Assembly: GCA_024280435.1 (NCBI GenBank)
Contig: JAJRQD010000018.1
Location: forward strand, 27,868-65,344
Source of the DNA: an archaeon
GTDB taxonomy: Archaea > Asgardarchaeota > Heimdallarchaeia > Heimdallarchaeales > Kariarchaeaceae
Direction: 5' to 3'
DNA length: 37,477 bases
Under the pieces are notes generated by a model. That model made no database searches. It was given only the letters and a program-made list of their open reading frames with translations, and was not told where the DNA came from. The translations under genes were made by a program, and so were the position numbers. Of the stretch, positions 1 through 37,477 are shown piece by piece (position 1 is the first letter of the stretch; each line of letters starts with the position of its first letter).

Positions 1-1
1 A

Positions 2-418
2 ATGATTAAAATTATCATGGGTACATTAGAATTCTTAATTATCTTTAATGAAATTGAGTATATAAATTTCATATTTAATAAAATTTTTTCAATACTTAAA
101 AAATCTTTAATCAAAGAGAAAGCCCCAAATGGTTTATTTATAGTAACCATAATAGAATTTGAAAAAATTAATAGAATCCTGAAGGATTATAATAAAAAAG
201 AGTTAGAAAAAGAATTTTTAATGAAAATAATAAAACTTATTGACGTGATAAACACATTCAAAAATTTAAAAAATCATGAATTATTAGATAAATTTGATTA
301 TTTTAGAAATATTATAATGAATGACACATCATTAGGTTTTAAAAAATTTAAAGAAGATTATAATGAATACATCCAATTAATTGATAAAGTTTATATCTCA
401 CGTTTACATTCTGTTTAG
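2..418 (+). CDS. Unrecognised protein, possibly 5'-truncated by the window edge
   Basis: Open frame of 138 codons whose first Met lies on the second base of the window, so the true start may be upstream. The product is rich in Lys, Ile, Asn and Phe and reads as mostly helical. I see no catalytic motif, Cys pair, signal peptide or clear membrane segment, although the first 15 residues are hydrophobic. I do not recognise a family. The next recognised gene, the DHH phosphoesterase, starts about 410 bases downstream, so an operon link is not evident. Confidence 0.5.
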   Translation: MIKIIMGTLEFLIIFNEIEYINFIFNKIFSILKKSLIKEKAPNGLFIVTIIEFEKINRILKDYNKKELEKEFLMKIIKLIDVINTFKNLKNHELLDKFDYFRNIIMNDTSLGFKKFKEDYNEYIQLIDKVYISRLHSV

Positions 419-427
419 GTATAAAAG

Positions 428-520
428 ATGGCAAGTGAACCACCTCCACTTGAAGGAAGGGGATTTCTTGTGAGTAAGTTAAATTTATTCATTATGCTTG
501 TAAGAGACAAAATAGCATGA
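428..520 (+). CDS. Possible 30-residue small protein
   Basis: An ATG at 428 opens 30 codons ending in TGA at 518-520. The product begins MASEPPPLEGRGFLV, followed by a hydrophobic Leu/Phe/Ile stretch. The Pro/Glu/Gly-rich start differs from the Lys/Asn-rich noise of random frames in this AT-rich DNA, which is the only support. No ribosome-binding site is visible. It could be a remnant of a longer decayed gene. Function is unknown. Confidence 0.22.
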   Translation: MASEPPPLEGRGFLVSKLNLFIMLVRDKIA

Positions 521-831
521 ATTTAGAAGTAAATAATGCTTATTGAAGAAATAAATCTAATTAATATTCTTACACATTTAATTTGACTGCCGATTATGTA
601 TGAAATCGACAGATTATAATTTTTCTGTTGAACTGAGTGATGGTTTACAAGAGTTGTAAGTGCAAATAATAAATAAATTTCAGTATTAAATAATTTATAA
701 TCTGGAAAAACAGGAAAAATCATTTTATAGAAATTTTTTCAGTAAATCTATCATAGTCATAACGTTATACTTTTCGCTGTTGTAAAAATTGACGTGTTTA
801 GTGAAACCTATCGCACTATTTGGCGATTTAT
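521..831. other. Non-coding stretch before the DHH gene
   Basis: About 310 AT-rich bases with no convincing gene. Two short minus-strand open frames (523-723 and 725-931) have no ribosome-binding site and no recognisable motif, and the second runs into the DHH gene. Promoter elements for the downstream gene probably lie here, but I cannot single out a TATA box with confidence. Confidence 0.5.
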
Positions 832-2187
832 ATGGATAAAAATTTATTATTAAATGACAATTTATGGACACCAAGGTCCAAAGCAATAATATTTGCAGAT
901 GAAGATGTAGATGGAATTTGCTCGGCAGCAATAGTTGGACGTAGATACAACAATTGCGAATTTATTTTTGTTAATGCTCGTACCTTAGGTACAAAGCTAA
1001 TACAAAATATATCTAAACAAGAAGAATTAAAAATGGATTACAATAATATAGATATATTCATTGTTGACGTAGGCATTAACAAAGCCAATATAATGAGTAT
1101 TGAAAAATCAGTAACTTTGTTAGTTAAAAAAGGTACTAGAGTATACTATTTTGATTCTCACTCAAATAAATATGATGGAAAAACATTATTAACAAATCTA
1201 AAAAGGGCAAATGTATACGTTTATGATGGTAAAATTGGCTCAGCAGCTGCAAGTATAATTCAAAAATATCTAGGAAATGAAGATACTCAGAAACTAAGGT
1301 TGTTAGGTGCATTAAGTGATAGAGAGATTAAATTAACTAATAAATATAAAAATGAAAAACAAGGTTTACGTGCACTTCAAGCTGCTGTGGCATGGGGTGC
1401 TTATAAAGATACAATGTTTTTAGAAAAAATTACTAGAAAATTAATTAAATATCCAGATCTTGATTTAGAAAGTGATCGAGATATTTTAGAATTTGCAATC
1501 AAAGCTAATAACCATAGAGATAATTTATTAAGACATGTATTCAAAAAAGCAAGTGTTCTTACAATATCTGAAACACCTAGAATTTTAGCAGTAATGGTGC
1601 TTGATCGTAATGATTTTGGGAAAGCAAGAGGTACAATTGCTGGAAGATTAGCTGGAGAATGGGGTGCAGCCATACTATTGATCACAAAATCAGTTTCAGA
1701 AAATGACTATTATGCAGTTACTATAAGAAATTCTTACAATCATAAGTTAGACTTGGAAATACTTGGTCAATTATCTAGAACAAAAAACTCAGGTGGATCA
1801 AAGGGTGCATATAGATTAACAATTAAAAAAGATAATTTATTATTATTTTTAGCAAAAGTACAAGAATGGAGTAATCGATTACCACCACCTTGGTATATGA
1901 AAAGAAGAAGTGCTTATATACCATCAAAAATAAAAAGCAAAAACGAAATAACTAGAGAAGGACCATCATCTAATATTGAAATTAAATATTCTAGAGAGGA
2001 TAGAATTAAAATGGCAGATAATAGGGGTAAATTAAGTATTAAATCAAACTCTTTAGAAATTGAGCAACCAATTAAAAAAGATATTCAAAAAAATTTGAAA
2101 AAGAATATTCCAGATGATTCAGCCATTGAAATTTCAGAAAATAAGAATAAAGAGAAATTTGTTGATTTATCGGATATGGATCTATAA
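832..2187 (+). CDS. DHH-family phosphoesterase, archaeal RecJ-like
   Basis: Likely a Mn-dependent phosphoesterase or nuclease related to archaeal RecJ/Cdc45-like proteins, acting on nucleic-acid ends or small phosphodiesters. Visible motifs in order: motif I FADEDVDGICSAA near the N terminus, motif II FIVDVGIN, the DHH-equivalent written FDSHSN (Ser for the first His of the usual DHH), GALSDREI, then GGSKGAYRLTI in the position of the DHHA1 GGH motif. The last 70 or so residues are charged and probably disordered. A TTG at 820 also opens the frame, but the ATG at 832 is the more ordinary start (451 residues). A HerA/VirB4-like ATPase follows 60 bases downstream on the same strand; archaeal HerA is known to work with nucleases, so a functional pairing is possible. 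The Ser/Gly departures from DHH and GGH could mean altered activity. Confidence 0.72.
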   Translation: MDKNLLLNDNLWTPRSKAIIFADEDVDGICSAAIVGRRYNNCEFIFVNARTLGTKLIQNISKQEELKMDYNNIDIFIVDVGINKANIMSIEKSVTLLVKKGTRVYYFDSHSNKYDGKTLLTNLKRANVYVYDGKIGSAAASIIQKYLGNEDTQKLRLLGALSDREIKLTNKYKNEKQGLRALQAAVAWGAYKDTMFLEKITRKLIKYPDLDLESDRDILEFAIKANNHRDNLLRHVFKKASVLTISETPRILAVMVLDRNDFGKARGTIAGRLAGEWGAAILLITKSVSENDYYAVTIRNSYNHKLDLEILGQLSRTKNSGGSKGAYRLTIKKDNLLLFLAKVQEWSNRLPPPWYMKRRSAYIPSKIKSKNEITREGPSSNIEIKYSREDRIKMADNRGKLSIKSNSLEIEQPIKKDIQKNLKKNIPDDSAIEISENKNKEKFVDLSDMDL

Positions 2188-2247
2188 AAATTAATAAACT
2201 AAATTCAGTTATTAATATGATAAAAAATTAATATAAACTATTGATTT

Positions 2248-5200
2248 ATGAAAAATAAAAAATATTTTTTACTTTATATGATAATAATTTTGAAAATACT
2301 ATATTCAACCTTCCCAAATGTATTTGATAAAAACTACAATATTTTTAATGATTTTAATATTGAGTATATTCATTATAAAGTAAATATATTTTATATAGCC
2401 ACTTTTATTTTTGTTGTTATTATTTTTTATAATAAAAACGTATATAATTTTTCAATAAATTTAGAAAAGTCAAATTTAAAATTCTTTCCTTTTAAAATGG
2501 AATGGAAAACTTATATATATATTGAAAGTAAAAATAATGCACAATATAATCAAATTTCAAATGAAATTACCACTTTTTTGAAAAATAACAACAGTATTAG
2601 CTGGGGATATTCTATTGAAAAAATGGAAAGTAAAATTGTGTATAAATTAATCATCTGTAAAGTTAATAAAATATTTCCAAGTAAAAAAATTGCAGTATTA
2701 AATAAAGTCAAAGGAATTTTATTATTAGCAGGTATAAAAGATATTTCAATTTCACAAATTCATAATAATAATAATAATTTTAAAAGTTATAATATTATAA
2801 GTGATAAAGTAAACATAAGCACTGAAAATATAGTAAAATCACTACAAAAGATAAATTTATCTAATTTTAACATACTTACTAAAACTAGATGTGTAAAAAT
2901 ATCAGATTATAGTTCTTTGATCAGATATTTAAAAAAACTCATCAGAAATAAAAATCAACAATATAATACAATATTTATTGATGAGAAATCATCAAGTAAA
3001 ATCACTTCTAGATACAGTAGAAGGGTTTTTGGTAGTAATTATAATACTATAACAAATATGATACTAAATTTATTTGGTGCAGAAGCAAATAGAGACCAAC
3101 GCTTGTATGAATACATGTTAAATGAATTGCAAATTATTGATAATTCAACAAATTTAAAAGATAGTGAATTTAATATTAGGCTAGAATCAATATTAAAAAA
3201 AGTTCATTGGGAATTATATATTTATGAATATGAAATAAAAATACTAGTTTCAAAAAAGCAAATTGATATTAATTTCTTATCTTCAATTTTTGAAATCTTT
3301 CAATATAAAATAACAAGCAGTACTAGTAAAATAAACGTAACTTTTAGCAATCAAATTTGGAAAATTCTGCAATTTCCTAAAAAGTATAAGATAAAAATAA
3401 TAGATCAAAATAGTATTTCTAATAATCAAGTAAGTCCAAAAAATATTATTGGATATACTAAATCAGAAAATTTTAAAATATTTCCAGTTGGTTTATGTGT
3501 AAAAGATTTTTCAGAAGGTGGATTAATTGCAGGTGCGATAGGTACAGGTAAAACTACTTTAAGACTCAAAATAATGAAGTTTCTGTTGGATGAAAAAGTA
3601 AGAGTTATTGACTTTGATATAAAAGGTGATGCTTCTAAATACAAAATATTGAGTAATCAAGGAAAAGTATTGATCCCAGGAATTAATTTCACAATTAATC
3701 CTTTTGACTGCCCTGCCAATATATCATACAAAAGCCATAGTGAAAATTTATACAGTATGTTCATTGAAACCATAACAGAAGATGAATTTACTACTCCACA
3801 AAAAAATTTGCTATTTAAAGCAATTTATAAAACTACTCAAGATAAAGGTAATGCAAGACAATTTATTGAAAATATTTTATTGATAAGTTATCAAGAACAA
3901 CTTGTGGTGGATAATAAACAAGATATTACTGCTCAATCATTAATTATAAAATTCAATTGGATGCAATTTAGTTTAGGGTCTATTTTTTGGAAAAAAACTA
4001 GTTCATTAAATTTGGACAATTATAAAAATAATTCATTATTTTTTGATTTATCTAAATTAAATCAAATTGCAACACATGATCAGATTAGATTTATAGTTGA
4101 TATAATAATGAATAATGTGATGTCATCAGTAAATGATTTTAATCCTTCTAATTATAAGGGTGCACCAAAATTAATCATTTTTATTGATGAAGCTCAAATT
4201 ATTATGCCGAAAAATTCAGGTCAAAAATTAACTAAACTAGAAGAAACACTTTCAACACTAAGATATAAAGGAGTATCAATTATTGCAACAGGAATATCAG
4301 CAGACCTTATGAGCCGAATATTATTAGATACTAATTTTGTTGCTCAGTTTAGAAGTGAGTCTGAGTTATTATCAAGGAAATTAGGATTAGACAAGAGTGA
4401 TGATGTTATTTCTAAACTATCCAACTATGAATGTATTATTAAAATAAAAAGCATGGGTATATTATCAAGCCATATTTCTATTAACGACTTTCAATATAAT
4501 TACAATAGCGATTATAATTATGAAGAAAAACAAATATTTGAAAGTCTAGATAGCTTTACAATTAATTATATTTCAGTATTAAAAATTAGAATCAAAAGTG
4601 TGTTTATTTCTCATTTTATTTTATTAAATAAAATTAACAAACAACTAGAATTAGAGGCTAATTTATTTTTCAAATCTGAGATACTCCCGTTCATTAAAAA
4701 TCAACAACAAAACAATATCTCAGATTTGATTGAATTAATAAATATCAAATATATTTCTCTTGGTAATTTAAATGTATTATCTCAAGTAGTGAAAGAGGAA
4801 CCAGAACAATTTATATTACATGTCTTACATATTTATTATTTAAATTTGATTGAAAATCCACTGCATTATAAAAATAATACTCAAAATATATTGATTTCAT
4901 CAGTAAACAAAGCCATACAATTAGTAAAATTGCAATTCATTGAAAGCAACTATAATGTAACAATTGATACAATATCTCATTTTGAAGTATTATATAACAG
5001 AATATTAAATAATAAACTAGTTATAAAATTAGACTATATTAAATTTATAGAAGAAACTAAACAGTTGTTAACTTTATCAATTAATTCTAGTATTTTTTAC
5101 AATGCTCCAATTGAAAGTAATATTAACTTAGAAGAAAAGATTGGGATCGCATATGATCTGAATATAATCACCCATGAAAAATATTTAAACTATATTAAAT

Positions 5201-5337
5201 TTATTAATATATTCAATGTTAAAATAATAGCAGATAAAAATAATATCAAATTAGCCTTAATTATTGCAAATGAATTAACTAATCAATCTGTTTTTTGCAC
5301 AAAAATAACCCCACCACCTAGTTTACTTGATTATTGA
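2248..5337 (+). CDS. Membrane-anchored HerA/VirB4-like ATPase
   Basis: A 1029-residue protein with two hydrophobic segments near residues 6-22 and 48-66, then a large unrecognised region, then a RecA-fold motor core. Walker A is GAIGTGKTT at about 429-437 and Walker B is LIIFIDEAQ with Asp about 647. The stretch after Walker A (DFDIKGDASKY, NPFDCP) resembles HerA, VirB4 and TraC-like DNA or protein translocases. Such proteins form hexameric motors that pump DNA or substrates. The roughly 270 C-terminal residues have no motif I recognise. No conjugation genes (relaxase, VirD4) are seen nearby, so a type IV secretion role is not supported beyond the fold. Its only same-strand neighbour is the DHH phosphoesterase. 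It converges on the hydrogenase protease gene. Confidence 0.7.
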   Translation: MKNKKYFLLYMIIILKILYSTFPNVFDKNYNIFNDFNIEYIHYKVNIFYIATFIFVVIIFYNKNVYNFSINLEKSNLKFFPFKMEWKTYIYIESKNNAQYNQISNEITTFLKNNNSISWGYSIEKMESKIVYKLIICKVNKIFPSKKIAVLNKVKGILLLAGIKDISISQIHNNNNNFKSYNIISDKVNISTENIVKSLQKINLSNFNILTKTRCVKISDYSSLIRYLKKLIRNKNQQYNTIFIDEKSSSKITSRYSRRVFGSNYNTITNMILNLFGAEANRDQRLYEYMLNELQIIDNSTNLKDSEFNIRLESILKKVHWELYIYEYEIKILVSKKQIDINFLSSIFEIFQYKITSSTSKINVTFSNQIWKILQFPKKYKIKIIDQNSISNNQVSPKNIIGYTKSENFKIFPVGLCVKDFSEGGLIAGAIGTGKTTLRLKIMKFLLDEKVRVIDFDIKGDASKYKILSNQGKVLIPGINFTINPFDCPANISYKSHSENLYSMFIETITEDEFTTPQKNLLFKAIYKTTQDKGNARQFIENILLISYQEQLVVDNKQDITAQSLIIKFNWMQFSLGSIFWKKTSSLNLDNYKNNSLFFDLSKLNQIATHDQIRFIVDIIMNNVMSSVNDFNPSNYKGAPKLIIFIDEAQIIMPKNSGQKLTKLEETLSTLRYKGVSIIATGISADLMSRILLDTNFVAQFRSESELLSRKLGLDKSDDVISKLSNYECIIKIKSMGILSSHISINDFQYNYNSDYNYEEKQIFESLDSFTINYISVLKIRIKSVFISHFILLNKINKQLELEANLFFKSEILPFIKNQQQNNISDLIELINIKYISLGNLNVLSQVVKEEPEQFILHVLHIYYLNLIENPLHYKNNTQNILISSVNKAIQLVKLQFIESNYNVTIDTISHFEVLYNRILNNKLVIKLDYIKFIEETKQLLTLSINSSIFYNAPIESNINLEEKIGIAYDLNIITHEKYLNYIKFINIFNVKIIADKNNIKLALIIANELTNQSVFCTKITPPPSLLDY

Positions 5338-5362
5338 AAACAATTAAGCGAATGAATAATAA

Positions 5363-5860
5363 TTAAAATTCATTTGCTATATTGTAAAACAATATCTTTA
5401 TCTTATTAACAGACTTTAATACTTCATTAGACATATTATTAAAAATATCATTTGACTTTATTTGTATTCCTAGGAAATATATTTTTGGCATATAGTCAAA
5501 TTCATTTTTAATTAACTCAATGAAATCATTTATTGATTGTAAATGAGTTGTAGATTTTTTTTCTAAGATCGCTATTTGATCAATCAACACAATTTTACCA
5601 GGTTTTAACTTTAGATCAATTGCATCAATAATTATTATTAATTCAGGTTTTTTGTTTACTATTTTTCCTAGAAAATTAATTGGTACATTATAAGCATTTA
5701 TTACTTTATTTTTATAATATTTCATATCGGATAAATATTTACCTATTTCAATAGCAAGAATATCATCACCCCTAAATTCATTTCCTAGAGTTAATATTAT
5801 ATGTCTACTATATTGTCTAAATAAATTACTAATTTCGCATATTAATTTTTTCATTTTCAT
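5363..5860 (-). CDS. [NiFe] hydrogenase maturation endopeptidase, HycI/M52 family
   Basis: Removes the C-terminal tail of the hydrogenase large subunit after Ni insertion. Visible M52 features: GNEFRGDD (the GN...DD signature, with the Ni-sensing Glu), IIDAIDL carrying the metal-ligand Asp, and STTHLQSI with the ligand His. I place the start at the ATG at 5860 (165 residues). An ATG at 5890 would add ten residues and overlap the upstream nuoN-like gene by 19 bases. Neither has an obvious ribosome-binding site. It is the last gene of the hydrogenase operon, and its substrate is probably the large subunit at 11384-12583, which still has about 33 residues after its last Ni-ligand Cys motif. Co-location of protease and cleavable substrate is strong functional support. 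Confidence 0.82.
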   Translation of the reverse strand: MKMKKLICEISNLFRQYSRHIILTLGNEFRGDDILAIEIGKYLSDMKYYKNKVINAYNVPINFLGKIVNKKPELIIIIDAIDLKLKPGKIVLIDQIAILEKKSTTHLQSINDFIELIKNEFDYMPKIYFLGIQIKSNDIFNNMSNEVLKSVNKIKILFYNIANEF

Positions 5861-5871
5861 CACTTTATTTA

Positions 5872-7386
5872 TTATAGTGCATTTATCCATACAGAAGGTT
5901 TAATTGAAAGAATGATACAGAATAATACCAAAGTAAACATTGTAAATTTTATTGATAAAGGTGTATTGGATTCTTTCATAGATTTTAGTTCACTAGATGG
6001 TTTTTGCAAAACTAATTTTTGTGCGAAATTGATGTAATAAAATATAGATAGCATAGAATTCAGTATAAATATACCAAAATACAATATGTTTATGCCTGAA
6101 GTTGCTGAAATTATTATTATTGAAAATTTCGTCACAAATCCAAAAGTTGGAGGAAGTCCACTTAGTCCAAGTGAAGCTAATATAATTGCAAATGCAGTTA
6201 AATGTAATTTGTTTGCACTACCTTTTAATTGATTTATATTTCTTGTTTGCATTTTTTGGTAATAAACAAACAATATATTTCCAAAGCTAATAAATAAAAT
6301 ACCCTCTAAAAATAAGAAAGCAATAGCTTGGGCATAAACTGCATTTATCCATGATAAATTACCATTATTGTAGTCTGCAACAACTCCCAACCCAAATAAA
6401 AGATAGCCTCTTTGAGATATACTAGAATACCCTAGAAAACGTCTAATATCCAATTGGCTTAAAGCACCCAAATTACCGACAGTCATCACACACAATCCAC
6501 CAAATATCAATATTTCACCATAATTAAAAATGCTTGGATCAAAAATATATAATACTAGCTTATATATGGAAATAACTGAAGTTAATGCAAATGACCCTGA
6601 AATAAAAGCTCCAACATTGCTTGGTGCAGCTCCATAGACATCTGGTGCCCAAGTATGCATTCCAATAAACCCAGCTGTCACTCCAATTCCAATCAAAATA
6701 AATGCTATTGATTGCCAAACTAGTACATTTGAACTATATCCCGGATTTTTTGATAATATATCATGTATCATTGTTATATTGAAAGTTCCAGTCAGTTGAT
6801 AAAGTAAAGTGATACCATACAGTAAAAATATTGAGCCAATTGTAGATATTATTGCATATTTTATTCCTGCCTCTGAAGCTTCTTTTTTAGGTCTAATCGC
6901 AATTAATGCATAACCAGGTAGAACCATCAGTTCCCAACCTACAAAAATTGTGAAAGCATCATTACTGATTATTACAATTTGTATTCCAATAAATGATACC
7001 ATCATAAGTATATAGTAATATAGTTTATAATCACCTCTGTCTGATAATAGTGTTTCCCATTTCAAATATTTTATAGAATAAATCATTACTAATGTGAAAA
7101 TTATAGAAATAAAAAAAATCAATAACATATTTTTTTGATTAATTATTAATTCGATAGTTTGGTAGGATGGATTTTTAACAGGGTAATACTTTATCTCAGT
7201 ATTATTTTCCAGAAATATTAAATTATATAAAATTGATATATTGATCAATAATGACCAAATAACCATAAAATATGCTTTAATTGACCATATTTCAAATTTT
7301 GATTCTACAATTCTGATTAAGGGCAAAATCCATAATGTTAAGATTGCTAATAAAAGTGGCAAGGGCATAAATAGTGTATTATACAT
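5872..7386 (-). CDS. NuoN-like antiporter-type membrane subunit
   Basis: About 504 residues with roughly fourteen hydrophobic segments. It shows the pump signature of this family: GWELMVLPGYAL with the conserved membrane Glu, AGIKYAII with the Lys, HTWAPDVYGAAPSNVGAF, then RRFLGYSSISQRGYLL and LSGLPPTFGF, closest by eye to NuoN among complex I antiporter-like subunits. It should carry H+ or Na+ across the membrane, driven by the peripheral hydrogenase arm. The frame is open upstream to 7467, but the start is the ATG at 7386: AGGAGGT lies 8 bases before it, and the ATG overlaps the nuoL stop by one base (TAATG), implying coupled translation. Only this gene and nuoL represent the antiporter family here; no separate nuoM is present. 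Confidence 0.88.
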   Translation of the reverse strand: MYNTLFMPLPLLLAILTLWILPLIRIVESKFEIWSIKAYFMVIWSLLINISILYNLIFLENNTEIKYYPVKNPSYQTIELIINQKNMLLIFFISIIFTLVMIYSIKYLKWETLLSDRGDYKLYYYILMMVSFIGIQIVIISNDAFTIFVGWELMVLPGYALIAIRPKKEASEAGIKYAIISTIGSIFLLYGITLLYQLTGTFNITMIHDILSKNPGYSSNVLVWQSIAFILIGIGVTAGFIGMHTWAPDVYGAAPSNVGAFISGSFALTSVISIYKLVLYIFDPSIFNYGEILIFGGLCVMTVGNLGALSQLDIRRFLGYSSISQRGYLLFGLGVVADYNNGNLSWINAVYAQAIAFLFLEGILFISFGNILFVYYQKMQTRNINQLKGSANKLHLTAFAIILASLGLSGLPPTFGFVTKFSIIIISATSGINILYFGIFILNSMLSIFYYINFAQKLVLQKPSSELKSMKESNTPLSIKFTMFTLVLFCIILSIKPSVWINAL

Positions 7387-9161
7387 TATAATATACCTCC
7401 TGATTGAACAAAATAAAGATATGAAGTTATTCCGGTCGCAGAAAGAACAAAAAGAAAAATGTTCCAAAAATGATCTCCACTTTGCATTCTAATAGAAACA
7501 ATACTAGATTTATAAGTGATATAAGCTATTAAATTAGTAATTATGGCATCTATGTAAAATCCATTTTGAATTATATCTATTATCATTGAAGGGATAATTG
7601 GTTTAATTTTATTGGTATTCCATCCAATAGCAATACCAATTATTATCAGTCCAATTATTAAAAGAAATGGTAATATTGAAAAATGATAAAATTCATCCAG
7701 TGAATTATATCCAAAGTTAGTAAATAGATATTTCAGATAATAGTAGATCAAAGATGAGAATATAGTACCTGTAGATAAAATTATCAGTACAAATATATTA
7801 GATTTTGAAATCTTAATGAAAGTTGACTTATCATTAGGAAATAGAAAATATTTTAGCATTCTAACTGAGTATGCAGCTGTAAAAACTACACCTACATACA
7901 GCATTACTGCTGCAATGAAATTACCATCTTTGATCAAATATTCAATTATCACATCTTTACTAAAAAAACCACTGAACGGTGGAATTCCAATTAAAGAGGC
8001 TAAACCAATTAATAATGAAAAATATATTATCTTGTTTTCTTTTATATCAAATGTAATATTTCGTATGTCCCTATTATGGTGTGAATATAATATTGACCCA
8101 ATTGTTAAAAATAATAAACCCTTAAATAAAGCATGATTTATCAAATGCCATAAAGATATAAAGGAACCATAATTTTTAATACCAATTGCTACCATCATAT
8201 AACCTAATTGACTAATAGTTGAATAAGCAAGTATTCTCTTCATGTCATAAGTTCCTAATGCAGAAATTGATGCATATAATGCAGTGAATGAACCAATTAT
8301 AATTATCAAATTATTGATATTTGTTGAATGTGGCGTCATTAAAAATCTAGAAGCCAAATATATTCCTGCATTAACCATTGTTGCTGCATGGATCAAAGCA
8401 CTAACTGTTGTTGGTCCTTGCATTGCATCAATATTCCGTTTATCAGAACTAGAAATCCAAATATGAAGAGGAAATTGAGCTGATTTCCCCGCAGCTGCTA
8501 AAATAAATCCATAAATAATATTATTAGGTAAATAATCTGAAATTAATAAATCTGAAATTGTCAATGGATAATTATTTGATATTAATAGGAATATCCCAAA
8601 AATAAAACCCAAGTCTGCAAAACCTGTAACTATTAAAGCTTTTATACCAGATTTAATTACAAATTCGCCTACTTTTTCTTTAAAATAATAAAAACTAATT
8701 AATCCCCATTAACAAATGCCAACTATCTCCCATCCAAAAAATAAAAGTATTAAGTTATCAGATAACAGTAGTAAAAGCATTCCAAATAAGAATAAATTAA
8801 CAAGTCCATAATACAAAGGAGCGTGTTTAGTTCTACCTATATACGTCCAAGAGAAAAATATTATAATTAAAGTTAACCAGCTTGATAATAGAGATATTAT
8901 CAAAGACCAAGGATCAACAAAATAAGTTATTTCAATACTTGTATTTGCAATTATAAACCAATCTCCAAAATTAGATTTAATTTTTATCATTTTTAGTAAT
9001 GTTGTAGCATTTATACTTAATATAATTGCAGTAGTCAAAGATGATGCAAATGCAACACCCCAAGACAAATATGTCTTTAATGATTTATCATTCAAAAGAG
9101 TGAAACTAAAAATAATTAACACACTTGAAAGTAAAAATATTAGTAAGATATCTAAAATCAT
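7386..9161 (-). pseudogene. NuoL-like antiporter subunit interrupted by in-frame TAA
   Basis: A NuoL-type subunit of 591 codons if read through. The first part contains the family signature VDPWSLIISLLSSW and ends LLFFGWEIVGIC; TAA at 8709-8711 interrupts it. The same frame continues without shift as WGLISFYYFKEKVGEF, then on through a complete NuoL core (HALFKGLLFL, ILAYSTISQLGYM) and the C-terminal NGFYIDAII region. In NuoL proteins the Cys after GWExVG is normally followed by Ser, and TCA to TAA is a single change. Everything else, including length and the TAATG coupling to the next gene, looks intact. I label it interrupted, not dead: sequencing error, recent mutation and readthrough all remain possible. 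Without it the enzyme would lack its terminal pump module and lateral helix. Confidence 0.85.
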
Positions 9162-9165
9162 AATA

Positions 9166-9471
9166 TTATCTCCTTAAACTATTTATTTTCCTGATATCTA
9201 TTGTTCCATGTTCTCTACCAACTTTAATTGCTAATGATAGGAGGAACGCAGATAATCCTGCACCAATAATAATTGATGTGATGACAACTGCATGGCCCAA
9301 TGGATCTTGTCCATTGATAGTAGCAGAATATAATAATAATAAATTAACTGATGTAAGCATCATTTCTAAGATTAATATAATTTTCACAATATTATTTGCA
9401 ATCATTATATTATAAAGTCCTAAAATTATGATTATTAGAACAGCAATATGGTAAACTTCAATCCCTAACAT
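9166..9471 (-). CDS. NuoK/MrpC-like small membrane subunit
   Basis: 101 residues with three hydrophobic segments. ILEMMLTSVNLLL carries the Glu in the second segment common to NuoK and MrpC. The third segment is preceded by DPLGHAVVITSIIIGAG, which resembles MrpC/MnhC and Mbh-type subunits (DPLxQALVLTAIVI) more than classical NuoK, which usually has a second Glu in an Ala-rich stretch. So this complex-I-like operon contains a K subunit of antiporter/hydrogenase type. It lies between the small membrane subunit gene and nuoL, 4 bases before nuoL. The ATG at 9471 is the only sensible start. Confidence 0.85.
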   Translation of the reverse strand: MLGIEVYHIAVLIIIILGLYNIMIANNIVKIILILEMMLTSVNLLLLYSATINGQDPLGHAVVITSIIIGAGLSAFLLSLAIKVGREHGTIDIRKINSLRR

Positions 9472-9482
9472 TTGTAATACAC

Positions 9483-9749
9483 CTATTTTTCTCCTTCAGA
9501 AAGCATTCTTGGTGGTTTCCTAATAATTAACATACATGCAATTATACTTGAACCAAGGAATACTGCGTGAAAATATATTTCAGGTAATCTGTGATACCAA
9601 AGTGTATTCCCTACTTTTTGTGCATTTTCAATTGTTGAATTACTAGATGATGTCATTACAGTTATGGGATTTTTCAAAATTGGAAAAATAAGTACTGTAA
9701 AAAATATACCAATCAATAATTGACCCAAGGCTTTTTTAAATTCCTTCAT
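9483..9749 (-). CDS. Small membrane subunit: NuoJ C-terminal half or MbhE/MrpA-tail-like
   Basis: 88 residues with two hydrophobic segments. The second contains NTLWYHRLPEIYFHAVF, which resembles the W-x-x-R-x-x-D/E pattern of MbhE and MrpA-tail subunits of hydrogenases and Mrp antiporters. By position it corresponds to the C-terminal part of a split NuoJ, as in some archaeal Fpo complexes. Its ATG overlaps the stop of the preceding gene in an ATGA junction, so translation is probably coupled. Assignment between the two families needs profile comparison. Confidence 0.68.
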   Translation of the reverse strand: MKEFKKALGQLLIGIFFTVLIFPILKNPITVMTSSSNSTIENAQKVGNTLWYHRLPEIYFHAVFLGSSIIACMLIIRKPPRMLSEGEK

Positions 9750-10027
9750 TTTTCATATACCTCTAAATTCTCTTTTGGAAACACACTAAGAGATGCAAAT
9801 AAAATTATGCCAGTAGTACCAGCATATATTGTTAATTGGAAAACACTCAAAAAAGGAGCACCAAGTACCCAGTATAGACCCGAAACTGCGATCATAAATA
9901 CAATAAAAGCTATTGTTATTTTGTACAGCTCTTTTAATTCTAGTAACATAATCATACTTCCAATCATAATTATCAGTAGAAAAATCTCTACAAACATTAT
10001 ATTTATATTAAAACCTATATTATTCAT
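9746..10027 (-). CDS. NuoJ-like membrane subunit (N-terminal part)
   Basis: 93 residues with three hydrophobic segments. LGAPFLSVFQLTIYAGTTGIILFA matches the conserved third helix of NuoJ in the residues around APFL, Q and IYAG; this is the helix that carries the pi-bulge in complex I. It ends soon after this helix, so it is a short, split-type NuoJ. The ATG at 10027 overlaps the nuoI stop by one base (TAATG), and its TGA overlaps the next gene's ATG. It would form part of the charge-relay channel between the peripheral arm and the pump modules. Confidence 0.82.
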   Translation of the reverse strand: MNNIGFNINIMFVEIFLLIIMIGSMIMLLELKELYKITIAFIVFMIAVSGLYWVLGAPFLSVFQLTIYAGTTGIILFASLSVFPKENLEVYEK

Positions 10028-10395
10028 TATTTCACCTTCAATTTTTCCCTATTATCAGATGGTACAACAATATTATTTGTTAAATTCAATGCATCAGTGG
10101 GACAAACATCCTCACATGCCCCACAGAATATACAACCATCAAGATTTATTACGGGTGTAAACTTTTTTTTCATATTTTTATGTAAGTGTCTCATATTTTC
10201 AGTTATTTCAATCATTTCAATAACAAAACTTGGACAGACTCTGTAACATCTTTTACATCCAGTACAAATATCATTATCCAAATAATGTCTTCCTCTAAGC
10301 CTTTCAGGCTTATTTAATCCTTTTGAAGTTATTGGGAAATCTACTGTCACAGGCTTAGTAAAAAAATTTTTTATTAATTCAATAAATATTTTCAT
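10027..10395 (-). CDS. NuoI-like 2x[4Fe-4S] ferredoxin subunit
   Basis: Electron-transfer subunit with two [4Fe-4S] motifs: Cys44, 47, 50 and 54 (CTGCKRCYRVC) and Cys88, 91, 94 and 98 (CIFCGACEDVC). It should carry electrons between the redox partner, plausibly ferredoxin, and the small-subunit cluster. The frame is open to 10464, but I choose the ATG at 10395 (122 residues), which has GGAGTG 7-8 bases upstream and begins 11 bases after the nuoH stop. No NuoE, F or G genes are present, so NADH is unlikely as donor. Confidence 0.9.
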   Translation of the reverse strand: MKIFIELIKNFFTKPVTVDFPITSKGLNKPERLRGRHYLDNDICTGCKRCYRVCPSFVIEMIEITENMRHLHKNMKKKFTPVINLDGCIFCGACEDVCPTDALNLTNNIVVPSDNREKLKVK

Positions 10396-10406
10396 ATAAT
10401 TCACTC

Positions 10407-11387
10407 CTAAATAATTATTATCAAAATAACTGACATAATTGATATTGGTGTTAACAAAGACCAAGTACCCTCAGTTATTTGACTTACTTTCAACCTAGCA
10501 AGGCTTGCTGAAAGCAATGACAGTATAAAGATTACTGCACTGCTCTTTAAAAGAAAATAAATTGTGAAAAGTATTTTTTTTACAATTCCGTCCATTCCAA
10601 ATGTAGGACCTGTTGGCCCACCTAAAAAAAGAGTAACTGTTAATCCAACCATTAAAACTTCTTTTAAAAGTTCGCTAAGTATTATAAATGCATATTTTCT
10701 ACCACTATATTCAACTGTCCATCCACCAGCAATCTCTGTTTCAGCTTCAGGAGTATCAAATGGAACTTTTTCCATCTCTGCGAGAGAAGTAATTAGAAAA
10801 ATACAAAATGCTAAAAATCCAACACCCCAAATAACCCAATTATTGTCTCTTTGATAAATAACTATATCAGAAAATGAAAAGCTACCTGCAAGCATAACAG
10901 ATGTAATACTTGCAAAAACTAATGGGATACCAAATGATACCAACTGTAATCCAGATCTACTCGCACCTATCATAGCATAATTATTTCCAGATGCCCATCC
11001 CAATGTTATTTGAATAGCTGCAAAAAGAGAAATTAAAAATAGAATCGCATACAAATCACCTTGATTATTTATTATTGCATATTCTGAATTTATAGGAATA
11101 AAAAACAATGCTAATAACAATGGTAACGGAGAAAATATTGGTAAGTATTCAAATATTACCTTATGAGATTTGTCTGGTATTATTTCTTCTTTTGTAGATG
11201 TTTTGATAAAATCTGCCAGAGATTGTAGAACTCCTTTATGTCCAGCTACTTGAGGACCAATCCTCAATTGAAACTTGGCCAATATTTTTCTGTATAACCA
11301 ATCATAAGTGAAAGCTAAAAATAGAATAAATCCAATACCAGGATAAATCAATACCCTAAAAATAACCACCATAATTTGTTCAATCAA
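10407..11387 (-). CDS. NuoH-like membrane anchor subunit
   Basis: 326 residues with about eight hydrophobic helices. The family's most conserved loop is present as PFDTPEAETEIAGGWTVEYS, and the first loop has RIGPQVAGHKGVLQSLADFIK. In complex I and group-4 hydrogenases this subunit docks the peripheral arm onto the membrane and starts the chain of buried charges. Its ATG overlaps the TGA of the large-subunit gene (ATGA), showing tight coupling. Length is normal for the family. Confidence 0.93.
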   Translation of the reverse strand: MIEQIMVVIFRVLIYPGIGFILFLAFTYDWLYRKILAKFQLRIGPQVAGHKGVLQSLADFIKTSTKEEIIPDKSHKVIFEYLPIFSPLPLLLALFFIPINSEYAIINNQGDLYAILFLISLFAAIQITLGWASGNNYAMIGASRSGLQLVSFGIPLVFASITSVMLAGSFSFSDIVIYQRDNNWVIWGVGFLAFCIFLITSLAEMEKVPFDTPEAETEIAGGWTVEYSGRKYAFIILSELLKEVLMVGLTVTLFLGGPTGPTFGMDGIVKKILFTIYFLLKSSAVIFILSLLSASLARLKVSQITEGTWSLLTPISIMSVILIIII

Positions 11388-12583
11388 AGTATTTCATCCT
11401 CCTGATAAACCTTTATAGCAAAGTTTCGTAAATCATTAGAATTCATAATATATTGCTTATCTAAATCTCGATCAATAACTAGAGTTCTATCAGTACAAGA
11501 AAAGCATGGATCACATGAGGCTACAATGACAGGTATATCTGCAATATGATGTCCAACTAATACGTTCATTGACGAAACTAAATTGGCATATGTAGGTGCC
11601 CTAACTTTGATTCTATAGGGTATTTTATCATTTCTGAAATCAATATAGTGCAAATCTTCACCACGAGGGGCTTCAATTCGAGATATAGTAGCTCCATTAA
11701 ATTTGCCTCTAATTTTGGATAATATTGGACCATTAGGGAGATTATTCAAAGCTTGATCTATTATTGAGATTGATTCAAAAAGTTCGTCTAATCTTAAAAT
11801 TATCTTGCTATACACATCACCCTTTGTATCGTACAATACTTTGAATTTTATCTCTTCATACACAAAATATGGATTATCTCGCCTTAAATCCCAGTTAATA
11901 CCAGATGATCTGGCAGTAGGTCCTGTTGCATTTGTTTTCTCAGCTAGTTTTTTTGAAATTGTACCAACATTTTTACATCTTGCTTGAATAGTTTTATCAT
12001 TAACTGCTATTTTTTTTATTTTCTGTATTCGTTGTTCAAGTATAGGAAGAAGTGAAAAAAGTTGCTTTATCATCATTTCATTGAGATCATTTCTTACACC
12101 ACCAATAGCATTTACTCCATAATTTACTCTATTCCCAGTAATAGTTTCTAAAATATCCATAATTAGTTCTCTATCTTTCCAAATTAACAAATAAAATGTA
12201 TCAAAACCAATTTCATGAGTAAGTACACCTAGCCAAAGTAGATGGGAGTGTAATCGCTCTAATTCTGCAACTATCACCCTGATATAATTTGCCCTAGGTG
12301 GTGCTTCAATTCCTGCTATTTCTTCTACACCCTTAGCATAGTTACCTTGATGTGAAAAGCTACATATTCCACATATTCTCTCTATCAAATATAAATTCTG
12401 ATCTGAATTTCTACTTTCACACAGTTTTTCAATACCTCTATGAGTATGTCCAAGAATTGGAATTGCATCAACTATTTTTTCAGATTCGATCACAATTCTG
12501 AATGTTTCTGGTTCTTTCAATGCTGGATGTTGAGGTCCAATATTAATCTCTTTACCTTGAATTTTCTCACTCAATTTTATCAC
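11384..12583 (-). CDS. Group-4 [NiFe] hydrogenase large subunit (NuoD-like)
   Basis: 399 residues. It has both Ni-Fe ligand motifs: RICGICSFSH at 69-78 (Cys71, Cys74) and DPCFSCTDR at 358-366 (Cys360, Cys363). True complex I NuoD has lost these cysteines, so this subunit should bind the NiFe(CN)2CO site and catalyse 2H+ + 2e- to or from H2. About 33 residues follow DPCFSCTDR, a tail of the kind removed by the HycI-type protease encoded at the operon end. The start is GTG at 12583, overlapping nuoC by 17 bases; a TTG three codons in, preceded by AGGTGAT, is an alternative. The overall sequence (INIGPQHPALKEPE, THRGIEKL, SRIEAPRGE) is complex-I-like. Confidence 0.94.
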   Translation of the reverse strand: MIKLSEKIQGKEINIGPQHPALKEPETFRIVIESEKIVDAIPILGHTHRGIEKLCESRNSDQNLYLIERICGICSFSHQGNYAKGVEEIAGIEAPPRANYIRVIVAELERLHSHLLWLGVLTHEIGFDTFYLLIWKDRELIMDILETITGNRVNYGVNAIGGVRNDLNEMMIKQLFSLLPILEQRIQKIKKIAVNDKTIQARCKNVGTISKKLAEKTNATGPTARSSGINWDLRRDNPYFVYEEIKFKVLYDTKGDVYSKIILRLDELFESISIIDQALNNLPNGPILSKIRGKFNGATISRIEAPRGEDLHYIDFRNDKIPYRIKVRAPTYANLVSSMNVLVGHHIADIPVIVASCDPCFSCTDRTLVIDRDLDKQYIMNSNDLRNFAIKVYQEDEIL

Positions 12584-13022
12584 CTTTTTTTGATTTTTCC
12601 CAACCTTTTCTCATTGGAAATCCCTTATTCCAATTTTCGGGTAGAAATACTTCTGTTACCTTATTTCCTTCAAAATTGATACCAAACATTTCTGTTGCTT
12701 CACCTTCATAAAAGATAGTTCCAGATAAGTCGCTTATTGTTTGAGTTGTTGGATTATTGTAATCTAGCACCTCAGCTAATATAAAAGAGAGATTTGATTT
12801 TCTGTGGATCACATAATAGAATAATTCAAATCTATCGATTTCATCAATTACATATAAAGAAGAAATATGAAAGCTAAAATTATTTTTCACCCAATTTTCT
12901 ATCGTTTTTCTAATCATTTTTGGTTTTAATACAATGATTTGTTCACCTGAAACAAGGTTTCTTTTTGAAATAATTACATTTTCATCAATTGGTAAATCAT
13001 ATTTTATATTACTTATTTTCAT
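12567..13022 (-). CDS. NuoC-like 30 kDa subunit
   Basis: 151 residues with the family signature in the form YEGEATEMFGINFEGN, followed by LPENWNKGFPMRKG. It is a structural protein of the peripheral arm that packs against the large and small subunits. AGGAGATGAT just upstream of the ATG at 13022 supports the start. It overlaps the start of the large-subunit gene by 17 bases. It is separate, not fused to NuoD. Confidence 0.9.
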   Translation of the reverse strand: MKISNIKYDLPIDENVIISKRNLVSGEQIIVLKPKMIRKTIENWVKNNFSFHISSLYVIDEIDRFELFYYVIHRKSNLSFILAEVLDYNNPTTQTISDLSGTIFYEGEATEMFGINFEGNKVTEVFLPENWNKGFPMRKGWEKSKKGDKIE

Positions 13023-13033
13023 TAAATCATCTC

Positions 13034-13534
13034 CTATAATATTTCTCCTTTCAAATCAGGTAGTTTACCAGAGCTTAGTTTTTCTAATAGCATAGCTATC
13101 CCAAAGAACACAGCTTCTGGTTTAGGAGGACAACCGGGTATATACAAATCAACAGGAATTACGTTATCGACTCCATCGAGCGTAATATAGCTATTTTTGT
13201 AAATACCACCAGATGACCCACAAGAACCTACAACCACTACAAATTTAGGATTTGGAATTTGTTCATAAGTTTTAACCACTGCAATCTTCATTTTATCAGT
13301 TACTGGACCTGTACATATCATAATATCAGCATGTCTTGGTGATCCTACTAATTTTACACCATATCGCTCAGCATCCAATTTTGGTGCCAAAGCAGTTAAT
13401 ATCTCAATATCACAACCATTACAACTACCTGTGTTCATATGTATAAGCCATGGTGATTTTACCCTTGACCATGTCACCATTCTGTTTATTATATTTTTAA
13501 AATATCCCAATTTCTTTTCTGCTTCTTTTTTCAA
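13034..13534 (-). CDS. Hydrogenase small subunit (NuoB-like), proximal [4Fe-4S]
   Basis: 166 residues. Cluster ligands are Cys38 and Cys41 (GSCNGCD), Cys105 (VVGSCGSSGG) and Cys135 (PGCPPKPEA). GSCNGCDIE is the group-4 hydrogenase form, whereas complex I NuoB has adjacent cysteines in this place. It holds the single proximal [4Fe-4S] cluster next to the NiFe site. The start is a TTG at 13534 with AGGAG about 14 bases upstream, overlapping the end of nuoA; an internal ATG at codon 19 is possible but would give a shorter N terminus. Confidence 0.92.
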   Translation of the reverse strand: MKKEAEKKLGYFKNIINRMVTWSRVKSPWLIHMNTGSCNGCDIEILTALAPKLDAERYGVKLVGSPRHADIMICTGPVTDKMKIAVVKTYEQIPNPKFVVVVGSCGSSGGIYKNSYITLDGVDNVIPVDLYIPGCPPKPEAVFFGIAMLLEKLSSGKLPDLKGEIL

Positions 13535-13548
13535 AATACTTCAAACTC

Positions 13549-13932
13549 CTATGATAAATCTTCCTGGTATTTAGGTAATATAATTAAAAGAAAAGCAATT
13601 ACTGAAATGTAAACTATTAAATGTACACCTAATTGGTTTATCCCATTATTAAAATTAACCTTCCAATTTGGTAGAAAAGATGCAATGGCAGCAACAAATG
13701 CAATTGTATCAAAAATTAAAAAATAAATGGCATACTGAAAAAACAATGTTTTGAATGTTCCTTTTTCCTCCTCAAATTCTTTACCACCTGAATATCCTTT
13801 GCTTTTTAATTCATTTGGATCAGATGGCATGTTTATTCTTCCAAATAATGAATAAAGAGTGTAAAGAAATAGTGTACAGATTATGATTACAAAGGTTAGA
13901 TCAATAAATGATGATACAAAATCAGATGTCAT
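13549..13932 (-). CDS. NuoA-like membrane subunit, first gene of the operon
   Basis: 127 residues with three hydrophobic helices. The family loop appears as GYSGGKEFEEEKGTFKTLFF (family form YECG), followed by AIYFLIFDTIAFVAA, the conserved FD-containing second helix. This subunit surrounds NuoH at the interface with the peripheral arm. AAGGT lies about 10 bases before the ATG at 13932. It opens the operon that ends at 5363; a 16-base palindrome lies about 90 bases upstream. NuoA is absent from simple Ech/Mbh hydrogenases, so its presence marks this enzyme as complex-I-like. Confidence 0.86.
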   Translation of the reverse strand: MTSDFVSSFIDLTFVIIICTLFLYTLYSLFGRINMPSDPNELKSKGYSGGKEFEEEKGTFKTLFFQYAIYFLIFDTIAFVAAIASFLPNWKVNFNNGINQLGVHLIVYISVIAFLLIILPKYQEDLS

Positions 13933-14393
13933 GCTACATTACCTTTTATTGCGTAAACTATCGATGCTATGAGTTAATCCAACATTGATTGATTATTTCT
14001 AAACAATGACAATTTACCAATAACTATAGTTATTATACTATAATATTAAAATAATTTTTTTTTTGTATATAATAAATAAATTTATCTAAAAAATATAAAT
14101 TTAATATAATAATTATACTAAAGTTATATTTTGGTATTAAAAAATGTCAAAAAATCAGGAATCCGTTATTCATTCGTTCAATCTGAATTTCGTCATATAG
14201 AAAATAAATTTATCTTTTATATAATACATAATTTACGAATATCGCCATTTTAATAGATTTTTTAGCATTTATACCCGAAAAAAAGTACTAAAATACATAA
14301 TTTATAGCAATAATATTATTGAAATAGCGGTTTATTTCATATTTTTATGCATTTTTTAATTACAATTACATTTCCGATAATAATAAAATACAA
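13933..14393. promoter_or_regulatory. Intergenic region holding the hydrogenase operon promoter
   Basis: 461 very AT-rich bases between the hypD stop and nuoA, both on the minus strand. It must contain the nuoA promoter, read leftward. Several TATA-like runs lie between about 14040 and 14100, so one box cannot be chosen. A plus-strand run of ten T lies near 14055. Apart from the palindrome listed separately I find no gene or RNA. Confidence 0.5.
14019..14034. promoter_or_regulatory. Perfect 16-base palindrome, candidate operator of the hydrogenase operon
   Basis: AATAACTATAGTTATT is its own reverse complement. It lies 87-102 bases before the nuoA start, on the start-codon side of the TATA-like runs. 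A dimeric repressor or redox regulator bound there could block the promoter. AT-only palindromes arise by chance in such DNA, but this one includes a central C and G and is perfect. Confidence 0.4.
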
Positions 14394-15500
14394 TCATTTT
14401 TCTTCATACAAAACTCTTATTCTACATGTACCCTCATCAGAAACCATACACGGTCCAATAGGTGTCTCAGGTGTACATTTTTTAAGGAAATGTGGACAAC
14501 TTTGTGGAACTGCTTTACCCAATATCACATTTCCACAAAGACATCCCTTTATAAGATCTCTATCACTTTTTATAGGTTCTAATAACAATGCTTTAGCATC
14601 ATATTTTACAAATCTTTCTGAAAGCTCAAATCCAGATTTTTTGATGATACCTATACCTCTCCATTTTGCATCAACAACCTTAAACACTTTATTCATCATT
14701 TTTAAAGCAATAGTATTTCCTTCAGCCTTAACAACCCTAGGATAGGCGTTTTCAACAATTGAATCACCTCTAATTATCTGTTTCAATATCATATCAATTG
14801 CAATAAGAAAATCTAAAGCATCAAATCCACCCACTACACATGGAATATTATATTTTTCAGGAAATTGATCATAGTCTTTTGTGCCAATTATTGTAGAAAC
14901 GTGACCAGGTAAGACAAAACCATCCAGATCATGTTTTGGATCCGAAAGTAACAATTCCATTGCAGGTGGTACCAATCTGAAATCAGATAAAACGAAAAAA
15001 TTAGTTGGTGGATTATTAATTAGTGTAAAAGCAGTCATAGGTGCAGTAGTCTCAAAACCAACCCCTAACCAAATAATTTTTTTATTCGAATTATTATTAG
15101 CAATCTTCACAGCATCATTAATTGAATATACAATTCTGATATCATATCCGTTTGATTTGGTATTTGATAATGTGATGAGCTCACTATCAGGAACTTTGAA
15201 CATATCGCCAAATGTTACAATAATAGCGCCTTGTTTTGCCAATTGAATTGCTGCACTTATATGTTCACTAGGACATATACAAACAGGACATCCAGGTCCT
15301 GAAATTATTTCCAATCCATTCGGTAGTAAGGATCGAATACCTGATTTTGCAACAGTTGTTTCGTGTGTTCCACAAACATGCATTAGTTTAAGATTACGAT
15401 TAATTTTTGCATAAGATATATGAATTGAATGCAATATCTTTTTTGCAATTTTTCTTGATCGGAATTTATCTAGTTTAGGGGAAGTATCTTTAAATCTCAT
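14394..15500 (-). CDS. hypD: Hydrogenase maturation protein HypD
   Basis: 368 residues, normal HypD length. HypD is the [4Fe-4S] scaffold on which Fe(CN)2CO is assembled together with HypC. Key residues are visible: Cys43 in MHVCGTHE, Cys71 and Cys74 in GPGCPVC, and the C-terminal Cys-rich cluster site (GCLCG, QSCPHFLKKC, GPCMVS). An AAAGGTTT stretch precedes the ATG at 15500. It follows hypC by 17 bases, so the two are co-transcribed, matching their physical complex. Confidence 0.96.
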   Translation of the reverse strand: MRFKDTSPKLDKFRSRKIAKKILHSIHISYAKINRNLKLMHVCGTHETTVAKSGIRSLLPNGLEIISGPGCPVCICPSEHISAAIQLAKQGAIIVTFGDMFKVPDSELITLSNTKSNGYDIRIVYSINDAVKIANNNSNKKIIWLGVGFETTAPMTAFTLINNPPTNFFVLSDFRLVPPAMELLLSDPKHDLDGFVLPGHVSTIIGTKDYDQFPEKYNIPCVVGGFDALDFLIAIDMILKQIIRGDSIVENAYPRVVKAEGNTIALKMMNKVFKVVDAKWRGIGIIKKSGFELSERFVKYDAKALLLEPIKSDRDLIKGCLCGNVILGKAVPQSCPHFLKKCTPETPIGPCMVSDEGTCRIRVLYEEK

Positions 15501-15517
15501 TTTAAAACCTTTTTATT

Positions 15518-15739
15518 TTATAAATTATCAATTTTATCATATGCATTGATTATTTCCATGGCTTTGCTTTCATCTATTTTAGCTATAGCAAAACCTGTAT
15601 GAATTAATACCCAATCGTTAAGTTCAAGCTCATTTTTCAATAAAGATATTGTTATGATTTTTGTAACACCATTAATGTCAACTTTAGCTTGAGTTTGATC
15701 AATAAATTCAATAATTTTCGCAACAACAGATAAGCACAT
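15518..15739 (-). CDS. hypC: Hydrogenase maturation chaperone HypC
   Basis: 73 residues, beginning MCLSVVAKI with the essential Cys2 that binds the Fe(CN)2CO unit. DWVLIHTGFAIAKID is the conserved OB-fold segment. It carries the iron fragment with HypD and delivers it to the large-subunit precursor. It is the first gene of a hypC-hypD pair, divergent from hypF across 64 bases. Confidence 0.94.
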   Translation of the reverse strand: MCLSVVAKIIEFIDQTQAKVDINGVTKIITISLLKNELELNDWVLIHTGFAIAKIDESKAMEIINAYDKIDNL

Positions 15740-15803
15740 TAAATAAATTATTAGAACTGCAATGATATGTTTTATTGAATATAATTGTATAGATGATCAA
15801 TAA

Positions 15804-18107
15804 ATGAATACAAAAATTACAAAAATAAATATCAAAGGCGTTGTTCAATCAGTTGGATTTAGACCTTTTGTTAAGAAATTAGCAGATAAATTAGGATATA
15901 GTGGTTATATTCGGAACCTTGCAGATGCAGGGGTTGAAATTATTTTACATGCAGATAAAACAAAAGCGAAGTTTTTTTTCAATAATATCTGTACATATAA
16001 ACCTGAATTATCTATTATTTTGGAATATCATATAACAGAAAATATTGATATTATTGAAAGGCATGAAAAAGACAAATTTTCTATTATCAATAGTGCAACC
16101 ATATCTTCTAACAATGGAATTTCTCCTTTACCACCAGATATTGCCATATGTGTTGAGTGTCAAACTGATAGTAGCACTAAACGAAGACTTGATTATTCTT
16201 TTATATCTTGTACTAACTGCGGTCCAAGATTTACAGTAATAAAAAAAATACCATATGATAGAGTTAATACATCTTTTAATAAATTTCCTCTTTGTATCGC
16301 TTGTCAACAGGAGTATTATGATACATCAGATAGAAGATTTCACGCCCAAACTACATGTTGTAAAAAATGTGGGCCCGAATATTCTGTATTTAGATGGAAT
16401 AACAAATGGACGGAATCTAAATTAAATTGGAATGATATTATAACTAAAATTGATAAAGGTGAATTATGGGGAGTTATGGGGACTGGTGGAACTCATCTTA
16501 TTACCAATGCATTTAACATAAAAGCAATCAAAAATTTAAGGATAAAAATAAGAAACAATAATAACAAACCGTTTGCAGTAATGATGAGAGATATTGAAAC
16601 AATTAGAAAATACTGTTTTCTAACAGAAGAAGATGAAAAATTATTGCTTTCCTCAAGAAGGCCAATAGTTATAGTTCCTCTTATTGATCCAAGTAATTGG
16701 CAAATAATAAGTCCAAATTTATCAAGTATTGGTGTAATGCTTCCATACAATAATTTCCATTTTATTTTATTCAAATATGCGACTACTGATGCATTTTTGA
16801 TGACATCTGCCAATTTACCTGGAATTCCAATGCCAATTACTGCAAATGATGTTAAAAAACAATTATCACAAATTGTGGATGGGATTTTAGTTCACAATAA
16901 AGAAATTATTCAAAGAGTTGATGATTCTGTAATTAGATCACATAGAAAAAACCATTTAATAATCCGAAGATCCCGTGGATTTGTACCACAGCCAACTTAT
17001 CATAAAGATTTAACAAATTTAACTGCAATAGGTCTTGGAGCACAGGAAGATAATACAGCTGCAATATTGCATGATGGCTGGATTGTCCAAACTCAACATT
17101 TAGGTAATGTTAATAATTTAGAAGCTCATGATTTTTTAATTAGTTCTATTAATCACCTAAAATCATTGTATTCTATTGAAACTGATAATTATATATCAGA
17201 TATTCACCCAACATTTCTTACAAGTAAAATAGCTGATAAACTATCTAAAAATAAACCTAGTACAAAAGTTCAACATCATGTTGCACATGTTGCATCTTTA
17301 GGTCTTGATAATTCTATACCTCATGAAGAGCCTTTATTAGCATGGGCATGTGATGGATTTGGACTATCTGATGATAATCAAGCATGGGGAACTGAATTAA
17401 TTTTAATAGAAGATGGAAATTGGAAAAGAATGGCTTCAACAACACCTGTTGAATATTCTGGAAATGACAAAAATGCACTATACCCATCAAGAATGTTACT
17501 TAAATATTTAAAACAAACAGAGATACCTATCACACCTAAAATAAAAAATCAAATAGTAAAAAATTTGGCAGGAATGAATGTAGAATATAATTATATAATT
17601 AATAATAAAGATTATTCTTTGCAAACTACTTCAATTGCCAGGTTATTGGATAGTATTGCTTCACTATTAAATATTTCACAATATAGAAGTTACAGAGGAG
17701 AACCAGCAATTGTATTAGAAAATTTAGCAATGAAATCTGATTATACTGAAAAAATTAATTATGAAGATTTTATTTCATATAAAGATTTCACTAGAATTGA
17801 TACAAGCAATATTTTTAGGAAAATATATTTAGAGTTTTCTAATGGGTTAAATAAAATAGATTTGGCTAAATTAACACATGATATAATTGGACAAACATTA
17901 TCATATTTAGGAAACGAAATTGCTGAAAGTCTAGGTGTTAATCGATTGGGATTTACAGGAGGTGTAGCATATAATTATCTTATAACAAAAAATATGAGAA
18001 TTAATTTATCAAAAAACATAGAACTACTACTTCACAATTCCATTCCACCAGGGGATGCAGGTATTTCAGTTGGACAATTAAATTACTTTGGGATGATAAA
18101 TAAATAA
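15804..18107 (+). CDS. hypF: Carbamoyltransferase HypF
   Basis: 767 residues, full length. It makes the thiocarboxamide precursor of the CN ligands from carbamoyl phosphate, ATP and HypE. Domains in order: acylphosphatase with VVQSVGFRPFV (Arg20); two zinc-finger units with Cys116/119, 136/139, 164/167 and 185/186/189; a YrdC-like domain from about 200 to 380; and a Kae1-like metal-binding domain with VQHHVAHVASLGLD near 489-502. The ATG at 15804 is chosen because it begins just before the acylphosphatase strand. It shares a divergent promoter region with hypC and is followed 60 bases later by hypE, its enzymatic partner. Confidence 0.96.
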   Translation: MNTKITKINIKGVVQSVGFRPFVKKLADKLGYSGYIRNLADAGVEIILHADKTKAKFFFNNICTYKPELSIILEYHITENIDIIERHEKDKFSIINSATISSNNGISPLPPDIAICVECQTDSSTKRRLDYSFISCTNCGPRFTVIKKIPYDRVNTSFNKFPLCIACQQEYYDTSDRRFHAQTTCCKKCGPEYSVFRWNNKWTESKLNWNDIITKIDKGELWGVMGTGGTHLITNAFNIKAIKNLRIKIRNNNNKPFAVMMRDIETIRKYCFLTEEDEKLLLSSRRPIVIVPLIDPSNWQIISPNLSSIGVMLPYNNFHFILFKYATTDAFLMTSANLPGIPMPITANDVKKQLSQIVDGILVHNKEIIQRVDDSVIRSHRKNHLIIRRSRGFVPQPTYHKDLTNLTAIGLGAQEDNTAAILHDGWIVQTQHLGNVNNLEAHDFLISSINHLKSLYSIETDNYISDIHPTFLTSKIADKLSKNKPSTKVQHHVAHVASLGLDNSIPHEEPLLAWACDGFGLSDDNQAWGTELILIEDGNWKRMASTTPVEYSGNDKNALYPSRMLLKYLKQTEIPITPKIKNQIVKNLAGMNVEYNYIINNKDYSLQTTSIARLLDSIASLLNISQYRSYRGEPAIVLENLAMKSDYTEKINYEDFISYKDFTRIDTSNIFRKIYLEFSNGLNKIDLAKLTHDIIGQTLSYLGNEIAESLGVNRLGFTGGVAYNYLITKNMRINLSKNIELLLHNSIPPGDAGISVGQLNYFGMINK

Positions 18108-18170
18108 AAAGTATCAATAGTTTTGTATATTATATAATATTTTTAGTTACTCATAAATTAGTATAGTTTG

Positions 18171-19193
18171 ATGAGAGATATCAAAGTAGATCTGAGTATG
18201 GGAGGTGGTGGAAAAAGAATGGATCAGCTAATAGATTTAATAGGCAAAAGTATCAGAATTCATAATGAAGAAGAAGACATTGTTGGCCCATTACAAATGG
18301 ATGATGGTGCAGTAATAACTTTACCAGATAAAACTAAAAATATTGTATTAACAACAGATAGTCATACAGTGGATCCAATATTTTTTCAAGGTGGAAATAT
18401 TGGAGATCTAGTAATTGCAGGCACTGTTAATGATCTCACTATGATGGGAGCTATCCCAAAATATCTTACCATTGGTATGATTATTGAAGAAGGATTTTTA
18501 TTAGAAGATTTAGTGAAAATATGTAAAACAATTGGGGAAAAAGCAAGATTGGCAGAGGTTAGAATAATTGCAGGAGATACAAAAGTAATGCCTAAAGGAA
18601 CTATTTCTAATATTGTGATAAATTCAACAGGTTTAGGAATAATTACTAGAAATCCAATTCAAGATAGTAATGCTAAAGTTGGTGATAAAATAATAATAAC
18701 TGGAGAAATAGGTAATCACGGAGCGAGTCTTATTGCATTACGAGAAGGAATGGAATTTTCAACCTCTCTTGCTTCAGATGTAAAAGCATTATGGCCAGAA
18801 TTAAAGGATATAACAATAAACAATTCAGTTCATTGCATGAAAGATCCAACAAGAGGAGGTTTAGCAGCTGCATTGACTGAAATTGCCACTAAATCAAATA
18901 TTTGTATTGAGATAGATGAATTGTTGTTACCATTTAATCCTCAAGCAGTTCCAATCACTGATATTCTTGGTCTAGATATATTAGAAATTTCATGTGAGGG
19001 TAGAGCTATTATTATAGTTGATTCTAAACACACTTTTAGAATATTAGAACAATTACAAGTAATAGATAAAGCTGCCTGTGTTATTGGTACAGTTATTGAA
19101 GAGCCTAAAAATAAAGTAATTATGAAAACTGAAATTGGCGGAACACGCATTTTAGATAAACCATATGGAGAACCAATTCCAAGGGTTTGTTGA
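18171..19193 (+). CDS. hypE: Carbamoyl dehydratase HypE
   Basis: 340 residues. It accepts the carbamoyl group from HypF on its C-terminal Cys and dehydrates it with ATP to thiocyanate. Visible: LSMGGGGKRMDQLI at the N terminus, TTDSHTVDPIFFQGG and AGTVNDLTMMGA of the PurM/ThiL-like ATP-binding fold, DPTRGGLAAAL, and the obligatory C-terminal PRVC. A TTG directly before the ATG also opens the frame (18168), but the ATG at 18171 is preferred. It converges with the ESCRT-IIIB gene. HypA and HypB are not in the window. Confidence 0.96.
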   Translation: MRDIKVDLSMGGGGKRMDQLIDLIGKSIRIHNEEEDIVGPLQMDDGAVITLPDKTKNIVLTTDSHTVDPIFFQGGNIGDLVIAGTVNDLTMMGAIPKYLTIGMIIEEGFLLEDLVKICKTIGEKARLAEVRIIAGDTKVMPKGTISNIVINSTGLGIITRNPIQDSNAKVGDKIIITGEIGNHGASLIALREGMEFSTSLASDVKALWPELKDITINNSVHCMKDPTRGGLAAALTEIATKSNICIEIDELLLPFNPQAVPITDILGLDILEISCEGRAIIIVDSKHTFRILEQLQVIDKAACVIGTVIEEPKNKVIMKTEIGGTRILDKPYGEPIPRVC

Positions 19194-19246
19194 ATTATTT
19201 TTTATTCATAGATAAATAGACATCACAGTTAATATATTAAGACTAA

Positions 19247-19897
19247 TTATCCTCCTTCAAGCTCTTTTTGCATAGCTTTCAGTTCATCTGTAATATCAGT
19301 GTTATCATTTTCACCTTCAGGAGATACTGTATTTGCACCAACTTCTGGTAAATTACCATGAGATTCTGATTGCATTTCTATTCCCAAAGCTGCAAGTTGA
19401 TCATCAATTGAATCAACAAATTCACCATCTAAATCCATTTCAAGACTTGTAGTATCAGATAATGCCTCATTCATCATTGAAATCCTATCTCTCTGATCAT
19501 CCATCTCAATCATTGTTCGTTCTACATCTTCTGGTGATACCTCTTCTAATGTTGTTTCGACAACTTTACTTCCTACTTTAAGTGCCTTAACAGTTGCAGC
19601 AGCAGATTTAGCAGATGAAATTGTATCTATTTGTGTGGATAAATTCAAACTCATATTTTGATTTTGGTTATATTTTTGCATGTGTAAACTTGATCTTGTT
19701 AAGGCTTGTTTAGCACCAATTTTATTACCTTGCTTTAGCATTGATTTTGCAACTGCCTTTTGTTCTTCTGCTTTTCGCAATAAATTTCTACCTTCAATTT
19801 CAAGTGAGTTTAACCTCTTTTTCAATTGAGCAATGGCTTCCGTTTCTTTATCTCCTTTATCCCTATCTTTTCCAAATAACCACGATTTTACACCCAA
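19247..19897 (-). CDS. ESCRT-III protein, B class (CHMP4/Vps20/Vps32-like)
   Basis: 216 residues. Asgard and eukaryotic ESCRT-III proteins polymerise on membranes and remodel them in division or budding. The sequence shows an amphipathic N terminus (MGVKSWLFGK), a long basic helical hairpin (about 20-90) with MLKQGNKIGAKQALTRS, acidic later helices (EDVERTMIEMDDQRDRISM) and a C-terminal DELKAMQKELE that looks like a MIT-interacting motif. The start is a TTG at 19897; AGGAGG lies 8 bases upstream inside the last codons of the ESCRT-IIIA gene, only 3 bases away. The pair is therefore one coupled unit, divergent from vps4. Confidence 0.9.
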   Translation of the reverse strand: MGVKSWLFGKDRDKGDKETEAIAQLKKRLNSLEIEGRNLLRKAEEQKAVAKSMLKQGNKIGAKQALTRSSLHMQKYNQNQNMSLNLSTQIDTISSAKSAAATVKALKVGSKVVETTLEEVSPEDVERTMIEMDDQRDRISMMNEALSDTTSLEMDLDGEFVDSIDDQLAALGIEMQSESHGNLPEVGANTVSPEGENDNTDITDELKAMQKELEGG

Positions 19898-19900
19898 TTA

Positions 19901-20512
19901 TTAAGCCTCCTCACTTCTTAGAGCTTCAATCTCTTTTTCTAATTCAGTTGATTTATTTGTCGGTATTGGTAATCCAGCATCCATAGATATACCCACTTCA
20001 ACACCATATTCTGTCAGTAAGCTATCAACTTCACCTTCATCTATATCACTTTCAAACATCTCATCCATACTATCCTCAATAAGCTCACTAGTGTCATCGA
20101 TACTTTCTAAAGTTTCCTGCATATTTCCAACAAGATTATCAATTTCAGGAAGGTTCAATTGATTATTTATATTAGCTAAAGATGCGGCTAAGCCCTTCAT
20201 TTCACCGACTATGCTTTGTACAGCTTCAGCTCTCTCTAGTTTGAATACTAGACCATCAATTTTATTCACTAATGATTGATATCCTCGACTAGCTTTTCTA
20301 TTTCTGACAGTTTCATTTGCATACATTCTGGCAGATTCTGTATCTCCTTTTTGAATTGCAGCTCTGATTTTTCTTTCATTTTTCTTTTCTTGGTTTTCTA
20401 GTTTTCTCTGTGATCTAGCTAACCTACGACTAACTACTTTCAAATTTAATATTTGATTTCGGTTTGAAGATGAACTTTTTCCACCAACTAACCATCCAAT
20501 TAAGTCTCTCAA
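19901..20512 (-). CDS. ESCRT-III protein, A class (CHMP1-3/Vps2/Vps24-like)
   Basis: 203 residues with the Snf7 plan: a basic helical hairpin (VSRRLARSQRKLENQEKK, then IQKGDTESARMYANETVRN, the conserved helix 2 segment), an acidic linker, and a C-terminal ELEKEIEALRSEEA like a MIT-interacting motif for Vps4. In eukaryotes this class caps or constricts filaments begun by the B class. The start is a TTG at 20512, with AGGAGT 11 bases upstream and no nearby in-frame ATG. It is transcribed before the B-class gene. Class assignment is by eye and by order. Confidence 0.88.
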   Translation of the reverse strand: MRDLIGWLVGGKSSSSNRNQILNLKVVSRRLARSQRKLENQEKKNERKIRAAIQKGDTESARMYANETVRNRKASRGYQSLVNKIDGLVFKLERAEAVQSIVGEMKGLAASLANINNQLNLPEIDNLVGNMQETLESIDDTSELIEDSMDEMFESDIDEGEVDSLLTEYGVEVGISMDAGLPIPTNKSTELEKEIEALRSEEA

Positions 20513-20668
20513 TTAAATCTTATACTCCTAAAACAATTATACACAATCACATATTTTAAAACTTCCATTAATTGTGGTTTACTATTGTTTATATTATAGA
20601 AATTCTCTGACTGTATTTCAATATATATAATAATGTTAATTGATTGTATGTATATTAACTGAAAAAAT

Positions 20669-21802
20669 ATGAGTCAAAATCTATATGCCCGCGCACAACA
20701 ATTTGCAAAAAAAGCTGTTGAAAATGATAATGAAGGTGATCATGATAAAGCCTTTAATCAATATCTAAAAGCAGCAGAAATACTAATTGAATTAAAAAAG
20801 CTTACAACAAATCCTAGATTACAAAACATTTATGAAAATAAGGCAAAGGAGTATATAAGTAGAGCTAAGAAAATTAAACCATCAAATAAAACGAAAGTTT
20901 CTAATAAAGAGGATAAGGAAGATAGTGAATTAGAAGATTCAATTGAAAGTGCAATTGTATCTGAAAAACCAGATATAAAACTCGAAGATGTTGCAGGTTT
21001 ACAAGATGCCAAAAGAGCATTAAGAGAGGCTATTGTACTCCCTTTGATGCGCCCAGATTTATTTAAAGGATCTAGACAACCATGGAAAGGTATTTTATTA
21101 CATGGACCTCCTGGGTGTGGAAAAACTATGATTGCAAAAGCAACAGCAGGTGATGTAGATGCAACTTTTTTCAATATATCTGCTGCAACTCTGGTAAGTA
21201 AATGGTTAGGAGAAAGTGAGAAGCTAGTCAAAAAGCTATATGAAATTGCTAAAGAAAAACAGCCCTCAATAATTTTTGTTGATGAAGTTGATTCTTTAAC
21301 ACAATCTAGGGGTGATGGAGAAAGTAGTGCAATGAGAAGGGTAAAAACACAACTATTAACAAGTATGGAAGGGCTTTCTTCTTCTAAGGATGATAGAGTA
21401 GTAACTATTGGAGCTACAAATATCCCATGGGAAATTGATTCTGCTTTTCGTAGGAGGTTTCAACGAAGAATATATGTGTCTTTACCAAATCCAGAGGCAA
21501 GAGAAGTTATTTTCAAACTTAATTCTAAAGGAATTGATTTAGATGATGATATTGATTTTAATGAATTAGCAGATCGAACAGAAGGTTATTCAGGCTCAGA
21601 TATAGCAAATATTTGTAAAGAAGCGGTTATGGCGCCAATAAGAGACTTAGATGATTCTGATCTAATAAATGATCAATCAATTCAAGCGCGTCCAGTTAAT
21701 CATAATGATTATCTAAATGCCCTAGAAAATATAAATAAAAGTGTATCCAAGAATGAACTGATAAAGTTTAGAGAATGGGATGATGAATTTGGCGCTGGAT
21801 AA
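20669..21802 (+). CDS. vps4: Vps4-type AAA ATPase with MIT domain
   Basis: 377 residues. An N-terminal MIT domain (about 1-75, three helices with YARAQQFAKKAVENDNEG) precedes an acidic linker and a single AAA domain: Walker A GPPGCGKT at 146-153, Walker B IIFVDEVDSL with Asp205 and Glu206, and arginine-finger region FRRRFQRR. The Vps4 C-terminal helix is present (DYLNALENINKSVSKNEL). It disassembles ESCRT-III filaments by threading subunits bound through their C-terminal motifs. It is divergent from the two ESCRT-III genes across 156 bases. The MIT-AAA-Vps4C order and both substrates beside it make the assignment secure. Confidence 0.96.
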   Translation: MSQNLYARAQQFAKKAVENDNEGDHDKAFNQYLKAAEILIELKKLTTNPRLQNIYENKAKEYISRAKKIKPSNKTKVSNKEDKEDSELEDSIESAIVSEKPDIKLEDVAGLQDAKRALREAIVLPLMRPDLFKGSRQPWKGILLHGPPGCGKTMIAKATAGDVDATFFNISAATLVSKWLGESEKLVKKLYEIAKEKQPSIIFVDEVDSLTQSRGDGESSAMRRVKTQLLTSMEGLSSSKDDRVVTIGATNIPWEIDSAFRRRFQRRIYVSLPNPEAREVIFKLNSKGIDLDDDIDFNELADRTEGYSGSDIANICKEAVMAPIRDLDDSDLINDQSIQARPVNHNDYLNALENINKSVSKNELIKFREWDDEFGAG

Positions 21803-21869
21803 TAATACAAGAACATATATAATTTAATAACTTATTAAAAGAGTATAATAATTGTTGAATTGAAGAAAA

Positions 21870-23837
21870 ATGCATCAGCAAAAGAGAAATATAAATATTT
21901 TTGATCAATCATTTATAAGAAATATTTCAATTATTTCTCATGTTGATCATGGGAAAACAACATTATCTGATTATTTACTTGCTTCAGGTGGTTTATTACC
22001 AGAATATTTGGCAGGAACACTACGGGCTTTAGATAATTTACCTGAAGAACAACGAAGAGGAATCACTATTGAAACTAGTCTAGCATCTTACATATTGAAT
22101 TTTGAAGATAAAGAATATCTCATTAATGTTATAGATACTCCTGGACATGTTGATTTTTCAGGTAAAGTTGCAGAATCATTACGTTTAGTTGATGGTAGTC
22201 TGATTATTGTTGATGCAGTTGAAGGAATTATGGCACAAACAAAATCTGTTCTTAAACAAGCAATTGCTGAAAAAATTGTATTTGTTCTATTTATTAATAA
22301 AATTGATAGATTAATCAAAGAATTAGAGTTATCAGCAGACTAAGCACAAATCAGAATTCAAAAAATAATTAGTGAAATTTATACTATATGTAAAAATTCA
22401 AATGTGGATAAATATTTAATTCCAAATTTCACTAAAGGAACTATTCTTTTAGGATCTGCACTTGATGGATGGGCAATTGATATAGATTATGTAAATAGTG
22501 GAAAAAATATTATTGATATTATTGATTTGTACCAAAATGAAAAATTTCAATTGAATAACAATATCAAACTTTCAAATGCGGTTAATAAAGCAATAATTAA
22601 GAAATTTCCTTCACCAAAAGAAGGTCAAAAAAATAAATTCCCTTCACTTCTTAAAACAGATATTAATAATGATTACACATCTATTTTAACTACCTGTGAT
22701 GCTAATAATGACCCAATTTTAATTATTGGAAGGCAAGAAAGAAACACTAGTAATATCAAAAATTCATTTATTACAAGAGTTTTATCAGGTTCTATCAAAA
22801 AAGGTATATCTTTATATTCTTCATTATCTAATAAACCTGTCAGAATAATAAGAATTTCTCAGGTTTATGGTAGAACTAAACAAAGCACAAATGAAATTAG
22901 ATCAGGAAATATTTGTAGTATTGCATTTTCCGATCATCTAATATCCGGTGATATTTTAACAAATTCAAGCTCTGTTAAAATACTATTAAATGATATATCA
23001 TATATTCAGGAACCTGTTGTTGCTATTGGTATCGAACCTCTTAAAATCAAGCAGATTGGAAAGTTACAGAAATTAGTTGCAGAAATATGTGAATACACAC
23101 CTGGTTTATTTTTTGAGATAAATAAAATTACCGGAGAATTAATCGTTCTTGGAGTTGGAACATTACAACTTGATGTATTATCAAATGAATTAAGAGATGC
23201 TAATTTTGATATTGAAATTTCAACACCTATTGTTATTTCTTATGAAATGCCTTTAGAAAATAAGCATGGGCAAATATCTGAACTTAATATTAATTATTAT
23301 GCAGGGAATATAGTTCCTAATAGCTTTTCAAGCTACAAAAAGTTATATGGTGATGATAATAATAATATTTTATATATCAAGACTATGATAAATAGAGATG
23401 GATTAGAGGGTATAATTGAGGTTTTTAGACAATCTGTTAGAGTTTCTCCAAATACAGGTAAAAGAATAAAGAATTTTGTTCTTGTTATTGATAACAATGA
23501 AAACGATATTAGATTTGATAAATATGAAGATGCTATGATTATGGGGTCTAAAATTATTAAGGATGCTTTAATAAATATAAATGCAATAATTCATGAACCA
23601 TATTATAATATAGAAATACTATTGCCTGAAAAATATATTGGACAAATTTTACAAGAATTACAAAGAATGAAAAGTATTATTTCAGATGTAATTTCAAAAA
23701 AAGATGATTCCAAGATAATAGCTTCAATATCAGTTAAAGAAGCTATTTTAATGGCAGATAAATTGAGACAGTTATCAGATGGGAATGCTTTTTGGGCATT
23801 CCCTAGTGTAAAATTTTTACCAATTAATTCATTCTAA
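21870..23837 (+). pseudogene. EF-2 paralogue without diphthamide loop, interrupted by in-frame TAA
   Basis: A 655-codon frame with EF-2 architecture. The G domain has HVDHGKTTLSDYLL, DTPGHVDF and INKID; domains II to V follow and end with DGNAFWAF. TAA at 22341-22343 replaces one codon between ELSAD and AQIRIQKII; the frame continues unshifted on both sides. Domain IV is degenerate: the usual SPNKHN loop is gone, and DAxHRG, whose His becomes diphthamide, reads DAMIMG, with Ile at codon 23538-23540. It is also shorter than standard archaeal EF-2 (about 730). This matches the divergent Asgard EF-2 paralogues known to lack the diphthamide site. A canonical EF-2 would have to be elsewhere. The stop could be genuine decay, error or readthrough. 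Confidence 0.87.
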
Positions 23838-24073
23838 ATTTATAATTTTGATAAAATATTACTGGTTCAGTACTCAAAATACTCATCATACTCAAAATAC
23901 ACATCATAAGTCAGATTGGCTAGAAACATCATTACCAGTAAATTTATTATAAATGATCCAAATATAAATTATAAGATATTTTTGTGGTAAATACTACATT
24001 TCTATGAATTTCACTTTTAAAAACCCCTCTCTGTAGTAGTACATATACTAAAATAGTGTACTAATAATTAAAG
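23838..24073. other. Candidate replication origin region upstream of orc1/cdc6
   Basis: 236 non-coding bases rich in repeats. Two 18-base near-identical tandem copies, TACTCAAAATACTCATCA (23871-23888) and its one-mismatch partner (23889-23906), are enclosed by an 8-base inverted pair, TTACTGGT (23859-23866) and ACCAGTAA (23934-23941). Closer to the gene, TAGTACA (24037-24043) and TGTACTA (24057-24063) form another inverted pair around ACTAAAATAGT. Archaeal origins commonly sit beside orc1/cdc6 and carry inverted Orc-binding boxes. I do not see the textbook ORB consensus, so this is inference from position and repeats. Confidence 0.42.
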
Positions 24074-25297
24074 ATGAGTGATTTAGATTTTTTAGATGAG
24101 GAATTATGTAAACCATCTGTTTTTATAGATGAAAGTAAATTATCTTCTGAATATGTGCCTGATAATTTATTATTTCGTCAAGAGAATTTAAAATCCATTG
24201 CTCTACATTTTCGAAGTATATTTAATAGTTCAAATATTACTAGAAGAATGATAATTACAGGTCCAGTTGGAAGTGGAAAAACTTCAATTACCAAAAAAAT
24301 TGGTAAATGGATACAAAGTAAAAATACCGAAGGAGAAGAAGAAAAATTAAAGTATATACATGTTAATTGCAGAAGAAATAGAACCCAATTTATGATATTA
24401 TTGACAATTGCTAGGAAATTAAACTCACATGTACCTCCAAGAGGTTACTCAGCAGATGAATTAATGGAGATAATTGTAGAAATACTAGAAGTTAAAGAAA
24501 TTGTATTGTTTTTAGTTTTTGATGAAATTGATTATCTTTCAGTTACAGATAGTAATAATTTGCTTTATTCATTTTCAAGAACTAGTGATGAAGAAAATCA
24601 TGCCAAACATAAAATTGCATTAATAATGATTTCTCAACAACAAAGCTTTTTCGATAATTTAGATCAAAGTACTAAAAGTAGCTTAGCCCCAGCATTCATG
24701 AAAATTGCACCATATACTAAATTCCAACTTGTAAAAATAATTGAGGACAGAATGAAAACAACATTTGTTCAAGGATCTGTTAGCAGTGAAAGTATATATT
24801 TGGCGGCTGAAATCGCATCTATTAAAGGTGATGCTAGACGAGCTCTCGAACTTATGTGGTATGGTGGTAAATATGCAGATAAAGATAGTAGCAATATTGT
24901 TTACCCAGATCATATTAGATTAGCAAAAGCAGATATAGAGCCATCATTATTAAAGCAAACAATTGAAATATTATCTGAACACAAATTAATATTACTTTTA
25001 GGTATCGCAAGACAATTAAGATATTCACATGCTGCCTATATAACGACTGGAAATGCAGAAGAAGCATATAAAATTGTGTGTGAGGAATATAAAATAACAG
25101 CCAGAAAACATACTCAGGTATGGGAATATATGAAAGAATTTGAGAATATAGGTATAATTGTTACACGAAAATCTAGTATCGGACAAAGAGGTAATACAAA
25201 ATACATATCTATACAGGATGTAAGTGCAATAGAATTAGAAAAGGAGGTCACAAAACAATTAGCAATAGTAGATCAGAAAACAGTGGTAGCATTTTAA
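24074..25297 (+). CDS. Orc1/Cdc6 replication initiator
   Basis: 407 residues. AAA+ initiator: Walker A GPVGSGKT at 63-70, Walker B FLVFDEIDYL with Asp150 and Glu151, sensor region ALIMISQQ, KGDARRALELMW of the lid, and a C-terminal winged helix (from about 295; ITARKHTQVWEYMKEFENIG). It binds origin repeats and loads MCM. The ATG at 24074 follows the repeat-rich candidate origin. The last 40 bases overlap a second gene in another frame, and a ribosome-binding site for that gene lies inside this one. Confidence 0.94.
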   Translation: MSDLDFLDEELCKPSVFIDESKLSSEYVPDNLLFRQENLKSIALHFRSIFNSSNITRRMIITGPVGSGKTSITKKIGKWIQSKNTEGEEEKLKYIHVNCRRNRTQFMILLTIARKLNSHVPPRGYSADELMEIIVEILEVKEIVLFLVFDEIDYLSVTDSNNLLYSFSRTSDEENHAKHKIALIMISQQQSFFDNLDQSTKSSLAPAFMKIAPYTKFQLVKIIEDRMKTTFVQGSVSSESIYLAAEIASIKGDARRALELMWYGGKYADKDSSNIVYPDHIRLAKADIEPSLLKQTIEILSEHKLILLLGIARQLRYSHAAYITTGNAEEAYKIVCEEYKITARKHTQVWEYMKEFENIGIIVTRKSSIGQRGNTKYISIQDVSAIELEKEVTKQLAIVDQKTVVAF

Positions 25298-25572
25298 ATA
25301 AACCATCCATTGAAAAAATATTTAGTGGAATTGGTAAGATAAAAATATTAAATATATTATCAATTAATGAAGAATTAAATGTTACAGCAATTTCTAAAAA
25401 AACTAAACTAAACCATTCTAGTGTAAAACATCATTTAAAGGAATTACAACAGCTAGGAATAATACATGAAAAACGATTTGGTAGAATAAGAATTTTTAAA
25501 ATAAATAATAATAATGAACCAGGATGGAAAATAAAAGAATTTTTACGGAATTGGAATAATAATAAATGGTAA
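25258..25572 (+). CDS. Small winged-helix DNA-binding protein with ATT start
   Basis: A 104-codon gene that usual start rules would miss. GGAGGT at 25243-25248 is followed 9 bases later by ATT, and the frame then runs to TAA at 25570-25572 with no ATG, GTG or TTG anywhere in the body. The product contains a clear ArsR/winged-helix pattern: KIKILNILSINEELNVTAIS, then KTKLNHSSVKHHLKELQQLG (recognition helix), then IIHEKRFGRIRIFKI (wing). It overlaps orc1/cdc6 by 40 bases in a different frame, so it is probably translated from the same message. It may regulate the origin or the operon. An alternative is expression as a frameshift extension of Orc1/Cdc6. Confidence 0.7.
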   Translation: MSNSRSENSGSILNKPSIEKIFSGIGKIKILNILSINEELNVTAISKKTKLNHSSVKHHLKELQQLGIIHEKRFGRIRIFKINNNNEPGWKIKEFLRNWNNNKW

Positions 25573-25620
25573 AAGATAATAATTCAAAAAATAAAATCAA
25601 AAAAAGGGATTTCTAAAAAA

Positions 25621-26577
25621 ATGAGTTTTGAAATGATGTGGTCTGAAAAATATCGTCCAAAAAAAATAGATGATATATTTGGGCATGAAGATGTAAAAGC
25701 AAGATTAAAAGGTTTTGTAAAAAATAAATCCTTACCACACCTGCTATTTGCAGGACCACCAGGAACGGGTAAAACTTCTGCTGTTATAGCATTAGCAAAT
25801 GAGATACTAGGGAAAGACAAAATACATGGAAATATATTAGAATTGAATGCAAGTGATGATAGAGGTATTGATGTAATAAGAAATCAAGTTAAAAGCTTTG
25901 CAAGAGTTTTGCCATCAAACGGAGTTCCATTTAAAATAATCAGTTTAGATGAAGCAGATGCACTTACAAGTGCAGCTCAGCATGCATTGAGAAGAACAAT
26001 GGAAAAATATGTCACAACTTCAAGATTTATTCTATTGTGTAATTATCCTGGAAAAATAATTGAACCAATTCAATCAAGATGTGCATTTTTCAAATTTAGT
26101 AAATTACCTAGTATTAAAATATTTGAAAATTTAGAAAAAATTGCAAAAAATGAAAATGTTAAATATGATAGTGAAGGATTAGACACAGTAATTAGAGTAT
26201 CAAATGGTGATATGAGAAAAGCAATTAATGTTTTGCAGGCCACTGCTGTAATTGGTGGGATAGTAAATAAAAAATCAGTGTACGACACAGTTGGAACAAT
26301 TGATGATGATGAAATTTTATCAATTCTTAAACTAGCAATGGGAAAGGATTTTTTTGAGGCAAAAAATAAATTGCAAGAATTAATTCATTCTAAAGGAATT
26401 TCTGGTCAAGATATTATTAGAAGTATTCATAAAAATTTTGATAAAGTTGGAATAGGTGAGGACAACAAATTAGAATTCATAAAATTACTTGCTGAAATTG
26501 ATTTTAGACTGACAGAAGGAGCTTCACCTGATATTCAGATAGCTTCAGTACTGGCTTTTTTAGGAACAATATCATAA
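25621..26577 (+). CDS. rfcS: Replication factor C small subunit
   Basis: 318 residues, normal length. Clamp-loader AAA+ protein that opens PCNA at primer-template junctions. Motifs: WSEKYRPKKIDDIFG at the N terminus (RFC box), Walker A GPPGTGKT at 45-52, Walker B IISLDEAD with Asp110, the arginine-finger motif IQSRCAFFKF, and GDMRKAINVLQ of the sensor 2 region. It lies 48 bases after the winged-helix gene in a replication cluster with orc1/cdc6. The large subunit is not in the window. Confidence 0.96.
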   Translation: MSFEMMWSEKYRPKKIDDIFGHEDVKARLKGFVKNKSLPHLLFAGPPGTGKTSAVIALANEILGKDKIHGNILELNASDDRGIDVIRNQVKSFARVLPSNGVPFKIISLDEADALTSAAQHALRRTMEKYVTTSRFILLCNYPGKIIEPIQSRCAFFKFSKLPSIKIFENLEKIAKNENVKYDSEGLDTVIRVSNGDMRKAINVLQATAVIGGIVNKKSVYDTVGTIDDDEILSILKLAMGKDFFEAKNKLQELIHSKGISGQDIIRSIHKNFDKVGIGEDNKLEFIKLLAEIDFRLTEGASPDIQIASVLAFLGTIS

Positions 26578-26678
26578 TTATAAATAATTGTTAGAAAAAT
26601 ACGATTATTTTTGATGAAATAGATCAAAAGTATTATATCAATGAGAAAGATAAGTTTTGATAGCTAAGAGGATTACTA

Positions 26679-27365
26679 ATGATTCCTAAAGGATCTATGA
26701 TTACGATTGATTATACAGCAAGTATAATTGACAAAGAGAATGAGAAGGTATTTGATACAACTATTTTAGAAGTTGCAACACAAGAAACCATCTACAAACC
26801 AGATAAAATTTATGAACCAATGTTGGTTGTTTTAGGAAAAGAATGGATTCCAAAAGGGTTGGATAGAGTTTTAATGGAGGCTGAAATTGAAACTGAAATT
26901 GAGACTGTAATAGATTGTGTAGATGCATATGGACCAAAAGATCCTTCAAAAATTAAGTTAGTTGCTAGAAGAGAATTTCAAAAGCTCAATATCAATCCAT
27001 CAATTGGAGATAGAATAACTATTGCTAACCAATTAGGTACGGTATTGTCAGTTAGTGCAACAAGGGTTAGAATGGACTATAATCATGTATTAGCGGGAAA
27101 AAATATAAAATACAAGATTAAAATTCATGAACTAATTGAAGGAGATGATAAAAAAATAAAGGCATTGATTAAAAGGCGCCTACCTGGATCGCTTTTACAT
27201 GATATGAAAGTCAATATCAATGGAGATACAATAGATGTATTCTTACCAGAACAAACTAGATTTTATGAATTTGTACAATTTGCAAAAGCTGAAGTTGCAA
27301 AAGATATCAAAGAGTTATTATCAGGCTTTACTGGAATTAATTTTATAGATTATTTTCCGCTTTAA
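26679..27365 (+). CDS. FKBP-type peptidyl-prolyl isomerase, SlyD-like
   Basis: 228 residues, cytoplasmic (no signal peptide). The FKBP core is seen as MITIDYTASIID, LVVLGKEWIPKGLDRVLMEA and IDCVDAYGPKDPSKI, with an inserted chaperone flap domain (about 98-150) as in archaeal long-type FKBPs, followed by a C-terminal domain of about 75 residues. It assists folding and proline isomerisation. GAGGAT stands about 8 bases before the ATG at 26679. It converges on the G1PDH gene with one base between the stop codons. Confidence 0.85.
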   Translation: MIPKGSMITIDYTASIIDKENEKVFDTTILEVATQETIYKPDKIYEPMLVVLGKEWIPKGLDRVLMEAEIETEIETVIDCVDAYGPKDPSKIKLVARREFQKLNINPSIGDRITIANQLGTVLSVSATRVRMDYNHVLAGKNIKYKIKIHELIEGDDKKIKALIKRRLPGSLLHDMKVNINGDTIDVFLPEQTRFYEFVQFAKAEVAKDIKELLSGFTGINFIDYFPL

Positions 27366-27366
27366 A

Positions 27367-28418
27367 TTATTCTAATTCTGTTATTGATAGAGCATTTTCA
27401 GCAGCTTTTTCAGATATACCTCCACTTAAAATCGAAAATCTATCCTTTCTAATATCCTGTGCATTAATGATACATTTCATAAATTCATCTTTAGAAATTC
27501 CTAGCTTTTCAAAAGATAAAGGGGCATTTAATTTATCCAAAGTTTGTTTTATAAGTAACCAATCCCCACCATGAAGATACATTGTTATAATGGATGCCAG
27601 GCCACATTGTTCACCATGTAAAGCACTTGAATTAGTATTTTCATCTATCATATGAGAAATCATATGTTCTGCACCTGATGCAGGTCTAGATGAACCAGCT
27701 ATACACATAGCCATTGAACTAGTGATCAATCCTTTAAGCACAATATATGTACCTTCAACTCTATCTTTCTCTATTATATCTGCTTTTTCAATAACAGTTT
27801 TAGCAGTCATTTCTGATAATGCAACAGCATATTGACTGATATGTTCACCTGTTATTCTATTTGATAATTTCCAATCCATAACAGCAGTTAGATTTGACAA
27901 TAAATCTGCACTCCCAGAGATAGAAAAACGCTTTGGTGCCTTTGCAATCGTCTCAACATCTCCAATTACTGCAATTGGGCTATGAGCTTCAAATGAATGT
28001 TTTTTATTGGACCCTAACAATGATGCCCTTGAACTTGCAATTCCATCATGCGAAGCAACTGTTGGTACTGAAATAAATGGGATATTAGACATGAAGCTTG
28101 AATATTTAGCGATATCAATCACTGTTCCTCCACCAACAGCTATTGCATAATCAATATTCAATTTGTCATATGAATTCTGAACAACTTTAGTTTCTTCTAA
28201 TGTAGCCTTTGAAACAGTTAATTGTTCAACAAAATTATTATTTGAAGATAGTATTTCTTCTATTTTATTTCCAGCTATTTTTTTGTATTTTCATCAACTA
28301 TTATCAAACAATTTCCTTTCAGCCTTAATAAATCCAATGTATCTTGAATTTGTTCTATTGCATTATAACTAATATCAATAATTCTTGGTAATTCAATTAT
28401 AGGTCTATTTTTTCTCAT
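27367..28418 (-). pseudogene. egsA: sn-glycerol-1-phosphate dehydrogenase, frameshifted at an A7 run
   Basis: Makes sn-glycerol-1-phosphate, the backbone of archaeal membrane lipids. The 3' part (27367-28161 and upstream in frame) has VGGGTVIDIAKY, SVPTVASHDGIASSRAS and the metal-binding SGAEHMISHM and LHGEQCG. A start at 28418 gives MRKNRPIIELPRI and runs to DENTKK, then hits TAG. Shifting by -1 at the seven A (plus strand T at 28278-28284) restores AGNKIEEIL and the rest; with one extra A the protein reads TKKIAGNKI, as expected for the family, at about 350 residues. Either a base is missing in this sequence or the A AAA AAA heptamer directs a -1 shift. The enzyme is normally essential, which argues against simple loss. 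Confidence 0.88.
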
Positions 28419-28561
28419 AAAAGAAGATGTATTTTTTTTGTATAAAATGATTTCATTTGTACTATATCATATTATTAAATAAAAAATAAATTAAATAATT
28501 AAAACATCAATTATAAACAGTTAATATAGATATATGTCACATATCATAAAAAATTCATAGT

Positions 28562-28578
28562 GATTTGCAAAGCAAATC
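28562..28578. promoter_or_regulatory. Perfect inverted repeat upstream of EF-1A
   Basis: GATTTGC-AAA-GCAAATC: two 7-base arms with a 3-base centre, about 90 bases before the EF-1A start and about 145 bases from the G1PDH start, between divergent genes. It could be an operator or a small hairpin. There is no following T run, so a terminator is less likely. Confidence 0.38.
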
Positions 28579-28666
28579 CAATTTTCATAATTCTTTTCTG
28601 TAAACTAAACACAATTTTAAAAATGATCAATAAGTATTTAGCTTATAAACCTACAAGGTAATAATC

Positions 28667-29977
28667 ATGAGTTCAAAGAATAAACCTCACTTAAATCTTG
28701 TTATTATCGGTCACGTTGATCATGGAAAATCAACAATGACTGGTCACCTTCTCTATTTAGCAGGTGCTGTTGATGAGAGAAAAATGGAAAAATTTGCAAA
28801 AGAATCTGAAAGTCTTGGACGTGCAAGTTGGAAATTTGCTTGGGTATTAGACAAATTAGCAGAAGAACGTGAAAGAGGTGTTACAATCGACATTGCTTTC
28901 TTCAAATTCGAAACCGCAAAATATGATTTCACAATTATTGACGCCCCTGGACACAGAGATTTTGTCAAGAATATGATCACAGGAACATCACAAGCAGATG
29001 CTGCATTATTAGTAGTAAGTGCTGAAAAAGGTGGTTTTGAAGCAGGAATTAGTGCACAAGGTCAAACAAAAGAACATGCGCTTCTTGCAAAAACACTTGG
29101 TGTAGGTCAATTAGTTGTTGTTGTCAATAAAATGGATACTGTTGATTGGTCAGAAGATCGTTTCACTGAAATCAAGGATGAAATGGGTAGAATGCTTACA
29201 GAAGAAAAATCCATGGCATGGAACCTAGATGAGGTTAGCTTTATTCCTGTTTCAGGAATTGAAGGTGATAACCTTAAAGAGAAATCAGATAATATGGGGT
29301 GGTACAGCGGTCCCACTTTATTTGATGCATTAGATCAATTTAAAGTACCAGAAAAACCAACTAACAAACCATTAAGACTACCAATTCAAGATGTATACTC
29401 AATTCAGGGTATTGGTACAGTTCCATCTGGAAGAGTTGAAACAGGTGTAATGAAACCTGGAGATAAAGTTATTTTCAATCCAACAGGAAAGAAGGCAACT
29501 GTCAATACAATTCAGATGCATTATGAAGAGATCAAACAAGCAGAACCAGGAGATAATATTGGATTTGCAGTTAAAGGTTTGAGTAAGAATGAAATTAGGA
29601 GAGGAGATGTTGTAGGACTTCAAAGTTCACCACCATCAATTGCAGATACATTTGTTGCAACAGTTATTGTGATTAGACATCCAACTGTAATTCCACTAGG
29701 ATATACACCTGTAATTCATGCAGGTACTTCTCAAATTGCATGTACATTCAAACATATTGCAAACAAAATTACAACAAACAAAGCTGGTAAAAGAATAAAA
29801 GTTGCAGAACCAACCACCCTTAAAAATGGAGATCAAGCAACTGTTGAATTTAAACCTGTCAAGGATATAGTAATTGAACCATTCAAAGAAATACCACAAC
29901 TTGGAAGATTTGCAATTAGAGATATGGGTCAAACTGTTGCTGTTGGTATTTGTACATCTGTAAATAAGAAAAACTAA
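28667..29977 (+). CDS. tuf: Translation elongation factor 1A
   Basis: 436 residues, full archaeal EF-1A. It delivers aminoacyl-tRNA to the ribosome with GTP. Motifs: GHVDHGKST at 15-23, the switch I region ERERGVTIDIAF, DAPGHRDFVKNMITG, VVNKMDTVDW, then domains II and III with IGTVPSGRVETGVMKPGD and PQLGRFAIRDMGQTVAVG. AAGGT stands about 8 bases before the ATG at 28667. uS7 and L10e follow on the same strand. Confidence 0.97.
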   Translation: MSSKNKPHLNLVIIGHVDHGKSTMTGHLLYLAGAVDERKMEKFAKESESLGRASWKFAWVLDKLAEERERGVTIDIAFFKFETAKYDFTIIDAPGHRDFVKNMITGTSQADAALLVVSAEKGGFEAGISAQGQTKEHALLAKTLGVGQLVVVVNKMDTVDWSEDRFTEIKDEMGRMLTEEKSMAWNLDEVSFIPVSGIEGDNLKEKSDNMGWYSGPTLFDALDQFKVPEKPTNKPLRLPIQDVYSIQGIGTVPSGRVETGVMKPGDKVIFNPTGKKATVNTIQMHYEEIKQAEPGDNIGFAVKGLSKNEIRRGDVVGLQSSPPSIADTFVATVIVIRHPTVIPLGYTPVIHAGTSQIACTFKHIANKITTNKAGKRIKVAEPTTLKNGDQATVEFKPVKDIVIEPFKEIPQLGRFAIRDMGQTVAVGICTSVNKKN

Positions 29978-30057
29978 TTTAGTGTAAAATCTACGCGATT
30001 CATATAATACATCTTATAATAAATAAAATAAATTGTCAAAATATAGAGGAAATACCT

Positions 30058-30624
30058 ATGGAAGAACTTCTCCTGTATAATAAATGGTCAATGTCAGATG
30101 TAGAGATTAATGATATAGGTCTACAAAAATATATAAATCTAAATCAAATAGTTATTCCACATTCATCTGGAAGACATACAGCACAAAGATTTAAGAAAAC
30201 TGAAGTAAACATAGTCGAAAGGTTTACTAACAAATTAATGCGTCCAGGTAAAAATGCCGGTAAAAAATCACTTGTAATGAATGCAATGGAAACTGCTTTT
30301 GAATTTATTTACTTAAAATCAAAAACAAATCCAATTCAGGTACTTGTTGATGCAATTCAAAATGCAGCACCTAGAGAGGAAATTACTAGACTATCATATG
30401 GTGGAGTGGCACAGCCACAAGCAGTAGATGTAGCTCCACTAAGAAGGGTTGATCTTGCATTAAGATTTTTAACTGAAGGAATATTAAATTCATCATTCTC
30501 AACATTAAAGTCACTAGCAGAAATTATTACTGATGAATTAATTTCAGCATCAAGAAATGATGCTAGTTCTGCTGGAGTTCGTAAAAAACAAGAACTTGAG
30601 AGAATTGCTTACTCAGCAAGGTGA
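30058..30624 (+). CDS. rps7: Small ribosomal subunit protein uS7
   Basis: 188 residues. Family segments: PHSSGRHTAQRF, NIVERFTNKLMRPGKNAGKK, QNAAPREEITRLSYGGVAQP and LRRVDLALRFLTEG. It binds the 3' major domain of 16S rRNA near the exit site. GAGGAAATACCT before the ATG at 30058 supplies a weak ribosome-binding site. The uS12 gene that often precedes it in archaea is absent. It is followed by L10e after 6 bases. Confidence 0.96.
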   Translation: MEELLLYNKWSMSDVEINDIGLQKYINLNQIVIPHSSGRHTAQRFKKTEVNIVERFTNKLMRPGKNAGKKSLVMNAMETAFEFIYLKSKTNPIQVLVDAIQNAAPREEITRLSYGGVAQPQAVDVAPLRRVDLALRFLTEGILNSSFSTLKSLAEIITDELISASRNDASSAGVRKKQELERIAYSAR

Positions 30625-30630
30625 TAAATT

Positions 30631-31155
30631 ATGGGAAAAAGACCAGCACACTGTTACACAAAAATCACAGGACCTGCAAATACACGTACTAAAAAATATG
30701 TTCGTGGAGTGCCAGGTAATAAAATAGTAATGTATGATATGGGAAATAAGTCAAAACAATTTCCAGTAGAATATCATATGATCAATTTAGAAGCTTGCCA
30801 AGTTAGACATATGGCAATAGAAGCAGCCCGTCAAGCAATCAATAGATATTTGACTAAAACTTTAGGAAGAGAGAATTATCATTTTAGGGTAAGAATTCAT
30901 CCTCATCATGTTTTGAGAGAAAACAAAATGATGGCATTTGCAGGTGCAGATAGAATGCAAGATGGAATGCGACGATCTTTTGGTAAACCAGCAGATAGAG
31001 CAGCAAGAGTTAAAGCAAATACTGAAATATTAACTGTCAGTGTTAGTGCTAAAGACTATAAAACAGCAGTTATTGCACTGAAAAAAGGAATCTCAAAAAT
31101 ACCTTCTCCAGCTAAAGTTATAGTTGGCAAAGGTAGTGATTTGATACCCAAATAA
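30631..31155 (+). CDS. rpl10e: Large ribosomal subunit protein L10e (uL16)
   Basis: 174 residues. Begins MGKRPAHCYTKITGPANTRT and contains IRVHPHHVLREN-like RIHPHHVLRENKMMAFAGADRM-type core sequence, typical of the archaeal and eukaryotic L10e group. It sits near the peptidyl-transferase centre and the tRNA corridor. GGTGAT near the end of the uS7 gene probably serves as ribosome-binding site. Its TAA stop at 31153-31155 is directly followed by the first base of a tRNA gene. Confidence 0.96.
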   Translation: MGKRPAHCYTKITGPANTRTKKYVRGVPGNKIVMYDMGNKSKQFPVEYHMINLEACQVRHMAIEAARQAINRYLTKTLGRENYHFRVRIHPHHVLRENKMMAFAGADRMQDGMRRSFGKPADRAARVKANTEILTVSVSAKDYKTAVIALKKGISKIPSPAKVIVGKGSDLIPK

Positions 31156-31266
31156 GTCGAGGTAGCTCAGTCGGTTAGAGCGTTAGACTCATAGTCTAAA
31201 TAATTTGGCTAGATCTAATTTCGATGAGCAATCTAAAGGTCGGGGGTTCGATTCCCCCCCTCGACA
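31156..31266 (+). tRNA. tRNA(CAU), elongator Met or Ile2, with archaeal intron
   Basis: Acceptor GTCGAGG (31156-31162) pairs with CCTCGAC (31259-31265), discriminator A31266; CCA is not encoded. D stem GCTC/GAGC; T arm GGGGG-TTCGATT-CCCCC. Anticodon stem TTAGA (31183-31187) pairs with TCTAA (31232-31236). Anticodon CAT is 31190-31192. A 37-base intron, 31194-31230, lies at 37/38. It forms a bulge-helix-bulge: CTCA pairs with TGAG, bulges TA/G and CA/A hold the cut sites. G1-C72 and the anticodon stem do not fit an archaeal initiator. Between elongator Met and Ile2 (agmatidine-modified C34) I cannot decide. The gene starts on the base after the L10e stop, so it is probably released from that mRNA. 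Confidence 0.93.
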
Positions 31267-31310
31267 TCTTCTAAGGGTATATTATCTAGAAAGACTAAAA
31301 TTTTAGAAGA
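31267..31310. repeat. 8-base inverted repeat directly after the tRNA
   Basis: TCTTCTAA (31267-31274) begins on the base after the tRNA discriminator, and its reverse complement TTAGAAGA is at 31303-31310. In RNA this would be a stem with a 28-base loop. It could guide 3' processing, act in termination, or be an arm of an integration site. No function is shown by the sequence itself. Confidence 0.35.
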
Positions 31311-31337
31311 ACAGACCATTATAATATTAAAATTTAA

Positions 31338-31360
31338 TACCTCTATTTTTTTTGGAGGTA
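31338..31360 (+). promoter_or_regulatory. Hairpin enclosing the ribosome-binding site of the multi-HTH gene
   Basis: TACCTC (31338-31343) is the reverse complement of GAGGTA (31355-31360), with a T-rich 11-base loop. The right arm is part of the GGAGGT ribosome-binding site (31354-31359), which is 9 bases before the GTG at 31369. Folding would hide the site, giving a possible switch for translation of the next gene. Confidence 0.42.
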
Positions 31361-31368
31361 GAAATTAA

Positions 31369-33441
31369 GTGGGACAAATTTTACATGAAAATGTCCCATC
31401 TAGCAGTAATAATGCTGGAACTAAATCACAACAAAAACTATGTCAATTTTTCTTAAATATCAAAAATAATAAGGGATTAACTAAATATGAGCTATCAAAG
31501 GAATTTGATCTCTCTGAAGCTGCAATTAAGAAAAGATTATTTCTTCACCGTAAAAAATTACCCTGTATAAGTCTTGAATCTGGAAGTAATTTATACCGAC
31601 ATGATAAAAATAAATGTAGATTAGTGGGACAAAAACAAAGGGAGTTAGTAAAACAAAATGTCCCACCTAAAGTTGCAACTTCTCCTGGAAGAAAAGATCA
31701 GCTGATATCTTCTAATAATTATGTTGTTGCATGGCTTTCAAATAAGTTTCATGTATCTGAGAGCATAATTGATGATTTACTTGAGTTTACCTGGAGAGAT
31801 CAGATCATTGAGATCCATGGTGCAATGTATGAGACACAGACAGATTATCGACCTGATCAAAAAGAAGAGTATGAATTACCTCAATTAGTATGTAATAAAT
31901 ATTCCAAAGTTTATGTGCAGATCTATCCCAGTGGTAAACTCACAGTACACATGGGTCCAGCTGTAATAAATAATAAAAGAGCAAAATATGGGTTCTCTCC
32001 CTTTGGAGTACCTTTATCTAAATTTGAAAATGAAGCTGAGAAATTTATTGAAAGTAAAATAAAAGTAAAGGTAATACTGAGGAATAGAATAATACAGTGT
32101 GATCTGGCTGTTGATAATCACAGGGTCCATTCCTGTTTAAATCGCCCTGCAATTCCAATAATAGTTGATGGTGTGGAGGTGATGAGAGGCCAGGAATATA
32201 TGGTTGAGAGGGGAGAGGATCATCCACATTACAATGAACCAGATTTTATCAAAGGTGAGGAAATAAGGAGACAGGAGATTAGATTTCTCAATAGGCAATC
32301 AATGGAATTGATCCCTTTTGTCCATGATTTGATGAAACGACAATTGGAGGATGTTAAATCAGGTATCGCAATAAAAAGGATGTCTGATCATTTATTAGAT
32401 ATAAATGAACGCCTGGAATACTCTCTGGAAGAACAAAGACAGTTCTCGATTAATCAGGTGTACTCAAATAATTTAATGCAGCAACAACTTATGAGGATCC
32501 ATGAAGATCATGGAATAATAAAATCCCAAAATACAGAGAATTATTTCATGAATTTGAAAATTAGACAGGATATCGATGTTAGATCAACTTCACAAGATAG
32601 CAAATTGAATCGAACAGCATCAGATCTGGCACAAATCTCAGAACAGATAGAAAAATCAAATTCAGATCTGAATAGTAATTTCTCTGTTTTAATTTCACAG
32701 AATGATGTTAGAAATGATTTATTGAGAGATAATAATGAATTGCAAATTATTAATGGGACAAAACTTGATGGTATAAACAAGTTGCTGAAAGAAATAAAAA
32801 ATCAGCAACTTCATCAAAATACCGATAGTGAAGCAGTGAAATGGCGAAAAATAGATAGTGGGACAAAATTATTTATGGTGGCAACTTTGTATAAATTATA
32901 TGGATCCTTCACTAAAGTTGCTGAAGAAATTCAGAAGGAATTCAAGGTTACAAGACAGGCCCTTGACAAACTGGTTAGGTCCAGGACAAAAAATTGGGAA
33001 GGGGACATTCTTGATAAAATGGATAAATTACTGTCTTCTATCAGTATAAATAAAGTTGTCACAGGTGGGACAATTTCAAAAGACAAAAGTGACAGTAGCA
33101 ACTTTGCATATACTAATAAATCTTCAAGTACAGGAGATAATGACAAAGAATTACCTGAAATCAAAGGTGGGACATTTAGTGGGACAAAAATTTTCTTTGG
33201 CAACTTCAGTTATACCGATGATTTGAGAATTCAAAAAAGAATCAAAACAATATTGCAGATCTCAGCTGACAATCCAAGTTTGAGTAAATCACAATTGAGT
33301 AAATTATCAGGAGGTAGTAAAGATCGAACCCTGATACTTATACAATATTTGATTGATAATGGATATCTGATTTCCACTAGTCCTAATCCAGCTAGACCCA
33401 AATGGACCAAAATTACAAGGAGTGATAAAAAATATGAGTGA
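31369..33441 (+). CDS. Unrecognised 690-residue multi-HTH coiled-coil protein
   Basis: I do not recognise this family. The N terminus has a helix-turn-helix (GLTKYELSKEFDLSEAAIKK), then a second helical unit (NNYVVAWLSNKFHVSES) and a beta-rich middle (SKVYVQIYPSGKLTVHMGP). About 310-480 is Gln/Asn/Lys-rich and coiled-coil-like. Two more HTH units follow: LYGSFTKVAEEIQKEFKV and, at the C terminus, a winged helix (PSLSKSQLSKLSGGSKDRT). GTG start, with GGAGGT 9 bases upstream. The stop overlaps the RadA-like start by 8 bases. The coding DNA carries repeated motifs (separate entry) and more GATC than its neighbours. Guess, not shown: initiator or DNA-organising protein of a mobile element or replicon. 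Confidence 0.8.
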   Translation: MGQILHENVPSSSNNAGTKSQQKLCQFFLNIKNNKGLTKYELSKEFDLSEAAIKKRLFLHRKKLPCISLESGSNLYRHDKNKCRLVGQKQRELVKQNVPPKVATSPGRKDQLISSNNYVVAWLSNKFHVSESIIDDLLEFTWRDQIIEIHGAMYETQTDYRPDQKEEYELPQLVCNKYSKVYVQIYPSGKLTVHMGPAVINNKRAKYGFSPFGVPLSKFENEAEKFIESKIKVKVILRNRIIQCDLAVDNHRVHSCLNRPAIPIIVDGVEVMRGQEYMVERGEDHPHYNEPDFIKGEEIRRQEIRFLNRQSMELIPFVHDLMKRQLEDVKSGIAIKRMSDHLLDINERLEYSLEEQRQFSINQVYSNNLMQQQLMRIHEDHGIIKSQNTENYFMNLKIRQDIDVRSTSQDSKLNRTASDLAQISEQIEKSNSDLNSNFSVLISQNDVRNDLLRDNNELQIINGTKLDGINKLLKEIKNQQLHQNTDSEAVKWRKIDSGTKLFMVATLYKLYGSFTKVAEEIQKEFKVTRQALDKLVRSRTKNWEGDILDKMDKLLSSISINKVVTGGTISKDKSDSSNFAYTNKSSSTGDNDKELPEIKGGTFSGTKIFFGNFSYTDDLRIQKRIKTILQISADNPSLSKSQLSKLSGGSKDRTLILIQYLIDNGYLISTSPNPARPKWTKITRSDKKYE
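31370..33206. repeat. Iterated TGGGACA and GCAACTT motifs inside one gene
   Basis: TGGGACA starts at 31370, 31625, 32754, 32859, 33066, 33168 and 33180; its reverse complement TGTCCCA starts at 31392 and 31659. GCAACTT or AAGTTGC lies at 31670-31681 (as palindrome AAGTTGCAACTT), 32779, 32805, 32881, 32915, 33098 and 33200. The pair 32779-32788 and 32802-32811 forms a perfect 10-base inverted repeat. The first motif is read as VGQ, xGT or NVP, and the second as VAT, QL or NF, so no single protein repeat explains them. Flanks favour (A/G)GTGGGACAaaatt. The first copy sits at the start codon. Binding-site function is inferred. Confidence 0.75.
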
Positions 33442-34303
33442 AACACAGCAATCTCAGATTGATGAGATACATGAATTAGAATTACAATATGGAGTTAAAG
33501 ATAAAATTCCAGAAGGGATTAATTTATTCCAGGGATTTTCAAGTGGACTAAATGTCTTCAAGAATAAAACTCTAAACTCAGCAATATCATTTAATGTTGA
33601 GGAGTTAGATAAATTATTCATGTCTCCAGAATTACCATTTGTAGGAATCCCACTTGGGAGAACAGTTGAATTATTTGGTGGATTTGGAAGTGGTAAAACA
33701 CAGTTATGTCATCAATTATGTGTGAATGTGCAATTACCTGTCTCTGAAGGTGGAGTTGAGAAAATGGCTATGTATATTGATACTGAAGGTACTTTTTCAC
33801 CCACCAGGATAATTCAGATGTCCAAAAGTAAAAATAAGGACCCGACTTATATTTTAAAAAATATCTCAGTTGCAAGGGTGAAATCTTCTGATGACCAGTT
33901 GAAAATACTGGATAAAATAGAATCTATCCTCAGAGATAATAATGATAAATTCGGTCTTATTATTATTGATAGTATTATTGCAAATTTAAACGCTGAATAC
34001 ATTGGTAGAGCAGTCTTGTCAGAGAAACAACAGATTTTAAGTAATTTTCTATGGAGATTGAAGAATATAGCTGAGGATTATAATTTACTTGTTATAATTA
34101 CAAATCAGATTCGGACCAACCCCAATCAATATTATGGAGATGCAACACTTCATAGTGGGGGAAATGTGGTTGCTCACTGGGCCTCATACAGATGTTATCT
34201 GAGAAGAAGCAAACAAAATAAAAGAGTGATACGAATGGTTAAATCAATTTATAATGATGATAACGAGGCAGTATTTGAGATTACTGAGGGAGGGATAATT
34301 TAA
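33434..34303 (+). CDS. RadA/RecA-family recombinase paralogue
   Basis: 289 residues from the ATG at 33434, which has GGAGTGAT upstream and overlaps the preceding stop. A GTG at 33422 is a weaker alternative. It is a RecA-fold ATPase: Walker A GGFGSGKTQ at 82-90, MYIDTEGTFSPTRI, Walker B FGLIIIDSI, and LLVIITNQIRTNP matching the RadA/Rad51 L2 region. It lacks the N-terminal HhH domain of full RadA, having instead about 50 residues of other sequence, so it is a paralogue of RadB or Rad51-paralogue style. Translational coupling to the multi-HTH gene suggests they act together on DNA, perhaps at the repeated motifs in that gene. Confidence 0.88.
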   Translation: MSETQQSQIDEIHELELQYGVKDKIPEGINLFQGFSSGLNVFKNKTLNSAISFNVEELDKLFMSPELPFVGIPLGRTVELFGGFGSGKTQLCHQLCVNVQLPVSEGGVEKMAMYIDTEGTFSPTRIIQMSKSKNKDPTYILKNISVARVKSSDDQLKILDKIESILRDNNDKFGLIIIDSIIANLNAEYIGRAVLSEKQQILSNFLWRLKNIAEDYNLLVIITNQIRTNPNQYYGDATLHSGGNVVAHWASYRCYLRRSKQNKRVIRMVKSIYNDDNEAVFEITEGGII

Positions 34304-34328
34304 GTGATAATTATTAAAGTGATAATTA
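34294..34328. repeat. Direct repeats upstream of the RHH-HTH gene
   Basis: AAGTGATAATTA occurs exactly at 34302-34313 and 34317-34328, a 15-base period, and a shorter GATAATT copy lies at 34294-34300. They begin at the stop of the RadA-like gene and end about 85 bases before the next gene. Iterated sites like these commonly bind a regulator; the RHH-HTH protein itself is the natural candidate, by inference. Confidence 0.5.
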
Positions 34329-34413
34329 GGATTGCAACTGTTTTACAAAATATCAATATACCATCTTTGAATATTAATATATTATGTCAAATAGAAATAA
34401 GGAGGCTCTTGAT

Positions 34414-34794
34414 ATGAGTTCAAAAGCGGTGAGTGTGAGATTAAAGCAAGAAGAAATTCAGCAATTAATTACACTATTCTCATCTGAACAAGACATATCA
34501 ACATATAAGTTAGTACAGTTTGCAATCAAGCATACATTAACATGCGATAATCCACTTTCCGGTATTTCCGATATTTCTTCGAACGGAAACAAAATTAGTA
34601 TAAAAAAGCATAGCAATATATTAAGTGTAAAAGAAGCAGCAGCAATGTTTGATGTGACAACTAAAACAATAAGAAATTGGATTCATGATAAAAAAATTGT
34701 AGCATTGCGACCAGGTCGAGAATTTTTAGTTTTAAGAGATTCACTTGAAAAACTACTCAAACCAACGGTTGTATATCAAGATACAATCCTTTAA
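34414..34794 (+). CDS. RHH plus MerR/excisionase-type HTH DNA-binding protein
   Basis: 126 residues from the ATG at 34414, chosen because GGAGG (34401-34405) lies 8 bases upstream; an ATG at 34384 would add ten residues but has no such site. The N terminus (KAVSVRLKQEEIQQLITLF...STYKLVQFAIKHTL) has the ribbon-helix-helix pattern. The C terminus has LSVKEAAAMFDVTTKTIRNWIHDKKI, a helix-turn-helix of the MerR/excisionase class, with the wing RPGREFLVLRDSLEKLL. Joining both DNA-binding folds in one small protein suggests a regulator or directionality factor of a mobile or partition module. It lies just downstream of direct repeats it may bind. Confidence 0.78.
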   Translation: MSSKAVSVRLKQEEIQQLITLFSSEQDISTYKLVQFAIKHTLTCDNPLSGISDISSNGNKISIKKHSNILSVKEAAAMFDVTTKTIRNWIHDKKIVALRPGREFLVLRDSLEKLLKPTVVYQDTIL

Positions 34795-35008
34795 ATAAAT
34801 TGAATTGAATTTAGTATTAGGGTTTGTCGTGTGATGGACCCTACCCCCTCCCCCAATGATCGCAGTTGGGAACTATTACTTAAATTGTAATTGCGTTTGT
34901 ATCTGTGCAGTCATATCACAGTATCTTTAAGATGTTCCCATTTATATTTATTTTTTGAATTGCAATAGCTACTCAAGTTCTTATTTTATATTAAGCTAAA
35001 AATATAAT
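34795..35008. other. Intergenic region with C-rich tract and inverted repeat
   Basis: 214 bases without a gene. TAGGGT (34818-34823) and ACCCTA (34838-34843) form a 6-base inverted pair, and the right arm runs into a C-rich tract to about 34854, unusual in this AT-rich DNA. It may be a termination or regulatory structure for the regulator gene. TTTTATATT near 34983-34991, about 20 bases before the next ATG, is a candidate TATA element for the surface-protein gene. Confidence 0.4.
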
Positions 35009-37477
35009 ATGCAGTTAAGAAAACCTGTAAAGTATTTTGTAATTTTATTATTGATAGTATCAATTATTAGTCAAATTTATCTAATAAATGATTCTTTGCA
35101 ATCATCAGATGAAATAAACTCATCTGAAGATATTAATGAAAACTATGTTACTCCTGGACAAACAATTTATGATCCTAATGTTAGACCAGAAGATCTAAGA
35201 ACTCCATTTCCAATTCATGAAACTGAGGATACAAGAAGCAATAATATTGATTTTTTTAAGAATCAATTATCTTTGAATACTATTGATAATTACAAGGTTG
35301 CAGACAATTCAATTTACAGTAATTGGAAAACGGGGAAATCTGTTCATGTAGAAACTGAAATTCCCCGACAGTATCCTGATTATGATTCTATGTATGCGTA
35401 TGGTAAACATATAGATTTATCTTCTGCAGATATACCCAATGATTTCGGAAGTATTCAGTATGATAAAGAAGGGTATGACTATTATTTACAAGATTACGAT
35501 AATTTAGTAATAGGCGCAAAAGTAATAACAACAAGTGGTAATTATGCAGGTGATTTTTTTGGGTATTTAATTTTAGAAATACCCACTAATTCGCTTGGAG
35601 TGCTAACATATAATGTTTACACGTATGGAGAAACTGATTCAAATTCAAAAGAAACTTTAACAGATTCAGGAAATTATAATTATAGAGCAGAACATATTTT
35701 AAACGGGAAGATTAAATTGCAGTTAAGAGCCAGATATTCGGGGAATTGGGAAGGTAACCAAGAAAAATATTATGATTTGAAGATTTTTGATGGAGTTTCT
35801 AATTCATGGGATATAATAGATTCTAAATTGATTGACCCGTCTACATATTCAGGATTTGAAGAAGTTTGGATAGGATATGATAAATTATACATTACACCAA
35901 ATAAATTAGTAGGAGAATATCGTTCAGAATATCAATATTCTGATGATACAAGTATTATACATAGGGTTACATTACAGGGACTTGATGGTAATCGAATGAT
36001 AATCTATAAACCTACGATATGGGAATATGCAAGTATCACACCAGAACCTGCAGGAGTTACAGAAAGTTCAGGGAATATTATTTTAACAGGAATAGCAGAC
36101 GTAATATATCAAGTACTATTCTCACAAACAAACTATTATTTTATGGCTGCTGAAGATATCACTGATTTTGAAACATCATGTATGGACTTTGAATGCGGAA
36201 GTTATCGATTGGTTAATCGTGAAAATTCTGCGGGTAATAATGGGTTTGAAAGTTATCAAATAGTTTTAGATATTGTTTCACAAGGAAGTTATGCTTTAGA
36301 AGTTCAAGAAACAAATGGATGGGGACAAACATCATTTCCTGTTGATGATCTTGAACCAGGAGAATATTATTTTGCGTATGATGTTTATATTGCCGAAGGT
36401 GATGGATACTATACATGGAGAGGTTCTCCATCAAGATATTTATCTGATTTTGAATATAATAAATGGTACACATTTGTTGAATATATATCAATTAAAACTA
36501 CTATTAAATACACTACAATGCCAGAACCTACCTTTTTATCGTTAACTATTGATCCTTCTATTGCAACAACTATATATTTTGATAATTTTCATTTCTTTGT
36601 CGCTTCAGGCAACATCGTAACTAATTCTTATTCATCCTATGACATTTCTGCACAATACTTAGTTATTGATAATATAGAAAATCCAGCTTTGGCTGATAAA
36701 GAAGTACAGATGGCTCTTAGAGATAGAACAGCGGACACAGAAATAATTTCTAAATCAATAACAACTGATAGTAATGGAATTGCTTCATTTGTATACTCAG
36801 GTACATTGGAGCAGAAAGAATATGAAATTAGAACTAATATAACGTCTCAAACATATAATACAAGTAGTTATTTTACACCTTTACCGTCAGGTGATATGCC
36901 TTTCAGTTATGAGACTAAAGAAAATGGAGATCGAAATTATTGGGATTTTTCAGAAGGGTCATTTGATGGATGGGATGATTATGGATATGGTATGACTAGA
37001 TATGTGGAAAATGGTGTATTCTCTCTTGTTGTAACTGCTGGATACCCATACGCTACAATCAGAAATTATGATGATTATAACGGGTTGGATTTTGGTTCAT
37101 ATGACACAGTTGTTATAAGGGCGAGGGGGACTGTCACAAATGTGCTGAGGTTCAATACTCCTGCGGGTTATGTATATCCCGAAAGTGGAAACACATTTTT
37201 ATCAGAAACTGATTTTAATATATATTATTTTGATATCAGTTCGATTTCAGGTACAATTGCCTTATTAGTCACTACGAATACTGTTGATGGAACTTCACTT
37301 TCCGTTGGAGATTTTTTTGATGTTGATTATATCAGATTTATAAATACAACAACAACATCAGAGATTTATGAGACTGAAACAGATTTTATTCTCTCTAGTG
37401 TAAATGATACAAAATCATATTTTTACACTTTAGATTCATATTCTAGCTATACTAATGATCTTGAGTACATTCCAAAA
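35009..37477 (+). CDS. Large secreted or surface protein, 3' end beyond the window
   Basis: An ATG at 35009 opens 823 codons with no stop before the window ends. Residues about 5-24 (KPVKYFVILLLIVSIISQIY) form a signal peptide or membrane anchor, followed by a Ser/Asp/Glu-rich region. The rest is Tyr, Asn, Thr and Gly-rich and beta-rich, as in archaeal cell-surface proteins, with many Asn-X-Ser/Thr sites. Two segments look like beta-sandwich ligand-binding domains (around FESYQIVLDIVSQGSYALEV and around NYWDFSEGSFDGWDDYGYG). Between them is an Ig-like or invasin-like repeat (ADKEVQMALRDRT...ITTDSNGIASFVYSG). I do not recognise a specific family. Base composition and amino-acid use differ from the housekeeping genes. 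Adhesion or sugar binding is a guess. Confidence 0.8.
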   Translation, partial: MQLRKPVKYFVILLLIVSIISQIYLINDSLQSSDEINSSEDINENYVTPGQTIYDPNVRPEDLRTPFPIHETEDTRSNNIDFFKNQLSLNTIDNYKVADNSIYSNWKTGKSVHVETEIPRQYPDYDSMYAYGKHIDLSSADIPNDFGSIQYDKEGYDYYLQDYDNLVIGAKVITTSGNYAGDFFGYLILEIPTNSLGVLTYNVYTYGETDSNSKETLTDSGNYNYRAEHILNGKIKLQLRARYSGNWEGNQEKYYDLKIFDGVSNSWDIIDSKLIDPSTYSGFEEVWIGYDKLYITPNKLVGEYRSEYQYSDDTSIIHRVTLQGLDGNRMIIYKPTIWEYASITPEPAGVTESSGNIILTGIADVIYQVLFSQTNYYFMAAEDITDFETSCMDFECGSYRLVNRENSAGNNGFESYQIVLDIVSQGSYALEVQETNGWGQTSFPVDDLEPGEYYFAYDVYIAEGDGYYTWRGSPSRYLSDFEYNKWYTFVEYISIKTTIKYTTMPEPTFLSLTIDPSIATTIYFDNFHFFVASGNIVTNSYSSYDISAQYLVIDNIENPALADKEVQMALRDRTADTEIISKSITTDSNGIASFVYSGTLEQKEYEIRTNITSQTYNTSSYFTPLPSGDMPFSYETKENGDRNYWDFSEGSFDGWDDYGYGMTRYVENGVFSLVVTAGYPYATIRNYDDYNGLDFGSYDTVVIRARGTVTNVLRFNTPAGYVYPESGNTFLSETDFNIYYFDISSISGTIALLVTTNTVDGTSLSVGDFFDVDYIRFINTTTTSEIYETETDFILSSVNDTKSYFYTLDSYSSYTNDLEYIPK

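Follow-up and report, generated by a model that had tools for sequence, protein, structure and literature searches.

The tRNA-Met locus and its genes

The stretch of DNA analysed (the window, 37,477 nucleotides) belongs to contig C335 of a single metagenome-assembled genome of a Heimdall-group (Asgard) archaeon, 4.03 Mb in 342 contigs. Towards its right end lies an intron-containing tRNA-Met, missed by ARAGORN and detected by Rfam, which is the probable attachment target of a HeimV1-like provirus. The first gene after this tRNA starts 103 bases beyond it (31369-33441, 690 codons) and forms the left end of the provirus; it is followed in order by genes for a RadA-like ATPase, an HTH_17 protein and a giant surface protein. 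The features of the locus are:

31156..31266, plus strand: tRNA-Met (CAT anticodon), intron-containing, with a 38-base insertion in the anticodon arm (Rfam tRNA 66.4 bits, E 2.1e-14)
31215..31352, plus strand: exact match of 138 bp with the beginning of contig C126, with divergence after it
31369..33441, plus strand: multi-HTH/coiled-coil gene, 690 aa, GTG start within the first motif copy (ORF)
31370..31398, no strand: inverted pair TGGGACA/TGTCCCA over the start codon (word search)
31625..31665, no strand: second inverted pair TGGGACA/TGTCCCA (word search)
31670..31681, no strand: AAGTTGCAACTT, a 12-bp palindrome made of two overlapping copies of the second word (word search)
32754..32760, plus strand: TGGGACA
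32779..32811, no strand: inverted repeat AAGTTGCTGA ... TCAGCAACTT (second word)
32859..32887, plus strand: composite TGGGACA-N15-GCAACTT
32915..32921, plus strand: AAGTTGC
33066..33104, plus strand: composite TGGGACA-N25-GCAACTT
33168..33206, plus strand: TGGGACA (33168), TGGGACA (33180), then GCAACTT (33200)
33434..34303, plus strand: RadA-like ATPase, overlapping the end of the HTH gene (Pfam Rad51, E 1.7e-59)
34384..34794, plus strand: HTH_17 (excisionase/MerR-like) protein (Pfam E 2.5e-10; blastp E 2.9e-11 to the protein of C126 1862-2386)
35009..37477, plus strand: giant secreted surface protein, start only, truncated at the contig end; homologous to the 1991-aa protein of C126 and the 1824-aa protein of HeimV1

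Only one further exact match to the 3' end of the tRNA was found, at the beginning of contig C126 in the same assembly. A third copy that could serve as the right-hand attachment site was not found, and C335 stops within the surface gene.

The 690-aa protein showed a weak Pfam match to HTH_11 at residues 31-56, with no match in Pfam, PHROG or PDB beyond this weak HTH and no initiator domain. No homologue was found by sequence in first 97, later 228 genomes of the phylum, nor were relatives found in genome or viral collections, and its single-sequence structure models were poor (mean pLDDT 35). The RadA-like ATPase lacks the helix-hairpin-helix part that the host RadAs have at their N-terminus. 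Over residues 39-293 it shares about 51% identity with these full-length proteins, near which it lies in the RadA tree on a very long branch. The host genome itself encodes two full-length RadA genes (C157 and C8; loci L032 and L033), which are close relatives of each other. The RadA genes of relatives are host genes whose neighbourhoods hold no word array, and therefore RadA does not track the array. The coupling to a RadA paralogue to which the preliminary description had drawn attention is not general: C126 has no RadA gene between its HTH gene and its HTH_17 gene.

Repeated words within the HTH gene

The heptamer TGGGACA occurs nine times in the 690-codon gene when exact matches on both strands are counted (31370+, 31392-, 31625+, 31659-, 32754+, 32859+, 33066+, 33168+ and 33180+), each copy being where the preliminary description had placed it. 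A search of the whole window returned a sole copy outside the gene, at 10098, which is the one noticed earlier at about 10097. Counting the heptamer across the genome and shuffling codons had been proposed as checks, and both upheld the array. The genome holds 182 copies in 4.03 Mb, so that 0.09 are expected per 2.07 kb gene, in agreement with the earlier figure of about 0.1. Synonymous-codon permutation of the gene gave a mean of 0.66 copies and a maximum of 6 in 20,000 trials, none reaching the observed nine. When the best 7-mer of each shuffled gene was scored, which allows for post hoc choice of the word, the observed score was matched by none of 300 shuffles. In a survey covering 326 kb of the genome and 202 ORFs of 200 codons or more, TGGGACA in this gene was the most extreme 7-mer.

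The copies are translated in three ways as previously described, VGQ twice, NVP twice and xGT five times, and GGG is used at five of the nine motif glycine codons as against 2 of 23 elsewhere in the gene; sampled host genes use it for 5% of their glycines. The codon shuffles, the three reading frames, both orientations and the forced use of the rare GGG codon support selection acting on the nucleic acid (DNA or RNA) rather than on the protein, as had been suggested.

The wider consensus is mostly (A/G)GTGGGACA then A/T. A second word, AAGTTGC/GCAACTT, is also enriched in the gene (eight copies) and is interleaved with TGGGACA, occurring once as the palindrome listed above and twice as inverted pairs. 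The arrangement TGGGACA-N0-30-GCAACTT is found five times in the whole genome, four of them here. Within the sampled element, enrichment of the two words is confined to this gene, where the sites form two clusters near its 5' and 3' ends (protein residues 1-97 and 462-606). A third, weaker word, AGATCTG/CAGATCT, is present in six copies within 31801-33256 (Poisson p 8e-6).

The allelic contig C126 and HeimV1-like elements

The 11.3-kb contig C126 (locus L069, 1-11317) encodes a multi-HTH protein of 540 aa, an HTH_17 protein, a 1991-aa surface protein and an AbiV-like protein. Its HTH_17 protein is related to that of the window, as is its surface protein (47% identity over 636 aligned columns), while the 540-aa and 690-aa proteins show no significant similarity (blastp E 4.4). 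The 540-aa gene carries a heptamer of its own, ATGGGGT, in eight copies (0.1 expected), which lie in both orientations, in three frames and in 5' and 3' clusters, three of them within 60 bp of the gene start; none is present in the remainder of the contig. This gene ranks second in heptamer enrichment among the 202 ORFs and the window gene first. That the top two of the 202 should be the two allelic left-end genes, which differ in both protein and word, is the best single argument for assigning each word to its HTH gene. On the simplest reading, the sampled population contains C335 and C126 as alternative proviruses at one tRNA; C126 may instead be a second genomic copy. The AbiV-like HEPN gene of C126 lies at 8614-9312, and a fragment of a DUF4112 gene is also present.

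A profile of the surface proteins of the window and C126 detected homologues in eight other genomes of the phylum. It matched G015:C1:7207-8394 (E 2.9e-25), the giant surface protein of HeimV1, and this family ties the two elements to that virus. The genome of Ca. Heimdallarchaeum endolithica (G015) is closed and has been rotated so that it ends at tRNA-Gly(CCC), where the HeimV1 report places the integrated provirus (PMC8813620). The published primer for the first HeimV1 gene falls within an HTH gene (L110, 120-1694) whose 525-aa product has winged-helix signals at its N-terminal and C-terminal ends. Both elements are inserted next to a tRNA, have a multi-HTH/coiled-coil gene as the first after it and encode homologous giant surface proteins. 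They differ in the tRNA used (Gly CCC against Met CAT), and in HeimV1 no RadA or HTH_17 gene was seen to separate the HTH gene from the surface gene. The HTH gene of HeimV1 also differs in having no enriched 6- to 8-mer, and its product shows no clear sequence-level similarity to the 690-aa protein (hhalign probability 0.3; blastp E about 0.02 with composition correction off). Strong support for the earlier proposal that the array is borne by an element comes from the tRNA junction, the allelic contig and the synteny with HeimV1. A 2533-aa surface protein gene at another locus (L113, 622-8220) contains 11 copies of GGAGACC (1.2 expected).

Two further genomes contain comparable left ends. In G010, a tyrosine integrase gene is followed by a 546-codon multi-HTH frame and then by the surface protein gene; the integrase directly before the HTH gene is the order expected of a circle closed at its attachment site. 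No 6- to 8-mer is enriched in the HTH frame of G010. In Ca. Heimdallarchaeota archaeon PIR-30 metabat2 (G011), three of the element's eight exact copies of a 14-bp palindrome, GTAGCACGTGCTAC (locus L107: 1457, 4103, 6107, 12516, 15482, 16209, 16647 and 17574), lie in an HTH/coiled-coil gene that encodes 594 aa. The other five are dispersed over the same 19-kb locus in genic and intergenic DNA. The copies inside the main genes of this element all translate as VARAT. The palindrome is absent from the 128 other loci compared and appears in unrelated viral contigs as single copies only, apart from two in one contig. Homology among the five left-end HTH proteins could be demonstrated only weakly, and only between some pairs; what they share is their layout. 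The enrichment which the preliminary description expected in homologues thus gave a mixed result: of the four architectural counterparts, C126 and G011 each carry a distinct repeated site and HeimV1 and G010 carry none, so that a repeated site of its own is present in three of the five left-end genes and absent in two.

Candidate roles of the array

Word and HTH protein change in step, whereas the HTH_17 and surface proteins stay recognisably related. This makes the encoded protein a plausible, and the favoured, binder of the words. We propose, with a probability of about 0.43, that it is a self-targeting initiator with an intragenic origin. The 690-aa protein would bind TGGGACA, and AAGTTGC as a second word, in its own coding sequence, oligomerise through its coiled coil and open an origin within its own gene, in the manner of phage lambda O; by binding at the start codon it would control its own expression as well. 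Arrays bound by the product of the gene that contains them are known inside initiator or repressor genes of bacteriophages. An initiator with a putative origin at this place is favoured because the gene borders the attachment site, because the lambda O gene offers a precedent and because HeimV1, according to its report, shows V-shaped read coverage and bidirectional replication, which requires initiation at a defined origin (PMC8813620). If the coverage described there is highest at both ends, the origin would lie near the attachment site and so near the HTH gene. Against an origin stands the fact that neither G010 nor HeimV1, the one element with replication evidence, has an enriched word; the origin of HeimV1 may have longer or degenerate sites or lie elsewhere. 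The missing initiator domain, the poor structure models and the at best weak homology among the five HTH proteins also weigh against the initiator.

The lambda O gene carries four 19-bp iterons in its middle (PMC3985674). The window gene resembles it in that a gene for a predicted DNA-binding protein contains clustered repeats, here candidate sites, and differs in having two clusters of 7-bp words in both orientations, a product without similarity to a known initiator family and an origin that is putative. More tentatively, the HeimV1-like viruses of Asgard archaea may possess a new, fast-changing family of multi-HTH initiators with the origin in their own coding sequence, in which allelic proviruses at one tRNA swap initiator and word and so form replication or immunity groups.

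A literature search found no publication on such arrays in Heimdall-group proviruses. To our knowledge, what is new here is the setting in these proviruses, a protein family without a match to known initiators and the exchange of the word between allelic proviruses. The passages of the HeimV1 report considered here describe a defined origin and name no initiator for it (PMC8813620). For the archaeal group closest to eukaryotes, the present locus offers a concrete candidate protein together with candidate sites. The sequences suggest that such viruses place the sites bound by their replication or control protein within the gene for that protein. Two proviruses that compete for one tRNA differ in protein and word alike, which allows specificity to be tested directly by swapping gene or word, and a search for HTH genes with their own enriched word may uncover replicon or immunity modules in viruses without recognisable relatives.

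The main rival, close behind the initiator and in our view on the unlikely side, takes the sites for operators at which an autorepressor or superinfection-immunity protein silences its own gene, and in some elements the whole provirus, with allelic specificity groups like those of the L5 stoperators. The site pair over the start codon (31370-31398), the three sites within 60 bp of the start in C126 and the eight palindromes dispersed through genic and intergenic DNA in G011 agree with such a role, and the joint change of protein and word is the behaviour of immunity groups. Repressors of the L5 type have two DNA-binding domains and more than 20 dispersed sites, which are asymmetric, lie in promoters and short intergenic spaces genome-wide and follow transcription (PMC9283540). 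The likeness extends to short words peculiar to each phage or element, a multi-domain HTH protein and specificity groups (PMC9283540), binding being predicted in the present case. The words of the window and C126, in contrast, are restricted to one coding sequence, reaching in the window to the 3' end about 1.8 kb downstream of the start, and stand in mixed orientation; dispersal is seen only in G011, whose site is palindromic, and the protein has 690 aa against 183 for the L5 repressor. The G011 sites extend over 16 kb and fit silencing or partition better than an origin. One protein could also act as both initiator and autorepressor.

We consider it improbable that the sites are a centromere-like partition locus to which the HTH/coiled-coil protein binds on an episomal form. 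Short palindromes, clustered as well as dispersed, beside a coiled-coil HTH protein would fit a parS-type array, as would the eight dispersed copies of G011, but no ParA-type ATPase adjoins the gene in the window, C126 or G010, Pfam scans of the window and C126 genes revealed no ParB domain, and the RadA-like ATPase is missing from C126.

Still less probable is an action of the words in RNA, in which hairpins formed by the inverted pairs would control translation or decay of the mRNA. The TGGGACA/TGTCCCA and AAGTTGC/GCAACTT pairs do fold, and the stretch 32745-32830, a hairpin of AAGTTGCTGA and TCAGCAACTT inside the coding sequence, reaches a z of -3.96; the remaining folds are nevertheless weak (z -0.4 to -2.1), the five 3' copies of TGGGACA all have one orientation with no complement nearby, and there are no homologues in which covariation could be sought.

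In some phages, pac sites lie inside small-terminase genes. By this precedent the array might be a packaging site within a DNA-binding packaging gene, for which we see little chance: the neighbouring HTH_17 protein has weak PHROG matches to small terminases but matches excisionase families with higher scores, the 690-aa protein does not resemble a terminase and no recognisable large terminase subunit adjoins it. Chance or protein-level repetition is hardly credible, since the GGT...NFxYT segments near residues 566 and 600, which resemble a diverged 34-codon repeat, may account for one or two copies of TGGGACA but not for the rest, given 0 of 20,000 codon permutations, three readings on both strands and the excess of GGG.

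We also considered TGGGACA as a host regulatory motif and rejected it, the word being sparse genome-wide (182 copies against 404 for the reversed control). The other close pairs of TGGGACA in the genome lie within or beside unrelated ordinary genes.
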